A stretch of 64,000 nucleotides of DNA from Desulfatitalea sp. BRH_c12 (GTDB taxonomy: Bacteria > Desulfobacterota > Desulfobacteria > Desulfobacterales > Desulfosarcinaceae). The stretch spans positions 1 to 64,000 of the forward strand of contig LADR01000070.1 of the NCBI GenBank assembly GCA_000961655.1, read 5' to 3'. The notes beneath the pieces were generated by a model. It saw only the letters and a program-made list of their open reading frames with translations. It was not told the origin of the DNA and searched no databases. The stretch's first letter is position 1. The number at the start of each line of letters is the position of its first letter. The position numbers were made by a program, and so were the translations under genes. Positions 1 to 64,000 of the stretch are shown here, in pieces.

Positions 1-220
1 GCCTTTGCAGGCGCCGAGCGCGGCGGTGCCGGCCGTGCCGGCAGATGATGCCCCACCCACGAAGCCGGACATTTCGGCGCAAGAAAGCGCTGTGGCGCCT
101 TCCCAGCCCGAGGGTGGCCCTGACGCGGCCGCGGCTGAGACGGTGAATGGTGTGCCAACGGCTTCAGAGCCATCGATTTCATCCACACCACAGCCCACTT
201 CGGAAGGAAAACACCAGTGA
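1..220 (+). CDS. C-terminal tail of a Pro/Ala-rich protein (5' partial)
   Basis: The reading frame is open from the first bases of the window, so this is probably the tail of a longer gene that begins upstream. The visible residues are low-complexity, rich in Pro, Ala, Ser and Glu, with no recognisable domain, as in disordered tails or linkers. Its TGA stop overlaps the GTG start of the bactofilin gene (GTGA at 217-220), so the two are probably cotranscribed and translationally coupled. A cell-envelope or cytoskeleton role is suggested only by that neighbour. The TTG at position 5 is an internal Leu codon if the gene continues upstream. Confidence 0.55.
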   Translation, partial: PLQAPSAAVPAVPADDAPPTKPDISAQESAVAPSQPEGGPDAAAAETVNGVPTASEPSISSTPQPTSEGKHQ

Positions 221-552
221 AGAGTGACGAAAATAAGATTTCCATCATCGATGCCGGGTTCACCGTAGAAGGCATGGTGGTCGGAAAAGGCCGGCTGGTC
301 ATCAAAGGGACCGTCAAGGGATCGGTCAATGGGGACAATGTGGTGATCGCCGAGCAGGGAGCGGTTTATGCCGATGCGCACGCCACCGCGATCACCATTG
401 GCGGGATTTTTGACGGACAGATCGAGGTGGAAAAGGAATTGACTGTTCTTTCGACCGGCAAATGTTCGGGACAGGTAAAATGCAAGGATCTGGTCGTGGA
501 AGCCGGTGGCATCCTGAACGCGTCCGTGGTGTGCGTATCATCGAAGCATTAA
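217..552 (+). CDS. Bactofilin family cytoskeletal protein
   Basis: A 111-residue protein matching bactofilin (DUF583). Short beta-strand repeats with regularly spaced Gly and Val (for example VVGKGRLVIKGTVKGSV) are expected to build the right-handed beta-helix that polymerises into filaments without nucleotide. Known bactofilins scaffold peptidoglycan enzymes, DNA-segregation proteins or polar structures. The length is typical of a minimal bactofilin with short unstructured ends (about residues 1-12 and 103-111). The GTG start overlaps the stop of the upstream Pro/Ala-rich gene. The family assignment is good; the specific cellular job cannot be read from sequence. Confidence 0.85.
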   Translation: MKSDENKISIIDAGFTVEGMVVGKGRLVIKGTVKGSVNGDNVVIAEQGAVYADAHATAITIGGIFDGQIEVEKELTVLSTGKCSGQVKCKDLVVEAGGILNASVVCVSSKH

Positions 553-613
553 AAATGGATACATGCTTTCTGGGATGCTGACCATCACCCGGTTCGATCA
601 CTTTTGTCAGCCA

Positions 614-1378
614 TCAGTCAGAAAAACAGGAAAATCCGGCAATCACTGGATAGTGATCGGAGGGGTACCGTTCCGCGAACCGCCGGGTGATCACGCAGGC
701 GTGCTCCACGATGAGTTTTCCCCGGTAAAGAATCCAATCGATGGCGGCCCCACCGTTTATTCCGGTGAACTTGTGATGCGTGCCGATGAAGGGTGGGCTG
801 AAGGCATTGCAGAAGGTCGGGCATCCGTCGTTTTTTGCGGTGGTGAACTCCGCAAAGCACCCGCTGTCGGGAGTGCTGTTGAAATCGCCCATGATCACGA
901 TAGGACCCACTGCGGTATGTTTTCGCAGTCGCTCACGAATCAGTCGGGCGCTGCGTATTTGCACCTCGGCGTCAAAATCGAAATGCGTATTCACCAAAAC
1001 CGTTTGGCAGTAGTCATTGTCGAATATGCCCATGGTGCACTGGCGCGGCCAATGGCTGCCTTCAAAACGGCTGGGAATATCGGGGGTGGCGCTTAGGTAA
1101 AAATGCTCCTGGTGAACACAGCGCCAGCGTTTATGGTAAAATAAAAGGTTGTTCTGCCAGCGCTCAGGGGCTGATGGCCTCTGTCCAATATAACAGTAGT
1201 CCGGCAACAGGTGAGCGAGATAGGTGGCTTGAAAATCGTTGACCTCCTGAAATGCATAAAAATCTCTTGGGAACTCGGCCAGGAGGGGCTCATAGGCGCA
1301 GCGCCGATGAACCCAGTTGTTAGGACCATCTTCGGCAAACCCGAAGCGAAGATTCAGACTCATGACTGAAAAAGACAT
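614..1378 (-). CDS. Endonuclease/exonuclease/phosphatase (EEP) family protein
   Basis: A 254-residue protein with the EEP-superfamily signature: an N-terminal SLNLRFG strand, catalytic Glu in AFQEVN, NTHFDFD, the metal and base residues in MGDFNSTPD, and the C-terminal DW...SDHYPV motif. These place the Asp/His/Glu phosphodiesterase site in order. Members include AP endonucleases, DNases and lipid or nucleotide phosphatases; the substrate here is unknown and no signal peptide is seen. I chose the ATG at 1378 because AAGGGG lies about 9 nt upstream. A GTG at 1405 adds nine residues, and the strong AGGAGGTG near 1431-1438 is 25 nt from that GTG, too far to serve it. It stands alone, convergent with bactofilin. 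Confidence 0.8.
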   Translation of the reverse strand: MSFSVMSLNLRFGFAEDGPNNWVHRRCAYEPLLAEFPRDFYAFQEVNDFQATYLAHLLPDYCYIGQRPSAPERWQNNLLFYHKRWRCVHQEHFYLSATPDIPSRFEGSHWPRQCTMGIFDNDYCQTVLVNTHFDFDAEVQIRSARLIRERLRKHTAVGPIVIMGDFNSTPDSGCFAEFTTAKNDGCPTFCNAFSPPFIGTHHKFTGINGGAAIDWILYRGKLIVEHACVITRRFAERYPSDHYPVIAGFSCFSD

Positions 1379-1405
1379 GACGCGGTGCCCCTTGTTACGA
1401 TTCAC

Positions 1406-1712
1406 GATGGAAGATGATTTCTAAACGGGTCACCTCCTTTCGTCAAGCTTGATGAAGCGAGAAACGATTCATTTGTGACAGAAAACAGTGCGGCCCAGAG
1501 GCAAGGTGCTACCACATGAAGCATTCAATGCTCTGCGAGCGAAACGCCGGTTTTGTTTTTACATGGTGTTGGTCGCCTTTCGGGATGGCCGGACGCGGTA
1601 ATCCGGCTCGTTCAACGACCCGAGAACGTAACCAATAACGAAATTTAACTTGACTTGTCTATAAAATTCAATTAGGAAAGCTGGATTCTGAAACAAGATC
1701 AGGAGCGAAACA
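1406..1712. other. Intergenic region upstream of rplM-rpsI
   Basis: This divergent gap holds the upstream regions of the EEP gene (-) and rplM (+). The last 70 bases are AT-rich and include a TTGACT at 1650-1655 and a TATAAA at 1660-1665, but their spacing is too short for them to act together, so no promoter is called. No ORF, RNA gene or repeat is recognised. Confidence 0.4.
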
Positions 1713-2147
1713 GTGAAAAAGTATACGTACAGTGCCAAACCGTCCGATAATCCGAATCATTGGTGGGTCGTCAATGCCGACGGCGCGATACTGGGGCGCT
1801 TGGCATCCCATATCGCCGCACGTTTGCGAGGTAAATACAATACCGCATTTACACCGCATGTGGATACCGGCGACTCGGTGATCGTCATCAACGCTGAGAA
1901 GATCAAACTGACCGGTCGCAAGTTGGAGCAGAAGGTCTACTATCGACACAGCGGTTACATTGGCGGTCTCAGGTCGATCACCGCCCGCAAACTGCTTGAG
2001 AAGAGGCCCGAAGATCTGATCCGCATCGCGGTAAAAGGCATGCTGCCAAAAAACAGTCTGGGGCGCCAGTTGTGCAAAAAATTGAAGGTGTATGCTGGTA
2101 GCGAGCACCCGCACGACGCTCAACAACCCGAAACGATGAAACTTTAA
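1713..2147 (+). CDS. rplM: 50S ribosomal protein L13
   Basis: A 144-residue homolog of L13/uL13, an early-assembly protein of the large subunit. Family features include [19 protein letters not shown] near the N-terminus, [26 protein letters not shown] in the centre, and [14 protein letters not shown] followed by the [18 protein letters not shown] tail. The start is GTG. The gene lies 33 nt upstream of rpsI, the near-universal L13-S9 operon order. In E. coli the operon is controlled by L13 binding its own leader; I did not identify such a structure here. Confidence 0.98.
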
Positions 2148-2180
2148 TATATACGATTGGAAGTCGGGGACAAATATTTT

Positions 2181-2576
2181 ATGGCACAGGAAACAGTTTA
2201 TTACGCAACGGGAAAACGCAAGAATGCGATCGCCAGAACCTGGATTACGCCGGGCAAGGGGGATATCAGCATAAACGGACGTACTCTGGAAGATTATTTC
2301 CGGGTATACACCGCTAAAACCATCATTACCCAGCCGCTGATGCTGACCAATAACCGCGACAAATTCGATATTAAGATCAGAGTTCTGGGCGGCGGCATAA
2401 TCGGTCAGGCAGGTGCGATCCGTCACAGCATCACCAAAGCCCTGATGGATTTCGATGCAGATCTGCGTACAGTTTTGAAGAAAGCCGGTTTTGTACGTCG
2501 CGACCCACGTGAAAAAGAACGTAAAAAGTACGGACAGAAGGGCGCGCGCGCGCGTTTCCAATTCTCCAAGCGCTAA
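2181..2576 (+). CDS. rpsI: 30S ribosomal protein S9
   Basis: S9/uS9, 131 residues from the ATG at 2181. An upstream in-frame start at 2157 would add eight residues that do not belong to the family. Hallmarks are [15 protein letters not shown] at the N-terminus, [19 protein letters not shown] in the middle, and the C-terminal basic tail ending FSKR, which reaches the P-site tRNA in the small subunit. It is the second gene of the rplM-rpsI operon and is followed directly by a strong terminator at 2603-2631. Confidence 0.98.
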
Positions 2577-2602
2577 TAAGGCTTCGCAACGACCGAACAC
2601 GA

Positions 2603-2631
2603 GGGAATCGGTTTTATACCGGTTCCCTTTT
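2603..2631 (+). terminator. Rho-independent terminator after rplM-rpsI
   Basis: A 9-bp stem (GGGAATCGG at 2603-2611 with CCGGTTCCC at 2619-2627, one G-T wobble) with a 7-nt loop and a TTTT tail. It lies 27 bases past the rpsI stop. It sits between convergent units and may also stop leftward transcripts from the transporter operon. Confidence 0.8.
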
Positions 2632-2707
2632 CGTATTTCGGCGATCTGACCAGACGTTTTGCATGGGAATCGTCATTTTTGAACCCCGCCTCAATGAAGG
2701 CATCTTT

Positions 2708-3646
2708 TTACCTTTGTGTACGCACCCAATGCCCGGCTTCGACCTCCACCATCGTTGTTCCTTCCGCATACGCCGTTTCAGATAATTCTCCGCCTGGCGC
2801 TTCGCTCGCGACCACATCGCTGACGGTCCTGAATTCTTCCTTGAGCGGCGCCGTCGCTGAAAGCAACTTCAACGTGTAGGGATGGCGAGGGTTGTCGAAA
2901 AGCGCGGTTGCCGGCGCCGATTCCATGATGCGTCCGCGATACATCACGCAAACATGATCACATATATAGCTGACGACATTGAGATCGTGGGAGATGAAGA
3001 GATAGCTGAGGCCCAGTTCGTCCTGAAGATCCTTGAGCAAGTTGATGATCTGGGCCTGTATGGACACATCCAATGCAGAAATGGGTTCGTCGCAAAGAAT
3101 CAGGCGCGGCGACACACTCAGCGCCCTGGCGATGCCGACGCGCTGACGCTGGCCGCCGCTGAATTCATGGGGATAACGGTCGGCACTGGCGCTGGGCATG
3201 CCCACCATATCCAGGAGGCGTTCGATGCGGCGGCGTTGATCCGTTTTGGCGGTGATACCGGAAATGCGAACGCCTTCGGCAATGGACTGGGCCACCGTCA
3301 TTCGGGGATTGAGCGAACTGTATGGGTCTTGAAAGATCATCTGGATCTTTTTACGCAAAGGCTTGAAAGCGCGTTCATTCAAGTCCGTGATTTCCTGGCC
3401 GTCGAAACAGATGCGTCCGGCATCCGGATAAAGCAGGCGCAGAATCAATCGGGCGACAGTGGATTTGCCGCACCCGCTCTCACCGACCAGCCCCATGGTC
3501 TGGTGCGGTAATATGTCCAAGTCCACGCCATCGACAGCGCGAACTCCCGTGTCGGCCCGTTGAAAAAAGCCACGGCGTACCGCGAAATGTTTTTTTAGAT
3601 TACGTACCGTCAGGAGCGGTTTGCCGGTCGTCAAAGATTTTTCCAT
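2708..3646 (-). CDS. Oligopeptide/dipeptide ABC transporter ATPase (OppF-like)
   Basis: A 312-residue nucleotide-binding subunit of a peptide importer: Walker A GESGCGKST, Q-loop QDPYSSLNP, signature FSGGQRQR, Walker B LILCDEPISALD and switch His in FISHD. Energises import from the cytoplasmic face together with the OppD-like subunit. The longer frame up to 3787 is rejected: the ATG at 3646 has GGGAGGTG just upstream and starts in line with family members. It overlaps the end of the oppD-like gene by 16 nt. The C-terminus is acidic and lacks the Cys-rich oligopeptide-transporter tail, which is instead on the partner ATPase. It is last of five genes, so it is probably translated from a polycistronic mRNA. 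Confidence 0.92.
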   Translation of the reverse strand: MEKSLTTGKPLLTVRNLKKHFAVRRGFFQRADTGVRAVDGVDLDILPHQTMGLVGESGCGKSTVARLILRLLYPDAGRICFDGQEITDLNERAFKPLRKKIQMIFQDPYSSLNPRMTVAQSIAEGVRISGITAKTDQRRRIERLLDMVGMPSASADRYPHEFSGGQRQRVGIARALSVSPRLILCDEPISALDVSIQAQIINLLKDLQDELGLSYLFISHDLNVVSYICDHVCVMYRGRIMESAPATALFDNPRHPYTLKLLSATAPLKEEFRTVSDVVASEAPGGELSETAYAEGTTMVEVEAGHWVRTQR

Positions 3647-4653
3647 TCGCACCTCCCGCCAACTGTCCCCTCGGATTCGTACAGGATGGGACATCGGGCG
3701 CGATGTCCCTCGCCATAATCGCACAACGTTGGAAAAAAGCGCGCGCATTTCGGTTGCCGGTGTTGGCAGCGCGGATGAAACGGGCATCCAGTCGGTTTAT
3801 AGGCAGGGTGGGGCACGTTTCCCGGAATGCTGTACAACCGCTGGCCGCGCTTCTCCTTGCCGGGCAGCGAGTCCAACAAGGCCCGCGTATAGGGATGACG
3901 TGGGCTGCTGAAAATGTGGGAGGTGGTGCCCTGCTCGACGATCAAGCCCGCATACATCACGTAAACCCGGTCGGCAATGGCCGCAACGACGCCCAGATCG
4001 TGGGTGATGTACTGGATGGCCATTTGGCGTTTCTGCTGCAAACCTTGCAACAATTTCAAGATTTGGGCCTGCACGGTGACATCCAGCGCGGTCGTGGGTT
4101 CGTCGGCGATAATCAGGTCCGGCCCGCAGGCCAGCGCCATGGCGATCATGGCCCTTTGGCGTTGACCGCCGCTGAGTTGGTGCGGATAAGCATGCCTGCG
4201 TTTTTGCGGATCGGGAATGCCCACGTCCTGCAGTAGCTGGAGGGTGCGTTGCAGCGCTTCGTCTTCCGACAAAGTTTCGTGGGCTAATATGGCCTCATTG
4301 ATCTGATTGCCAATGGTGAAGACCGGATTCAGCGAAGACATGGGTTCCTGGAAAATCATGGCGATGTGGCGACCGCGTAACTTGCGCAACGCTTCTTCCG
4401 GCAGGTCCAGCAAAGATTGTCCCTTGAAGAATATCCGTCCGCCGGCGATTTTGCCTGGTGGTTGCGGCAGAAGCCCCATGATCGTCAGGGCGGTTATCGT
4501 TTTTCCGCATCCGGATTCACCTACGATGCACACTGTTTCCCGGCGGTGAATCGTAATATCAATACCGTCGACAGCCAGGGACACAGGGCCGTCCCCATGA
4601 AAATGAACCCGCAGATCTTCCACGGAGAGCACTGGTGTATCGTCTTGTGACAT
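3631..4653 (-). CDS. Oligopeptide/dipeptide ABC transporter ATPase (OppD-like)
   Basis: An ATPase subunit of about 340 residues: Walker A GESGCGKT, Q-loop QEPMSSLNP, signature LSGGQRQR, Walker B LIIADEPTTALD, and the C-terminal oligopeptide-transporter domain GCPFHPRCQHRQPKC, whose four cysteines bind an Fe-S cluster in some characterised homologs. Two starts are possible: ATG at 4665, overlapping the permease stop as TGATG, or ATG at 4653, which has GGGAG five nt upstream and is preferred here. It pairs with the OppF-like ATPase as the heterodimeric motor of the importer. Confidence 0.92.
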   Translation of the reverse strand: MSQDDTPVLSVEDLRVHFHGDGPVSLAVDGIDITIHRRETVCIVGESGCGKTITALTIMGLLPQPPGKIAGGRIFFKGQSLLDLPEEALRKLRGRHIAMIFQEPMSSLNPVFTIGNQINEAILAHETLSEDEALQRTLQLLQDVGIPDPQKRRHAYPHQLSGGQRQRAMIAMALACGPDLIIADEPTTALDVTVQAQILKLLQGLQQKRQMAIQYITHDLGVVAAIADRVYVMYAGLIVEQGTTSHIFSSPRHPYTRALLDSLPGKEKRGQRLYSIPGNVPHPAYKPTGCPFHPRCQHRQPKCARFFPTLCDYGEGHRARCPILYESEGTVGGRCEWKNL

Positions 4654-4664
4654 GATGGCTCCCA

Positions 4665-5837
4665 TCAGGTTCGTTTGCGCAATTTGGGATTTAAGATGTC
4701 GCGTAACCCTTCACCAAAAAGATTGAAGGCCAGTACGACCACTAGAATGACAATGCCCGGCGCAAACGTCAGCCATGGCGCATCGAAGATAAAATCCTTA
4801 CCGTCCGAGAGGATATTGCCCCAAGTCGCATGGGGGGGCGGAACACCGAATCCCAGGAAGCTAAGTCCCGCTTCGGTGAGCATGGCCGAAGCGATCCCCA
4901 AGGTGGCCGATACCAGCACAGGTGCCACCGCATTGGGCATGATGTGGCGGAAAATGATGCGCATGTCGCTAATGCCGAGTGCGCGCGCAGCGGCGACGAA
5001 GTCCTGTTCGCGCAACGACAGAAATTCGGCCCGCACAAAGCGGGTCGTTCCCATCCAACTGGTCAGTCCGATTACGACCATGATGTTGTACAAACTGGGC
5101 GGCAGCAGGGCCACGACCGTCAGGATCAGAAAGAAAGAAGGAAAGCACAGCATGATATCCACCAAACGCATGATCAACGTATCTACGCTCATGATCGGCC
5201 GCGAAAGCCACCGCAGTGCGTCCGGTGTTGCGCTCTTTTTCGAACCGCCGGCATAGCGCCGGTAAAGTAGCCAGCCGGCCGCGCCGCCAATGGCCAGAAA
5301 GACCGCACCCGGCCAGGCGTGCGTTGCTGCCAGCCAGAGTGCGACGCCTGCAATCAGAACCATCACGATCTGAATAACCTGGATATATTCCTGGCCATAA
5401 TATCCGGAAAGGCCGCCCAGGAAAATGCCGATGGCCACTGCGATGGCGACAGCGACAAATCCGACAGTCAGTGACACCCAGGCGCCCTGCAGCATGCGCG
5501 CGAAAACATCGCGTCCCAAATCGTCGGTGCCCAGCAGGTAAATGCCCAATTCCGGTACTTCGGCCGGTTGCAGGGTTTCCAGATTGGGCCGGGCCAAAGG
5601 CGGCCGCAGCTTTTCCTGCAGGCGAATCTGGGCCGGATCGAGGATCGGAGCGTCGCCCGACGTCAGGAGCATGCCGGTCAATGCGATTCCGAAAAAAAAC
5701 ATGAAAATGACCAGACCGATCAACGCCATGCTGTTTTGGCGCAGTAACCGCCACGTCTCACGCCAGGGTGACAATGAAGGGGGCATGTAGGCGTCATCGA
5801 CAATGGTTTCCTGAGCGTGATTGGGACGGGTTTCCAT
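4665..5837 (-). CDS. Peptide ABC transporter permease (OppC-like) with extra membrane insert
   Basis: The inner-membrane permease, 390 residues against about 300 for typical OppC/DppC. The N-terminal cytoplasmic segment, the GTDDLGRDVFARMLQGAWVSL motif region, the EAA loop (ALGISDMRIIFRHIMPN) and the conserved C-terminal AGLSFLGFGVPPP stretch are present. Between the second core helix and VDIMLCFPSFFLIL lies an insert (about residues 155-215) with two hydrophobic segments and a Lys/Arg-rich loop, apparently an extra helical hairpin. The ATG at 5837 overlaps the OppB-like stop (TAATG), indicating translational coupling. The insert's function is unknown. Confidence 0.9.
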   Translation of the reverse strand: METRPNHAQETIVDDAYMPPSLSPWRETWRLLRQNSMALIGLVIFMFFFGIALTGMLLTSGDAPILDPAQIRLQEKLRPPLARPNLETLQPAEVPELGIYLLGTDDLGRDVFARMLQGAWVSLTVGFVAVAIAVAIGIFLGGLSGYYGQEYIQVIQIVMVLIAGVALWLAATHAWPGAVFLAIGGAAGWLLYRRYAGGSKKSATPDALRWLSRPIMSVDTLIMRLVDIMLCFPSFFLILTVVALLPPSLYNIMVVIGLTSWMGTTRFVRAEFLSLREQDFVAAARALGISDMRIIFRHIMPNAVAPVLVSATLGIASAMLTEAGLSFLGFGVPPPHATWGNILSDGKDFIFDAPWLTFAPGIVILVVVLAFNLFGEGLRDILNPKLRKRT

Positions 5838-6796
5838 TATAGTCTGATCCTCGGATCGACCAGCATGTAAAGCAGGTCGGAAATCAATGTGCCTAGCAGC
5901 ACCAGCACGGCAGTGATAAAATTAAGGGTCAAGATCACGGGGTAGTCCCGGGCAAGAATTGCCTCATAGGCCATGCGTCCCATACCCGGCCAAGAGAAGA
6001 TCGATTCGATGATCACCGAGCCGCCGATCAGGCCCGGCAGGATCAGGCCGAACATGGTGACAAACGGCAGCAGCGCATTGCGCAAGGCATGGTGGTAATA
6101 CACACGCTCCGGGGCGAGTCCCTTGGCACGCGCGGTGCGCACATAATCCTGGCCGATGATCTCCAGCATCTGGCTGCGCACATACCGGGAAAGCACCGCG
6201 ATACCCCCGGTGGCTCCCAGGAACGAAGGCAGAACCAGGTGCCAGATGCGGTCCATGATCTGTACGATTTTGGACTCGGATGTGACGCCGAAGCTTTCCA
6301 TTCCAATGACCGGTACGTGCAATTCGGTGACCACCAGAATGATCAGAATGTAGGCGAAAAAGAAGCCGGGTATGGAGATGAGCAAATAGGCCAGAAAGGT
6401 CATGCTTTTATCATAAGGGCCATCGCGTTGAATAGCCGAGCGGATGCCGACCGGAAAAGAAAAAGTCCAGGTGAGGAGGGTGCCAACGATGAACAGGGGC
6501 AGGCTGTTCAGGAAGCGATCCCATATTTTGCCCAACACAGGCAGATTGTCGCGCCAGGATACGGTTTTGCCCGTAAACAGGTCTCGGTAAAAAAGCAGGT
6601 ACTGAATGTGCAAAGGCCTGTCCAGGTGGAACTCCTTGCGCATGCGCTCGACGATTTCAGGTGTGAATTTCGGGTTGAGCGGGTCGATCTGGCTGGGTTC
6701 GCCGGGAGCCAGATGAATGATTAAGAAAGAGACCACTGAAACAAAAAAAAGTGTAATCGTTTTCTGGATCACGCTGCGGCCGAGAAATGACAGCAT
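5837..6796 (-). CDS. Peptide ABC transporter permease (OppB-like)
   Basis: A 319-residue inner-membrane permease of the OppB/DppB type: an N-terminal anchor helix with the IIHLAPGEPSQID motif, a periplasmic loop, five further hydrophobic segments, the cytoplasmic EAA loop RTARAKGLAPERVYYHHALRN and a C-terminal LVDPRIRL end. It forms the translocation pore with the OppC-like subunit. It lies about 95 nt downstream of the binding-protein gene and overlaps the next permease gene by a few bases, so one transcript probably covers all five transporter genes. Confidence 0.93.
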   Translation of the reverse strand: MLSFLGRSVIQKTITLFFVSVVSFLIIHLAPGEPSQIDPLNPKFTPEIVERMRKEFHLDRPLHIQYLLFYRDLFTGKTVSWRDNLPVLGKIWDRFLNSLPLFIVGTLLTWTFSFPVGIRSAIQRDGPYDKSMTFLAYLLISIPGFFFAYILIILVVTELHVPVIGMESFGVTSESKIVQIMDRIWHLVLPSFLGATGGIAVLSRYVRSQMLEIIGQDYVRTARAKGLAPERVYYHHALRNALLPFVTMFGLILPGLIGGSVIIESIFSWPGMGRMAYEAILARDYPVILTLNFITAVLVLLGTLISDLLYMLVDPRIRL

Positions 6797-6891
6797 CGAT
6801 GCTTCCTTCCCTAAACCGGCTTTGCCGGGGCTGATGGTATTCTGTCGCTTTTATCTGCCATGTGCACACTGTCCATTTCTGTTAAGGGCCG

Positions 6892-9000
6892 CTACGGTGC
6901 GAGTGCCGGGGCCTGGGGAAGCTTAATCCATTGATTGAAATTGAAGGTGTAAGTCCCTAATTTAGTGGGTTCGATCAGTTTATAAACTACGCTGCCATCG
7001 GCTGCGGTGAGTTGTCGTACAATACGGCGGTCCAGCAAAGCGGTCCACCGATTGACGAACAAGAAGGTATACGGTTGCTCGTCGGCAATAATTTCGTGCA
7101 GGCGATGAGAGTAGGCCACCTGCGTGGGATGATCGTATTCGCGCCGAATTTTTAGAATCAGATCATCCGCTTCGGCATTGCGAAATCCTACAAAATTGAG
7201 CTGAAAGGGGTTGCTCTGGCTCGAATGCCAAATTTGAAAAAGGTCCGGTTCGATGCCCATCGACCAAGCCAGCACCACGGCATCGAAATCGAGCTGGTTT
7301 ACCCGTTTTTGGATAAATACCGACCACTCTAAGAGGTCGGTCTCCACCTGGATGCCGATTTTTTTCCACGCATCCTGCGCGATGGCCAGAATGGCTTTAC
7401 GAATGGGGTTGCCGTTGTTGGTGATCAAGGTAAAGGCCAGTCGCCGACCCTCTTTTTGCAAAAATCCATCTTTGCCGCGAACCCAACCGGCTTCGGCCAA
7501 CAGATCCACGGCCGCTTCAGGATCATAGGGGAGTGGCGCAATCGCGTGGTTGTAGTAATCGGTTTGTTTGACAAATGGCCCGGTAATCGGTTCGGCCTGA
7601 CCGTATAGAACATACTCCATGATTTTATGCTTGTCGATTGCCATCCCCAACGCACGGCGCACTCTGGGATCATCAAATGGGGGGCGTCTTGAGTTGTACC
7701 CGATGTAAGAGTAGCCAAAGGCGGTACCGGAAAAACTCTGAAAGCGTTCGTCCTGCTTCAAACGTGCCACCTGGTGCGGCAGCACGCTGTAATCATCGAT
7801 CGTGCCGGCGTAAAACTCCATTTCCTGGGTGAGCGGGTCGGGAATGATGCGCATCACATATTGTTGATAATTGGGCGGGCCCTCCCAGTAGCCGTCGAAA
7901 CGGTTTAACCGGATATACTGATCCGAGCGCCATTCGCCGAACTTGAATGGCCCGCTTCCGATGGGGTGACGGCTGAAGGTGCTCTGGCGCATGGTGAAGG
8001 TTTCAGGGGCTTGACCTCTCTTGCGGGCCTCGGCCTCGAGAGCCTGGGCATCGAGCAGATGTTTTGGCAGAATACCCATGGCCCAAGTCCCCAGAGCCGG
8101 CGAATAGAGCCGTTTGTAGATGATGCGTACGGTCAGGGGATCGACCACCTCTACCGATTGCACCGGCTCGTAATCCGGGATGCGTGGCGAGAGATTTTTG
8201 GGATTCACAATGGATTGATAGGTAAATTGCACATCTTCGGCGGTCACCGGTTGGCCGTCATGGAACATAACACCCGGACGCAAGTAGAACTCGATGATCG
8301 GATTGTGCGTTGTCGGGGACAGTACTTGGCCGGCCAGAGCGGTCAAACGGGAGCTTTCTATGTCGCTTTGCGCATGGACATAATCCGCTGGATTGAAATC
8401 TGCAAAGTAGTCCTTGCCCAAAAGGGGCGCAAGCTTTTCAAAGAGGAGTTGATCGACCTTGTCGAGTGTCAATCGAATTTGGGCCGGCGTCTGGATTTGC
8501 ACGGCAATAGTGTGTTCAATGCCGTCTTCCGAGAGGGTAATGTTCTGGGGTATCGTTTTAGACGCAATAAGGTCGATCGCTTTTACATGCTCCCAATCGG
8601 GTCCGGTCATGGCTTCTTTCAGGCGGGCGACCAGAGAGCCGGCATCCACTTGGCCCCAGCGCGCAGTGGGGGCCTGTTCGCGCAAGAAAAAGTAGGCGTG
8701 CTCGTAGATACGCCAACTGTGCGCCACACGACCTCGGAAACTCAGGTCTTCATTGCGATCGATCAATCCTTCGAACACCAGGCCTTCAATCTGACTGCTG
8801 GCGCTGTCCGCTGAAAGGATCGGGTTGAGGATGGTTGCATCGCCGATGGTGGCGGTCAGATACTGTTTGAGACGATCCGGATTGCCTCGGGTCTGGTCCT
8901 CGTATGTGGGGACCCAGAAATAGGAGAGCAAAAGAATCACGGTAATGATTGCCGGCGCGGCGATTAAGAAACGTCGAATGTTCATAATAATGCCGATCAT
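6892..9000 (-). CDS. Peptide-binding protein of ABC transporter (SBP family 5)
   Basis: A 702-residue family-5 solute-binding protein, larger than the usual 500-600. An N-terminal hydrophobic segment (about residues 10-30) serves as signal peptide or membrane anchor; no lipobox Cys is seen. Family motifs include FYLRPGVMFHDGQPVTAEDV, the central GSGPFKFGEW and VRRALGMAIDKHKI. It should capture peptides in the periplasm for the downstream permeases. Two ATG starts (9000 and 8985) are possible; neither has a clear ribosome site. It is first in the five-gene operon, which starts beside the repeat-filled gap at 9001-9504. Confidence 0.88.
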   Translation of the reverse strand: MIGIIMNIRRFLIAAPAIITVILLLSYFWVPTYEDQTRGNPDRLKQYLTATIGDATILNPILSADSASSQIEGLVFEGLIDRNEDLSFRGRVAHSWRIYEHAYFFLREQAPTARWGQVDAGSLVARLKEAMTGPDWEHVKAIDLIASKTIPQNITLSEDGIEHTIAVQIQTPAQIRLTLDKVDQLLFEKLAPLLGKDYFADFNPADYVHAQSDIESSRLTALAGQVLSPTTHNPIIEFYLRPGVMFHDGQPVTAEDVQFTYQSIVNPKNLSPRIPDYEPVQSVEVVDPLTVRIIYKRLYSPALGTWAMGILPKHLLDAQALEAEARKRGQAPETFTMRQSTFSRHPIGSGPFKFGEWRSDQYIRLNRFDGYWEGPPNYQQYVMRIIPDPLTQEMEFYAGTIDDYSVLPHQVARLKQDERFQSFSGTAFGYSYIGYNSRRPPFDDPRVRRALGMAIDKHKIMEYVLYGQAEPITGPFVKQTDYYNHAIAPLPYDPEAAVDLLAEAGWVRGKDGFLQKEGRRLAFTLITNNGNPIRKAILAIAQDAWKKIGIQVETDLLEWSVFIQKRVNQLDFDAVVLAWSMGIEPDLFQIWHSSQSNPFQLNFVGFRNAEADDLILKIRREYDHPTQVAYSHRLHEIIADEQPYTFLFVNRWTALLDRRIVRQLTAADGSVVYKLIEPTKLGTYTFNFNQWIKLPQAPALAP

Positions 9001-9178
9001 CGGAAGCTGCGATGACGTGTCGTTTGATTCATCTGAATAGAATAAGATGTAAAATCAATCTATAACATCCGTTTCAATCTAAGCGCAAAGTGTAAATTGT
9101 AAAGTAACGGTGTATCCTATCGCCTGGATGTCGTCAGATCCAGAATCCGGTAAACCGCAGTTGCAACATTGCGTCTGA

Positions 9179-9251
9179 TTCAACTTGCGGGTTCCAAACG
9201 CCGGTGATCCGGGCGTGTTGTCCGCGCCACACGCCATTTCGCTCAAGTGAG
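9179..9251 (-). repeat. 73-bp dispersed repeat, copy 1
   Basis: Read on the minus strand, this 73-bp segment matches 57876-57948 at 70 of 73 positions by direct comparison. Its ends are weakly inverted (CTCACTTGAGCG against TTCAACTTGCGG), and the interior is GC-rich and partly self-complementary. It carries no ORF. It resembles a small non-autonomous mobile or REP-type element. Confidence 0.75.
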
Positions 9252-9257
9252 ATTAAA

Positions 9258-9331
9258 GGTGTGCGTAGGGTCGGGCCGCAAACTAAGCTGGCGCTCAAAC
9301 AGTGCGGCCCAAAACACCCTACGCACACCGT
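9258..9331. repeat. Long inverted repeat in intergenic gap
   Basis: GGTGTGCGTAGGGT begins the left arm and ACCCTACGCACACC ends the right arm, a perfect 14-bp pairing; further in, GGGCCGCA pairs with TGCGGCCC after a short bulge. The loop is about 20 nt. The transcript from either strand could form a long hairpin. No T tract follows, so it is not a standard terminator. Confidence 0.7.
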
Positions 9332-9336
9332 TGTAA

Positions 9337-9355
9337 GGGCGACCGGCGGTCGCCC
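9337..9355. repeat. GGGCGACC palindrome, copy at 9.3 kb
   Basis: A perfect 8-bp inverted repeat GGGCGACC-GGC-GGTCGCCC. The identical 19-mer occurs at 48315-48333, and degenerate relatives with the same GTAGGGG lead-in or GGTGCG trail lie near 17521, 26091 and 37506. It is a REP-like dispersed palindrome. Confidence 0.75.
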
Positions 9356-9440
9356 GCAGAAATCTCATGGCTGATTGTGGCGCAGAAATACGCCCGGATC
9401 ACCTCACTTGTGCCATCCCTATAGTTGAGACTGATGCTGC

Positions 9441-9469
9441 AAAAAAAAGGGGATCTTTGATAGATCCCC
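9441..9469 (-). terminator. Terminator for the 9505-11034 gene
   Basis: On the minus strand a perfect 7-bp stem GGGGATC/GATCCCC with a 7-nt loop is followed by eight T residues. It lies about 35 bases past the stop of the membrane-anchored repeat protein. Confidence 0.85.
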
Positions 9470-9504
9470 CGTGAATTACAATTCTGGTGTGGCTGAAGTG
9501 TGTT

Positions 9505-11034
9505 TTATTTTTGTTCCTGCGCGGGAGACGTGTCGCTTTGGGTTTCCAATGAAGCCTGTTTCGCTTTAACTGACGATATCTTATCGTTGATCAGGGCAAG
9601 CTGGGCCGGATCATCCGTCAGAGCCTGAGCCTGTTGCAGGTTCTGCAATGCGGATTCAAGCGCTTCAGCCGATCCCTTGCTGGCATCCACATCGGCTTTG
9701 TAAAGCAGAGACAAACGCGCGATATTGTCTTGGCGTGTTTTTACAGATGTGTGCATGTCATCGTTGAGAGCGAACCTGTCGGCTCTGTCCAGAAAATCGT
9801 CAATGGCCTGATAGTCGGGCAATCCCGTGACATTCAGCAACGCATCGGCTTTTCCCAGGTAGTATGTGAAGATCATGGGGAATACATCTTTGCGGCCATA
9901 CACCTCCTCAAGCGGTTCAGAGGGCTGGACACCATGCAAAACGACCAGAAACTGCTTGCCGCTTGGCGAAAAATCGCCTTTCCAGATTTCAACAGACCCT
10001 TTTTTCGGCATCACGTAGTATTTATGGCTGTTGCTGACGCTCGCATAAAGAATCATGAACAGCAGGACGGCGATGGCGACCCCGGCTATTTTGGCTGCGC
10101 GCATGACCGGATCGACCGGAGGGCGTTCTGGAGGCGGCGGGCCCTGGGAAACAGCGGTGTCGCGTGCGGCATTCTGTTCCTGGGATGATTCCGGCTCCCT
10201 GGATTCGGGTGGCCGCTTATCTTCGGCTTGCGGGCCGGCTGTTTCGGTCGGGGTGGGTTTCGCCTCAGCCGTCGTCGGCGCAATCGGAGGCGCCGGAGCA
10301 ATTTGTTCTTTGACAGGCGCCGGTGTTTGCGGTTCTGTATCGACATGCACAGAAGCGGCCGGTTCAGGTTGTTCGCGTATGATTTCGGCTGGTGCCACGG
10401 CTGCGGCCTGAATGTCGGCCATGTTGAATTTTTGTTGCAGCAGCCGGCGCAACCGTTCGGATTCAGCAGGATCGTCGCTGTCGATCAAAGGCGGCGCGGT
10501 CATAAGGGAGAGATCTTGGCCTTTAGAGGGCTGCCCCGGGGCAGGGGCTTGAGACGGAAATCGCTTAAGCAGCAGATCTTTAATAGACACCTGCGGGGTA
10601 GGGGCGGATGAAGGCTGTTCCGTTTCGGACGCTTCATCGGGCGTTACGCTGGTTTCGCGAATGGGTTCCTCGGGTGCCACGGCTGCGGCCTGAATGTCGG
10701 TCATGCTGAATTTTTGTTGCAGCAGCCGGCGCAACCGTTCGGATTCAGCAGGATCATCGCTATCGATCAAGGGCGGCGCGGTCATCCTGGAAAAATCCTG
10801 CGCGGCCGGTGGACTCTGCGCGATCGGCTGTGATTGTGCCGGGAACTGTTTGAATATCAGATCCTTCAGAGTGACGGGGGTAGCCGGCTTTGTGGTGCTG
10901 TTTCGGGACGGCTTTACAGACGTTTTCAGCTCTTTTTTGGCCTGAGCGCCGGTTGCCGCTTTCTGGGTGGATTTTTTCTTGGACTCTTTGCCTTTTTTTT
11001 TCGCTGTCGATTTGATTAAACTATCCTTGCCCAT
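9505..11034 (-). CDS. Membrane-anchored protein with tandem duplicated module (unknown function)
   Basis: A 509-residue protein I cannot assign to a named family. Residues 1-52 are Lys/Ser/Thr-rich. Residues 53-127 and 148-221 are two copies of a module (V(T/S)(L/I)KDL...FP... then MTAPPLIDSDDPAESERLRR and LLQQKF.M.DIQAAAVAP). A Pro/Glu/Thr-rich linker follows, then a transmembrane helix at about 315-333, then a 170-residue C-terminal domain ending in an Ala/Gln-rich, coiled-coil-prone helix. The topology suggests a single-pass inner-membrane protein with the modules in the cytoplasm. It is monocistronic with its own terminator. The duplicated DNA is nearly identical (see findings), pointing to recent duplication. 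Confidence 0.75.
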   Translation of the reverse strand: MGKDSLIKSTAKKKGKESKKKSTQKAATGAQAKKELKTSVKPSRNSTTKPATPVTLKDLIFKQFPAQSQPIAQSPPAAQDFSRMTAPPLIDSDDPAESERLRRLLQQKFSMTDIQAAAVAPEEPIRETSVTPDEASETEQPSSAPTPQVSIKDLLLKRFPSQAPAPGQPSKGQDLSLMTAPPLIDSDDPAESERLRRLLQQKFNMADIQAAAVAPAEIIREQPEPAASVHVDTEPQTPAPVKEQIAPAPPIAPTTAEAKPTPTETAGPQAEDKRPPESREPESSQEQNAARDTAVSQGPPPPERPPVDPVMRAAKIAGVAIAVLLFMILYASVSNSHKYYVMPKKGSVEIWKGDFSPSGKQFLVVLHGVQPSEPLEEVYGRKDVFPMIFTYYLGKADALLNVTGLPDYQAIDDFLDRADRFALNDDMHTSVKTRQDNIARLSLLYKADVDASKGSAEALESALQNLQQAQALTDDPAQLALINDKISSVKAKQASLETQSDTSPAQEQK

Positions 11035-11223
11035 ACGGTTCCCCTCTGAAAAAAATGAGTATCAGGATTATATTTAAGAGCCGTGGAATAAAACGTGAAC
11101 ATAGAGTATCATTAATAGTTTGTAAACTATTTTTTCCGTCGTGGCTTGCCCGTCAACACTTTGGCCCATTGCTGAAACTTGTAAAGTGTTAAATGGCGCC
11201 CGAAGGAAGGAGAACTTTTCTCG

Positions 11224-12069
11224 ATGACAATCCAAGAACACCTATCGCTGAAAGAAGCCGCCTTATATTCATGTTTACATCGTTTCACCCGTTTAGGAGT
11301 CGCTTTTTCGGGAGGGGTAGACAGCACCGTACTATTGGCTGCGGCATTCCGGGTTCTGGGGAGCCGGGTGGTCGCTCTGACGGCAATGTCGCCGATCCAT
11401 CCAAGTGGCGAGAAGGAAGCGTCCATTGAAGTGGCCAGTCGCATGGGGGTCACTCACATCCTTTTTCCCAGCCAGGAAATGGACGATCCGGCGTTTACGG
11501 CCAATTCGCCTGATCGCTGTTATCATTGCAAAACAGGTCTTTTCTCGTCGATGGGCCTTAAAGCAGCGGACTCAGGTATTACCGTCTTGGCGCATGGCGC
11601 CAATGTGGACGATCTTTCCGATTACCGCCCCGGATTTAGAGCTGCCCATGAATTGGGGGTTGTTGCGCCGTTGATTGAAGCTGGCTTGAACAAAGCCGAC
11701 GTTCGTGGTTTAGCCCGGCGGTGGGGCCTGGAGAACTGGAACAGGCCTGCCATGGCTTGCCTGGCCACCCGCATTCCCTATGGCACGCCAATCCAACTGC
11801 ATATTCTGAAACAGATCGATCGGGCTGAAGCGTTCCTGCGAGAGTTGGGTGTGCTGCATTGCCGGGTGAGGCACTACGGCAATCTGGCTCGGATCGAAAC
11901 CGGCCCGGAACAGATTGCCCTTTTGATCGAACCCGGGCTTCGTGAGCGCATCGTTACCCAATTGCGTCAAATGGGCTATGCACACATCTGCCTGGACCTT
12001 GAAGGGTATGCACCCGGTAAAATGAATCGCGATATTGAAAAAAATAGATCTTGTTCTGAAAAGCAATAA
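11224..12069 (+). CDS. larE: ATP-dependent sacrificial sulfur transferase LarE
   Basis: A 281-residue PP-loop ATPase: SGGVDS at about 29-34 binds ATP, followed by the LarE-type RCYHCK motif and the MACLATRIPYG segment, whose Cys corresponds to the sulfur-donating Cys of characterised LarE. LarE activates pyridinium-dicarboxylate mononucleotide and inserts sulfur during synthesis of the nickel-pincer cofactor of lactate racemase and related LarA enzymes. No larA, larB or larC is adjacent, so its partners must lie elsewhere or it serves another sulfur transfer. AGGAG upstream supports the ATG at 11224. Confidence 0.88.
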   Translation: MTIQEHLSLKEAALYSCLHRFTRLGVAFSGGVDSTVLLAAAFRVLGSRVVALTAMSPIHPSGEKEASIEVASRMGVTHILFPSQEMDDPAFTANSPDRCYHCKTGLFSSMGLKAADSGITVLAHGANVDDLSDYRPGFRAAHELGVVAPLIEAGLNKADVRGLARRWGLENWNRPAMACLATRIPYGTPIQLHILKQIDRAEAFLRELGVLHCRVRHYGNLARIETGPEQIALLIEPGLRERIVTQLRQMGYAHICLDLEGYAPGKMNRDIEKNRSCSEKQ

Positions 12070-12155
12070 TTGTTAGTTCCTACAACTTTAAGCCCAAGAA
12101 CCGGATGGGACTCATCCGGCTCACCGGCAATACTGATCGTTGTAGTCCACTACAA

Positions 12156-12181
12156 GAGATGAGCTGGAATGTTCTCATCTC
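12156..12181. other. Hairpin between larE and lolC/E
   Basis: GAGATGAG (12156-12163) and CTCATCTC (12174-12181) form a perfect 8-bp stem with a 10-nt loop, just after a smaller palindrome TTGTAGT-CC-ACTACAA. There is no T tract, so termination is uncertain. It lies about 20 nt upstream of the lolC/E start and could affect the mRNA leader. Confidence 0.4.
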
Positions 12182-12203
12182 GGCTAAGTGAGTATGTTTA
12201 CCG

Positions 12204-13430
12204 ATGTCATTTGAATCTTTCATTGCGCAGCGATTTCTCAAAATTCGAAAACAACGCAGATTAGTGCCGCTGATCACTATCCTGGCCGTTTTGGGCGTCG
12301 CAGTGGGCGTCATGGTTTTGATTGTTGTCATCGCCGTAATGACCGGATTCCAGGCAGAGTTGAAAAGACGCATACTGGGAATCGAGTCTCACATGACGGT
12401 GATGCGTTACAACGAGTGGCTTTCCGATTACCGGCAGGATCTTGCCAAGATAAACCGGGTGCAGGGGGTCGTTTCATCGGCACCGTATGTATACAGTCAG
12501 GGGATGCTGCGGTCGTCCAAAAGTATGTCGGCAATTGTCCTGAAAGGAATCGATCCTGACCTTTCAACGGTTCAGGTGAAGACCACCGGGCAGCGCGACT
12601 TGACGCAAATGTTATCACATGGCGGCAATCCCCAGGATGAAAATGGTATCGTGTTGGGTGAAGTATTGGCACAGAAATTGAATGTGACCGTTGGTGATGG
12701 TCTGCTTCTCATGCTGGTCAACGCCCAACAGGGCGATCAGCGGGTATTACCCGGGATGAAACAGCTCAAGGTTGTCGGCTTGTTCGAAACCGGCATGCAC
12801 CAGTATGATGGTACTATAGGGTTCATGAATATTGATCGGCTTCAACAGTTGCTTGCGATACCGGACATCGCAACCGGCATCGAAGTACGCATTCGCGATG
12901 CTGACAATGTTGCTGAAGTCGCTCGTGAGGTGACCGCCGCGCTCGGTATGCAATACTGGGCCACCCATTGGAAGCAGATGCACCGCAATTTGTTTTCCAT
13001 GCTGGAGATGCAAAAGGTGATGATGTATGTTATTCTGACGCTGATCATCCTGGTGGCCGCCTTCAATATTGCTAGTGCCCTGATTATGATGGTCAAGGAA
13101 AAAGTCAAGGATATCGCCATATTGAAGGTTATGGGGGCCAGCAATCGCAGTATTCAGATTATTTTTCTAAAAAAGGGGGGCGTTATCGGCCTGGCAGGTA
13201 TTTTAATGGGCCTCTGTGGCGGGCTGATCCTCTGTTTGATTCTCTCTCATTATCAGTTTATCGACCTTCCGGGAGATGTGTATTTTTTGACGACATTGCC
13301 CGTCGAGATCAGTCTGGCCGATTTGGCCATGATTGTGGGAGGCACGCTTTCGATTTGTATGTTCGCTTCATTTTATCCCGCATACAAGGCCGCCCGGATC
13401 AAGCCGGTGGATGGCGTTCGCTTCAGCTAA
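12204..13430 (+). CDS. Lipoprotein-releasing ABC transporter permease LolC/LolE
   Basis: A 408-residue permease of the MacB/LolCE type: an N-terminal helix (about 22-46, ITILAVLGVAVGVMVLIVVI), a large periplasmic domain, and three C-terminal helices (about 275-400) ending in YPAYKAARIKPVDGVRFS, the typical LolC/E C-terminus. The complex extracts mature lipoproteins from the inner membrane and hands them to LolA. The ATPase partner LolD is not adjacent; the next gene is an unrelated unknown. Deltaproteobacteria often use a single LolC/E (LolF-like) homodimer, so one permease can suffice. Confidence 0.88.
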   Translation: MSFESFIAQRFLKIRKQRRLVPLITILAVLGVAVGVMVLIVVIAVMTGFQAELKRRILGIESHMTVMRYNEWLSDYRQDLAKINRVQGVVSSAPYVYSQGMLRSSKSMSAIVLKGIDPDLSTVQVKTTGQRDLTQMLSHGGNPQDENGIVLGEVLAQKLNVTVGDGLLLMLVNAQQGDQRVLPGMKQLKVVGLFETGMHQYDGTIGFMNIDRLQQLLAIPDIATGIEVRIRDADNVAEVAREVTAALGMQYWATHWKQMHRNLFSMLEMQKVMMYVILTLIILVAAFNIASALIMMVKEKVKDIAILKVMGASNRSIQIIFLKKGGVIGLAGILMGLCGGLILCLILSHYQFIDLPGDVYFLTTLPVEISLADLAMIVGGTLSICMFASFYPAYKAARIKPVDGVRFS

Positions 13431-13511
13431 AAATGCGGGTACGTGTTTATTGAAACCGGCATCCCATTCGATGGCATAGTGCTACTATTATATCGGAAAG
13501 AAAATCCTGCC

Positions 13512-14222
13512 ATGAGCCTGCGCAGCCCATTTCAATTTCATTATCAATTTTGTTTTCCGAATGGTCATTCCAAAGAGTATGCTATTGCATTGAATCCCGA
13601 AACGTTGAGCCTGATACCGATGGCATCGGTATCCGAACCATTGGAATGGGTGCGTTTGACATACCAACAGTGTCGGGAATGTCCTCTCAAGCCCGAGCAT
13701 TATGCCTACTGCCCCATAGCGCTCAATATTATGGAACTGGTTGAAACGTTCAAAAACGTTTTTTCCTACCATGATTGTGTCGTCATCTGCAAAATGGCCG
13801 AACGGACTTACTCAAAAAAAACCTCCGTGATGGAAGGCCTTTCGGCTATCTTCGGGGTCATCATGGCCACCAGCGATTGTCCAGTCATGGAATTTCTAAA
13901 ACCCATGGCACGTTTCCATCTGCCTTTCGCGACCATTGAGGAAACCACAGTCCGCACGGCCTCCATGTACCTGCTGGCACAATATTTCAAGCACAAGGAT
14001 CAGGCAGGAATGAAATGCAATTTCAATAGCTTGGAAAATCATTACAGTAAAGTTCAGTTGGTCAATGAAGGGTTGCTGGCCCGCATCAACAGCGTGAGCA
14101 GTGAAGATGCTGATAAAAACGCCATTGTTACTTTGCATTCATTATCTCAGTTTTTGTCGATGGAAATCGATTACAGTCTCTGTGGGCTTGAGCATATCTT
14201 TACCGATCGCTACGCGGATTAG
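13512..14222 (+). CDS. Conserved-looking hypothetical protein with Cys motif
   Basis: Starting at the ATG at 13512 the protein has 236 residues; a GTG at 13443 would add 23 less convincing ones. It is soluble, with no signal peptide or membrane segment. Cysteines at about 54, 57 and 67 (QQCRECPLKPEHYAYC) make a CxxC-x9-C arrangement that could bind metal, and there are further Cys residues at 14 and mid-protein. It may belong to a DUF restricted to Desulfobacterota, but I cannot name a function. It is about 80 nt downstream of lolC/E on the same strand and may be cotranscribed. Confidence 0.7.
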   Translation: MSLRSPFQFHYQFCFPNGHSKEYAIALNPETLSLIPMASVSEPLEWVRLTYQQCRECPLKPEHYAYCPIALNIMELVETFKNVFSYHDCVVICKMAERTYSKKTSVMEGLSAIFGVIMATSDCPVMEFLKPMARFHLPFATIEETTVRTASMYLLAQYFKHKDQAGMKCNFNSLENHYSKVQLVNEGLLARINSVSSEDADKNAIVTLHSLSQFLSMEIDYSLCGLEHIFTDRYAD

Positions 14223-14592
14223 CACACGTGGGTTCGTCGGGACCAAAATCCATATTTTAGTGGTCATTCGTTTATTCGTGTGTACAGATGCGATCGTCCA
14301 CGATCCGAAACCGAATCAATAGATCAACGAATACGAATAGTTGCTTTGGTTGGGCCGTATTCCCCGGACCTATGAGGTGGTGCTTCAATTCGATCGCTTA
14401 CCTTTTTCGTCGCTTTGCGTGCATGGCATGCGGAACATATTGACGTGGTCCGCTTGGCCCCGTGTGCTCTGAATTACGATCTGAAACAGATACTTGACAA
14501 GAGCCGGGCAGAAGGCCTACTTAGTTAATTTTTATTGAAGCTTCCGAACCCGTCGCCGGGTGTCGGTAAAACCAGAGAAAGACCTTGACTTA
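14223..14592. other. Intergenic region upstream of the DEAD-box helicase
   Basis: About 370 bases with no convincing gene. Short open frames cross it without family resemblance. No repeat or terminator with a T tract is seen. Confidence 0.4.
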
Positions 14593-16161
14593 ATGCAAGT
14601 ATTGAAAACATTTTTTAAACGGCTTTACGCCTCATTTTTCAAGAACCCCACCCGGAAACAAGATGCGTGTACGGATGAAAACAGCCAACCTTGTGATGAA
14701 AAGGCCCCTACGGTGGTCCATCCCACCGCCTCCGATGCATCGTCCAGGCCTCGCCGCCGTCAGCCAGCTTCCAAAGCTGCTTCGCAACCATCCGCCAAGC
14801 ATCAGACCACACCCGGTTGGGATCCAGCCACCTTCGAAGTGCCGCCGGTCGAAGGCAAGGTTCGCTTCCACGACCTCGGGCTGCCGGACCCGGTCATGCA
14901 TGCTGTTTTCGATCTGGGTTTCCATTATTGTACCCCCATCCAAGCCGAAATTTTACCCAGCACGCTCAAGCGCAGGGACGCCACGGGCCGTGCCCAGACC
15001 GGAACGGGCAAAACGGCCGCCTTTTTGATCACCGTGCTCACGCGCTTGCTGAACGAACCCCCGCCCCCTAAAGATAGCAAAGGCACACCGCGCGTTCTAG
15101 TGCTGGCGCCGACCCGTGAGTTGGTCATGCAAATTGGTGAAGAGGCCCGGCAATTGGCGAAGTACACGGATATAGGGATCGTCCCCGTATTCGGTGGGAT
15201 GGATTTTGAAAAACAAAGACGGCAACTTGCGCAGAGCAGATGCGATATCGTCGTAGCCACCCCGGGACGGTTGCTGGATTTCAAGCGCCAGGGGGATGTG
15301 CGGCTGGACCGGGTGGAAACCCTGATCATCGACGAAGCTGACCGTATGCTGGATATGGGATTTATTCCAGATGTGCGTAAAATTATATCCGCGACACCTC
15401 CCAAGGCAAAGCGCCAGACATTGCTATTCAGCGCCACCCTGACGCCGGATGTCACCCGGTTGGCCGCCCAGTGGACGACCGATCCGGTGACCGTGCAGAT
15501 AGAACCGCAGCAGGTTGCGGTCGATACCGTGGAGCAACTGATCTATATCGTGACCCGCGAAGACAAATATGTGCTGCTGTATAACATTATTACCCGAAAG
15601 AACCTGGAGCGTGTTATCGTTTTCTGCAATCGCAAGGATGAAACGCGACGGCTGGCGGATCTTTTTACCCGCTATCAAATCGATTGCGCTGTATTGTCAG
15701 GTGATGTTCGGCAGCGGGTTCGGGTTCGAACCCTGGACGATTTTAAAGCCGGTAAAACCCGCATTCTGGTGGCAACCGACGTGGCTGGTCGCGGCATCCA
15801 TATCGAAGGCATGGATCATGTCATCAACTACACCCTGCCCCGGGATCCCGAAGATTATGTACACCGCATCGGACGTACCGGTCGTGCTGGGTCTGCCGGC
15901 ACATCGATCAGTTTTGCCGATGAAGAGGACAGCTTTTTCATTCCAGCCATCGAAGCCCTGATCGGGTTTAAGCTGCCCTGTATTCAGCCGGAAGAAGAGT
16001 GGTTGACACCGCCGCCTCCGCCGCCTCCGCTTAAACGTAAACCTAAGCCGCGCGATCCGGCCGGGCAAAGTACCGGCGCCCCTCGGCGCAAACGCAGCAG
16101 GCGGCCGCCGAGGCCCTCCCAAGGCAGCCGGGAAAGACGCGGACCGGCTTCGAAACAGTGA
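14593..16161 (+). CDS. DEAD-box ATP-dependent RNA helicase (RhlB/RhlE-like)
   Basis: All superfamily-2 helicase motifs are visible: Q motif [11 protein letters not shown], motif [36 protein letters not shown], then [21 protein letters not shown] and [12 protein letters not shown]. The core occupies about residues 80-450. A Pro/Ser-rich N-terminal extension follows a short amphipathic N-terminus ([14 protein letters not shown]), and the C-terminus is a Pro run then Arg/Lys-rich, typical of an RNA-binding tail. It probably remodels RNA in decay or ribosome assembly. The start is uncertain: ATG at 14593 is preferred over GTG at 14560, which has no ribosome site. It converges with thiL, 7 bases apart. 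Confidence 0.92.
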
Positions 16162-16168
16162 TTTTGTC

Positions 16169-17146
16169 CTATCGAAAGTGATCGTATCCGCGCGGAAGGG
16201 CAATACACTCGTTATCCTCGCGTATCAAGAAAGCGTGGTCGGCTTCATCCGTGATGCAGCCGACCTCGTGGCACAGCAAACCTTCCTGCTTCAACATCGC
16301 CAGACGGTCGGGCGCCACAGAGAAAAGCAATTCAAAATCCTCGCCGCCGCTCAAAGCCCATTGCAGCGGGTCCACCCCAAGCGCTTTGGCCGCGGCTTTG
16401 ACATCGTCGTGCAAGGGAATGGATGCGGCCGCAATGCGGGCGCCCACACCACTTTGGGTGCATAGATGGCGCACTTCTGGCCCCAAACCGTCGCTGATGT
16501 CGATCATGGCATTCGCCAGCGGCGCGATTCTTCCTGATACGTCCAGGCGACTGCAGGGCGTGAGGTGTTTCGCCATCAGGTAGGGCGATGGTTGCATCCC
16601 GCGGCTCAACAAGGCCAGCGCCGCCGCGGAAGCGCCCAATGATCCGGTCACCATCAGATGATCGCCCGGTCGCGCATGGCTGCGCAAGCAGAGGTGTTCG
16701 TCAAGCACCGAACCGAGCAAGGTAATCGTAATCACCGTGGCACTGCCCTGGGTCGTATCGCCTCCCAGAAGGGCAACATGACTGCGCCGGCATGCGTGAC
16801 CGATGCCGCGGTATACATCTTCGATCCATTCTACCTCGATGTGCGGCGGGAGCACAATGGAGACAACCATCCACTGGGGTTGGCCTCCCATGGCAGCAAT
16901 ATCGCTCAAATTGCACTCGGCGGCTTTAATCCCTATTTGCTCCGGCGTGGACCAATCGCGCCTGAAGTGCTTTTTTTCCACCAGGGTGTCGGTCGTCACC
17001 AGCAGATAGGGCGCCGGCACCGGCGCTATACGCAGGACAGCGGCATCGTCACCAATACCTTTGACGATTTCGTCATGATCGGCAGGTATCAGGGCCGCAA
17101 GACGGTCAATTAAGTTGAACTCTCCGCCTATGTCTTTAATTTTCAT
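16169..17146 (-). CDS. thiL: Thiamine-monophosphate kinase
   Basis: A 325-residue ThiL of the PurM/AIR-synthase fold: GIGDDAAVL near the N-terminus (Mg and ATP site), TTDTLVEKKHF, SDIAAMGGQPQWM, ALLGGDTTQG, and DISDGLGPE in the C-terminal half, ending with SGGEDFELLF. It phosphorylates thiamine monophosphate to the active cofactor thiamine diphosphate in the cytoplasm. ATG at 17146 is chosen; a TTG at 17158 is in frame but less likely. No other thi gene is nearby, as is common for thiL. Confidence 0.93.
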   Translation of the reverse strand: MKIKDIGGEFNLIDRLAALIPADHDEIVKGIGDDAAVLRIAPVPAPYLLVTTDTLVEKKHFRRDWSTPEQIGIKAAECNLSDIAAMGGQPQWMVVSIVLPPHIEVEWIEDVYRGIGHACRRSHVALLGGDTTQGSATVITITLLGSVLDEHLCLRSHARPGDHLMVTGSLGASAAALALLSRGMQPSPYLMAKHLTPCSRLDVSGRIAPLANAMIDISDGLGPEVRHLCTQSGVGARIAAASIPLHDDVKAAAKALGVDPLQWALSGGEDFELLFSVAPDRLAMLKQEGLLCHEVGCITDEADHAFLIREDNECIALPRGYDHFR

Positions 17147-17177
17147 GTGATTTCTCAAAAAAAACGTAAAGGATAAA

Positions 17178-17263
17178 TCAGGTACTCAACTTTCTGGACT
17201 CAACACTGAAGAGATAACCGTGCGGTGGTCTGCGCCACGTCAGTCCGAAAGTTGAGTCAGGTA
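17178..17263. mobile_element. MITE-like element with 7-bp target duplication
   Basis: A 72-bp core (17185-17256) is bounded by perfect 10-bp terminal inverted repeats, CTCAACTTTC and GAAAGTTGAG, which extend to about 15 bp with one gap (GGACT). The core is flanked by the 7-bp direct repeat TCAGGTA at 17178-17184 and 17257-17263. This is the structure left by insertion of a small non-autonomous transposon. No coding capacity. Confidence 0.6.
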
Positions 17264-17761
17264 CCATATTCGAACACCAATTTAAAACCTTTTTTTACAA
17301 CAACTTGCATAGGATCAAACACATCTTGTTGGCGAACCGGCAGGCCACCTTCGGTCCCGAAAGTTGCATGATCAAAGGAGAGTCAACTTTGACGGCATTG
17401 TAAACAAGTCGCGTTTCCTTCAAAGCAAGGATCGAATGTATATAATAAAGCTTGGGTTAAGACCAAGTAAACCGGTAAAAAAACAGAGTGCAGTCCAAAA
17501 TTCCCCGTTTCACCCGGAAAGGCGAACTTTGGGTTCGCCCGGTGCGTTTTATGGGGTGCTTTATATCATCAATATTGACATTATTTGGAAATTAAAGTTA
17601 AGTTCATTCGCAGTTTCGCCGGAATCACAGGTGGTTCGCACAAGCCCCTTTGGCGCGTGACATCGGTTCTATGCAGCCCATTCAGCATTTCAATGCGTTA
17701 AAGGAAAAGTCGCCCATGGAACGCGATTTCGCTCACTCTATGCAAATAACCCACAACCATC
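17264..17761. other. Intergenic region upstream of the PP2C phosphatase
   Basis: About 500 bases without a convincing gene; a 98-codon open frame at 17364-17660 has no family-like features. It contains a degenerate copy of the dispersed palindrome (GGCGAAC/GTTCGCC at 17521-17539 followed by CGGTGCG). A TTGACA at 17575-17580 could be a -35 box, but the matching -10 is weak. Confidence 0.4.
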
Positions 17762-18490
17762 ATGCATAAACTTGAAATGATCGGCAAGACCGATGCCGGA
17801 CGGATACGCGCCAACAATGAAGATATTTTCCGGGTCAATGCCGAGGCGGGCTATTGTTTGGTGGCCGATGGCATGGGGGGGGCTGCCGCAGGAGAAATGG
17901 CGAGCCAGATTTTCGCTCAGACCGCAGCGGAAATTTTAGAGGCATCCCGGATCATGAATGTCCATGAGATGGTCGACCGCCTGCGGAGCGCGTTTCTGCA
18001 AGCCAATACCCGAATTCTCGAGCATGTCCAAAGTTATCCCGACCACAAGGGCATGGGATGTACGGCCGAAATGCTGGCTTTTACGGGAACAGATTTCGTG
18101 ATCGGGCATATCGGCGACAGCCGGACATACCGTTGGCGCCATGGCACCTTCATGCAATTGACCAAAGATCACTCGCTCGTGCAGGATATGACCGATCAAG
18201 GCCTGATTACGGCTGAACAAGCTCGTTCTCACTCGATGCGTAATGTCATTTTGCGCGCGGTGGGCGTCCGGCCATCGCCTGTTTTGGATACACTGCAAGG
18301 TCCTGTTTTTGCTGGAGATATTTTTTTACTTTGTTCTGACGGCCTGACGGATCTGGTCGATGATGAAGAAATCGTTGAGATTATTCAGGCAAAAAAGAAT
18401 CTGGCCTCCAAAGCCGATCAGCTCATCGAGAAGGCAAACAGTGCCGGGGGGAAAGACAATATCACCGTCGCATTGGTGGAGGTTACCTGA
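17762..18490 (+). CDS. PP2C-family serine/threonine protein phosphatase
   Basis: A 242-residue stand-alone PPM/PP2C domain of the PrpC/Stp1 type. Metal-binding and catalytic motifs appear in order: GKTDAGRIRANNEDIF, VADGMGGAAAGE, GCTAEML, HIGDSRTYRWR, LTKDHSL, RNVILRAVG, LLCSDGLTDLVDDEEI and GGKDNITVALVEV. These supply the Asp residues for two Mn/Mg ions. It dephosphorylates Ser/Thr residues, normally opposing a Hanks-type kinase, but no kinase gene is adjacent. No membrane segment or extra sensor domain. No clear ribosome site is visible before the ATG. Confidence 0.93.
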   Translation: MHKLEMIGKTDAGRIRANNEDIFRVNAEAGYCLVADGMGGAAAGEMASQIFAQTAAEILEASRIMNVHEMVDRLRSAFLQANTRILEHVQSYPDHKGMGCTAEMLAFTGTDFVIGHIGDSRTYRWRHGTFMQLTKDHSLVQDMTDQGLITAEQARSHSMRNVILRAVGVRPSPVLDTLQGPVFAGDIFLLCSDGLTDLVDDEEIVEIIQAKKNLASKADQLIEKANSAGGKDNITVALVEVT

Positions 18491-18859
18491 TAACCACCAT
18501 CACAGGGCATCGCCTCTGTCTCAACCTTCTCATGATTTCTGTTTTGAATGATCAGTAGGGCCACCGCTATGGGCCTGTGCTGGATCACTGGGTGAGAGAT
18601 GAGTTTCGGGCCTTTGCGATGACCTCCCGCCAAGTCACGTATCCTTCTGACGCAGGACCTAAAGTCTCCCAATGATAAAATTGCAGTCCAAAGCCTATCG
18701 ACAGCATTGCGCTACCGGGGTATAAATCGGAATTGTTCCTTATCGATATCTTTTTGAAATGCAGGCGATAGTATGCTATGCTTAAAATTTTCGACAGCCC
18801 TCTAATCGTCATTCGTTGTAGGGCGAAAAGGTACTTGATGGCTGTTTTTTATGAGGGTA
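18491..18859. other. Intergenic region between PP2C gene and tRNA-Arg
   Basis: About 370 bases. No ORF with family features, no dispersed palindrome and no T-tailed hairpin are seen. It lies downstream of both the PP2C gene (+) and the tRNA (-). Confidence 0.4.
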
Positions 18860-18936
<77 letters not shown>

Positions 18937-19042
18937 TCGGAGAGCATTACGGCCCGGCAATTAGCATAGGATCATAGGAATGTCTATGAAAAAGGGCATC
19001 TATACGGACCCGCGAAGATGCTGGTAGACGGAACCCACTAAC

Positions 19043-20026
19043 ATGATTGAAAGCCAAAATATGGATAAAAATAAAAACACATCCGCGGCAGTTGAAAACC
19101 GTAAGGAAACCAACGCCAAGACCGTTATCGACAACCGCAGCGCCCGCACGGACAGCGGCAAGTCATTGGCCAAATTCGATCCTTTGCAGCGTTATCTGTC
19201 TGAGATCAGCAGGTATCGCCTGCTAACGCGGGAAGAAGAGGTCGAACTGGGGCGCAGGGTGCAAGAAGAGGATGACATGGAAGCCGCTTACCAACTGGTC
19301 ACTTCCAACCTGCGCCTGGTGGTCAAAATCGCCCTTGAGTTTCAAAGAGTCTGGATGCAGAACCTGCTGGATTTGATTCAGGAAGGCAATATCGGATTGA
19401 TGCAGGCCGTAAAAAAATTTGATCCATACAAAAATGTCAAATTTTCCTATTATGCCTCATTCTGGATTAAAGCCTATATTCTGAAATTCATTATGGACAA
19501 CTGGCGCCTGGTGAAAATCGGCACAACCCAAGGTCAGCGCAAGCTGTTCTTTAAGCTGAAAAAAGAAAAGCAACGCCTGATCGAACAAGGCTTCGATCCA
19601 AAGCCGAAACTGCTCTCGCAACGTCTGGGCGTTTCGGAGCGTGAAATTATCGATATGGATCAACGATTGGACGGATGGGATGTTTCGCTGGATTCGCCCG
19701 TTAAAGACGGCTCCGATACCGGGCGCATCGAATTCGTTAGTGAAAATGCCGCTTCAGCCGAAGATCGGGTGGCCAAAAAAGAGATCGAAGTGCTGCTGCA
19801 CAACAAGGTGTCCGAATTCCGGGAACAAATGACCGAAAGGGAACTGGAGATCTTCGATCAACGTATTTTTTCGGATGCTCCGGTAACATTGCAGGAAATC
19901 GGGGATCGCTACAACATATCGAGAGAACGCGTCCGCCAGATCGAAAAAAATGTCATCAAAAAAATGCGTGATTTTTTCAGAAATGAAATTCCGGACTTTG
20001 AAGCTTACACCCACAAAGAAGCATGA
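19043..20026 (+). CDS. RNA polymerase sigma factor, RpoH-like (sigma-32 type)
   Basis: A 327-residue group-3 sigma-70 family protein. Region 1.2/2.1 is DPLQRYLSEISRYRLLTREEE; region 2 continues with TSNLRLVVKIALEF, GNIGLMQAVKKFDP and FSYYASFWIKAYILKFIMDNW. The segment GTTQGQRKLFFKLKKEK matches the RpoH box characteristic of heat-shock sigma factors. Region 4 has the HTH VTLQEIGDRYNISRERVRQIEKNV. The first 45 residues are a charged, Asn/Lys-rich extension. It probably directs heat-shock or general stress transcription. The start could also be the ATG at 19061. A lipoprotein gene set follows after 76 nt. Confidence 0.9.
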   Translation: MIESQNMDKNKNTSAAVENRKETNAKTVIDNRSARTDSGKSLAKFDPLQRYLSEISRYRLLTREEEVELGRRVQEEDDMEAAYQLVTSNLRLVVKIALEFQRVWMQNLLDLIQEGNIGLMQAVKKFDPYKNVKFSYYASFWIKAYILKFIMDNWRLVKIGTTQGQRKLFFKLKKEKQRLIEQGFDPKPKLLSQRLGVSEREIIDMDQRLDGWDVSLDSPVKDGSDTGRIEFVSENAASAEDRVAKKEIEVLLHNKVSEFREQMTERELEIFDQRIFSDAPVTLQEIGDRYNISRERVRQIEKNVIKKMRDFFRNEIPDFEAYTHKEA

Positions 20027-20102
20027 CGCGTACACGGTAAACAGTACCGGGGACAACCAGGATGAAGGGGATGGCGACTTCCGCTTCATTGGAAAATAGA
20101 CA

Positions 20103-21824
20103 ATGCAATTGAGAATAGCAGGGGTTACGATTTTTCTGATATGGGCGTTGACCGGCATCGGTTGCCGGGGGGGTGGACTGGGTCCTGGACCGACCCCCGA
20201 CCTTCCCGACATGGCGCGCGCGGCTGAGCAAAGCGGTGATGGTGCTGCTTATTATTATTTCAGTGCCGCCCAGATGAAGCTCAGAAACGGAGCTGTGGAC
20301 GAGGCCCAGTGGCTGCTGGAAAAAGCGATGTATCATGATCCGCAGTCGGCTACCGTCAAGCTCGAGTCGGCCAACCTGTATGTACTTTTGAAGAATTTCG
20401 ATAAAGCACTCTTGCTGATTGAACAGGTGCTTACGGACCACCCTGACCACACCGAGGCGTTGATATTGGCTGGTCGCATCTACCAGCAACGCGAGGATCT
20501 GGCCCGCGCGCGTGTTCTTTTTGAGCGCGCCATCGTCAAGGCCCCTCAAGATCCGAACCTATATCTGTATCTGGGACGCATTTACTGGACGGAAAACGAC
20601 CTGGCCAATGCCGAACGGGTTTTTCGGCACATGACCGATCGGTTTCCGGATTCCTACGCCGCTCATTACTTCAGTGGAAAAGTATTGTCGGCGCTTGAAA
20701 AAACCGATCAAGCGGAAAGCGCGTTCCGACGCGCGCTCGAATTGGAACCCTCTCTGGAGGAACCCCGTTTCGAGTTGGTAAAAATTTACGAAGAACAGAA
20801 ACGTTCAGCCGAAGTGATCCAGATCTATCAGGACATCCTGGACTATAATCCTGAAAATGTCATGGCTTCCCTGGATCTTGCGCTGCATTACCGGTCAATT
20901 GGCATGCCGGATAAGGGTTTGCCGCTGCTTCTGGATTTAGGTCGCCGCAGTGAAAACGACAACGGTATTCTGACCTACTTGTTTGAAAACTATGTTGAAA
21001 CCAAAAAATATACGCCGGCCTCCTGGGCGATCGAAGGCATGCTGGCCGGCGCGCCCGACAATTCCGATCTGCATTTCATGGCTGGCGTGGCCTACGACGG
21101 AATGAAGCAGGTCGCCGATGCGTTGAACCATCTGGCACACGTTGCACCCGATTCGCGTTTCTATACAAACGCAGTTGTGCACAGAGCCTTATTGTTGCGC
21201 GAATCGGGCAAAATGGACCAATCCATCGAAGTGATGCAAACGGCATCGGCGAATGATCCGCAAAACGCGGAATATTATCTTTTTATCGGCTCGTTCTATG
21301 AAGAGCTCGAACAATATGAAGAAGCCATCGTTGCGCTGAAAAAAGGGCTGGCCAATGACGAGCGCAATGCCCGATTGCATTTTCGCATGGGAGTCATCAA
21401 TGACAAGTTGGGGCGCAGGCACGAAGCGATCGCATCTATCAAACGTGTGCTGGAACTTCAGCCCGAAGACACCGAGGCGCTCAATTACCTGGGGTACACT
21501 TATGCGGATATGGGGATCCATTTGAACGAGGCTGAAGCCTTGATTCAAAATGCACTCCAAAAAAAGCCGGATGATGGGTATATCACCGACAGTCTGGCAT
21601 GGGTGTATTTCAAGCAGGGGCGATTTGAAGAGGCTTTAAAGTGGTTGACGAAAGCAGAGAAACTGGTTCCCGACGATCCGGTCATCCTGGAGCATCTGGG
21701 CGATGTCCATCGACAATTGAACAGCAAGGATAAAGCTTTAAAGTACTACAAACGCTCCCTGGAAATGAAAAAAGAAGACGGACAATTGCAACAAAAGATC
21801 CGCTCTCTCAATCCGAAACAATGA
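20103..21824 (+). CDS. TPR-repeat lipoprotein
   Basis: A 573-residue protein with an N-terminal signal segment ending at a Cys (ALTGIGC), a plausible though non-ideal lipobox, so it is probably an envelope lipoprotein. From about residue 45 to the end it consists of serial 34-residue TPR helices (patterns such as AEYYLFIGSFYEELEQYEEAI and EALNYLGYTYADMG). TPR arrays mediate protein assembly; the family is common in deltaproteobacteria next to LolB-like genes. Its stop overlaps the next ATG by 4 nt (ATGA), showing tight coupling with the lipoprotein gene that follows. Confidence 0.88.
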   Translation: MQLRIAGVTIFLIWALTGIGCRGGGLGPGPTPDLPDMARAAEQSGDGAAYYYFSAAQMKLRNGAVDEAQWLLEKAMYHDPQSATVKLESANLYVLLKNFDKALLLIEQVLTDHPDHTEALILAGRIYQQREDLARARVLFERAIVKAPQDPNLYLYLGRIYWTENDLANAERVFRHMTDRFPDSYAAHYFSGKVLSALEKTDQAESAFRRALELEPSLEEPRFELVKIYEEQKRSAEVIQIYQDILDYNPENVMASLDLALHYRSIGMPDKGLPLLLDLGRRSENDNGILTYLFENYVETKKYTPASWAIEGMLAGAPDNSDLHFMAGVAYDGMKQVADALNHLAHVAPDSRFYTNAVVHRALLLRESGKMDQSIEVMQTASANDPQNAEYYLFIGSFYEELEQYEEAIVALKKGLANDERNARLHFRMGVINDKLGRRHEAIASIKRVLELQPEDTEALNYLGYTYADMGIHLNEAEALIQNALQKKPDDGYITDSLAWVYFKQGRFEEALKWLTKAEKLVPDDPVILEHLGDVHRQLNSKDKALKYYKRSLEMKKEDGQLQQKIRSLNPKQ

Positions 21825-22624
21825 AATATCTTTCCGGTCAGCGGCCTTTATACGTGCTTGTCGGTCTTTTCCTGCTAAGCGCCGCCATGCTCAATGGGTG
21901 TGCCTGGTTGACGCAGCCCCCCCAGAACGATGCCGTTGCGCAACAGATGGTCGGGCGCTGGATGCAAAACAATAGCGGCCTGAAAAGCTTCAAAGGATTG
22001 ATGCAACTCCAAATTGAAGCACAGGGCCGATCCATGCGGGGCAGAGCCGCGTTCGCGGCCGTCCTTCCTGACCGCTTACGGGTGGAGTTGCTCAACACGA
22101 TCGGTCAGCCGCTGTTCAGCCTTGCCAGCGATGGTGAAAAAATCACGTTGATTTCCATGCAAGAGCATGTCATCCGTCATCTGGAGCCATCCAGCGGCGC
22201 ATTGGAGCCGCTCATCGGTATCCCCCTGGGGGTCGAGGACCTTTTGTCCGTGCTGATCGGGCGTCCGCCTTTACCGGATTTTGCGGCCGCACAGGCTGTC
22301 CGCGACGATATAGAACAATGCACAGTGCTATTGAAAAACCGGTGGCACGAACGCCTGGCCCAGCTTCACTCTGGATCGTGCGAGCGTATCGAAACGCTCA
22401 CCCTTTATGATGATCGTCAGAATGAAATGCGCTATGCGATGACGTGGATTGACTGGCAAACCGTCGGGCCGTATATCCTGCCGCGCAAAGCGACAATCCT
22501 TGCCGCCAACGGGGTTCGTATTACAATCACCGTCGAACGCTACTGGCCCGATATCTCCGTGCCCGCGGATACCTTCACGTTGGTGTTGCCTGAGAATTTT
22601 CGAACGGACAGCGTGCCAAAATAA
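21821..22624 (+). CDS. LolB-like / DUF4292-like outer-membrane lipoprotein
   Basis: A 267-residue protein with a signal peptide and good lipobox (MLNGC, Cys at about 27). The remainder matches the LolB/LolA-like half-barrel seen in DUF4292 lipoproteins: an amphipathic SFKGLMQLQIEAQGRSMRGRAAFAAVLPDRLRVELLNTIGQPLFSLASDGEKI region, then alternating strands to a VPADTFTLVLPENF end. LolB accepts lipoproteins at the outer membrane in gammaproteobacteria; whether this homolog does so is inference. Translationally coupled to the TPR lipoprotein. A lolC/E permease is 9 kb away. Confidence 0.75.
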   Translation: MKYLSGQRPLYVLVGLFLLSAAMLNGCAWLTQPPQNDAVAQQMVGRWMQNNSGLKSFKGLMQLQIEAQGRSMRGRAAFAAVLPDRLRVELLNTIGQPLFSLASDGEKITLISMQEHVIRHLEPSSGALEPLIGIPLGVEDLLSVLIGRPPLPDFAAAQAVRDDIEQCTVLLKNRWHERLAQLHSGSCERIETLTLYDDRQNEMRYAMTWIDWQTVGPYILPRKATILAANGVRITITVERYWPDISVPADTFTLVLPENFRTDSVPK

Positions 22625-22676
22625 TATCCTTTGGCGTCATGGCGCCACGTCCAAACGGACGGATGCGAGGCAGCCG

Positions 22677-23153
22677 GTGCAAGCACCCTTATCGTTACTG
22701 TTCGCAGCGGATAGCACCCTTGGAAAACTGGTCAAATACCTGCGGTTAGCCGGTTTCGACACGCTTCTGGACGCCCGGCCGCCCGATGCCGCTCGGCTGA
22801 ATATGCTGGCCGCCCCCCATCGCATTATTCTCACACGCAGTGTTCGGGTAAAAAAAACGATTGGTGACGCTCAGGTGATCTTCATCCGTGCAAACGATCC
22901 TTCCGATCAAATGCTTCAGGTGTTCACCGAGCTTCATTTGCAATTCAAAGACCTGCACCCGCTGACCCGCTGCGCCTTGTGTAATCGTTTGCTTACGGCC
23001 GTGCCTAAAGATAAAGCGCAAGGCCGTGTTCCCGATTATACGTGGCAGCAGCATTGCTTGTTCAAAGAATGTCCGGAATGTAAACGAATCTATTGGCAAG
23101 GCACGCATGCAAAACGTTGGATGATGCGGGTTCGAGAGAAAATCTCACACTGA
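22677..23153 (+). CDS. Mut7-C RNase domain protein
   Basis: A 158-residue protein of the Mut7-C (DUF82) family, a PIN-like nuclease fold: FAADSTLGKLVKYLRLAGFDT with its Asp near the N-terminus, LTRSVRV, and a C-terminal zinc ribbon CALC...CPECKRIYWQGTH. The open frame extends back to 22449, inside the upstream gene, but those residues are not family-like; a GTG at 22677 has GAGG a few bases upstream and starts at the conserved domain, so it is chosen. Predicted RNase; substrate unknown. Same strand as the preceding lipoprotein gene, 52 nt apart. Confidence 0.85.
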   Translation: MQAPLSLLFAADSTLGKLVKYLRLAGFDTLLDARPPDAARLNMLAAPHRIILTRSVRVKKTIGDAQVIFIRANDPSDQMLQVFTELHLQFKDLHPLTRCALCNRLLTAVPKDKAQGRVPDYTWQQHCLFKECPECKRIYWQGTHAKRWMMRVREKISH

Positions 23154-23245
23154 TAGTGAAAGTTATTACGATATTCCCTTTTCTTGCAAGCGGCAGTTAT
23201 TCCTGTTATAGGCGGTTATGCATTAAAAACGCGGGAGAAATACTG

Positions 23246-24100
23246 ATGACAACCAAAGATGAAAACGCCAACGGTCCGGGCCGGTCTTGCGGTCATTCGG
23301 CCCAGGCGCAGGATGATAAAAAAATCAGCATCGTTCTGGACCATATCAAGCACAAACTCATGGTGATGAGCGGCAAGGGCGGCGTTGGCAAATCGAGCGT
23401 CTCGGCCGGGCTTGCAGTGGTGCTGGCCGCCAAAGGCTATCAGGTCGGTTTACTGGATGTGGATATCCATGGCCCCAGCCTGGCTGGCATGATGGGTGTG
23501 CAGGGACTTCTGGAAATCAGTACCGAGCAGAAAGTCATCCCCAAGAAGGTAAACAATCGGCTCAAAATCGTTTCCATGCAGTCGCTCATGCAAAATCGCG
23601 ATCAAGCTGTCATTTGGCGCGGACCTGCCAAAACCGGAGTCATCCGGCAATTTGTCGGCGATGTGGAATGGGGGCAACTGGATTTTTTGATTATCGATGC
23701 GCCTCCGGGAACGGGGGACGAGCCGTTAAGCGTTGCCCAGACCATTGCCGATGCCAAGGCTGTTATTGTCACCACGCCTCAGGAAGTCGCCCTGGCCGAT
23801 GTGCGCAAATCGATTAATTTTTGCCACTCCGTACACCTGGCGATATTGGGTTTGATCGAAAACATGGGGCCGTTCGCATGTCCTTGCTGCGGAAAACCCA
23901 TTGCCTTGTTCAAAAGCGGCGGCGGCGAAACGACTGCGACGCAGATGGAAGTGCCGTATCTGGGCGGGCTGCCTTTCGATCCCCAGGTGGTCAAAGCTTT
24001 CGATGACGGAAAACCACTGCAGTTGCATTCGGCTGCACCCCAGTTTGTCAATGCCTTGGAAAATGTGGTTGAAAGGATGCTTTCGTCCTTAAAACAATGA
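23246..24100 (+). CDS. Mrp/NBP35-family P-loop ATPase (Fe-S cluster carrier)
   Basis: A 284-residue ApbC/Mrp protein: deviant Walker A GKGGVGKSSV at about 48-57, LDVDIHGPS (Walker A'), LIIDAPPGTGD, and the CPCC pair in ACPCCGKPI that binds a bridging Fe-S cluster in a dimer. It carries and delivers 4Fe-4S clusters, central in an Fe-S-rich anaerobe. An N-terminal segment with Cys and His (GRSCGHS) precedes the domain, typical of deltaproteobacterial forms. ATG at 23246 has GGGAGAA upstream; the frame further upstream is not used. Overlaps the next gene by 4 nt. Confidence 0.93.
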   Translation: MTTKDENANGPGRSCGHSAQAQDDKKISIVLDHIKHKLMVMSGKGGVGKSSVSAGLAVVLAAKGYQVGLLDVDIHGPSLAGMMGVQGLLEISTEQKVIPKKVNNRLKIVSMQSLMQNRDQAVIWRGPAKTGVIRQFVGDVEWGQLDFLIIDAPPGTGDEPLSVAQTIADAKAVIVTTPQEVALADVRKSINFCHSVHLAILGLIENMGPFACPCCGKPIALFKSGGGETTATQMEVPYLGGLPFDPQVVKAFDDGKPLQLHSAAPQFVNALENVVERMLSSLKQ

Positions 24101-25275
24101 TGACTTCATCGGATGAGATACTGAGGACGCTGGCCGATTTGAAGGAAGGTTTGAATCGGCGCGAGAGTGCGATCTATTCCCCATTGGCGGCTTTGAGTCG
24201 AACGGCCCGACGGCGCCAGCCGGAAGAAAAAGTGCGATCCGGCTACCGCCAAGCCTATGCGCTCGATGCGGATCGCATTTTACATTCACGGGCATATGCC
24301 CGCTACATCGACAAAACTCAAGTTTTTTACCTGATTCGCAACGATCATATCACCCACCGCGTGTTGCACGTTCAACTGGTCTCAAAAATCGCCCGGACGA
24401 TTGGTCGTTTTCTCCGCCTGAACGAAGACTTGATCGAGGCCATCGCTTTAGGACACGATATCGGCCACACGCCATTCGGTCATGACGGTGAGCGCTATCT
24501 CAGCAAGTTGTGCCAGGAGGCCGGCATCGGGAACTTTTCGCACAATGTGCAAAGCATCCAGTTTCTCGATCGGGTGGAGCGCAAGGGCAGGGGATGGAAT
24601 CTTTGCCTGCAGACCTTGGATGGCATTCTGTGTCACGATGGCGAAATCCACAACCAGGTCCTGCAGCCCAGGGAAAAAAAGAGCTTCGACACGCTGGCGC
24701 GCGAGATTGCCGCCAAGAAAGCTGATGACGGCTATGCCCTTATGCCCATGACCCTGGAAGGCTGCGTAGTGCGTATGGCCGACACCGTCGCCTATATCGG
24801 TCGTGATCTGGAAGATGCCATTCGGCTCAAGGTCATCCGTCGCGATCAGATTCCGGCCGACGTCGTATCAGTTCTGGGCAACACCAACGGGACGATTGTC
24901 TACAATTTGGTGACCGATATCATCCATTGCAGTCATGGTAAACCGTACATCGCTCTCAGCGACCGGGTTTCCAAGGCGCTCAAGGCGTTGAAGGCATTCA
25001 ACCTGAGCGATATCTACCTCAATCCAGCCATCAAAAAACACTCCGATAGCATCCATGCCTTGTTCGACATTCTTTTTGAAACCTATCTGTCGGATCTGCA
25101 AAGCGGCCAGCAGAATTCAAAAATTTTCATCGGTTTTTTGGCCGATATGGCGCCCGATTACCCAAAGAGCCATCAACCGGCCGAGATCGTGCGTGATTTT
25201 ATCGCAGGCATGACCGATCGTTATTTTTTGTTACAGTGTCCGGCCCATTTGCGGCCGGAGGTGATGGATGTCTGA
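24097..25275 (+). CDS. dgt: Deoxynucleoside triphosphohydrolase, Dgt-like HD protein
   Basis: A 392-residue HD-domain dNTPase. The metal-binding set is visible as ITHRVLH (first His) and ALGHDIGHTPFGHDGE (HD pair with following His), with a later Asp in RMADTVAYIGRD. It hydrolyses dNTPs to deoxynucleosides and triphosphate, affecting dNTP pools. The N-terminus has SRAYARYIDKTQVF, as in the dgt type. The start overlaps the Mrp stop (ATGA), and its own stop overlaps the UPF0280 start by 8 nt, so the three genes form one translationally coupled unit. Confidence 0.9.
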   Translation: MMTSSDEILRTLADLKEGLNRRESAIYSPLAALSRTARRRQPEEKVRSGYRQAYALDADRILHSRAYARYIDKTQVFYLIRNDHITHRVLHVQLVSKIARTIGRFLRLNEDLIEAIALGHDIGHTPFGHDGERYLSKLCQEAGIGNFSHNVQSIQFLDRVERKGRGWNLCLQTLDGILCHDGEIHNQVLQPREKKSFDTLAREIAAKKADDGYALMPMTLEGCVVRMADTVAYIGRDLEDAIRLKVIRRDQIPADVVSVLGNTNGTIVYNLVTDIIHCSHGKPYIALSDRVSKALKALKAFNLSDIYLNPAIKKHSDSIHALFDILFETYLSDLQSGQQNSKIFIGFLADMAPDYPKSHQPAEIVRDFIAGMTDRYFLLQCPAHLRPEVMDV

Positions 25276-26011
25276 GTCCAGCAAGACGGCCGGGTATGCG
25301 GAACGCTTTTACCGTCAGCGTGTGCGCGGGCATCTGGAAGCCTATCGGGTCGTGGTGCAACAGACCGATTTGAACATTTACAGTGACCGGCCGCAGGTGG
25401 ATGTCGCCCGGGATGTGCTGATCGAACAGCGCGGCTACCTGGAAGCCTATATTCACCAGCACCCTTTGTTTTTACACACCCTTAAGGATTACCCGGACGA
25501 TGCGTTTGCGCCGGGCATCGTTCGTGATATGATCCGAGCCGGCCGGGCCGTTGGTGTAGGTCCTATGGCGGCCGTAGCCGGAGCCGTTTCAGAGAAGGTG
25601 GGGCAGCGGCTTTTGACGTCATGCGCGGAAGTTGTTATCGAAAACGGCGGGGATATTTTCTTATCCGTACGACGGCCGTTGACGGTTGGGCTTTTTGCCG
25701 GGTCTTCGCCCCTGAGTATGAAAATCGGCTTGCGTATCTTACCGGATACCGGCATTCAGGCGGTCTGCACCTCATCCGGAACGGTCGGTCACTCGCGCAG
25801 CTTCGGGAAGGCGGATGCGGTTTGTGTATTGAGCCATTCCTGCGCCTTGGCCGATGCCGCGGCAACGGCCCTGGGCAACCGCGTGAACACGTCGGCAGAT
25901 GCCCCCTTGGCCATCGCCTGGGGACGGACCATACCGGGGCTGCAGGGTATTCTGGTCATCGTTGGTGAAAAAATGGCCGCTTGGGGCCAGATCGAAATGG
26001 TCGACCTGTGA
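25268..26011 (+). CDS. UPF0280 family protein (ApbE-like fold)
   Basis: A 247-residue UPF0280 protein, distantly related to ApbE flavin transferases: YRVVVQQTDLNIYSD near the N-terminus, central GVGPMAAVAGAVSEKVG, VIENGGDIFL, and C-terminal TSSGTVGHSRSFGKADAVCVLS with SCALADAAATALGNRV. Its biochemical role is not established. It lacks a signal peptide. It overlaps dgt and ends the mrp-dgt unit. Confidence 0.88.
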   Translation: MSESSKTAGYAERFYRQRVRGHLEAYRVVVQQTDLNIYSDRPQVDVARDVLIEQRGYLEAYIHQHPLFLHTLKDYPDDAFAPGIVRDMIRAGRAVGVGPMAAVAGAVSEKVGQRLLTSCAEVVIENGGDIFLSVRRPLTVGLFAGSSPLSMKIGLRILPDTGIQAVCTSSGTVGHSRSFGKADAVCVLSHSCALADAAATALGNRVNTSADAPLAIAWGRTIPGLQGILVIVGEKMAAWGQIEMVDL

Positions 26012-26084
26012 GCTCGATGGGTTTATGAACAGGGTCGGCGCATTTGCGTATGGGCGCGCATTTCAGAAACGGAATATCGTTCTA

Positions 26085-26118
26085 CTTGTAGGGGGGGAAC
26101 CTTGTGTTCGCCCGGTGC
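26085..26118. repeat. Degenerate dispersed palindrome
   Basis: TGTAGGGGGGGAAC...GTTCGCCCGGTGCG has the same lead-in and trail as the copies at 9337 and 48315, but one arm is mismatched (GGGGGAAC against GTTCGCCC). It lies in the 286-bp gap after the UPF0280 gene. Confidence 0.5.
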
Positions 26119-26297
26119 GTGTAAAGACCATTGGTCCACTTGATCAAGGCTGTGCGTCGAACGCGGGTCTTAAAGAGCTGAAAACCCAATTCGGTTACCC
26201 TGGGTTTATGAAACAAAAAGGTTGAGTTTTAACGGCGGAAAATGTAGACATCAGGCCGATTTGATGCCCGTCGGCAAATGGATAGGGAGGCACGCGC

Positions 26298-26678
26298 ATG
26301 AAAAAGGTTAAAGTTGTCCTGTGGCTTGTGATTATCGCTTTCCTCGGATTGCTCATGTACCAGAACAAGGATTTTTTCCTTGCCAAACATAGCTTGAGTC
26401 TTTCCTTGTTTTCCACCGGATACCAGTCGCTGGCCTTGCCCAGCGCTGTTTATTTCGTGGCTTTTTTGCTGTTCGGATGGTTGATGGCATATCTGTCCAG
26501 TCTGGCGGATCGCTACAAAGCAGGTAAAACCATTAAAAAACTGCAGCAAACCATTCAAGTACAGCAGGGTTCCATTGACGCCATGAAAAAAGATGTCGAT
26601 GCGCTGAAGTCGAAGCCGGCACAAGCAATCATCCCGGAACCGATCGAGACCGAAGCAGCGCAGGCATCCAGCATCTAA
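26298..26678 (+). CDS. LapA-domain small membrane protein
   Basis: A 126-residue protein with two hydrophobic helices (about 5-21 and 47-68) separated by a short loop, then a Lys/Gln-rich coiled coil (about 75-110) and an acidic tail. This is the arrangement of LapA/YciS-type inner-membrane proteins, which in E. coli act with LapB in lipopolysaccharide assembly control. GGAGG lies 8 nt before the ATG. No LapB-like gene is next to it; mutS follows after 30 nt. Confidence 0.78.
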   Translation: MKKVKVVLWLVIIAFLGLLMYQNKDFFLAKHSLSLSLFSTGYQSLALPSAVYFVAFLLFGWLMAYLSSLADRYKAGKTIKKLQQTIQVQQGSIDAMKKDVDALKSKPAQAIIPEPIETEAAQASSI

Positions 26679-26708
26679 ATGCCTAAGCCGTAGCGTATTT
26701 CACCCCCT

Positions 26709-29384
26709 ATGCCTATTCCGGCGGTCGATCGCACGGAAAATCCCGCAACCATGAATGCACCGAAATCCACCCCCATGATTCAGCAGTACTTGTGCATCAA
26801 GGCGCAGCACAAGGATGCTATCCTGTTTTATCGTATGGGAGATTTTTATGAAATGTTCTTCGAAGATGCCTTGACGGCATCGCGGGTGCTCGAAATCACT
26901 TTGACTTCGCGCAATAAAAACGATTCCCAACCCGTGCCTATGTGCGGTGTGCCTTACAGGGCAGCGCAAACCTATATTGCGCGGCTGATTGAAAACGGCC
27001 ACAAGGTGGCCATCTGTGATCAGGTGGAAGACCCAGGCCTGGCTAAAGGATTGGTCAAAAGAGAAGTCGTGCGGGTGGTGACACCGGGCATGCTTGTTGA
27101 AAATGAACTCCTGGATGCAAAGGCCAACAATTACCTGGCTGCACTGGCGCAAAATCATACCACCATCGGTCTGGCTTGTCTGGATATTTCCACTGGTTTG
27201 TTCAGAGTGGTGGAATCCGTTCATCCAACCAAGATTCTGGAAGAGATCCAGCGTATAGCGCCACGGGAAATGCTGCTGCCGGTGACGTTGAAAGCGGAGA
27301 ACTGGATCGATCGAATGCTATCCAGGCTGGATGGGCAGATAGTCAATCGTCTGGAAGAAAATGTGTTCGATGTTCACAAGGGACGTACGCGACTGATTGA
27401 ACAATTCAAGACAAGGTCCCTGGAAGGTTTCGGCTGCCAAGACATGACGGCCGGCCTGGGCGCAGCCGGGGCTTTGCTGTATTATGTGCAAGAGACGCAG
27501 AAACAGGCGGTGACACACCTTCAGCGCATTGAACCATACAGTATGGAAGCGCATTTGATTGTCGATCACATGAGCCGGCAGAACCTGGAATTGGAAAAGA
27601 ACATCCGCAACGGTTCGCGTCATGGTACTTTGATCGGCATTCTCGATCGCACTGCCACCGCCATGGGTGGAAGACTGCTCAAACAGTGGCTGCGCTATCC
27701 ATTGCTGTCACCTGAAAAGATCGGTCAGCGCCTGGATGCCGTGGAAGAAGCGCTTGCCGAGGGCGACGCGCGCAGGCGCATCGCAGGGGCGCTTTCCGAC
27801 GTATACGACCTGGAACGCCTGCACAGCAGAATCGTGATGGGGCATGCCAATGCGCGCGACCTGCTGGCGCTCGGCCGCTCGTTGAAGACGCTGCCGGCAA
27901 TTTGGAGTGAACTCAAAGCGTTCAACAGTGACCTGTACCGTTGTGCTTTGCCATCAGAAGCATTGGCGGCATTGGACATCTTGTGTGTGCAAATCGAAAG
28001 CGCCATCAGTGAAGACGCACCGCCGGGCATCAACGAAGGCGGCATGATCAAAAAAGGCTTCAATACCGAACTGGACGAATTGATACAGATTTCACGGGAT
28101 GCCAAGGGCTTTTTGGCCCAGTTGGAAGGGCGCGAAAGGCAGGCCACGGGTATCAGCACGCTAAAAGTGCGTTTTAACAAAGTATTCGGGTACTACATTG
28201 AAGTATCCAAAGCGCAGGCCGCACAGACGCCCATGCATTATGTACGCAAACAGACATTGGTCAATGCCGAAAGATATATCACCGATGAACTGAAGAAATT
28301 CGAGACCAGCGTGTTGGGTGCAGAAGAGAAGCGCTGCAGCCTCGAGTTGGATATTTTCAATCAGGTCCGCGAGCAGGTAAGCGCCAACGGCGCCGCCATA
28401 CAATCAGCGGCCGGCTTCATCGCGCGTTTGGATTGTCTGCTGGCCTTAGCCGAAGTGGCCGATCATAATGAGTATACCCGTCCGGGGATCAATACGCAGG
28501 GGGTGATTGCCATACAAGACGGTCGCCATCCGGTAGTCGAAAAAGTGCTGCATGGCGAACGCTTTGTTCCTAACAGTATTACGCTTGATAACGAGGCCAA
28601 TCAGATTTTGGTGATTACCGGTCCGAATATGGCCGGAAAATCCACTGCTCTGCGCCAAGTTGCCTTGATTGTGATCATGGCGCAAATGGGGGCGTTCGTT
28701 CCGGCAGTCGAAGCGAATGTTGCTGTTACCGATCGTATTTTTACGCGTGTGGGCGCGTTGGACAATTTGTCGGCAGGCCAGAGCACCTTTATGGTGGAGA
28801 TGGAAGAAACCGCCAATATTCTCAACAATGCCACTGCCGACAGCCTGGTGATCATGGATGAAATCGGTCGCGGCACAAGCACATACGACGGGTTGAGCAT
28901 TGCTTGGGCAGTGGTGGAATATCTACACGATTTAAAAGAAAAAGGTGTCAAGACGTTGTTTGCCACGCATTATCATGAACTGACTGAGCTGGCCCACACC
29001 AAAGTCCGGGTCAAGAACTTCAATATCGCAGTCAAAGAGTGGCAAGACGAAATTATTTTCCTGCGTAAACTGGTTCCCGGCGGGACCAATCGCAGTTATG
29101 GCATCCAGGTGGCACGTCTGGCAGGTATTCCCGAAGCTGTCATCGATCAGGCCAAAAGAATATTGGAACGTGTTGAAAGCCATGGGCCGAAAGGCAGCGG
29201 GCTGGCTGATCCACGGGCCTCAGCTGGAAAAACCAAGTCGCAGCCGGTTCAACTGGATCTTTTTCAGCCGGTGGAAACGAAGATCGTCGAATCTTTGCAA
29301 GCCCTTGATTTAAATTCAATCACGCCCATCGAAGCCCTGAATATTCTGCAGAGTTACCAGCACAAGGCCAAGAAGGCGCATTGA
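26709..29384 (+). CDS. mutS: DNA mismatch repair protein MutS
   Basis: An 891-residue MutS1. The mismatch-contacting Phe-x-Glu is in GDFYEMF near the N-terminus; connector, core and clamp domains follow; the ATPase has Walker A GPNMAGKST, Walker B LVIMDEIGRGTSTYDG and a signature His region ATHYHELTEL. The C-terminal 70 residues end in the dimerising helix-turn-helix. It recognises base mismatches and recruits MutL. The start may instead be the ATG at 26751, closer to the conserved N-terminus. No mutL nearby. Confidence 0.97.
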   Translation: MPIPAVDRTENPATMNAPKSTPMIQQYLCIKAQHKDAILFYRMGDFYEMFFEDALTASRVLEITLTSRNKNDSQPVPMCGVPYRAAQTYIARLIENGHKVAICDQVEDPGLAKGLVKREVVRVVTPGMLVENELLDAKANNYLAALAQNHTTIGLACLDISTGLFRVVESVHPTKILEEIQRIAPREMLLPVTLKAENWIDRMLSRLDGQIVNRLEENVFDVHKGRTRLIEQFKTRSLEGFGCQDMTAGLGAAGALLYYVQETQKQAVTHLQRIEPYSMEAHLIVDHMSRQNLELEKNIRNGSRHGTLIGILDRTATAMGGRLLKQWLRYPLLSPEKIGQRLDAVEEALAEGDARRRIAGALSDVYDLERLHSRIVMGHANARDLLALGRSLKTLPAIWSELKAFNSDLYRCALPSEALAALDILCVQIESAISEDAPPGINEGGMIKKGFNTELDELIQISRDAKGFLAQLEGRERQATGISTLKVRFNKVFGYYIEVSKAQAAQTPMHYVRKQTLVNAERYITDELKKFETSVLGAEEKRCSLELDIFNQVREQVSANGAAIQSAAGFIARLDCLLALAEVADHNEYTRPGINTQGVIAIQDGRHPVVEKVLHGERFVPNSITLDNEANQILVITGPNMAGKSTALRQVALIVIMAQMGAFVPAVEANVAVTDRIFTRVGALDNLSAGQSTFMVEMEETANILNNATADSLVIMDEIGRGTSTYDGLSIAWAVVEYLHDLKEKGVKTLFATHYHELTELAHTKVRVKNFNIAVKEWQDEIIFLRKLVPGGTNRSYGIQVARLAGIPEAVIDQAKRILERVESHGPKGSGLADPRASAGKTKSQPVQLDLFQPVETKIVESLQALDLNSITPIEALNILQSYQHKAKKAH

Positions 29385-29499
29385 CATTGCAAGCGTCACA
29401 TGTTTTTCTATTCAAACGGGTTTTCAAAGGGAAGACACGCGTGTACGAGCAGGCAGTACGCGATCGCATGAATTCGGTCCAAAACCTATAGTAGGGCAA

Positions 29500-31617
29500 A
29501 TGGCATCCATTAATCGTCTGCAAAAACTGTTTTGGATGATTGCCTGTGTGCTGCCGCTCATCATCGCCGGTATGCCGGCTTGGTCCGCGTCCGTTACCCC
29601 GGCCCAATCCAAGTATCATGAGGCCGAACGTTGTGTTCTGGAAGTCACCAAAAGCCCCCAGTTGCAAAAATCGCGTGATCAGTGGCTGAATTGTATTAAA
29701 AAATTTAATGCCGCTTATCACCAAGACCCCAAAGGGCCTTGGGCCGCTGCCTGCCTTTATCGGGCCGGATTACTCCATGGCGAGTTGCACAAGCGTTTCA
29801 AGTTGGAAAGCGATCGGTTGGAAGGACTTGATCTGCTGAATACCATTGTACGTAATTTTTCAAGCACCAGCTATCGCGCGCGCGCGGTCAATGCTGCCGA
29901 AGCATTGCGGGCCGCACCGGGTGCAAATGTGAAAACTGAAGCCAAGATCGGCTCTTCCGCGTCAACGCCTCCAAGGAGCAGTAGTAAAAGCGACGCGCAG
30001 CGCAAAACGGATGCGCCGAATACCGCAGATCGTCTATCCAAAGCCGATCAATGGTATAAAAAGGCCAAAGTTTTCGATCAGCGTCTTCAAGAAAAGCCGG
30101 CGCTGCAAAAGAGACGCGACCAATGGTTCAACGCGATCAATGCCTATCGACAAACCTATCAATCCGCTCCCGATGGTCCACTGGCACCCGCAGCCCTGCT
30201 GGGTATGGCCGAAGATTATGCCGGCATGTACAAATGGTCGCGCAACCCTGTCGATCGTCTGCAGTCACAAAAGACTTTTCAAGAGTTGATCAAACTCTTC
30301 CCGCAAAGTCCTTTGGTTGAAAAAGCGCGATTGCAGTTGGACGACGGTATCTCCATGCCCGACGAGGACGCGATTGCGCAGATCATCCTCTCAAGTGATG
30401 CCAATCGCCCAGCAGTTCAAAACGTAACTCAAATCAGTTCTGCCGAACACCCGGCGGTGGTCGAAAGCCTGCGTTTCTGGTCGAACCCGCGTTATACGCG
30501 CGTGGTCATCGATGCCTCCGCCGACACGACATTTACCTATAATGATTTGCGCGAAGATCCATCCAGCGGAAAACCGCAGCGCATATACATCGATATGAAC
30601 CATTGCCGCTTGAGCCAAGAGCTGCAGAAGGTGATTCCCATCAACGACAACCTGCTCAGCGATGCACGTGCGGGTCAGTATACATCGGACACAGTGCGCG
30701 TGGTGGTGGATATCAAGTCTTCAAAAACCTATAAGGTTTTTTCATTGAAAAATCCGTTTCGCATTGTGCTGGACGTGTGGGGCGCAGATATCGACAATGC
30801 GGCACCCATTATCCTGGATCCGCCGCGGATCGCGAGTTCAAACCCCGCCGGTCCTGTAAAGAAACTGCCTGTCGGCGCTATCGCCAAACAACTGGCATTG
30901 GGCGTGCGGCGGATTGTCATCGATCCCGGTCATGGTGGCAAGGACTACGGGGCACCCGGCGCAATCAAGGGCGTGCACGAAAAAAATATCGTTCTTCAAA
31001 TCAGTCAGAAGCTGGCCAAAAAGATACGTAGCGAACTCAACTGTGATGTGGTTTTGACGCGGGACAGCGATTCATATCTGAGTCTTGAAGAACGGACCGC
31101 CATCGCCAACACCAAGTACGCCGATTTGTTCGTATCCATTCACACCAACGCCTCGCCCAACCCGAAAGCGCACGGAGTCGAAACGTTCATTTTGAACCTG
31201 GCCACCGATGACGAATCGATCCGGGTGGCGGCACGTGAAAATGCCACCTCCACGAAAAACATCAGCGATCTGGATTCGATCTTGAAAGATCTCATGCAAA
31301 ATGCCAAAGTCACCGAATCCACGCGCCTGGCCAGCTATGTACAGCAGGGGGCGCTTACCCGAATGAAAAAATTGAACGGCGCAATCCGCGATAAAGGCGT
31401 CAAAAAGGCCCCCTTTTATGTTCTGTTGGGGGCGGAGATGCCGTCGATTTTATTCGAAGCCGGGTTTATCAGCAATGCAGAGGAATGCCGTCGTTTGATC
31501 TCAGCAGATTATCAGGATCATTTGTGTCAGGGGATCGTGGACGGTATTAAACGGTATATCGAAGATATTCATCCTATGGCCATCAGCCATCCAACAGACC
31601 CAAACGAACAAGGATAA
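29500..31617 (+). CDS. N-acetylmuramoyl-L-alanine amidase (AmiC-like) with duplicated N-terminal module
   Basis: A 705-residue exported amidase. A signal peptide spans about residues 1-30. Two related helical modules follow (about 38-130 and 185-280), each with a QLQKSRDQWLNCI / ALQKRRDQWFNAI core, apparently TPR-like and duplicated. An AMIN domain (about 325-430, beginning SLRFWSNPRYTRVVIDASAD) should bind peptidoglycan or the divisome. The C-terminal Amidase_3 domain has VIDPGHGGKDYGAPG, GVHEKNIV, VSIHTNAS and ILFEAGFISN, which supply the zinc ligands and catalytic Glu. It cleaves peptide stems from glycan strands during cell separation. Confidence 0.92.
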   Translation: MASINRLQKLFWMIACVLPLIIAGMPAWSASVTPAQSKYHEAERCVLEVTKSPQLQKSRDQWLNCIKKFNAAYHQDPKGPWAAACLYRAGLLHGELHKRFKLESDRLEGLDLLNTIVRNFSSTSYRARAVNAAEALRAAPGANVKTEAKIGSSASTPPRSSSKSDAQRKTDAPNTADRLSKADQWYKKAKVFDQRLQEKPALQKRRDQWFNAINAYRQTYQSAPDGPLAPAALLGMAEDYAGMYKWSRNPVDRLQSQKTFQELIKLFPQSPLVEKARLQLDDGISMPDEDAIAQIILSSDANRPAVQNVTQISSAEHPAVVESLRFWSNPRYTRVVIDASADTTFTYNDLREDPSSGKPQRIYIDMNHCRLSQELQKVIPINDNLLSDARAGQYTSDTVRVVVDIKSSKTYKVFSLKNPFRIVLDVWGADIDNAAPIILDPPRIASSNPAGPVKKLPVGAIAKQLALGVRRIVIDPGHGGKDYGAPGAIKGVHEKNIVLQISQKLAKKIRSELNCDVVLTRDSDSYLSLEERTAIANTKYADLFVSIHTNASPNPKAHGVETFILNLATDDESIRVAARENATSTKNISDLDSILKDLMQNAKVTESTRLASYVQQGALTRMKKLNGAIRDKGVKKAPFYVLLGAEMPSILFEAGFISNAEECRRLISADYQDHLCQGIVDGIKRYIEDIHPMAISHPTDPNEQG

Positions 31618-31668
31618 CCCTTTATCTCTGTCGAAGACTTTTGGGCAAAGTCCGGTGAGGAGGAGAAA

Positions 31669-32460
31669 ATGGCATATAACACGCTTGTTGTAACAACCGC
31701 GCAGGGCGTTCAAACGATTACCTTCAATCGACCCAAGGCCTTGAACGCACTGAACAGCGAACTTCTGAACGAGTTTTCACAAGCACTGGAAGAGGTTGTA
31801 TCCAATGAGGCCGTTCGGGTCCTGGTGCTCACCGGCACGGGTGGCAAGGCGTTCGTGGCCGGCGCCGATATCAACGAACTCGCCCGCCTCGATACCCTCA
31901 AGGCCAAAGTGTTCATCCACAGAGGTTTGTCGGTGATCAACAAACTGGCTGAATTGCCCATACCCGTGATTGCCGCGGTCAATGGCTTTGCATTGGGCGG
32001 CGGATTGGAAATCGCGATGGCCTGCGATTTTATTTATGCCGCCGAAAATGCTTCTTTCGGGCAACCGGAGATCAAACTGGGGATTATTCCGGGATACGGC
32101 GGCACCCAGCGATTGCCGCGTATGATCGGACCTGGAGCGGCGAAGGAACTGCTCTATACCGGCAAAATGATTTCAGCCGAAGAGGCCCGCCGCCTGGGCA
32201 TCGTCAATACCGTGACCGCCGCCGGCACCCTGATGGACGAGGTTATGGCCTGCGCCCGCGAGATGGCATCCAAGGGCAGGGTCGCGCTGCGTGCCATCAA
32301 ACAGACCGTCAACCAGGGGTTAAGCGTCGATCTGGCCTCGGGGTTGCGCATGGAAACGGACGCCTTTGCACTTTGTTTCGCCAGCGCTGATGCCAAGGAG
32401 GGCACGGCCGCTTTTCTGGAAAAACGTAAAGCGGACTTCAAGGGCGGGTTGACCGATTGA
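31669..32460 (+). CDS. Enoyl-CoA hydratase/isomerase (crotonase family)
   Basis: A 263-residue crotonase: GADINEL oxyanion-hole region, GFALGGGLEIAMACDF, and PEIKLGIIPGYGGTQRLPR with the two catalytic Glu positions (in GGLEIA and FGQPEIKLG). It hydrates trans-2-enoyl-CoA to 3-hydroxyacyl-CoA, probably in fatty-acid or aromatic-acid degradation. GGAGGAG is 5 nt before the ATG. It precedes paaK by 119 nt on the same strand. Confidence 0.92.
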   Translation: MAYNTLVVTTAQGVQTITFNRPKALNALNSELLNEFSQALEEVVSNEAVRVLVLTGTGGKAFVAGADINELARLDTLKAKVFIHRGLSVINKLAELPIPVIAAVNGFALGGGLEIAMACDFIYAAENASFGQPEIKLGIIPGYGGTQRLPRMIGPGAAKELLYTGKMISAEEARRLGIVNTVTAAGTLMDEVMACAREMASKGRVALRAIKQTVNQGLSVDLASGLRMETDAFALCFASADAKEGTAAFLEKRKADFKGGLTD

Positions 32461-32579
32461 GGGTTCCTGCTGCGGTTAGGGCACATTGCCCTTGGTGGTT
32501 CGCGAATTCACGCAGAGATAGCTATCACAGAATATATTGCTGACGATCATGATGCAGTAGGACAAGGAGGTTCGTTCCG

Positions 32580-33881
32580 ATGATTTACAACATGGAATAC
32601 GAGACCATGCCGCGCGAGGCGCTGGAGGCTATCCAGTTGCGCCGACTTCAGACCACCGTCGAGCGGGTCTATGCCAACGTGGAATTTTACCGTGGGAAGT
32701 TTCAGCAAGCCAGGATCTCTCCGGCTGACATTCGATCCCTCGACGATCTCAAACGCCTGCCGTTTACCACCAAGCAGGATTTGCGCGACAATTATCCGTT
32801 CGGCATGTTCGCGGTCCCCATGGACCACGTGGTGCGCATCCATGCATCGTCGGGCACGACCGGTCAACCCACCGTCGTGGGATACACGGCGCGGGATATT
32901 CAGACTTGGGCCGGCCTCATGGCGCGGTCGCTGATGGCCGGGGGCGCCACACGCGGCGATATCATTCATAACGCTTACGGCTATGGTCTTTTTACCGGCG
33001 GTCTGGGCGTGCATTACGGCGCTGAAATGCTGGGGGCCTCGGTGATTCCCGTGTCGGGGGGCAACACACGCCGGCAGGTCATGATCATGAAGGATTTCGG
33101 GCCGACAATCATTACGGCCACGCCCTCCTATACCCTGCACCTTGCCGAAGTGTGCGAAGAGATGGGCGTCTCGTTCAAGGATCTGAAGTTCAGACACGGC
33201 ATTTTCGGCGCCGAACCCTGGTCTGAAACGATGCGGGCTGAAATCGAGCGCAAGCTCAACCTGGTGGCGGTCGATATCTATGGCTTGAGCGAGGTCATGG
33301 GACCCGGCGTGGCGATCGAGTGCAAGGAAGCCAAGAAGGGGCTGCATATTTTTGAAGACCACTTCATTCCCGAAATAATCGACCCCGATACGTTGGAACC
33401 GCTGCCTTATGGCGAAGTGGGCGAACTTGTATTTACGACTGTCACCAAGGAGGCCTTTCCGGTCATTCGCTACCGCACACGCGACATCTGCTCCCTGAAT
33501 CCCGAACCGTGTATCTGTGGGCGTACCCATGTCCGCATGAGTCGCGTCACGGGGCGCAGCGACGATATGCTGATCATCCGTGGCGTCAATGTCTTCCCGT
33601 CCCAAATTGAAAGCGTATTGATGGATACGCAAGGCGTAACGCCCCATTACCAGTTGATCGTCGATCGCGAAGGTCCTCTGGATGTGCTCACGGTTCGGGT
33701 GGAAGTGAGTGAAAAAATGTTTTCCGATGAAGTGAAACGCTTGCAGGCGGTGGAAAAGACGATATCGAAGAGCATCAAGGAACTTTTAGGCGTATCCGCC
33801 AAAGTCAAACTGGTGGAGCCCAAGGGTATTACCCGCAGCGAAGGTAAGGCCGTACGGGTTGTGGACAATCGCAAACTCTAA
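32580..33881 (+). CDS. paaK: Phenylacetate-CoA ligase
   Basis: A 433-residue AMP-forming ligase: [17 protein letters not shown] is the P-loop motif, [17 protein letters not shown] and [17 protein letters not shown] are PaaK-type motifs, and the C-terminal domain has [23 protein letters not shown]. It activates phenylacetate or another aryl acid to its CoA thioester. AAGGAGG precedes the ATG. The enoyl-CoA hydratase upstream and tandem-ACT protein downstream form a frequent partnership in anaerobes that degrade aromatic acids or amino acids. Confidence 0.93.
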
Positions 33882-33947
33882 GGGGCATCGGATCACACAT
33901 GCGATCCATCCTTGAAATCGGTTTAACCGTAAGAGGGGAGGGCACGA

Positions 33948-34379
33948 ATGCAGGTAGAACAAATATCCGTTTTTCTGGAAAACAAATCCGGACGCTTGTC
34001 CGAAGTAACAGGTATTCTGGCCGAAACAGGGATCAACATCAGGGCCTTGGCACTTGCAGACACATCGGATTTCGGCGTGTTGCGCTTGATCGTCGATGAT
34101 AATGAAAAAGCGGTTAGCGCTCTGAAGAACAACGGCTTTACGGTCGGCAAGACCGATGTCGTGGCGGTCGAAGTGGCCGACCGCCCCGGCGGTTTGCATG
34201 AAATATTGGAAATGTTGAAGAAGAATGACATCAACGTCGAATACATGTACGCCTATGTCCGAAACTCGGGACAGAATGCCATAATGATTTTTCGTTTCGA
34301 CAATGTGCCCGCCGCCATTGATCTACTGAGCTCCCAGGGCTTTACGATCATCGGCGGCAGTCGCTTATACACTATGTAA
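33948..34379 (+). CDS. Tandem ACT-domain protein
   Basis: A 143-residue protein made of two ACT domains (about 3-65 and 70-140), each with the beta-alpha-beta pattern (ISVFLENKSGRLSEVTGILAETGINIRAL and VEVADRPGGLHEILEMLKKNDINVEYM). ACT pairs bind small ligands, usually amino acids, and control attached or partner enzymes. This stand-alone type is regularly found beside paaK genes, so a regulatory partner of the ligase is inferred. A strong terminator follows 78 nt later. Confidence 0.9.
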   Translation: MQVEQISVFLENKSGRLSEVTGILAETGINIRALALADTSDFGVLRLIVDDNEKAVSALKNNGFTVGKTDVVAVEVADRPGGLHEILEMLKKNDINVEYMYAYVRNSGQNAIMIFRFDNVPAAIDLLSSQGFTIIGGSRLYTM

Positions 34380-34456
34380 TATTTCGTTATGCTCTGCGGA
34401 AATCATCATCGGTTCCGCAACTTTATGTTCTAACAACGGATGTTTAGGGTGAAAGT

Positions 34457-34489
34457 GAGGTGAGCCGGGCGGCTCACCTCTTTTGTTTT
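34457..34489 (+). terminator. Terminator after the paaK-ACT unit
   Basis: A perfect 10-bp stem GAGGTGAGCC/GGCTCACCTC (34457-34466 and 34471-34480) with a GGGC loop is followed by TTTTGTTTT. Confidence 0.93.
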
Positions 34490-34633
34490 GGACCCTAAGA
34501 TGACCCGGTGGATTTTAAATTAACTTTTTGAATGCAAATGCCGATATCTTGTTATGGAAAACGGTGTTGGGTGGACAACCAGGGCGGTTGGCGATAAGAC
34601 ACTGTAGCTGTTATGAAAATTAAGATCTAACAA

Positions 34634-34663
34634 TTGACTTTCGCGTTCCGGTTCAGTTATAGT
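34634..34663 (+). promoter_or_regulatory. Sigma-70-type promoter for the small membrane protein gene
   Basis: TTGACT (34634-34639) and TATAGT (34658-34663) are 18 nt apart, close to consensus. It lies about 60 nt before the GTG start at 34721, and its position argues against translation starting at 34634. Confidence 0.6.
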
Positions 34664-34720
34664 GCCGTTGCACACCACACATATTTTCATGAAAACCAGT
34701 CTGTTAAAGGTGATTTTACG

Positions 34721-34957
34721 GTGGACCCAAAAAAAACATCATCCCGAAGCACGCCTCAGTTGATTTGGGGAATAGCCTTGCTGCTGGCGGGCATTGGCGT
34801 TTTCGTGCGCATACCGCAGGTGATGCCCCAATTAGAACAATTAGGGACCTTTGCAAGCGCTCAGGGATTCATTCGGTTTTGTTTTTATCTGATCGGCGTC
34901 ATCCTGATCGGTGGTGGCGCTCGGAAAATCTTTGTTTTCTTCAAAGCGTCATCATGA
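34721..34957 (+). CDS. Small two-helix membrane protein (unknown)
   Basis: A 78-residue protein from a GTG at 34721, which has AAGGTG 9 nt upstream. An upstream in-frame TTG at 34634 is part of the promoter and is rejected. After a basic, Ser-rich N-terminus there are two hydrophobic segments (about 14-31 and 51-70) with a short polar loop. No family recognised. It has its own promoter and lies 71 nt before the GspE-like ATPase gene, so cotranscription is possible. Confidence 0.6.
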   Translation: MDPKKTSSRSTPQLIWGIALLLAGIGVFVRIPQVMPQLEQLGTFASAQGFIRFCFYLIGVILIGGGARKIFVFFKASS

Positions 34958-35028
34958 AGCCAGCGACGCAGGTTTTCTCTCAATAAACCGAGCCGCCAAT
35001 GGTATTGTCGTGCAGGTAGGATTACACT

Positions 35029-37347
35029 ATGCAGAAAGCATCCCAAACGCTGTCCGGTTTAGGTAACGGTGGCGCGCATCTGGCTTCGGAGGTCGACAGA
35101 ACCCGGTTGCAGGAGATCGGCAATAAAATTAATGCCGCTTCGAATCTGGATGACACGCTGTTCAATCTGAAACCCGAAATCACCTCCCTTTTCTCCGCTG
35201 AGCGCATGACGGTCTATGTGATTGACGGTGTCAAGCGTGAATTGGTTTCCCGCTTCAAATCCGGTGACGAAATTGCCGAAATCCGCGTACCGGTTTCCAA
35301 AGATTCTCTTGCAGGGTATTCAGCCCTGACTCAAAAACTGGTTAACATCGCCGATGTTTACGATGATTCGAAGTTGTCGGAAATCGACGAGAATCTGCGT
35401 TTTGACAAGAGCTGGGATCAGAAAACGGGTCAGCGAACCAAACAGGTGCTGGTCTGCCCCATCATTTTTCAAAAGTACCTGATGGGGGCTTTTCAGCTCA
35501 TCAACCGAAAAATCGGCGGACAGTTCAGCGAAAAAGATGAGAAGGCGGTCGTCGATCTGGCCAAGATCATCGGCATCGCTCTTTATAATCAGAAACGCAT
35601 GGCGGTGCGCTCGGGCCGCGCCACCAAATTCGACTATCTCCTTGAAAATCATCTGGTAACCCAGAAAGAGCTGGTCAAAGCCGTTGTCGACGCGCGTCAA
35701 CGCAAGGAGGCCGTCGAAAGTGTACTGATACGCGAGTATAAAGTACCCAAATCCGAATTGGGTGAATCCCTGGCGCGCTATTTCAAAGTGCCGTTCGTGG
35801 CTTATAACAACACTTACCCCATTCCCGGGGATATTCTGGCCGGCCTTAAAGTGCCTTTCATGCGCAACAACATATGGGTGCCGCTGAGAAGTGAAGGCAA
35901 TCAGCCGGTCGTGGCCATTGACGACCCTCACGACCTGAAACGCATCGATGAGATCAAAGCGCTTTTTCCCGGTCGCCAACTCAAGTTCGCGGTAGCCCTC
36001 AAACAAGATATTCTCGATTTTATCAAGCTTTTCACTGCCGACGAACGGGAAATGGCGGAAATCGACGATATCTTGTCGCAGTTGCAGGATGAGACCCATG
36101 AGATCGAAGACGCCGAATCGGGCGTCGGCGAAGAAGACAGCGCCGTGGTGCAGCTGGTCAATAAGATCATCCTCGACGCTTACGCCCGCAATGCGTCCGA
36201 TATTCATATCGAACCCTATCCCGGCAAACAAAATACCATGGTTCGCATCCGCGTGGACGGTGCCTGCACCATTTACCAGACCATACCTTTTGCCTATCGC
36301 AATGCTGTCGTATCGCGTATCAAGATCATGTCCGATCTGGATATCGCCGAGCGCAGGCTGCCTCAGGATGGCAAGATCAAATTCAAGAAGTATGGCGGCA
36401 AGGACATCGAACTGCGTGTCGCGACCGTCCCCACCCAGGGTGGCATGGAAGATGTCGTTATGCGTATTCTGGCTGCCGGGGAACCCCTTCCGCTCGAGAA
36501 GATGGGCTTTTCCGAACGCAATTACGATACTTTTTTGCAATCTGTCGTCAAACCTTACGGTCTGATTCTGGTGTGCGGGCCAACCGGTTCGGGTAAAACC
36601 ACGACGTTGCATTCGGCCCTGGCGTATATCAATAAAACCGAAACCAAAATCTGGACGGCCGAGGACCCTGTCGAAATCACGCAAAAAGGATTGCGTCAGG
36701 TGCAGGTCAAATCCAAAATCGGGTTCGATTTTGCAGCAGCCATGCGGTCGTTTCTGCGCGCCGATCCGGACGTGATCATGGTGGGTGAAATGCGTGACAA
36801 GGAAACCACGCATATCGGTATCGAAGCATCCTTGACAGGCCACCTTGTCTTTTCCACCCTGCACACCAACAGTGCGCCGGAAAGCATCGTGCGCCTGCTT
36901 GATATGGGCATGGATCCCTTCAACTTTGCTGACGCCATTCTGTGCATTATGGCGCAGCGTCTGGTACGCACCCTGTGCCCCCAATGCAAGAAAGAATACA
37001 ATCCGTCCAAAGAGGAATTTGAAGATCTCGTGCGCGAATATGATCCTGAAGATCCGGAAGCGTTTGCGCGCAATGTAGATATCACCTATTCTTCCAAATT
37101 GACCCTTTGCAAACCGGCGGGTTGCGAATTTTGCAACAACACGGGCTATCGCGGACGCATGGGCATCCATGAATTGCTGACCGGCACGGACGCGATGAAA
37201 AAACTGGTTCAGCGACGCGCCCAGATGGAGGAAATCCGTAAACAAGCCCTTGTAGACGGCATGACCACGTTGAAGCAGGACGGCATCGAAAAAATTTTCG
37301 GGGGCCATACCGATCTGCTGCAAGTCAGAAAAGTGTGTATTAAATAA
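35029..37347 (+). CDS. GspE/PulE-family secretion ATPase with N-terminal GAF domain
   Basis: A 772-residue AAA-type ATPase. Residues about 25-185 form a GAF domain (LFSAERMTVYVIDGVKRELVSRFKSGDEIAEIRVPVSKDSLAGY). About 205-350 resemble an MshEN-type N-domain, which in relatives binds cyclic-di-GMP. The C-terminal motor has CGPTGSGKTTTLHSAL (Walker A), ADPDVIMVGEMRD (Walker B with Asp box), TGHLVFSTLHTN (His box) and a tetracysteine zinc site CPQC...CEFC. It would power type II secretion or type IV pili. No other secretin or pilin genes are adjacent, so it is an orphan in this window. Confidence 0.9.
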   Translation: MQKASQTLSGLGNGGAHLASEVDRTRLQEIGNKINAASNLDDTLFNLKPEITSLFSAERMTVYVIDGVKRELVSRFKSGDEIAEIRVPVSKDSLAGYSALTQKLVNIADVYDDSKLSEIDENLRFDKSWDQKTGQRTKQVLVCPIIFQKYLMGAFQLINRKIGGQFSEKDEKAVVDLAKIIGIALYNQKRMAVRSGRATKFDYLLENHLVTQKELVKAVVDARQRKEAVESVLIREYKVPKSELGESLARYFKVPFVAYNNTYPIPGDILAGLKVPFMRNNIWVPLRSEGNQPVVAIDDPHDLKRIDEIKALFPGRQLKFAVALKQDILDFIKLFTADEREMAEIDDILSQLQDETHEIEDAESGVGEEDSAVVQLVNKIILDAYARNASDIHIEPYPGKQNTMVRIRVDGACTIYQTIPFAYRNAVVSRIKIMSDLDIAERRLPQDGKIKFKKYGGKDIELRVATVPTQGGMEDVVMRILAAGEPLPLEKMGFSERNYDTFLQSVVKPYGLILVCGPTGSGKTTTLHSALAYINKTETKIWTAEDPVEITQKGLRQVQVKSKIGFDFAAAMRSFLRADPDVIMVGEMRDKETTHIGIEASLTGHLVFSTLHTNSAPESIVRLLDMGMDPFNFADAILCIMAQRLVRTLCPQCKKEYNPSKEEFEDLVREYDPEDPEAFARNVDITYSSKLTLCKPAGCEFCNNTGYRGRMGIHELLTGTDAMKKLVQRRAQMEEIRKQALVDGMTTLKQDGIEKIFGGHTDLLQVRKVCIK

Positions 37348-37678
37348 AGTGGTGAAGTTTTAAGTGTAAAGTGTAAAGGAAGTATAAATCTTTTTCTCCG
37401 GTTTGTAACGTTTTTTTGTAAATATCCCGCCTGGTTAGCATTTTGATCGGAAATACACCATTAATAGGGTGATCGCCTGCCAGAGGTGATAGCATGTCTT
37501 TGAGTAGGGGCAACCTTGTGTTCGCCGGTGCGTGCGACCTGTTTGGTATTTGGTTTAGGAAGTCCATCGTCGAACGCGAGAAAATACTGCCCTGCATGTA
37601 AACTCGGTATCAATTATGGGAATGAAGGGTGCCTGCCAAGTCCAGCACCAAGTGGTAAACGGCGAAAGTACGATGCGA
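37348..37678. other. Intergenic region with degenerate repeats
   Basis: About 330 bases between convergent genes. It begins with a heptamer-like tandem tract (AAGTGTA repeated, 37360-37378) and contains a degenerate copy of the dispersed palindrome (TAGGGGCAACC...GTTCGCCGGTGCG at 37505-37531). No gene is seen. Confidence 0.45.
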
Positions 37679-39511
37679 TTACTTTTCGAGCGCCCGCTTG
37701 AATCTGGCAAGCTGTTGTTCGTAGATTTGCCTGTCTTCGGGGTTCAGCGCAAGGGCCTCTTCTTCGGCTGAAATCGCTTCGGCGATGCGGCCGTTGGCAT
37801 AGAGTGCCTCGGCCAGGGTGTCCCAGATATGGGGTGACTTTTGCAACGCGATTGCCTGGCGGGCGAGCGTCAGCGCGCGCGGCGGATCGCGCAGCGCATC
37901 ATTTTTGCTGGTAGCCAGAAGCCAGGCCAGATTGTTCAAGATATCAGGCATGGGTTGAAGCGCCAGGGCCTGTTCGTAGGCCTCGACAGCCGACGATACA
38001 TCTTGGCGTTCCAGGTAAATATTTCCAAGTATGCCATACAGCAATGCATCTTCACTGGTTTTCACCGTTTTCTCGGACAAATAGTTTTCGATTACGCCCG
38101 GGTCGATGGCCCTGTTGCCTCGACTGAATACCGCCTGGTTCAGTTGAAAAACGGCAACCGCCAAAAGCACAAAACCTATAATGAAAATTACAATGCTGTT
38201 GCGGACTTTGCGGTCGTGTCGGCTGATCCATGCGGGCGAACTTTCGCAACGCTGCAAATATTCGATGCGTTCCTGAATGCTGAAGTGGTGCCAGTTGGGT
38301 TTGTCGGCGGGTTGACCGCTGCTGGCCACGATTTTGTCGAAAGTGGATATTAAAGGCTGAGCATTCGGAAAGAGGCGGAACACGAAAATATCCGCCTGGC
38401 GTTCAAAGTTACGAATAAAAAAACCGAAGATATAACGAAAGTAGACAACGATACCCATGATCATCAAAACGGCATAAAAGGTGTAGAGCAGCGTGCCGGG
38501 ATTAAAGTCGAACATCAGCACGAAGCTCAGCACCGGTTTGAAAAAAAAGAGCAGGATGTAGCTTAAAGGATAGGCGGCATAGGAAATCAGCATGAATCCG
38601 ATAAAAAATAACAAATATAGCACCAAGTGCTTGCGTCGGACATGTCCAATCTCATGGGCAATCACCTGGTCCAATTCGTCGGGTGTCAACAGATTCAAGA
38701 GGGCTTCTGTCACCATGATGTAGCGGAAGCGGCTGACCAGTCCCATGACGCCCGCGGTGATCATGCGGCCGCCGAAAATCGGCCAATAGACAATATCCGC
38801 GTAACCGACTTCCGCGCGGCGACAAAGGGCTTCGATGCGCAGTCGAATGTAACCGTTCTCCAATGGCCGGCAGCGCCAAAAACGCTGCACCAAAAGCGGT
38901 GCGAATAGGGCGGCGACCACGAGAAAAATCAGGAAATAGGCGGTCTGCCCGATGGAATTGTTGAGTACGCGCTTGGGCAGGTCAAAAGGTAGCAGCAGCA
39001 GCAGATCCGAAATGCCGAAAAGCAGCACCCATGGCAACAGGATCGGCACACTGAAGGCCACATTGGAGTAGATGTAATTGCCACGCGTAATGTCGCCTTG
39101 ATAGATGGGATTATGGGCATCGTAGGCATATGTCCAGATAATGGTCAGATATCCGACGAAAATCAGTAGAAAAAGTAAATTTTGCAACGTGGGCAAAATC
39201 GCGAACAGGCGCAGTGGCTGCAGGTAAGACGGCAGATCCAATAGCCACACGTCCGCAGCGAAGACGATCAGGGCCAATATGCTATGATGCGTCATGAGAA
39301 ACCCGAAGCGTTGATCCAGACGGTTCCGGTTTTCCAGACCGACGCGACGGGCCAGTCGGTGGAACCGGTTGCGTGTATACAGGGCGAACAGGACGGTCAG
39401 GCAGACAAAACCGATCAACGCCTCGAAGAAGCTCAGGGCAGGTGTTGCGGTCGGCTGGTAGAGGGTCAATGTGATCAGGGCAATGATAAAGTAAATAAAA
39501 TTGGAAAACAT
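37679..39511 (-). CDS. M48-family membrane metalloprotease with C-terminal TPRs
   Basis: A 610-residue protein. Several hydrophobic helices span the first 190 residues and again about 305-365. The zinc motif HEIGH lies in VIAHEIGHVRRKHLVLY, and a downstream Glu in ERQADIFVFRLFP completes the site, as in CAAX-prenyl-protease/HtpX-type M48 enzymes. After a further helix at about 435-455 the C-terminus has TPR-like repeats (LLYGILGNIYLERQDVSSAVEAYEQAL). Predicted membrane-protein quality-control protease. It is the last gene of a leftward group, 55 nt after queH. Confidence 0.88.
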   Translation of the reverse strand: MFSNFIYFIIALITLTLYQPTATPALSFFEALIGFVCLTVLFALYTRNRFHRLARRVGLENRNRLDQRFGFLMTHHSILALIVFAADVWLLDLPSYLQPLRLFAILPTLQNLLFLLIFVGYLTIIWTYAYDAHNPIYQGDITRGNYIYSNVAFSVPILLPWVLLFGISDLLLLLPFDLPKRVLNNSIGQTAYFLIFLVVAALFAPLLVQRFWRCRPLENGYIRLRIEALCRRAEVGYADIVYWPIFGGRMITAGVMGLVSRFRYIMVTEALLNLLTPDELDQVIAHEIGHVRRKHLVLYLLFFIGFMLISYAAYPLSYILLFFFKPVLSFVLMFDFNPGTLLYTFYAVLMIMGIVVYFRYIFGFFIRNFERQADIFVFRLFPNAQPLISTFDKIVASSGQPADKPNWHHFSIQERIEYLQRCESSPAWISRHDRKVRNSIVIFIIGFVLLAVAVFQLNQAVFSRGNRAIDPGVIENYLSEKTVKTSEDALLYGILGNIYLERQDVSSAVEAYEQALALQPMPDILNNLAWLLATSKNDALRDPPRALTLARQAIALQKSPHIWDTLAEALYANGRIAEAISAEEEALALNPEDRQIYEQQLARFKRALEK

Positions 39512-39566
39512 ATCGTCAATCGATCATTCGTGGGTTCAGGGCTGAAGGAATCGAAAAGGCGATCGG

Positions 39567-40112
39567 TTACGAACCGATCGACCGATTGCCAAGATATCTT
39601 TCCTTCTCGCTGTAGATGCAGCCGCAATATTGCTGGCGGTACATGCCCAACTCCTTGGAAACGGTCACACCTTCGCGCCAGCCGATCCGAAAGTCCTGGT
39701 AGTGGAAGGCGACGCCGACCTCACTGGCCACGGATTCGCCGACGGATCGAATTAAATCATGTTTCTGGTACTTGCTGTACAGTAACGTGGTGGAAAAAGC
39801 ATCGAATTTGCCACGCCGGGCAAACATAGCGGTGGTGCGCAGCCGTTCATAGTAGCAAAACCGGCAGCGTTCGTGTTCGCGGAAAGCGGCCTTTCTCAGG
39901 AAGGCTTCCAGATCATAGGCCTCATCGACGATCAGTTTCAGATCAATCCGGGCAGCATATTCGGTCAGGGTCTGCTGGCGCTTGAGGCATTCGGTGTAGG
40001 GATGGATGTTGCCGCGATAGAAAAAACCCATCAGCGCCATACGCTGCTCGCGTAAAATGCGTACTGGATAAATACTGCAAGGGCCGCAGCAAATATGCAG
40101 CAAGAGCTTCAT
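39567..40112 (-). CDS. queH: Epoxyqueuosine reductase QueH
   Basis: A 181-residue QueH (DUF208) protein with the family Cys sets: HICCGPCS at the N-terminus, [10 protein letters not shown] in the middle and [10 protein letters not shown] near the C-terminus, which bind a 4Fe-4S cluster and an additional metal in characterised QueH. It reduces epoxyqueuosine to queuosine in tRNA wobble position 34, replacing the cobalamin enzyme QueG. The ATG overlaps the stop of the upstream yggS (ATGA), so they are coupled. Confidence 0.94.
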
Positions 40113-40804
40113 GGGCGTCCTCCGAAAAGGGCTGTTCCGATGCGCACCAGCGTGGCGCCTTCTTCGATGGCCGCCTCGAAATCGCCGGTCATGCCCATGG
40201 AAAGCTCGCGCATCTCGATATTGGGGATAGGGCAGGCAGCGATGCGATCACGCAGCTGCCGCAAGGCTGCAAAAGCAGGACGCGCTTTTTCAGGTTGATC
40301 GAAATAGGGCGGCAGGGTCATCAATCCTTTGACTTTGATGTGACGCAGTGTGCTGAGCTCTTGCAGGAGTTCCCGTGTTGCCTGCTCGGAGATTCCGGAT
40401 TTGGTGGCCTCGCCGGCAAGATTAACCTGAACAAGGACTGCCTGCACCTTGCCTGCCTTGCGTGCCTGACGATCGAGCTCAGTGGCCAGTTTGACCGAAT
40501 CGACCGTATGAATCAAATCGAACATGCGTACCGCATATTTGGCTTTGTTGCTCTGCAGATGACCGATGAAGTGCCAGGCGACCGCGGCGGGGGCCATTTC
40601 TTCGAATTTGGCACGCGCTTCCTGGATGTAGTTTTCACCGATGATCGTCACGCCGCTGTTCAGGGCTGCGCGAACGACAGCAACCGGATGCGTTTTGGTG
40701 ACCGCCACCAGCCGGACATCTTCCGGTTGACGCCCGCTGCGCCGGGCCGCACAGGCGATGCGTGTGTTGATTTCGGTAAGGTTTTTGCTCAGAAGTGCCT
40801 GCAT
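40109..40804 (-). CDS. yggS: PLP homeostasis protein (YggS/PLPBP family)
   Basis: A 231-residue alanine-racemase-fold protein. The PLP Lys is in [10 protein letters not shown], followed by [42 protein letters not shown] and the C-terminal [12 protein letters not shown]. Members bind PLP and balance B6 vitamers without known catalysis. ATG at 40804 is chosen; a TTG at 40819 is in frame. It is between maf and queH in a leftward cluster. Confidence 0.94.
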
Positions 40805-40832
40805 GCTCTTTCTTTCCAAGCGTAGCGACGTT

Positions 40833-41441
40833 TTACTCCGAGGAATCGGAAATCCGCAGCACGTTTTGCTTGATCAAATGTTCTATGACCTCGCACACCG
40901 GCAAACCCACCACATTGGTGTACGATCCATTGATGCGTCTGACCAGAAAGGTGCCCAATCCTTGAATGGCATAAGCGCCTGCTTTGTCAAAAGGCTCATC
41001 GGTATGGACGTACCACTCGATTTCGTCATGGGAGAGCGTCTTGAAAGTCACGTCGGTGCATACCACCCCCGTATAAGATTGGGCTTTGGACTGACAGCAA
41101 ATCGTATACCCGGTATACACCTGATGCGTCTGTCCGCTGAGTCGGGCAAGCATGGCGCGGGCCGCATCCCTGCCCCGGGGTTTACCCAAAACCTCACCAT
41201 CGATGAAAACAATGGTATCCGCCCCGATCACCCAGCTGGAAGGCATTTTCGCGGCAATATCCTCCGCCTTGAAACGCGAGAGGTTCCGAACAAAGTCATC
41301 CGGACCGGTGAAGGCAACACTGCGTTCGTCAAAACCACTGGGAACGACTTCGAAGCGAAGCCCTGCCTGCGAGAGCAGATAGCGTCGCCGGGGAGATTTG
41401 GATGCCAGAATCAAATGCGCATGTTGTGTTTGTCGAACCAT
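40833..41441 (-). CDS. maf: Maf-family nucleotide pyrophosphatase
   Basis: Starting at the ATG at 41441 the protein has 202 residues; the frame extends to 41531 but the extra N-terminal 30 residues are not family-like. Motifs: LILASKSPRRRYLL at the N-terminus, FDERSV, WVIGADTIVF, KPRGRDAARAMLARLSGQTHQVYTG and DKAGAYAIQGLG. Maf hydrolyses dTTP/UTP or modified nucleotides to monophosphates and is linked to septum control in some bacteria. It is first in the maf-yggS-queH-M48 group, with 28 nt to yggS. Confidence 0.93.
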   Translation of the reverse strand: MVRQTQHAHLILASKSPRRRYLLSQAGLRFEVVPSGFDERSVAFTGPDDFVRNLSRFKAEDIAAKMPSSWVIGADTIVFIDGEVLGKPRGRDAARAMLARLSGQTHQVYTGYTICCQSKAQSYTGVVCTDVTFKTLSHDEIEWYVHTDEPFDKAGAYAIQGLGTFLVRRINGSYTNVVGLPVCEVIEHLIKQNVLRISDSSE

Positions 41442-41568
41442 GCGCTGATTTCTATCAAATGGATGGGGCATTGGCAAGATAAAGGGGTAAATCGGATGGG
41501 CTCCCAGTCGAGGGCGCTCAGGCCATCGCATGTAAACCTTGGCACGTAGCGTGCTTTATGAGTTGGTA

Positions 41569-41586
41569 GGTGGGCATTGCCCCACC
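41569..41586. repeat. GGTGGGC palindrome, copy 1
   Basis: An inverted repeat GGTGGG/CCCACC with a 6-nt loop. It shares its arms with the copy at 41814-41830 and is a second REP-like family in the window. Confidence 0.5.
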
Positions 41587-41813
41587 ATAGGCGCTGGATT
41601 GAAGGGATTCGCAAAGCATGCCGGTTTTGCGGCAGGGTAAGGAATTTCTGGCGCCGGTAAGTTAGCACGATAAAAAAGCAAGTCGCACCTTTGGTATTGG
41701 CGCGGCGATATCCGACATTATCTTTTTTTATGGATGGGGCGGGGCGTTGCCAGCCATCGTGTCATTCAAAGCCACCCGCACCACAGATCACCTATGACCA
41801 GTTGCAAATAAAT

Positions 41814-41830
41814 GGTGGGCGATGCCCACC
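41814..41830. repeat. GGTGGGC palindrome, copy 2
   Basis: A perfect 7-bp inverted repeat GGTGGGC-GAT-GCCCACC. Confidence 0.55.
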
Positions 41831-42033
41831 CTGCCTGGATAGTGAAAATTTCGGGATCCTACGCCCCATGGCGGTTAACCTGCATCCCTAAAAGGCGGTT
41901 TACTCACCAAACGCCTGAAAGCAGTTTGGGATCATAAATACCCGTTAAAAATTCTGCAAGAGGAATCGGATGTGTGACGTGCCCTTGTCCGATTCGCATG
42001 GGACTGGACAAGAGGCACGTCAAAGTACAGGGG

Positions 42034-43029
42034 TCAGTCGTAAATTTTTTCTGCAGATGAGAGAATATCGGCCGGGATCTGTATCCCATACTGATGCGCA
42101 GTCGCGGTATTGATCACCAGTTTTCCCTTGGCACTGCTGACGTAGGGAATCTCCGACGGATTGGTTCCGCCCAAAATCTTCAGGGCCGTTTGCGCCGCAC
42201 TCAAGCCGATGGCCTTTTCGGATGTGACAATCGCAAAAAGAGCGCCAGCCTGAACGTCTTTTTCGGCAGCCGCGATGACCGGCACGCGGGCGTTTTGAAC
42301 GGTCCAGTGCACCAGTTCCGAATCTTTCATTGCAGCACCGCTTCTTTCGACGCGACTGGTGTCGGCCAGGTAGAGCATGCCGGCATTGAATTGATTGACC
42401 TTGGCAGCCCATTGATCGAAGGTGTCTACCAGATACATGTCCATAAATTTGACTCCGGAGGCCTGCTCCAGTCTATCTGCACCGGCTCTTAGATAGTGTT
42501 TAACCCCCTGCATGGAGTCGTTGTTCTTGCTTATCAGGGCGACGGTTTTGGCACCTGTCAGCCTGCGGCCCATGGCCAGAATGTGAGGGGCGTAACTGGC
42601 GCGGGTGACGCCGGTGATGTTTGATTTGGGCAATCCCATGTCTTCCGGCTTGTCCCAGATGTAAGCGAACACCACCGGAATATCATCGATTTGTGAGCCG
42701 ACGTATTTCAACGCGGCATCCGTGAGCACAATGATCAGGTCCGGTTTGGCCGCCAGAGCCTTTGCGACAGCCGATATGCCGACGCCACGCTTGACATCAT
42801 CGTTATCCAAATCTAATTCGACGAACTGGTATTCGGGTGTGATGTTGGCACCTTTCAAGCCCTCCTTGATACCCTCAAAAACTGGCTGAAACGTACCGAT
42901 ACGCGCGGCGTTTGCTTCACCGACCCCGCATACGACGACCACCTTAGGGGCCGCCGATACGTTGCCAGCAAAAACGAACACCATGGCAATAATAACGACC
43001 AGCCACCCCGTGCAACGAAAACAATTCAT
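42034..43029 (-). CDS. ABC-type periplasmic binding protein (PF04392-like), paralog 1
   Basis: A 331-residue exported protein: signal peptide about residues 1-27 (cleavage near VSAAPK), then a two-lobed periplasmic-binding fold with KPDLIIVLTDAALKYVG, IPVVFAYIWDKPEDMGLP, NITGVTRASYAP, GAKTVALISKNNDSMQGV and the C-terminal ALFAIVTSEKAIGLSAAQTALKILGG. Relatives (ABC_sub_bind, TrpX type) bind amino acids or other small ligands; the ligand here is unknown. It is clearly duplicated with the gene at 45353-46348. No permease or ATPase is adjacent; the neighbour is a chemoreceptor. AAGGAG is 8 nt before the ATG. Confidence 0.85.
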   Translation of the reverse strand: MNCFRCTGWLVVIIAMVFVFAGNVSAAPKVVVVCGVGEANAARIGTFQPVFEGIKEGLKGANITPEYQFVELDLDNDDVKRGVGISAVAKALAAKPDLIIVLTDAALKYVGSQIDDIPVVFAYIWDKPEDMGLPKSNITGVTRASYAPHILAMGRRLTGAKTVALISKNNDSMQGVKHYLRAGADRLEQASGVKFMDMYLVDTFDQWAAKVNQFNAGMLYLADTSRVERSGAAMKDSELVHWTVQNARVPVIAAAEKDVQAGALFAIVTSEKAIGLSAAQTALKILGGTNPSEIPYVSSAKGKLVINTATAHQYGIQIPADILSSAEKIYD

Positions 43030-43135
43030 GTGTCTGCTCCTTTTTCCAGCGCTCTAATGAATTTTAGGTCGCTTACGCTTATCATACGCGGCACCTTGAC
43101 ATCAACGCATTGCAAAGCCGGCTGCCATAAAGCCA

Positions 43136-45106
43136 TTAAACCTTGAATTTGCCAACCGTGGCGTCCAGTTGGTTGGCCAGTCGGGACAGTTGTTCGGCAT
43201 TGAGGTTAACCTGGGAACTGCTGTTGGACATGTTGCCGGCGGCATGGGTCACTTCGGCAATCTCCTTGGCAATGTCGGTGGCCACCGCATGACTCTGGCC
43301 CACGTTGGTATTGACATTTCCGATCCCCTGGGAGGCTTGGGCCACGTTGCCCGCGATTTCACGGGTGGTCGTGGATTGCTCCTCCACGGCCGAGGCGATT
43401 TTGGAAACGATGTCGTTGACCGCGTTGACCACCTCGGTGATGTTGTTGATTTGTACTACCGTCATCTGGGTCGACGACTGGATCGAGGATACCTGGCGTT
43501 TGATTTCACCGGTGGCCGAGGCGGTCTGCTTGGCCAGTTCCTTGATTTCGTTGGCCACGACCGCAAACCCTTTGCCGGCATCGCCCGCGCGGGCCGCCTC
43601 GATGGTGGCATTCAGGGCCAGCAGGTTGACTTGCTCGCTGATCTCGGTGATGGTTTCCACCACTTTTCCGATCTCCTGTGCGGCGCGCCCGAGTTCGTCC
43701 ACCTGGCAGGAAGCCTCCTCGGCATGGGTCACGGCGTTGTTGGTAACGCTGCGCGCCTTTTCGGTGCTTTGGGCGATTTCACTGATCGTCACGCTCATCT
43801 CTTCCGTGGCCGAGGCAACCATGTTGATGTTGGTGGCGGCTTGCTCCATGGTGGAGGCCACCGACCCCATGTTGGCGCTCATTTCCTCGGAAGCGGAAGC
43901 CACCGATTGGGCACGTTCAGTGGTCTGGTCCGCGCCGTTGGACAGGGCCGCCGAAATTCCATACAGTTCGTTGCCCGAATGCTTGAGCTGTGCGGCATTG
44001 TTAGCGACTTCCCTGATGCTGGACTGCATTTTGTCGATGAAGACATTGAACCATCTGGCCAGATCGCCGACCTCGTCCTGACTGCTGATCTGCAACCGTT
44101 TGGTCAAATCGCCTTCCCCCTCGGCGGCATCTTTGAGCCCGGCCACCACCCGGTTAATAGGCCGGACCACTGAACCGCTGATGGCATAGATGATCAGGCC
44201 GGCCAAAACGACCATCGCCAGCGTGACCAGGAAAATTTTTTGGCCCATTGCCTTGACCGGCGCGAGAACTTCATCGGAACTGATGGTAACGGCTACGTTC
44301 CAGGGCATCGAGGGCAGTTTTTGAAAAGCGGCCCATTTGTCGATTTCCTTGAAATTGTAAGTATACAGGCCACTTTCTTTACCTTGATAATTTTTAAAAA
44401 GAGGATTGGTGCTTAGATCGTAACTCAATTCCATACTCCGGTCGGGATGGGCGATGATGCGGCCGGTCGATTCATACAGGTACGCGAAGCCGGTCTCGCC
44501 TATTTTGATGCGATCGATGAATAGTTCATCCAATCGCGCGATTTCAATGATCGCCAGAATCGCACCGGTGGTCTCCTGCTCCGGGTCGTGGATGCGGCCG
44601 GCCAGGATGAATTCCGGCGCGCCATCTGCAGGGTTTTTGTGCAGTTCGAAGGCAAAGGTGTTGCCCTCCATGATCTTTTTGAAATAGGGCTGGTCTTTGA
44701 CGGCAAGGCTGGCAGCATCCTTGTTATCGGCCGCGGCCGTTATTCGGCCGTTTTGATCGACCAGGCAGATGTTTTTGTAATAGCCATAACCTTCCTTGAG
44801 TTTGGCCAGTTGCGTGCTGGCGGACACCGCCGCCGCTTTGCCCATGAATGTGTCCTGCACGGCGTCCACATTGATTTTCTGTTGGGACCAGTTTTGCACA
44901 TCCAACTGGCGGTCCTGAATCCACCGGTCGAGCATTTCGGCCGTCAGATCGGCCATTTTCAGGATGTTGCCCCCCAATGTCTCGCTAAGCGTGTTTTTCG
45001 ACGAGACATAGGAGATGGCGGCCGATATGCCCATGCCCATAAGAATCAGAAGGACCGTGGGAATCAGGAACTTGTTGCGCAGCTTTAACGTCATCCACAG
45101 TTTCAT
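43136..45106 (-). CDS. Methyl-accepting chemotaxis protein (dCache sensor)
   Basis: A 656-residue chemoreceptor from the ATG at 45106, which has GGAG 7 nt upstream; the frame further upstream to 45217 is not used. TM1 is at about 12-32; a periplasmic dCache-type domain (about 40-280) contains the [21 protein letters not shown] and [21 protein letters not shown] halves; TM2 is at about 293-315; a HAMP linker has [26 protein letters not shown]; the signalling domain follows with the hairpin [35 protein letters not shown]. There is no C-terminal CheR-tethering pentapeptide. It sits between two paralogous binding-protein genes, suggesting indirect sensing through them. Confidence 0.95.
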
Positions 45107-45352
45107 TTTACGACTCCATTTGGGAACGGCTTGCCGAATGCAATGAGCATTACAGAAGCCGTTGGAAAAGCGTGTTAAAAGATACCAAGCGCCGTTACAA
45201 AGGATAAATCGGCTCATCAGTCACGGAGTATGCAGTAAAATCCACTACGGTCACATCCGAAGGCTTACGAACCCGTTAAGGCGTGAGCAGTGATCGCACA
45301 ATCTTCGAGTAGAGAGGCCGCTATCTCGCGGCTTTCCCAATCCGGAATGTGT

Positions 45353-46348
45353 CTATTCGTAAATTTTTCCGGCTGATGCCAAAATGTCGTAAGGGATATC
45401 CAGTTTGTACTTCTGGGCCGTTTTCGCATTGATCACCAGTTTGCCGGTGGCGCTGGAGACATAGGGGATATCGGCCGGCTTGGCGCCGCCGAGTATTTTC
45501 AAGGCTATTTCCGCAGCATTCAAGCCGATCCCCTTTTCGGAAGTAACGATCGCAAACAGCGCGCCGGCTTGGATATCTTTTTCGGAACCGGCAATGACCG
45601 GCACCTGAGCGTTTTCAACGGTCCAGCGCACCAGGTCGGCATCTTTCATCGCGACACCCTCTTTTTCGATGCGTGTGGTATCGGCCAGATAGATCAGGTC
45701 GGCCGGAAAGGTTTGGACCTTGTTTTCCCATTCGGCAAAGGTATCCAGCAGGTACATGTCCAGAAATTTGATCCCCGAAGCCTGCTCCAGTTTATCGGCA
45801 CCGACCGTCAGATATTGCTTGACGCCGGCCATGGAGGTACTGCTCTTGCTGAGCAGGGCCACCGTCTTAGCGCCGGTCAGCTTGCGAGCCATGGTCCAGA
45901 TGTCGGCGGCATAACTGCGTCGCGTAACGCCGGTGATATTTGCCTTGGGCAACCCCAGTGCTTCCGGTTGGCCCCAGATCCAGGCAAATACGACCGGGAT
46001 TTCATCGATATTCGAGCCAACAAACTTGAGACAATTGTCATCTAAACTGATAACCAAGTCAGGCTTGGCCGCTCTGATTCTGGCGATGGCCTCGATTCCC
46101 GCCGATGCTTTGGCCTCATCGTTTTCCAAGGTATCTAGATCGACATAATGGAACTCGGGCTCGATTTGCTGTGTCTTTAAACCTTCCTTGATGCCTTCAT
46201 ATACCGGCGGATAGGTGCCGACGCGCGCAGCGGTGGACTCAGTGACTCCTGATACGACAACTACTTTTTTAGCCCCCATGGCGTTGCCCGCCAACACCGC
46301 AAGCGACAACATGCACACCATCAAACATGTTTTGCTGAAAACTTTCAT
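45353..46348 (-). CDS. ABC-type periplasmic binding protein (PF04392-like), paralog 2
   Basis: A 331-residue exported protein very similar throughout to the one at 42034-43029, for example GVKQYLTVGADKLEQASG, DMYLLDTFAEWENKV, VPVIAGSEKDIQAGALFAIVTSEKGIGL and IPYVSSATGKLVIN. Signal peptide about 1-26. ATG at 46348 is preferred over the one at 46354 because AAGGAG then has normal spacing. It is first of three genes reading leftward (binding protein, chemoreceptor, binding protein) with gaps of 246 and 106 nt. Ligand unknown. Confidence 0.85.
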   Translation of the reverse strand: MKVFSKTCLMVCMLSLAVLAGNAMGAKKVVVVSGVTESTAARVGTYPPVYEGIKEGLKTQQIEPEFHYVDLDTLENDEAKASAGIEAIARIRAAKPDLVISLDDNCLKFVGSNIDEIPVVFAWIWGQPEALGLPKANITGVTRRSYAADIWTMARKLTGAKTVALLSKSSTSMAGVKQYLTVGADKLEQASGIKFLDMYLLDTFAEWENKVQTFPADLIYLADTTRIEKEGVAMKDADLVRWTVENAQVPVIAGSEKDIQAGALFAIVTSEKGIGLNAAEIALKILGGAKPADIPYVSSATGKLVINAKTAQKYKLDIPYDILASAGKIYE

Positions 46349-46865
46349 GAACATCTCCTTGTTTCTGATTCCAGTTAATTTCCATAAATGGTTTTATACA
46401 GAGCAGATGAAAAGCCATCCGATCCAATGCTGCATTCAAAAATGGATGCTAACAACATCAACACACCCTGAAAATTCAGCGTGCTGAAGTTTTTTCATGG
46501 GCTTCAATGTGTAAGCGATACTGTTTCTATCGGAAGACTTGGAAAAAAAGTTTAGGAGAATCATCGCCTCGGAAGAGACAATCTTCTGGGGATAACTATT
46601 TGGAACAGCCGGGTGAACCTAATTGCCTTCTGTGATAGTACGATTTGATCTTCGGTTGGTAGATATGAAAACTTGATTAAGAAATAATTTGTGGCTGGCA
46701 TTCAGTAATTGATGTGAAAATGAGTGGTGGGGTGGAGATCACGGGTCGATGGCGGCTCCGTTTGGTAAGGAGCCACCATGCGATCCGTCTGAACGCACGA
46801 CCGTCACATCACCCGTGCAGTCGTAATGTTCCCCGTGGTGAATGAACCCTTTTACGCGTTCACCA
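46349..46865. other. Intergenic region between aroG and the binding-protein gene
   Basis: About 515 bases with no gene. A GC-rich hairpin at 46751-46777 (GGCGGCTCC/GGAGCCACC, 9 bp with a wobble) lies about 90 nt past the aroG stop and may end its transcript, though it lacks a T tract. A small TTCAGC/GCTGAA palindrome followed by GTTTTTT lies near 46477-46497 on the plus strand. Confidence 0.4.
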
Positions 46866-47912
46866 TTATTTGGCTTCACGCATTCTGTCGTGGGCCCAAA
46901 GGATCAGTTCTTCCGTGGTTTCCCAGGAGATGCATGAATCGGTGATCGACACGCCATACGCCATGTCGTTGAGGTCGCCGGTGTTTTTCTGATTTCCTTC
47001 AAACAGGTTGCTTTCAAGCATCATGCCGACAATAACCCGATTGCCTGAGATGCGCTGACTGATCACATCTTTCCAAACCACGGCTTGTTCCTTGTAGTGT
47101 TTGCGTGAATTGGCGTGCGAACAATCCACCACGGCAGCCTCCGGCAGCTTTTTATCGCGCAGCATGTCTGACACTTCACGGATGCTGCAGGAGTCATAGT
47201 TGGGACGTCGGCCGCCGCGCAGGACCAGATGCGCGAACGGATTGCCGGTAGTACTGACCACGCTGGCTTTTCCGTTGTGATCGATTCCGAGAAAATGTTG
47301 CGGTGAGGAGGCTGCGATCATGGCATTGATAGCCACCGACAGGTTGCCGTCCGTTCCGTTCTTGAATCCCACCGGCATGGAAAGACCGCTGGCCATTTCA
47401 CGGTGCGTCTGGGATTCGGTCGTTCGCGCACCGATTGCCGCCCAGCAGACCAGTCCGGCGATATATTGCGGAATGAATGGATCGAGCAGTTCGGTCGCCG
47501 TTGGCAGACCCATGGCGGTGACCTCGCCCAGAAGACGACGGGCCTTTCGCAGGCCGCCGATCATGTCATAGGAGTCATCCAGGTTGGGATCGTTGATCAA
47601 CCCTTTCCACCCCACCGTCGTGCGCGGTTTCTCAAAATAGACGCGCATGACAAGCACCATGGTTTCTTGCACGCGCTGCTGGAGAGCCTTCAGGCGAACG
47701 GCGTAGTCCAGAGCCGCCTTTTCGTCATGGATCGAGCAAGGCCCCGTTATCACCATCAAGCTCGGGTTCTGGCCGGTAATGATATCCTGGATCGTTTTGC
47801 GGCCTTGCAGAACAGTTTCGGCTGACGCTTCGCTGATGGGCAGTTCCTCTTTGAGTGCGTCCGGGGAAATGAGGGGGGTGAAGTCTTTGATGCGGACATC
47901 GTATGTCTTCAT
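46866..47912 (-). CDS. aroG: 3-deoxy-7-phosphoheptulonate (DAHP) synthase, class I
   Basis: A 348-residue class I (AroF/G/H-type) DAHP synthase, which condenses phosphoenolpyruvate with erythrose 4-phosphate, the first step of the shikimate route to Phe, Tyr and Trp. Motifs: ITGPCSIHD, RVYFEKPRTTVGWKGLINDP, GARTTESQTHREMASGLSMPVGFKNGTDG, DCSHANSRK and the C-terminal GVSITDSCISWE. ATG at 47912 has AGGAG 9 nt upstream; the seven residues before it in the open frame are not used. The gene is preceded by a promoter, a Tyr-rich leader ORF and a terminator hairpin, so control by tyrosyl-tRNA attenuation is inferred. No other aro gene is adjacent. Confidence 0.96.
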   Translation of the reverse strand: MKTYDVRIKDFTPLISPDALKEELPISEASAETVLQGRKTIQDIITGQNPSLMVITGPCSIHDEKAALDYAVRLKALQQRVQETMVLVMRVYFEKPRTTVGWKGLINDPNLDDSYDMIGGLRKARRLLGEVTAMGLPTATELLDPFIPQYIAGLVCWAAIGARTTESQTHREMASGLSMPVGFKNGTDGNLSVAINAMIAASSPQHFLGIDHNGKASVVSTTGNPFAHLVLRGGRRPNYDSCSIREVSDMLRDKKLPEAAVVDCSHANSRKHYKEQAVVWKDVISQRISGNRVIVGMMLESNLFEGNQKNTGDLNDMAYGVSITDSCISWETTEELILWAHDRMREAK

Positions 47913-47962
47913 GATCAGCTCCTGTGTGTGCAAAAGCCTCGAAGACGATGGGTGCGGATTTT

Positions 47963-48001
47963 AAAAAAAGAAAAGCCGCAGCCTGATCGCCTGCGGCTTT
48001 T
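47963..48001 (-). terminator. Attenuator terminator in the aroG leader
   Basis: On the minus strand AAAAGCCGCAG (48001-47991) and CTGCGGCTTTT (47981-47971) form a perfect 11-bp stem with a 9-nt loop, followed by C and seven T residues (47969-47963). It ends about 50 nt before the aroG ATG. No other minus-strand gene lies upstream for about 2.9 kb, so it must act on the aroG leader transcript. The 5' arm can pair instead with an upstream segment (see the finding). Confidence 0.92.
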
Positions 48002-48018
48002 TGCTGAAAGAATGTTTG

Positions 48019-48102
48019 TCAGCGAACCCCAGGCAAGGCGCTATAATAGTAATAATAATAAAAATAGTAATAAAGTGCTTTGCCAGGGAGTAGGGCGGAC
48101 AT
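48019..48102 (-). CDS. Tyr-rich leader peptide of the aroG attenuator
   Basis: A 27-codon ORF, ATG at 48102 to TGA at 48019, encoding MSALLPGKAL-YYYFYYYYYY-SALPGVR. Codons 11-20 (48072-48043) are nine Tyr codons (seven TAT, two TAC) and one Phe codon (TTT). AAGG lies 7 nt before the ATG. Translation would stall on the run when charged tRNA-Tyr is scarce. RNA segments bracketing the run (48088-48080 and 48036-48028) can pair, and the second can alternatively pair with the terminator's 5' arm. This is the arrangement of Phe, His and Trp leader peptides in enterobacteria, but with tyrosine as the signal. The ORF is too short to be found by length; it is called from reading the strand directly. 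Confidence 0.85.
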   Translation of the reverse strand: MSALLPGKALYYYFYYYYYYSALPGVR

Positions 48103-48134
48103 TGTCAAACCTTGTTTGAGGTTTACGATGGTGC

Positions 48135-48164
48135 ATAATAATCAGATTGATCATGCTATGTCAA
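48135..48164 (-). promoter_or_regulatory. Promoter of the aroG leader transcript
   Basis: On the minus strand TTGACA (48164-48159) and TATTAT (48140-48135) are separated by 18 nt, near the sigma-70 consensus. Transcription would begin near 48128, about 26 nt before the leader-peptide ATG and roughly 215 nt before aroG. Confidence 0.75.
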
Positions 48165-48314
48165 ACGGATTTTGCAGCGTACCAGGATTACCGCATTTGG
48201 GAATTCATATTCTTTAGGACTTCTCACTATAGTGTTTCGAAAAGCTGCCATTCACCATAGGTGCGGACCTGAGGGGGGACACCCACTCGGCCCTTGATTT
48301 CGTTCCACCTGTAG

Positions 48315-48333
48315 GGGCGACCGGCGGTCGCCC
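48315..48333. repeat. GGGCGACC palindrome, copy at 48.3 kb
   Basis: The 19-bp GGGCGACC-GGC-GGTCGCCC is identical to 9337-9355. Here the wider unit is GTAGGGG...CCCGGTGCG (48311-48339). It lies directly at the truncated edge of the LivG remnant. Confidence 0.75.
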
Positions 48334-48342
48334 GGTGCGATG

Positions 48343-48658
48343 GAACGCGCATTTCGGGGATGTCCCCCCACAAAATTGCGCAACTGGGCATCGCGCGCAC
48401 GTTCCAGGTGCCACGCACGTTTCCCAGCCTCACGGTTCAGGAGTGCATTGGCGTAGGGGCGCGCTTTGGCGACAATGAAAGCTTTGACCCCGAGGGCGTG
48501 GACAAAATAATCGATTTTATGGATCCGGGCCAAGAACATCACCGCATGGCGGGCGAACTTCATCCCCGGCCGAAACAGGTCGGGGATGGAGCCTACTTTG
48601 ATGAAGCCTGCATTCGTGAAATGACTCGCCAAACGCCGGCCTACACCCCCTCAAGCTG
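48343..48658 (+). pseudogene. Decayed fragment of a LivG-like branched-chain amino acid ABC ATPase
   Basis: The plus-strand frame reads ISGMSPHKIAQLGIARTFQ then VPRTFPSLTVQECIGVGARFGDN and later EGVDKIIDFMD, matching the region after Walker A up to the helical domain of LivG-type ATPases. The Walker A half, signature motif and Walker B are missing; the match fades after about residue 70 of the fragment. It has no start-codon context of its own. The left edge abuts a dispersed palindrome. No other liv genes are near, so this is a remnant of a deleted or rearranged locus. Confidence 0.5.
48561..48588. repeat. Hairpin in the LivG remnant region
   Basis: ATCCCCGGCC...GGTCGGGGAT forms a 10-bp stem with one wobble and a GAAACA loop. 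No T tract. It may be a small inserted palindrome or chance within the decaying gene. Confidence 0.4.
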
Positions 48659-48753
48659 ACCTATTGCAAGCACCGCTTCGCTTTACAAGCCAAAGCGATG
48701 CTGATCGTCTGCCTGACGAAGGCTATGCCGATTTGAATGGGCTGTTTTTTTTG

Positions 48754-48782
48754 TTTACATTGCCTGTGCGTATCGCTAATCT
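48754..48782 (+). promoter_or_regulatory. Promoter of the PpiC gene
   Basis: TTTACA (48754-48759) and TAATCT (48777-48782) with a 17-nt spacer, about 60 nt before the ATG at 48846. Confidence 0.5.
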
Positions 48783-48845
48783 GTTACTGGTAACCAATAA
48801 AAATGCGTTCAGAACAGCGGCTGCGGCCGGCAAAAGGAGAAATGA

Positions 48846-49841
48846 ATGAGAGGTTTTAATATCGGCAAATTTGCAATGGCGGCAGCCATTGTGGCGATAA
48901 TGTGCGTACCTGTTTCAGCGGCGGCCGCTGAAAAGGGCGAAAAGGACAAGGCACCGGCCAATGCGGCCACGATCAACGGGGAAGGCATTGCATACAAGGA
49001 CTTTGACTGGGAAGTGGCGCTTTATTCAAAACGGATGCAGGCTCAGGGAAAGCAGATTCCGGAAGAGTTCCAAGGGCAAGTTAAAAAGGACGTTCTCAAC
49101 GATATGATCAGCCGTGAACTGATCTTGCAGGAAAGTAAAAAAAAAGGCATTAAGGTCGACCCGCAATTTGTCCAAAAAGAAATTTCGGCCATCCAGATGC
49201 GTTATGAGGATCCTGAGCAGTTCAAAAAAGCATTGGCTGAAATGAATATGACCGAGGACGCTTTAAAAAAACAGATTACTCAGCGCTCTGCCATCCGCGA
49301 CTTGATCGATAAGGAAGTTGCCTCCAAAATCACCGTTTCGGATAAGGACACCAAAGCTTTTTATGATGAAAATCCGAGCTTGTTTAAACGGCCCGAAGAG
49401 GTTCATGCCCAACATATCCTGATTAAATCGGAAGCCGATGCGGAAGAAAAGCAGAAAAAGGCATCACGCCAAACACTGGTCGATATTAAAAAGAAAATAG
49501 ATGCTGGCGAAGATTTCGGAGCATTGGCCAAGGCCCATTCCCAATGCCCCAGCGCTCAAAACAATGGTGACTTGGGCAGTTTCTCCAAAGGTAAAATGGT
49601 GCCGGCCTTCGAAACCGCGGCATTCGCGCTGAAGCCCGGTCAGGTAAGCGACATCGTTGAGACCAATTTCGGGTATCACCTGATTAAAGTGCTTGAGCAC
49701 AGTGACCCGCAAACCTTGAAGTACGAAGAGGTCCAACCCAAAATTAATGCCAGTTTACGTAACCAGAAAGTGCAGACGGAAGTCCAGAAATATGTAGAAG
49801 AATTGCGCAAGTCAGCCAAAATTGAGATCTTCGTCAAATAA
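48846..49841 (+). CDS. Exported peptidyl-prolyl isomerase (parvulin, PpiC/SurA-like)
   Basis: A 331-residue periplasmic chaperone. Signal peptide about 1-28; an N-terminal helical SurA-like domain (about 40-165); a parvulin domain (about 180-285) with EEVHAQHILIKSEADAEEKQKKA, DFGALAKAHSQCPSAQNNGDLGSFSKGKMVPAFETAAFAL and TNFGYHLIKVL; and a C-terminal helix returning to the chaperone domain. It catalyses proline isomerisation and assists folding of exported or outer-membrane proteins. AAAGGAG lies upstream of the ATG. A single gene with its own promoter. Confidence 0.93.
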   Translation: MRGFNIGKFAMAAAIVAIMCVPVSAAAAEKGEKDKAPANAATINGEGIAYKDFDWEVALYSKRMQAQGKQIPEEFQGQVKKDVLNDMISRELILQESKKKGIKVDPQFVQKEISAIQMRYEDPEQFKKALAEMNMTEDALKKQITQRSAIRDLIDKEVASKITVSDKDTKAFYDENPSLFKRPEEVHAQHILIKSEADAEEKQKKASRQTLVDIKKKIDAGEDFGALAKAHSQCPSAQNNGDLGSFSKGKMVPAFETAAFALKPGQVSDIVETNFGYHLIKVLEHSDPQTLKYEEVQPKINASLRNQKVQTEVQKYVEELRKSAKIEIFVK

Positions 49842-49941
49842 GGTCGCTTTCATTCGTCCATCGGCTTGCGGTGTTCATCGGCAAGGGGGCGGCGGTTCGC
49901 TGCCGCTCCTCCATTTTCAATGAGTCGGGTTAAGCAGGCAT

Positions 49942-50277
49942 ATGACCACATCGTTATTGATTAAACAGACCACTACCTTGGAAATCGAGGCCTTCAAGCG
50001 TCCCAAGGACATCCGTGTCCTGAAACAAACCCATGTAGCATTCAGTGGTGCGCCCAGGAAACACTGGCACGATATTTCGAAAGTGATCCTGGTGGCCGAC
50101 CCTTTTAGCCGCGCTACCTTTTATTACGAGTTCCGACTGGAGGATATCGATTTTATCCAGGAACAGCCCAATCTGATAAACGATGAAAACGAAATAATTC
50201 CTATTGTGCGTGTGTGGGTAAAGAAAAGAAGCGTTGCCATCCGCTGTACACCCTTCATTGTGGATGAAATGATCTGA
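49942..50277 (+). CDS. Small conserved-looking hypothetical protein
   Basis: A 111-residue soluble protein with no signal peptide or membrane segment. It is rich in beta-strand-like stretches (ISKVILVADPFSRATFYYEFRLEDIDFI, PIVRVWVKKRSVAIRCTPFIV) and has one Cys. I do not recognise a characterised family. It ends two bases before the ATG of the DarP/YjgA gene and so is probably cotranscribed and coupled with it, hinting at a role near ribosome assembly only by context. Confidence 0.65.
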   Translation: MTTSLLIKQTTTLEIEAFKRPKDIRVLKQTHVAFSGAPRKHWHDISKVILVADPFSRATFYYEFRLEDIDFIQEQPNLINDENEIIPIVRVWVKKRSVAIRCTPFIVDEMI

Positions 50278-50279
50278 GC

Positions 50280-50801
50280 ATGAACGAACCGATCGAAGGA
50301 CTGGATGAGAGTGCGGAACGACCGAGCCGCACCCAGAAGAAAAAAGCGGCCATTGCGCTGCAAAAAGTCGGAGAACAACTGGTCACACTGAAACCTGCCC
50401 AGCTGGATGAATTGGCGCTGCCGCCCGAGTTGCATGAGGCGGTTGTCGAAACCCGTGCGATGAAATCGCATGGCGCCCGTCGTCGCCAGCTTCAATATAT
50501 CGGCAGTTTGATGCGGCACGTAGACACCGTGCAGTTGCAGCAAGGCCTGGAACTCATTGCATCGCAAGCGCATCAGGATGTGCGCCAATTCAAGCAGGTA
50601 GAGCAGTGGCGCGATGAGTTGGCAGCAGGTAAACAAGATCGGTTTGACTGGTTGGTCCGGCAGTTTCCTGCCATCGATCGAAACGAACTTCTGCGTTTGG
50701 TTGGTGCTGCGCAGGAAAACGCCTCTGCCGCCGAACAGCGCAAGGCCAGCAGGGCGCTATTCCGCTACTTGCGTCGGTTTCTCGAACAGAACTTAACCTA
50801 A
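50280..50801 (+). CDS. yjgA: Ribosome-associated protein DarP (YjgA/DUF615 family)
   Basis: A 173-residue, highly charged helical protein of the DUF615 family: RTQKKKAAIALQKVGEQLVTL near the N-terminus, SHGARRRQLQYIGSLMRH in the centre and SRALFRYLRRFL at the C-terminus. YjgA/DarP binds late 50S precursors in E. coli. It follows the 111-residue unknown gene with 2 nt between them. Its stop overlaps the end of the convergent hemW by 4 nt. Confidence 0.88.
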   Translation: MNEPIEGLDESAERPSRTQKKKAAIALQKVGEQLVTLKPAQLDELALPPELHEAVVETRAMKSHGARRRQLQYIGSLMRHVDTVQLQQGLELIASQAHQDVRQFKQVEQWRDELAAGKQDRFDWLVRQFPAIDRNELLRLVGAAQENASAAEQRKASRALFRYLRRFLEQNLT

Positions 50802-51961
50802 CTGATCATTTCGATCAACTCATCCACGATACGGTCCAGAAACAGCATCCCTTCCATGGTTAACCAGCAACGCCGGTCATCCATTTCCAGCCATCCCTCG
50901 GCGTTAAAGCGATCTATGGCGGTGTGAAAGTAAAGCTTAAAATCGCTTTGAAACCGTCGTTGAAAATCCGCCAGAACGATCCCGTCGGACTGCCGCAACC
51001 CCAAATAGAGGGCTTCGATCATTTGCTGCTCGAGGGTCAGGTGTTCCTCGTCGGCTCTGGGCAAGCGACCGGCCGCAATATCGGATAGGTAGTGGTCCAA
51101 TGAGCGATGATTCCACCAACGGACTGGAACCCGGCAGCCGTGCGCCGCCGGTCCCAAACCGACATAAGGCGCGAAATTCCAATATTTCTGGTTATGCTTG
51201 GAGCGCCAGCGTGCGTTCTGGGCATAGTTTGAAATTTCATAGTGCTCGAATCCGGCCGCACCCAGAAAATCATGCGCCATGCGAAACAGGTCGGCGGTGC
51301 GCAGATCGGACAAGGCGGTAAAACGGCCGCTTTGGAGATCGGCATGAAGCGGGGTATGCGGTTCATATGAAAGCATGTAGCAGGCCAGGTGCTTGGGCGC
51401 CAATCGGATGGCTTGCAAAAGATCGCTTTTCCAGGTGCCGGCGGTCTGATCGGGGAGTCCGAAAATCAGATCGAGACCGATATTGGTGAAGCCGGCATCG
51501 TTGCCGGCTTTGACGGCTGCCAAGGCTTGTTTGGCAGTGTGTCTGCGTCCCAGAAAGGTCAAATGATGATCGTTGAACGACTGAACACCAATATTGAGCC
51601 GATTGAATCCGAATGCGGCATAATCCTGCAGATCGCGGGTCGTGGCGGTGGCCGGATTGACCTCAAGGGTCATTTCGGCATTGGGGTCCAGATTGAAATA
51701 GGCCGCCGCCCAATCAACGATATTGCCCATTTGGCGGGGGGTCAGCAAAGAAGGGGTTCCGCCACCGATATAGAGAGAATCAGCTCTTACGCCGGAGATT
51801 TTGGACAGCTGCATCTCTTTTTTGAGCGCGTCCAGATAGTCGGGAATGCGCTCCGCTCGGGTTATCGAGTAAAAATCGCAGTAATGGCATTTGCTTTGAC
51901 AAAAGGGAATGTGGACGTAAATACCGATCGATGGATTGGACTCGGGTGTTGGGTTCGCCAT
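50798..51961 (-). CDS. hemW: Radical SAM protein HemW
   Basis: A 387-residue HemW-type radical SAM protein. The cluster motif is CQSKCHYC (CxxxCxxC) in YVHIPFCQSKCHYCDF; SAM-binding follows with YIGGGTPSLL, then NRLNIGVQSF, FTNIGLDLIFGLPDQT and the HemW-typical YEISNYA segment, with a C-terminal winged-helix-like domain. HemW binds and transfers heme and lacks coproporphyrinogen oxidase activity in characterised cases. ATG at 51961 starts next to the conserved domain; GTG at 52009 would add 16 residues. Single gene, convergent with yjgA. Confidence 0.9.
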   Translation of the reverse strand: MANPTPESNPSIGIYVHIPFCQSKCHYCDFYSITRAERIPDYLDALKKEMQLSKISGVRADSLYIGGGTPSLLTPRQMGNIVDWAAAYFNLDPNAEMTLEVNPATATTRDLQDYAAFGFNRLNIGVQSFNDHHLTFLGRRHTAKQALAAVKAGNDAGFTNIGLDLIFGLPDQTAGTWKSDLLQAIRLAPKHLACYMLSYEPHTPLHADLQSGRFTALSDLRTADLFRMAHDFLGAAGFEHYEISNYAQNARWRSKHNQKYWNFAPYVGLGPAAHGCRVPVRWWNHRSLDHYLSDIAAGRLPRADEEHLTLEQQMIEALYLGLRQSDGIVLADFQRRFQSDFKLYFHTAIDRFNAEGWLEMDDRRCWLTMEGMLFLDRIVDELIEMIS

Positions 51962-52058
51962 ATCTTTGTTCCGGTTTTTGTTTGGACTGATCTTTGATTC
52001 CGTAGCCACTGGGTCGGGCCATCAGATGATACTGCCTGTTATTGCGCGCTATCATCGG

Positions 52059-52493
52059 TTAAAAAGCGCCTATCTGGCACCGGCTGATGCGAATATTCAA
52101 CGCTTCGCAGGCATCGGCCACAGCTATGCGCGGGATTGCGGCCATATCGGCGATGTGCCATGCCTGGGCGCATGTCAAACGCCCGTCGATCAATCCGGCT
52201 TCAATGGCTGCCTTCAATTCGGGTGCCACTGTTTTGGCCGCCGAGACTGTTTTGCGACCCTGGCCATGACCGAAAAGACCGAGTTGGCATGCACTGATAC
52301 GCGCCTCCAGTAGATCAATGGCGACCCCTACGTCAGTGGCGGCGATCCTTAGTTTCGATGCCACCTCATGAGCGGCTTTACAGGTAATTCTGTTATTGAT
52401 CAGGCGGTTTTGGATTTCTTTTTGAAGGTCCGGTTGAATCGTCGTACCTTTTGGGTGCTTTTCGGCAAAACGCCCGTTTGCTATGGATGTCAT
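52059..52493 (-). CDS. Protein of two tandem HTH-like modules (unknown)
   Basis: A 144-residue protein from the ATG at 52493 (AGAGG about 9 nt upstream). Residues about 19-75 and 88-144 are clear duplicates: (Q/A)P(D/E)L...LI(N/D)(N/G)R(I/L)TC..A..(V/I)A....I...DV/DA..AL..RIS.CQ(L/I)G.F. Each looks like a four-helix, winged-helix-type unit with conserved Cys at the start and end (TC... and CQxG). It may be a DNA-binding or ligand-binding regulator; function not known. It is divergent from the FliK-like gene and about 100 nt upstream of hemW on the same strand. Confidence 0.7.
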   Translation of the reverse strand: MTSIANGRFAEKHPKGTTIQPDLQKEIQNRLINNRITCKAAHEVASKLRIAATDVGVAIDLLEARISACQLGLFGHGQGRKTVSAAKTVAPELKAAIEAGLIDGRLTCAQAWHIADMAAIPRIAVADACEALNIRISRCQIGAF

Positions 52494-52743
52494 GCAAAAT
52501 ACCTCTCTTGAAACGATGATGGGTCTTAAATCCGGCACAGTTTAGCATAGCATCCGATGATGCGCAAATTTCAATTTTGCGGGAGTTCTGAGATGCGGCG
52601 GATGTAATTGCATTGTGAGAGAGAACCCGCGTGACGTTTGACTTCAACGGCAGCCTCACGGTATAACATCATCACCCACAAAGGCGCTACAAACACTGAG
52701 GCGTCACGATCCTTACTTAACACTTAACACTTAATACTTTCCC

Positions 52744-54018
52744 ATGCATATCTCGGCCGTCTTCCAAGCTGTTCCAATATCAGACCCCCAACGGGATTCC
52801 AGCGGATTTGCCGATCTGCATCCCGGAGACCGCCTGGTCGGTCGGGTGCTGCGTTTGGAGGCCGATGGCCGTGCACTCATCGATTTAGGTTCTTTTCGCG
52901 CGATGGCCCAAACTGCCGTTCCCGTTACAGTCGGACAAAAGCTTTCCCTGACGGTCGTCCGCATGGGGACCCCCATCGAGCTCCGTATGGCGGTGACGGC
53001 GGCGCCCACGGCTACTGCTGCTGTACCCAAAATGGACTGGACTGTCCTGATGCCTTCCGATGTTCGCCACAAAACGGTCGAAACGATCGACCGGCTGCTG
53101 GCAATGCCAACCGTTTCACATGCGCTTGCCGGAAAAACGTTCGGTAGCGCCGGGTCACGCGTCGGTGCAGGGTCCAACCCGATAGCCAGAGCGGCGCAAG
53201 GAGTATCCTCCTCGCCCCTAGTGTCCGGGGAACCGACGACCGACCAGGTGCGCAATGCCTTGGTGCAACTTAAAACGCTTCTGGCGCCCGGGCAGCCTGA
53301 ATCTCCGGCGGGGCAACTGGCGCAATGGGTGCGCACGACCGTGGAAGACAGCGGGATCCTGTTCGAAATCAAACTGGCCGAAGAAATCGAAAAAAATGGT
53401 CAGTCCAAAACCGATTCCGGCACCGACGCTTACCAAAACGTGCACCGGATAGTGGCCCGCGATCTGAAAGCACAATTGCTGATTTTAAAATCATTTTTGG
53501 GGTCCGGGGTCGAACCCGTTGCCCCTGCCGTGGACAAATCCGGGGATATTGCGCATTTGCGGCAAACCGTCGCTCATTTGCTGTCGAATGTCGACCAGCA
53601 GCAAGAACTGGTGGTGCGTCAAGCTGGCAAGCAGGATATCTTCCAGGTTTTTTCCCACGTGCTCCCCATACAGGAACAGCCCCAGCCCCTTCATTTGAAG
53701 GTATATTACCCTAAAAAGAGCCAAGACCGGCATGCCGGCCCGCAGCATCGCATCGCCTTGTTGCTGGAGATGGATCGTTTAGGCCCGGTGCGGATCGATC
53801 TGGCCATGGTCGAAAAGCAGTTGCGCATCGCGTTTTTTCTGAGCGATACTGACACCCAGGCGTTTTTCGCCGAAAAGGCCGGGGCGGTCGCGGATGCGCT
53901 CGCGGGTTTCTTCGAATCGGTTCGGGTGGAAACCCATGTTTCCCGGGAGAAGATAACCCAGTTCGAACAGGAGGATCTCAGTGAGACCCCGGTGGGAAGG
54001 ATCGACCTGAAAGCATGA
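52744..54018 (+). CDS. FliK-like flagellar hook-length control protein homolog
   Basis: A 424-residue protein. An OB-like N-terminal segment (GDRLVGRVLRLEADGRALIDLGSFRAMAQ) precedes a long, Ala/Pro-variable middle and a C-terminal domain (about 300-424) with LLLEMDRLGPVRIDLAMVEKQLRIAFFL, resembling the FliK/HCP C-terminal domain. FliK measures hook length and switches export specificity through FlhB. This stand-alone type, often paired with an FlhB-tail protein, is found away from flagellar loci in many genomes. Its stop overlaps the next gene's ATG (ATGA at 54015-54018). A heptamer tract (CTTAACA repeated) precedes the start. Confidence 0.75.
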   Translation: MHISAVFQAVPISDPQRDSSGFADLHPGDRLVGRVLRLEADGRALIDLGSFRAMAQTAVPVTVGQKLSLTVVRMGTPIELRMAVTAAPTATAAVPKMDWTVLMPSDVRHKTVETIDRLLAMPTVSHALAGKTFGSAGSRVGAGSNPIARAAQGVSSSPLVSGEPTTDQVRNALVQLKTLLAPGQPESPAGQLAQWVRTTVEDSGILFEIKLAEEIEKNGQSKTDSGTDAYQNVHRIVARDLKAQLLILKSFLGSGVEPVAPAVDKSGDIAHLRQTVAHLLSNVDQQQELVVRQAGKQDIFQVFSHVLPIQEQPQPLHLKVYYPKKSQDRHAGPQHRIALLLEMDRLGPVRIDLAMVEKQLRIAFFLSDTDTQAFFAEKAGAVADALAGFFESVRVETHVSREKITQFEQEDLSETPVGRIDLKA

Positions 54019-54281
54019 AAGACAAGGACCTCAAACGGGCGGCCGCCTTACGGTATGACCAGACCCGCGATAATGCGCCCAAAATTCTGGCAAAAGGGCG
54101 CGGCAAGATCGCTGAGCGGATCGTCGCCGCGGCCCGTGAACACAATATTCCGTTGGTGGAAGACCGCAACCTGGTCCAAATTCTGGAAACTTTGGATTTG
54201 AACACTGAAATCCCCGCTGAACTGTACCAGGCCGTTTCCGAGGTGCTGGTATTTGTTTATCGCATGAACCGAGACCGATGA
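54015..54281 (+). CDS. FlhB C-terminal-domain-like protein
   Basis: An 88-residue cytoplasmic protein homologous to the C-terminal domain of FlhB/YscU export-gate proteins: AAALRYDQTRDNAPKILAKGRGKIAERIVAAAREHNIPLVEDRNLVQILETLDL. The usual NPTH autocleavage site is absent, and the membrane part is missing, so this is the stand-alone FlhB2 type. It is coupled to the FliK-like gene upstream and to recB downstream (ATGA-type overlap at 54278). A switch or chaperone role in export is possible but unproven. Confidence 0.85.
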   Translation: MKDKDLKRAAALRYDQTRDNAPKILAKGRGKIAERIVAAAREHNIPLVEDRNLVQILETLDLNTEIPAELYQAVSEVLVFVYRMNRDR

Positions 54282-57200
54282 CACCGTTTGACCTTCAGCA
54301 GGCTCCCCTGGAAGGCGTCCATCTGATCGAGGCGGGCGCCGGAACCGGCAAGACATACACGATTACCGGACTGTACCTGCGTTTGATCGTCGAGCGCAAT
54401 CTGACGGTCGATCAGATTTTGGTGGTGACCTATACCAAGGCCGCCACTGAAGAGTTGAAAAGCCGTATCCGTGCCAAATTGCTGTCCGCCAAAGCGGCCC
54501 TGTCAAAAAGCGGTACCGCGGATGCGATGATCGCGGCCATGATCCAACCGGAAAGCGATCCCTCCGAAGCGATGCAGCGCATTCAGGACGCCCTGATCGA
54601 TTTCGACCGCGCTGCCATATTTACCATTCACGGCTTTTGTCAGCGGGTTTTGAATCATTTCGCATTTGAAACAGGCCACCTGTTCGAGGCTGAGCTGGTC
54701 CAGGAAATGCAGCCGCTTGTTCAGGAAGTGGCTGACGATTTCTGGCGGCGCCATATCAGTCGCGCGCCGGCGGAACTGGTGCGGTATGTGCTGAAACAGG
54801 CACGCGGACCGGAGGCGCTGGCCAAGTTATGCGCCCAACATCGTTTTGCGCAGGTGCAGGTGATCCCGGCACCAGTTAAACCTTCGCTGCGCGCCATCAG
54901 CGATTGGCGCCGCATTTGTGCGCAGATTCGCAGCATGTGGCCCGGCGTTCGCGCGGAGGCGATCCGCCTGCTCTCGGCCGAAGGCTTGACGGCGGTCAAA
55001 TATGGAAAATGTGAACCGGATGCCGCATGCCCTTCCATGACGCAACGGCAAATCGCCCTGATGGCACTGGTTGCCGCCATGGATCACTGGGAGGGCACCT
55101 ATCCGCTTTTCGAGCGTTTCGACCGGTTCTGCCAGGTATGTATCGTCAAGGCTACCAAAAAGAAACACGTCGCCCCCACGCATCCGTTTTTCGAATTGTG
55201 TGATCACGCCCTGGATTGCCAGGCGACCATGGATCGCCAGTTGGCCGAGTATTGGCGCTACCTGAAAGTGCGCCTGCTGGCTGAGCTGCGCCAACGGCTC
55301 GATCTGAAAAAAACGCGTGACAATATCCTCTTTTTCGATGACTTGCTGCTGCAGGTGCATGCCGCTTTGCAGGGGGTTCAGCGCGACGGTTTGGTCCAGG
55401 CCATCCAGAAGCAATACCGCGCCGGCCTGGTCGATGAATTTCAGGACACCGACAGCCTCCAGTATGACATTTTTACACAGCTCTTTACCGGCGGCCAGTC
55501 GTTGCTGTTCATGATCGGTGATCCCAAGCAAGCGATCTACAGTTTTCGAGGCGCGGACATTTTTTCATACATGCGCGCCCGCGAGCAAGCCGCCACCCAT
55601 TACACCTTGACGCGGAACTGGCGTGCGACGCCGGCGCTGATTCAGGCTTTGAATGCTTTTTTCGGGAACCGTGCACGGCCGTTCGGATATGAACAGATTC
55701 CATACGAGCAAGCCGTCGCCGGCCGTGATGCCGCCCGTCCCGCATCTGGCCCGTTTCATTTGTGGTATCTGACCCGTGGCAACCAGGACGGCCCCAAAAA
55801 GCCGGTCGCACAACAAACAGCCATCCCTGACATCGTCAGGGCCGTGGCCGCCCGCATCGTGACATTGCTGAGCGACCCGTCGCAGCCCCTGGCGCCCGGC
55901 AGCATCGCCGTGTTGACGCGCACGCACCGGCAAGCCCAGGTGATGAAAAATGCTTTGGCGCGGCTGCGGGTGCCGGCGGTCCTGCACAGCGCCGGTAGTG
56001 TTTTTGATTCGCTAGAAGCCGCCGAACTGGCTCTGGTGCTTCATGCGGTAGCCATGCCGGCCGATTCCCGTCGCGTGCGTGCGGCGCTGAGCGGAAATTT
56101 GTTCGGTGCGTCCGCGCAGGCACTGTGTGACTCAGTCGAAACCCCTGGCGATGCCTGGCAGCAACGCTGGGCGGTCTTCGAGCAGTATCATCAGCTCTGG
56201 ACGCGCCATGGGTTTTACCGCATGTTCAGCCGTCTGATGGTCCAGGAGCACGTGCGTGGCCGCTTACTGGCCCTGCCCGATGGTGAACGGCGTTTGACCA
56301 ATGTGCTGCATCTGGCCGAATTGCTGCACCAGGCATCGGTTGAATCGCAACTCGGACCGGAGGGGCTGTTGAAATGGTTTGCGCGCTGCCGGCGCGAGGC
56401 CAACGGCGGCGAAGATGAGCAAAAGCTGCGCCTGGAAAGCGATGCGCGTGCGGTGCGTATCATCACCATCCACAAAAGCAAGGGATTGCAATTCGATGTC
56501 GTCTTCTGTCCATTTACCTGGGCAGGGGCCAAAGTAGACGACGAGTTGGTTGCTTTCCACGACCCGGACCGCCTTGCGCAACCGACGCTGGCGATCGGTC
56601 CTGGCATCGCGCCCAAACACCGTGAGTGGGGTCTGGAAGAGGCTTTGGCGGAAAACCTCAGGTTGTTGTATGTGGCCGTCACCCGTGCGCGTCAGAGCTG
56701 TTACCTGGTGTGGGGCGCAATCAAAGGCGCCGAGCTTTCGGCGCCGGCTTATTTGCTGCACGGCCCGTCGGATTCCGATCCGGCCGGAAGTTGGACGGCC
56801 CCTTTGAAGACCAAGATGGCCGCCCTGACCGATGAGCAGATGATCGCCGAACTGAATGCATTGGCCGCGGCATCCGAAGGCACCATTGAGGTGGCCGCGA
56901 TGCCGTCCCCGGATGTCGCACCCTATACCAACCCATACGAAGATCAGGGCGAATTGACCCAACGGGAATTCCGCGGAGCCATCGATACGCGTTGGCGCAT
57001 CAGCAGTTTTTCGGCCCTGGTCGCTCAAACCGCGAATGCGCAGGGGGAGTTTCCCGACCGGGAAGGATCCACCCGTCTCACGCCCGCGCGGGAGATTGCC
57101 AACAGTGCGATGGAACATCTGTTTGGATTTCCCAAAGGCGCGCAGGCCGGCCTTTTTTTTCACGATCTTCTGGAACACTGGGATCATTGCGGCAACGATG

Positions 57201-57874
57201 CCACTGAAAGACAACGCCTGGTAGCCGCCAAGCTACAGGCCCACCGGTTTGCACGGGAGTGGCAGGCGGCGATCGATTGTTTTCTGGTGAATCTGGCCCG
57301 TGTGCGTCTGCCGGCCGGCACCGGCGACCATACTTTTTCGCTGGCCGACGTGGCGCCTGGGCAGCGCGTCAATGAAATGGAATTTTTCTTTCCATTAAAG
57401 CAATTTAATGTCGACACCCTAAAGCATATTTTTAAAGAGAAAGGGGCGTCGCTGTTTGCCGATGGTCACGTACAACATCTCGATCGATTGAACTTTGCAC
57501 CCCTGCAAGGATTCATGAAGGGCTATATCGATATGGTCTGCGCCCATAACGGCCGTTATTACCTGGTTGACTGGAAGTCCAATTACCTGGGAGATACTTG
57601 GGAAGACTATGGCTGGGACCGGCTCGATACCGTCATGGCCGAATCATTCTATTTCCTGCAGTCCCATCTGTATGCGCTGGCATTGGATCTGCTGCTGCGC
57701 CGGAAGATTGCGGATTACGATTACAAACGGCATTTCGGCGGTGTTTTTTATCTTTTCCTGCGTGGCATTCAAGGTGAACATGCGTCCACAGGCATTCATC
57801 ATAGTGTTCCCGAGGCTGAACTGATAGCGGCTCTGAACGAAGGATTGATGCCACCATCGGTTTTACACCTTTAG
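54278..57874 (+). CDS. recB: Exodeoxyribonuclease V beta subunit RecB
   Basis: A 1198-residue UvrD-type helicase-nuclease. Walker A is EAGAGTGKTYTITGLY (about 18-32), then VVTYTKAATEEL, Walker B region LVDEFQDTDSLQYDIF, GDPKQAIYSFRGAD, ITIHKSKGLQFDVVFCPF and LLYVAVTRARQSCYLVW. The C-terminal nuclease has GLFFHDLLEHWD, GYIDMVCAHNGRYYLVDWKSNYLGD (Asp and DWK catalytic motif) and a final YLFLRG. It unwinds and resects DNA ends for recombination as part of RecBCD. recC, usually just upstream, is absent here; the start overlaps the FlhB-tail gene. Confidence 0.95.
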   Translation: MTPFDLQQAPLEGVHLIEAGAGTGKTYTITGLYLRLIVERNLTVDQILVVTYTKAATEELKSRIRAKLLSAKAALSKSGTADAMIAAMIQPESDPSEAMQRIQDALIDFDRAAIFTIHGFCQRVLNHFAFETGHLFEAELVQEMQPLVQEVADDFWRRHISRAPAELVRYVLKQARGPEALAKLCAQHRFAQVQVIPAPVKPSLRAISDWRRICAQIRSMWPGVRAEAIRLLSAEGLTAVKYGKCEPDAACPSMTQRQIALMALVAAMDHWEGTYPLFERFDRFCQVCIVKATKKKHVAPTHPFFELCDHALDCQATMDRQLAEYWRYLKVRLLAELRQRLDLKKTRDNILFFDDLLLQVHAALQGVQRDGLVQAIQKQYRAGLVDEFQDTDSLQYDIFTQLFTGGQSLLFMIGDPKQAIYSFRGADIFSYMRAREQAATHYTLTRNWRATPALIQALNAFFGNRARPFGYEQIPYEQAVAGRDAARPASGPFHLWYLTRGNQDGPKKPVAQQTAIPDIVRAVAARIVTLLSDPSQPLAPGSIAVLTRTHRQAQVMKNALARLRVPAVLHSAGSVFDSLEAAELALVLHAVAMPADSRRVRAALSGNLFGASAQALCDSVETPGDAWQQRWAVFEQYHQLWTRHGFYRMFSRLMVQEHVRGRLLALPDGERRLTNVLHLAELLHQASVESQLGPEGLLKWFARCRREANGGEDEQKLRLESDARAVRIITIHKSKGLQFDVVFCPFTWAGAKVDDELVAFHDPDRLAQPTLAIGPGIAPKHREWGLEEALAENLRLLYVAVTRARQSCYLVWGAIKGAELSAPAYLLHGPSDSDPAGSWTAPLKTKMAALTDEQMIAELNALAAASEGTIEVAAMPSPDVAPYTNPYEDQGELTQREFRGAIDTRWRISSFSALVAQTANAQGEFPDREGSTRLTPAREIANSAMEHLFGFPKGAQAGLFFHDLLEHWDHCGNDATERQRLVAAKLQAHRFAREWQAAIDCFLVNLARVRLPAGTGDHTFSLADVAPGQRVNEMEFFFPLKQFNVDTLKHIFKEKGASLFADGHVQHLDRLNFAPLQGFMKGYIDMVCAHNGRYYLVDWKSNYLGDTWEDYGWDRLDTVMAESFYFLQSHLYALALDLLLRRKIADYDYKRHFGGVFYLFLRGIQGEHASTGIHHSVPEAELIAALNEGLMPPSVLHL

Positions 57875-57875
57875 C

Positions 57876-57948
57876 CTCACTTGAGCGAAATGGCGTGTGG
57901 CGCGGACCACCCGCCCGGATCACCGGCGTTTGGAACCCGAAAGTTGAA
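57876..57948 (+). repeat. 73-bp dispersed repeat, copy 2 (between recB and recD)
   Basis: Matches the minus-strand reading of 9179-9251 at 70 of 73 positions. It begins two bases after the recB stop and fills about half of the 156-bp recB-recD gap. recBCD genes usually overlap or nearly touch, so an insertion here is plausible. Confidence 0.75.
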
Positions 57949-58030
57949 TTAATACACAGTTAACAATTATTACGGATCACTATTCCCGCTTCTGGCGAAT
58001 AAATCCGTAATTAGAAACGCAAACGAATTT

Positions 58031-59884
58031 ATGGCCTCTATCAATCTGACCACATTGTATGAAAATCAAACGATCGATGCGATTGATTGGACGTTTGCCC
58101 GTACGATAGTGCGACTGGGTGGGTGCGATGATCCCTGGGTCGGTTTGGCCGCTGCGTTGGTAAGCCGATCCGCGTCCAATGGACATGTTTGCCTCGATTT
58201 GGCGGCGGTTTCGCGACAGGATCCGCAAACAGCCGACCTAGCGACTGCCATGCTGACGTCGATGTCATCCGGTCAGTTGCGCGAGCGCCTGCAGTCCTGC
58301 GCAGCCGTGGGTGGGCCGGGCGACTTCTGCCCACTGATTCTGGATGGATCGCGACTCTATTTACACCGCTATTTCCGCTACGAGCAGGATCTGGCCAAAA
58401 TGATTTTGGCGCGCTGCGCACCGGTGGCTTTGTTCGACGATGAGCCGCGCTTGAACGCCACCCTTTCACAGCTCTTTGCCGATCCCCACAGCAGCCAGGC
58501 ACGGGCGGCGCGTCTGGCCGCCACCCGCCGCTTCGGCGTCATATCGGGTGGGCCCGGCACAGGCAAAACGTACACGATTGCTAAGATTATCCTGCTGCTG
58601 CAAACCTTGCACCAGCAATCCCCGTTGAAGATTTCGCTGGCGGCGCCCACCGGCAAAGCCGCGGCGCGAATGCAGGCGGCGGTCGAGGCCCTTTTGAATG
58701 AGCAGGATATCGCGGGGGCGGCCCAAGTGGGTGTGCAGAGTGCGCAAACGCTTCACCGCCTGCTCGGGTATATGCCCTCTGCGGCAAAATTTCGCTATGA
58801 CGCCGAACACCCGCTGCCCGCCGATCTGGTCATCGTGGATGAGGCCTCAATGGTCGATCTGGCCCTGATGTACCGGCTGATGATCGCAATACCACCTCGG
58901 GGGCGTCTGATCCTCGTGGGCGACAAGGATCAGCTCGCTTCCGTCGAAGCGGGCGCGGTGCTGGGCGATATCTGTCATGGTGTTCGTCCGGGCAATGAAC
59001 CGGAAACCATCGATGCCGATCAAAAAGCCGGTTTCGCGAAAGCTGCGCCTGGCGCGCACCTGTTGGCCCAGCACGTTGCTGTGCTCGCCCGCAGTTACCG
59101 TTTTGACGCCGAGGGCGGCATCGGTGCCTTGAGCCGATCGATCAACGCAGGCGACGCGCGCAAGGTTCTGGCGCTGCTTGCCGATGAACGGCAGTCGGCC
59201 ATTGTATTGCGGCCACTTTCCGCATGGGCTGCATATGCCCCGCAGCTCGAAAAGGAGATCATGACGGCCGTTGGACCGTTGTTCGATTGCGATGACCCAG
59301 CTACCGCGTTCGCCTTGTTAAACCGGTTCAAGATCCTTAGCGCCGTGCGCAAGGGGCCATTCGGGGTCGAGAGCATGAACATCCTGGTGGAACAGATTTT
59401 GCGGCGCAACGGGCGCATTCCTCTCTTCCCGTCATCGGCGGACGGGTATCCCAGCCGGCCCGTCATGATCACGCGCAATGACTATTTTCATGGATTGTTC
59501 AATGGTGACGTCGGGATCACCATGCGTACGGCCGCTGGGGGGGGCGATGACCTGCAGGTTGTTTTTCCCGATCGCGATGGTGGCGTCAAACGCCTGACCC
59601 CCCAGCAATTGCCCGAACACCAGACGGTTTATGCCATGACCATTCACAAAAGCCAGGGATCTGAGTTCGAGGATGTCATGATTGTGCTGCCCGATGAAGA
59701 CAGCCCGCTGCTGACGCGCGAGCTGATCTATACGGCTGTTACGCGGGCGCGCCGTTCAATCACGCTCTGGGCCGAACCCGCGCTGCTGGCAAAGGCGGTT
59801 GAACGTCCCATCGAAAGATCGTCCGGATTGAAAGACGCCCTTTGGCCGAGCTACTGGTCTGCAGAGAACAACATTTCCAGATAG
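58031..59884 (+). CDS. recD: Exodeoxyribonuclease V alpha subunit RecD
   Basis: A 617-residue SF1 5'-3' helicase. Motifs: GVISGGPGTGKTYTIAKI (Walker A, about 172-190), AAPTGKAAARMQ, LHRLLGY, LVIVDEASMVDLALM (II), LILVGDKDQLASVEAGAVLGDI (III), and the C-terminal UvrD-like TIHKSQGSEFEDVMIVLP and LIYTAVTRARRSITLW. It is the fast helicase of RecBCD. No strong ribosome site precedes the ATG. Its 3' end overlaps the convergent pgi by 34 nt. Confidence 0.94.
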   Translation: MASINLTTLYENQTIDAIDWTFARTIVRLGGCDDPWVGLAAALVSRSASNGHVCLDLAAVSRQDPQTADLATAMLTSMSSGQLRERLQSCAAVGGPGDFCPLILDGSRLYLHRYFRYEQDLAKMILARCAPVALFDDEPRLNATLSQLFADPHSSQARAARLAATRRFGVISGGPGTGKTYTIAKIILLLQTLHQQSPLKISLAAPTGKAAARMQAAVEALLNEQDIAGAAQVGVQSAQTLHRLLGYMPSAAKFRYDAEHPLPADLVIVDEASMVDLALMYRLMIAIPPRGRLILVGDKDQLASVEAGAVLGDICHGVRPGNEPETIDADQKAGFAKAAPGAHLLAQHVAVLARSYRFDAEGGIGALSRSINAGDARKVLALLADERQSAIVLRPLSAWAAYAPQLEKEIMTAVGPLFDCDDPATAFALLNRFKILSAVRKGPFGVESMNILVEQILRRNGRIPLFPSSADGYPSRPVMITRNDYFHGLFNGDVGITMRTAAGGGDDLQVVFPDRDGGVKRLTPQQLPEHQTVYAMTIHKSQGSEFEDVMIVLPDEDSPLLTRELIYTAVTRARRSITLWAEPALLAKAVERPIERSSGLKDALWPSYWSAENNISR

Positions 59885-61473
59885 GCCCGCGAAATCGGAT
59901 CCGTTCCAGCAAAGTCATATCCAGGCTGATCGTTTTTGCGAGCCATCTCACTTCTCAGGCTGTCGGCAACGGTTTTTCCCAGTTCGACCCCGAACTGATC
60001 GAACGAATTGACCCCCCAGATAAATCCTTCATACACGGTACGGGCCTCATAGAAGCTGAGCAGCCGACCGATATTTTCGGGGGCAAGGTCGTCCAGGACG
60101 ATGGTGGATGAGGGGCGGTTGCCGTCGAAGTGCCGCGCTTTGTCTGCATGGTCGCGCCCGACGGCCAGAGCGCGCGCCTGGGCCAGCAGGTTGGCCCAAA
60201 GCTCCTGGTGATTGGTCACCCCTTTGGAGCGTGCCTGATATTGGGTGTGTTGCGGGGTGCGTACGCCGATAAAGTCGATCGGAAAGGGCTTGCCCTGGTG
60301 GGCCAGTTGGAAAAAGGAGTGCTGGGCGTTGGTGCCCGGTTCTCCGAAAATCACCACCCCGGCCGGTTCGGGCAGAAATGCGCCCGCGGTGTCCACCGCC
60401 TTGCCATTGCTCTCCATATTGAGTTGTTGCACATGGGGCGCTAATTTGGCCAGCGGCGAGGAGTAGGGGATGATGCCCTGCTGCTGGTAGCCCAGGTAAG
60501 TCGTATTCCAGACCGACAGCAAGGCCGCGATCAGCGGCAGGTTTTGCTCGACCGGCGCGTTCAAGGCATGCGCATCCATTTCGGCCGCGCCCTTGAGAAA
60601 AGCTTCGAAACGGTCGTACCCCAGCAAAAGGCTCAGGGGCACACCGCCCACGGCCGACGTGACGCTATAGCGGCCGCCGATGAAATCGAACATGTGAAAC
60701 GTCTGCAGCACGGGCCGGGACGGGTCGTCGCCTGGGCTGCCCTTGCTGGTGACCGTAATCATATGCCGGGATGGATCAAGTCCCTTGGCGCGCATGAACT
60801 GCTCGGCCTGAATCGTGTTGGCCGATGTCTCGGCGGTGGTGAAACTTTTGGAGATCACGACCCACAAGGTGGAAGGCGGGTCGATGGCAGCGGCGACCGC
60901 ACCGAAGTTGTCGATATCCACATTGGCCAGGTAGTGCAGGGTGATGTTGCGGTCGGCCAGGGCAGCCAGGGCCGTGGAGACAAATTCGGGCCCCAGGTAG
61001 GAACCGCCGATGCCGATGACCACCACATGGCGAAACGGTCGGCCATTGGCGCCGGTGATCTGGCCAGTGTGGACCTGCTCGCTGAAAAACTTGATTTGAT
61101 CGCGGACGCGACGGATTTCGGGCATCACATCGACGCCGTCCAGCACGACCGGATCGTCGGCGAAACTGCGTGCGGCTGTATGCAAAACAGCACGATTTTC
61201 GGTGACATTCAGCCGCTCGCCATGCATCATGCGGGCGAAGCGGTCACGCAGCGCCAGTTCCTGATCGAGCCCGAAAAGCAATTGTCGGGCTGAATTGTCT
61301 ATGCGCTGGCGCGAATAGTCCAGGAACAATCCGCCGCCCCGCACGCTATAGTGCTCCAGGCGATCGGCTGCCGTGATCAGGTTCTTCAAGTGCGCTTCGG
61401 GCCGCTGCATGGCTTTAGCCTGCAGTCGCAATTTTTCGTGTCGTTCGAGTTGATCCAGACGACTCGGAATCAT
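59851..61473 (-). CDS. pgi: Glucose-6-phosphate isomerase
   Basis: A 540-residue PGI interconverting glucose 6-phosphate and fructose 6-phosphate in the cytoplasm. Motifs: VVIGIGGSYLGPEFV, VISKSFTTAETSANT (phosphate loop), NMESNGKAVD with the catalytic Glu, GTNAQHSFFQLAHQG with the catalytic His, and FDQFGVELGK with the Lys near the C-terminus. Length and order match the long (E. coli-type) PGI. Monocistronic, convergent with recD. Confidence 0.95.
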   Translation of the reverse strand: MIPSRLDQLERHEKLRLQAKAMQRPEAHLKNLITAADRLEHYSVRGGGLFLDYSRQRIDNSARQLLFGLDQELALRDRFARMMHGERLNVTENRAVLHTAARSFADDPVVLDGVDVMPEIRRVRDQIKFFSEQVHTGQITGANGRPFRHVVVIGIGGSYLGPEFVSTALAALADRNITLHYLANVDIDNFGAVAAAIDPPSTLWVVISKSFTTAETSANTIQAEQFMRAKGLDPSRHMITVTSKGSPGDDPSRPVLQTFHMFDFIGGRYSVTSAVGGVPLSLLLGYDRFEAFLKGAAEMDAHALNAPVEQNLPLIAALLSVWNTTYLGYQQQGIIPYSSPLAKLAPHVQQLNMESNGKAVDTAGAFLPEPAGVVIFGEPGTNAQHSFFQLAHQGKPFPIDFIGVRTPQHTQYQARSKGVTNHQELWANLLAQARALAVGRDHADKARHFDGNRPSSTIVLDDLAPENIGRLLSFYEARTVYEGFIWGVNSFDQFGVELGKTVADSLRSEMARKNDQPGYDFAGTDPISRAYLEMLFSADQ

Positions 61474-61695
61474 ACTGCCTCCCCCTCGGTTACATTTTGA
61501 TGTTGCCGCACCTTTTTAGATTACGCGCCGCCTGCCGGCAAAGGTCTGCGTCGCGCGCAATGTGAGGGCCTGACCTGGCCATCTTTCGCATGTGACCCTG
61601 TGCCAATATAGGCGCATTGTCAAAAAGATCCAGAAATGCGTGGGGTCTTTGAAGAAAGAGACACGGAGCAGATCTACATGCGGTATCATAGGAGA

Positions 61696-61926
61696 CTATT
61701 TGCCGCGTCGGCTTTCCAGTTGTACTCTGAAGGATTCCATGGCCGAGTAGTTCCGCGTACAGGATATGCTCTGGGCCAGATACGTCTGGATGCGGTCCAG
61801 CGTGGCGCAATCATCTATGCAGCGAGGAAAACGATAATAAGTACCGCAGCTTCGGCAGGGGCTCTTAGACAGGTGCCCGACCTCATAATCCAGCTTTTTT
61901 TTGGTGTACGACTTGCGTTGATTCAT
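61696..61926 (-). CDS. Small Cys-rich protein (possible zinc or Fe-S binding)
   Basis: A 76-residue protein with Cys at 24, 27, 36, 40 and 56 (CRSC, CIDDC, SCTRN), arranged like a small metal-binding knuckle, within a basic helical context. AAAGGT is about 10 nt before the ATG at 61926, and no overlapping gene competes. No named family recognised. It stands alone between pgi and the acyl-CoA synthetase, both on the same strand. Confidence 0.55.
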   Translation of the reverse strand: MNQRKSYTKKKLDYEVGHLSKSPCRSCGTYYRFPRCIDDCATLDRIQTYLAQSISCTRNYSAMESFRVQLESRRGK

Positions 61927-62162
61927 CGATGGTACCTTTGATAGTGACTATTTGATGATTCAATCTATATCATTCCCGTTTGACCGAATCAATCACGGTT
62001 CCTGTCACTGAAAACATTTCACAGCATCGGGAACTTACGGGTTTGTTCAGGGTGGCCCATAGAGACGAAACGGACTGAAGGGACATTGGTAGCCGGTCCG
62101 CCCGGTCCATGTCGCTCGTTATTGTCTTTACCTTTCAGCGTGGGACACCCTGAAGTCTGCGA

Positions 62163-64000
62163 TTACTGATCCGCACCGGCCAAAAAGCGCTGGTATTCGA
62201 CCATCTTCGCCAGGGCGTAGACTGCCCGTTCAGGCGTCTGGTAAAAAACCCCTTTGTATTGCGAACCGGGAACGCGCACCACGGTTTGATAGCGTGCGTC
62301 CGCTCTGAGGGTCACGCCCAGGACCGGTTTATTCAGTTGGGTCATCAACTGAACGGCCCGGTCGCGAAAGTTGTCTTCGAACTGGGTGAGCAGCTGCTGA
62401 ATGCCATCGGCCGTTTCCTGGGTGAAGGCCGGGTCGGCTTGCAAAGTGGATTCCAACAACCGTTCGATGAGTGCGCGCCGGCCCATGATGCCCAGGTTGA
62501 TGACCGCATCGCAGCCGTCCCATCGCATCAGCATTTCCAAAATTTTAAGCGATATGTCCGGATCGAAATCGCCGACCAGGTCCACGGGGTTGGCATGGCT
62601 CCAATAGGGCGGCAGCAGGGTATCGATCTGACGCCGGATATCCGCATCCAGTTCGGGCAGCTGCAACCCTTGCGACTGGCATAAATCCGCGGTCACAACC
62701 CCCCAGCCGCCGCCAAAGGTCATGATGGCCACACGCGGTCCGGCGGGCAGGGGCAGGGCGTCGAAGGCCGCGGCGGCGTCGAGCAGATCCATGGGGTGTT
62801 CGACTTTGACGATGCCTGCTTGGCGGCACAGCGCATCGAAGACCCGTGTGTCGGAGGTCATTGCGCCGCTGTGGCTGGCCGCGGCTTTCTGCCCGGCCTG
62901 GGTCTGGCCGCCTTTGAGCAGCACAATGGGTTTGCGGCGGCTGACCCGCCTGGCACTTTCAAAGAAACGGCGGCCATTTTTAAAGCCTTCGGCATAGATC
63001 AGCACGGTGTTGGTCTTATCATCGATCTCGAACCCCTCGAGGTAGTCCGCCATGGTGATCATGGCCTCGTTGCCGCTGCCTGAAAAACCGCGAATGCCGA
63101 TGCCCTGCTGTTCGGCGAACATGAGCAACTGGCTGCCCATATTGCCGGATTGCGCAACGACCACGGTATTGCCGGCAATCGGGGTGACCGTGGTGCCTGT
63201 GCTGTACATGTCGATGTGGGGATTGGTGATGCCCATGGTGTTGGGGCCCAGGATGAGCACGCCGGCCTCGCGGGCTGCTTCGACCAACTTACTTTCAAGA
63301 AGCTTGCCCTCTTCGCCCACCTCGGAAAACCCGGACGTGATCAGGACCATGTAGCGGATGCCCTTTTCCCGGCATTGGGGGATCAGGTCGATGACGCGTG
63401 ATGCGGGCACCGTGACCACGGCCAGATCGACCTCTTCGGGGATCTCCGTCAGACTCCTGTACGCCGTACGGCCCGCGATGACCCCGCCCTTGGGATTGAC
63501 CAGAAAGATCTTGCCCTGATATCCGCCGCTGATGGTGTTGTTGGGCAACATGTTGCCCCATTTGCCCAACTGCGATGAAGCGCCCACAAATGCAATCGAA
63601 CGAGGATAAAAAAGAGCGCCGATCTCCTTGGCCGGCACCACGGGCGTGGCTTGCGTTTTGGCGGACTCGGGCCGGATCACGATCAGGGCATCCACGGCCA
63701 CGATATCGCCATTTGGCGTCACGCGCAGGGGATTGATGTCGATTTCGGCTATTTCGGGATGTTCCAGCGCAATGCGCGACAGTCCCGCCAGCGTATCGAA
63801 CAAAGTGGTCTGGTCGACTGCCCGTTCCCCGCGAAAGGAATCAAGCAGCTTGCGCGAACGGATTTCGGAGGTCATCTGCCGCATGTCATAAGCGGTCAGC
63901 GGTGCCAGTCGCATGGCCACATCGCCGATGGCCTCGGTGAGGGTGCCACCTAGTCCGAACAGGATCACCGGACCGAATTGCGGATCACGGAACATTCCGG
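62163..64000 (-). CDS. ADP-forming acyl/acetyl-CoA synthetase (5' partial)
   Basis: The frame runs to the window end, so the N-terminus is missing. The visible part begins inside an ATP-grasp (beta) domain (PVILFGLGGTLTEAIGDVAMRLAPL ... EIAEIDINPLRVTPNGDIVAVDALI) and continues into the CoA-binding Rossmann (alpha) domain (ALFYPRSIAFVGASSQLGKWGN, SGNMGSQLLMF) and the succinyl-CoA-ligase-like domain with the phosphohistidine region AASHSGAMTSD. It makes ATP from acyl-CoA or the reverse. The beta-then-alpha order differs from the common alpha-beta fusion. Stop at 62163; no clear terminator follows. Confidence 0.9.
   Translation of the reverse strand, partial: GMFRDPQFGPVILFGLGGTLTEAIGDVAMRLAPLTAYDMRQMTSEIRSRKLLDSFRGERAVDQTTLFDTLAGLSRIALEHPEIAEIDINPLRVTPNGDIVAVDALIVIRPESAKTQATPVVPAKEIGALFYPRSIAFVGASSQLGKWGNMLPNNTISGGYQGKIFLVNPKGGVIAGRTAYRSLTEIPEEVDLAVVTVPASRVIDLIPQCREKGIRYMVLITSGFSEVGEEGKLLESKLVEAAREAGVLILGPNTMGITNPHIDMYSTGTTVTPIAGNTVVVAQSGNMGSQLLMFAEQQGIGIRGFSGSGNEAMITMADYLEGFEIDDKTNTVLIYAEGFKNGRRFFESARRVSRRKPIVLLKGGQTQAGQKAAASHSGAMTSDTRVFDALCRQAGIVKVEHPMDLLDAAAAFDALPLPAGPRVAIMTFGGGWGVVTADLCQSQGLQLPELDADIRRQIDTLLPPYWSHANPVDLVGDFDPDISLKILEMLMRWDGCDAVINLGIMGRRALIERLLESTLQADPAFTQETADGIQQLLTQFEDNFRDRAVQLMTQLNKPVLGVTLRADARYQTVVRVPGSQYKGVFYQTPERAVYALAKMVEYQRFLAGADQ

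Follow-up and report, generated by a model that had tools for sequence, protein, structure and literature searches.

A type Ia DAHP synthase (DAHPS) gene of Desulfatitalea sp. BRH_c12 is very probably controlled by a ribosome-mediated transcription attenuator whose sensor reads charged tRNA-Tyr and has a small Phe component. The locus lies in a stretch of 64,000 nucleotides, hereafter the window, which maps to contig 49 of a 91-contig genome. Judged by its sequence features and those of its relatives, it is a real, conserved leader-peptide attenuator whose sensor is dominated by Tyr codons within the genus. We also lean, with some reserve, towards a broader reading in which a family of leader attenuators with an exchangeable codon-run sensor runs aromatic biosynthesis in Desulfobacterota and beyond. 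In this reading the same four-segment switch would serve the entry enzymes DAHPS Ia, DAHPS Ib and AroA' as well as downstream genes, and where a genome has several DAHP synthases its codons would allot each isoenzyme to an end product (Ia to Tyr, Ib to Trp).

All elements of the leader lie on the minus strand. The regulated gene (46866..47912) starts at ATG 47912, with AGGAG 5' of it, and encodes a protein of 348 aa that matches TIGR00034 (aroFGH) at 467 bits (cut-off 173) as well as PF00793, in agreement with the DAHP synthase assignment of the first-pass annotation. Upstream of this gene, an AAGG ribosome site (48110..48113) is found 7 nt 5' of the ATG (48102) of a leader ORF, MSALLPGKALYYYFYYYYYYSALPGVR, which by translation comprises 27 codons followed by TGA (48019..48102). 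Codons 11-20 (48043..48072) form an uninterrupted aromatic sensor run, YYYFYYYYYY, with 9 Tyr and 1 Phe. In the minimum-energy (MFE) fold, segment 1, CCCTGGCAA (48080..48088), encloses the codon run by pairing with segment 2 (48088-48080 with 48036-48028). Segment 2, CCTTGCCTGGGGT (48026..48038), encodes part of ..ALPGV.. immediately 5' of the leader stop codon. Segment 3, GCCGCAGGCGATC (47985..47997), can take as its partner either segment 2, giving an antiterminator, or segment 4, giving a terminator. The terminator hairpin (47971..48001) has a GC-rich 11-bp stem (48001-47991 / 47981-47971) and a 9-nt loop, and is followed by the U tract CTTTTTTT (47963..47970). A simple terminator scan missed this hairpin, probably because the scan rule allowed loops of 3-8 nt. 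Every sequence element listed in the first-pass annotation, from promoter and AAGG through the 27-codon ORF, the run of ten aromatic codons and the 11-bp stem with its U tract to the aroG ribosome site and start codon, was found in place, and the 1:2 pairing stands as it was written there.

The Tyr run is a rare object. Six consecutive Tyr codons gave one match in the window and none in 100 shuffles, and a search for five consecutive Tyr codons on both strands and in any frame of the 6.0-Mb genome returned the leader run as the sole site (two overlapping matches), with no match for the reversed-pattern control. None of 200 dinucleotide shuffles folds as well as the 224-nt leader (z -3.4). A sigma-70-like promoter, TTGACA-18-TATTAT (48135..48164), is proposed from its match to the consensus alone (11 of 12 letters); it ranks first among the 6 promoter-like sites found within 4 kb, where 3.4 are expected by chance. 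Conservation of a promoter in relatives appears weak: the best score per locus upstream of the leader averaged 8.2, versus 7.6 in shuffles (26 relatives), and a site of at least 9 letters was found in 4 of 7 leaders of the genus. A 7-bp hairpin predicted at 48125-48106 holds the leader AAGG in its 3' arm, and might damp leader translation.

We infer promoter use, leader translation, stalling, antitermination and a Tyr response, which would act together as follows. When Tyr is plentiful, the ribosome would reach the stop codon and cover segment 2, leaving segments 3 and 4 to form the terminator, and transcription would stop near 47963. Under Tyr shortage the ribosome would stall within the run; at codons 11-18 segment 2 would stay free and pair with segment 3 as it emerges, so that the terminator would be blocked and the gene transcribed. 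If the leader were not translated at all, 1:2 and 3:4 would form and transcription would again stop.

The geometry of this switch was computed with the ribosome edge assumed to lie 15 nt downstream of the A-site codon. With the A site at codons 11-18, segment 2 is free, and nascent RNA reaching to the end of segment 3 folds into the 2:3 pairing with 10 pairs; under the same footprint, 2:3 forms for these stalls before segment 4 is made. Four pairs of 2:3 are left when the A site is at codon 20, and none from codon 21 to the stop. On this assumed footprint, then, segment 2 is covered once the ribosome has reached the stop codon and exposed while it is still within the run. When the RNA is complete, the terminator has the lowest energy at each of the 13 stall positions for which folds were computed (3:4 by itself, -19.9 kcal/mol; 2:3 duplex, -18.6 kcal/mol). 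Because the terminator is the stable fold there, the switch must be kinetic and operate during transcription, as it does in the textbook model of attenuation.

Conservation was assessed in 60 relatives, 36 of which have a protein match, and the 30 best orthologue loci were examined for leaders. An aromatic-run leader ORF with a terminator was found in 27 of these 30 loci, with an in-frame ATG in 25 of the 27 ORFs. Leaders end in ..G-L-P-G-V-R, ..R-G-A-P-V-V-R/C or similar before the stop codon, followed by a terminator of the GCCGC(A/G)GGC type. These 27 loci also keep the codon run, all three mutually exclusive pairings and a segment 2 placed immediately 5' of the stop codon. The remaining three DAHPS Ia orthologues (L006, from the same genus, L018 and L031) have no leader within 1.5 kb. 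Six of the seven leaders of the genus are dominated by Tyr, with Tyr+Phe counts in the run of 9+1, 6+1, 7+1, 7+1, 7+2 and 5+3; the seventh (L012, G004) is dominated by Phe (1 Tyr and 5 Phe). None of the seven runs contains a Trp codon. Upstream regions of a second DAHPS Ia paralogue (about 52% identical) or of similar weaker matches gave a convincing leader in 1 of 10 cases (L163), and no aromatic-run leader was found within 500 nt upstream of the chorismate-mutase genes of the genus (0 of 7 loci).

In the alignment of the 27 orthologue leaders (A1), the antiterminator corresponds to columns 56-68 with 107-119 and the terminator to columns 105-115 with 129-139. Standard pairs fill 81.7% of antiterminator cells, versus 30-45% after the columns are slid by 1-3 positions. 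Both sides are changed in 20 cells, versus 9.3 by shuffling, and none of 500 shuffles reached 20; counted by pair, 4 of 13 have changes on both sides, and 150 of 500 shuffles had as many. In the terminator, 97.3% of cells are paired and 6 of 11 pairs have both sides changed. Column 112, which holds A or G, covaries with each of its two partners: with 63 for the antiterminator and with 132 for the terminator. The 5' arm of the terminator is common to the two pairings, which are therefore mutually exclusive, as covariation and folding competition also indicate. The first-pass annotation had drawn 2:3 as 48040-48033 with 47994-47988. The pairing exists, at slightly shifted coordinates: relatives keep 48038-48026 with 47997-47985, the best duplex in the window, and the earlier version was dropped. 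The proposal of classical leader-peptide attenuation was not refuted by the comparison of orthologues for Tyr codons and compensatory changes, and the run, the exclusive pairings and the place of segment 2 all argue for it.

The device turns up in many genomes when searched for with a covariance model (R1) built on the 27 leaders with the terminator as its only structure: the model has matches in 241 of 291 genomes of the order (E ≤ 0.01; 156 of 173 among good genomes) and in 165 of 395 genomes of a phylum sample (E ≤ 0.001). Matches chosen for inspection were the best-scoring among the matches listed rather than a random sample, and include some leaders used to train R1; 122 came from the order (30 automatic, 90 hand-chosen and 2 from the phylum sample) and 78 from outside it (18 automatic and 60 hand-chosen). 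Among the high-scoring matches inspected in the order, 120 of 122 precede aromatic-pathway genes: 56 AroA', 55 DAHPS Ia, 7 PheA, 1 AroE and 1 PheA with AroE. The other two have no assigned target, one of them lying at a contig end. AroA' is the ADH synthase (TIGR01949, PF01791), an alternative entry enzyme, and its 56 loci were found though absent from R1 training. Outside the order, 63 of 78 inspected matches precede aromatic-pathway genes, namely DAHPS Ib (24), AroA' (16), DAHPS Ia (10), shikimate kinase (11, of which 9 are followed by chorismate synthase), chorismate synthase (1) and 3-dehydroquinate synthase II (1). Genes for ABC substrate-binding (4), metallo-beta-lactamase-fold (3) and acyl-CoA synthetase (2) proteins and an aminotransferase (1) follow other matches, and 5 are without assignment. 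As the downstream gene plays no part in R1, these targets are independent evidence of function. The device is thus far wider than one gene, extending to AroA', DAHPS Ib, AroK, AroC, PheA and AroE. That entry enzymes of the PF00793 and PF01791 families share the leader design suggests that regulation was kept while the enzyme was exchanged.

Beyond the phylum, 78 of 80 named loci had enough upstream sequence and were scanned with a loose rule. An aromatic-run ORF was present in 20 of the 78; in several of these, from cyanobacteria, a fitting terminator is plainly missing. Inspection by eye recognized a leader with a terminator in 8 of 14 Chloroflexota-type loci and in one Latescibacterota locus (L201); leaders of this kind precede DAHP synthase at L193, L194, L201, L214, L219, L222, L226, L231 and L245. 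The device is therefore not limited to Desulfobacterota.

The pairings were further compared within genomes and between them in 112 leaders of the order, in a test that leaves shared ancestry in. For 1:2, segments of the same leader pair at -19.9 kcal/mol, versus -16.7 when swapped between genomes, and the own pairing beats the median swap in 87%; the corresponding values for 2:3 are -21.3 versus -19.5 kcal/mol and 73%. When swaps were confined to one target class, own 1:2 was better in 44 of 51 DAHPS Ia and 43 of 49 AroA' leaders, and own 2:3 in 37 of 51 and 34 of 49, respectively. Three of four spacer controls were flat, and the fourth (AroA', 1:spacer) was nominally positive (p 0.024). The 1:2 protector stem is thus indicated by the swap tests as well as by the minimum-energy fold. 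The run and terminator rule failed to parse 25 of the 200 inspected matches, 10 of the 122 from the order and 15 of the 78 from outside it, and these are absent from the swap tests and from the codon compositions that follow.

Codon composition follows the target, to judge by the runs that could be parsed. In the order, runs before DAHPS Ia hold 0.58 Tyr, 0.37 Phe and 0.05 Trp (n=52), those before AroA' 0.52 Tyr, 0.38 Phe and 0.10 Trp (n=49, 37 with a Trp codon), and those before PheA 0.38 Tyr, 0.60 Phe and 0.02 Trp (n=7); leaders of ABC substrate-binding genes outside the order are 0.86 Phe (n=4). Tyr dominates only in the window's genus, and elsewhere the runs mix Tyr, Phe and some Trp. The description "tyrosine-tuned" given in the first-pass annotation therefore fits the window and six of the seven genus leaders, but not the DAHPS Ia leaders of the order at large.

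The window's genome encodes three DAHP synthases: the type Ia enzyme, a type Ib enzyme followed by aroB (contig 74, L002 1050-3379), and a fusion of type Ib DAHP synthase with prephenate dehydratase and ACT domains (contig 66, L001 1243-3105). A Trp-codon leader, MTAFGNIQFLGLWWRFTLWRVVPLG, and a terminator lie upstream of the type Ib gene, and the 2:3 pairing of this leader reaches -25.9 kcal/mol, versus a shuffled mean of -15.9, with 2 of 200 shuffles as good. Orthologues of this gene carry a Trp-containing leader in 8 of 9 loci of the genus and 15 of 23 of the family (17 counting two less clear cases). Of the 15, 13 have a 2:3 pairing better than shuffled; L340 and L360 were no better, the automatic choice of terminator having failed. 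The same genome has a WWW leader, MNTNWWWRLWCIRACGALPIV, before trpE (L065, contig 26, near 193865), matched by R1 at 31.6 bits; a simple pairing test, in which the leader end was placed one base off, did not support this leader (-19.4 versus -18.6, with 69 of 200 shuffles as good). No leader was seen by eye at the fusion gene. Leader codons thus seem to assign isoenzymes to end products, Tyr to Ia and Trp to Ib. In E. coli, Tyr inhibits AroF, Phe AroG and Trp AroH, and TyrR and TrpR control expression, according to the available text of PMC5343134, whereas in the attenuator-family reading the division would be made by leader codons. A link between Trp codons in the leader of the entry enzyme and the lack of a DAHPS Ib gene was considered and is unsupported (Fisher p 0.097, 27 leaders, 60 genomes; p 1.0 outside the window's family). 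The proposed attenuator offers a directly testable account of entry control into aromatic biosynthesis in a large group of anaerobes. Nature also supplies leaders whose switch is constant while the codon run varies (Tyr, Phe, Trp), making the link between codon and sensed amino acid readable and testable.

Several other explanations of the leader were weighed. The leader RNA might be a T-box, or bind a tRNA or ligand in some other way, and merely happen to contain an ORF; in other bacteria aromatic genes do carry T-boxes specific for Tyr, as far as the accessible literature describes them. No Rfam family exceeded its gathering score in 47800-48400, however, where the 11 matches were at chance level and included no T-box, and along with the pairings, relatives keep the codon run and a stop codon in the same place, which leaves this explanation with almost no credit. 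Only slightly better, and still very improbable, is the idea that the hairpin terminates an upstream gene or a small RNA and that the ORF arose by chance. The weak conservation of the promoter would suit it, but the nearest substantial upstream gene (48846-49841) runs in the opposite direction, the leader recurs in 27 of 30 loci, and the terminator 5' arm covaries with both of its partners (column 112 with 63 and 132). The leader peptide itself could arrest the ribosome as a TnaC-like sensor of free tyrosine, with the ..LPGVR end as arrest motif. We consider this highly unlikely: the ..G-L-P-G-V-R end is conserved in peptide and RNA alike, yet the same nucleotides are segment 2, which varies with segment 3, and in other groups the end reads RGAPVVR/C or GLPMG, as expected if it is the RNA pairing that is kept.

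A general aromatic attenuator, possible though in our view rather doubtful, would sense any shortage of Phe, Tyr or sometimes Trp, and the Tyr richness of the genus would reflect drift among UAY and UUY codons. The mixed runs before DAHPS Ia and AroA' in the order fit such a sensor, as does the Phe-dominated genus leader L012. Against it, six of the seven genus leaders are Tyr-dominated and lack Trp, while DAHPS Ib of the same genomes has Trp leaders (8 of 9), and the lean towards Phe before PheA and ABC substrate-binding genes indicates that composition follows the target.

The attenuator proposed here is classical in kind; as far as could be checked, its sensor, target range and isoenzyme division are new. 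It shares with the E. coli pheL-pheA and trpL-trp attenuators the codon run, the 1:2, 2:3 and 3:4 pairings and a stop codon beside segment 2. Those systems read Phe or Trp before genes of the end branches, whereas the window's leader precedes the first common step. In Corynebacterium glutamicum, Neshat et al. (2014) reportedly described the aroR leader of the aroF operon. In the accessible portions of the sources, this DAHP synthase operon is controlled by attenuation through a leader with Phe-Tyr-Phe (PMC11802643, PMC4046766), which reportedly reacts to limiting Phe but not to the supply of Tyr (PMC11802643). By design it resembles the window's leader, as a leader peptide with aromatic codons and attenuation before DAHP synthase, but as described there it has only Phe-Tyr-Phe, versus 9 Tyr of 10 here. 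Because that leader is reported to be Phe- and not Tyr-responsive, codons alone do not prove a Tyr response.

Attenuators have also been predicted computationally. For aroF of Shewanella, a gamma-proteobacterium, an attenuator "sensing tyr-tRNA" is listed as a computational prediction in the available table (PMC2659441 Table 3, citing Camakaris 1980); it shares Tyr and DAHP synthase with the window's leader. Putative attenuators are also given, in the parts of the source at hand, for aroF-tyrA type operons of Vibrio (PMC1173090) and upstream of the aroA'-aroB'-pheA-aroF-tyrA-trp cluster of Desulfovibrio vulgaris (Merino database, PMC1173090 Table 7). The latter belongs to the delta group, the window's phylum in the wide sense, and concerns the first genes of the aromatic pathway, with AroA' a target here as well; as tabulated it is a database prediction. 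The novelty is accordingly smaller than the first-pass annotation claimed, given the published C. glutamicum leader and the computed attenuators of Shewanella, Vibrio and D. vulgaris. An aromatic attenuator family in Desulfobacterota was not found in the accessible part of the open literature, subscription journals being mostly outside its scope. A Tyr-specific response of the window's leader, if true, would be the first shown case as far as we found.

Some inspected matches stand before genes of other kinds. At L304, L312, L318 and L332, Phe-rich candidate leaders precede genes for branched-chain-type periplasmic-binding proteins, which perhaps serve aromatic amino acid uptake. Tyr-rich leaders at L272 and L298, the latter with eight consecutive Tyr, are separated by about 300 nt from a downstream gene for an ADP-forming acyl-CoA synthetase subunit, perhaps a hint that aryl acids are a source of aromatic amino acids. 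Aromatic leaders were also seen before a metallo-beta-lactamase-fold gene at L276, L288 and L293. In the window itself, the region downstream of aroG (42034-46354, minus strand) encodes a chemoreceptor (dCache, HAMP, MCP signal) between two ABC_sub_bind proteins, both weakly TrpX-like and under the cut-off of the TrpX model.
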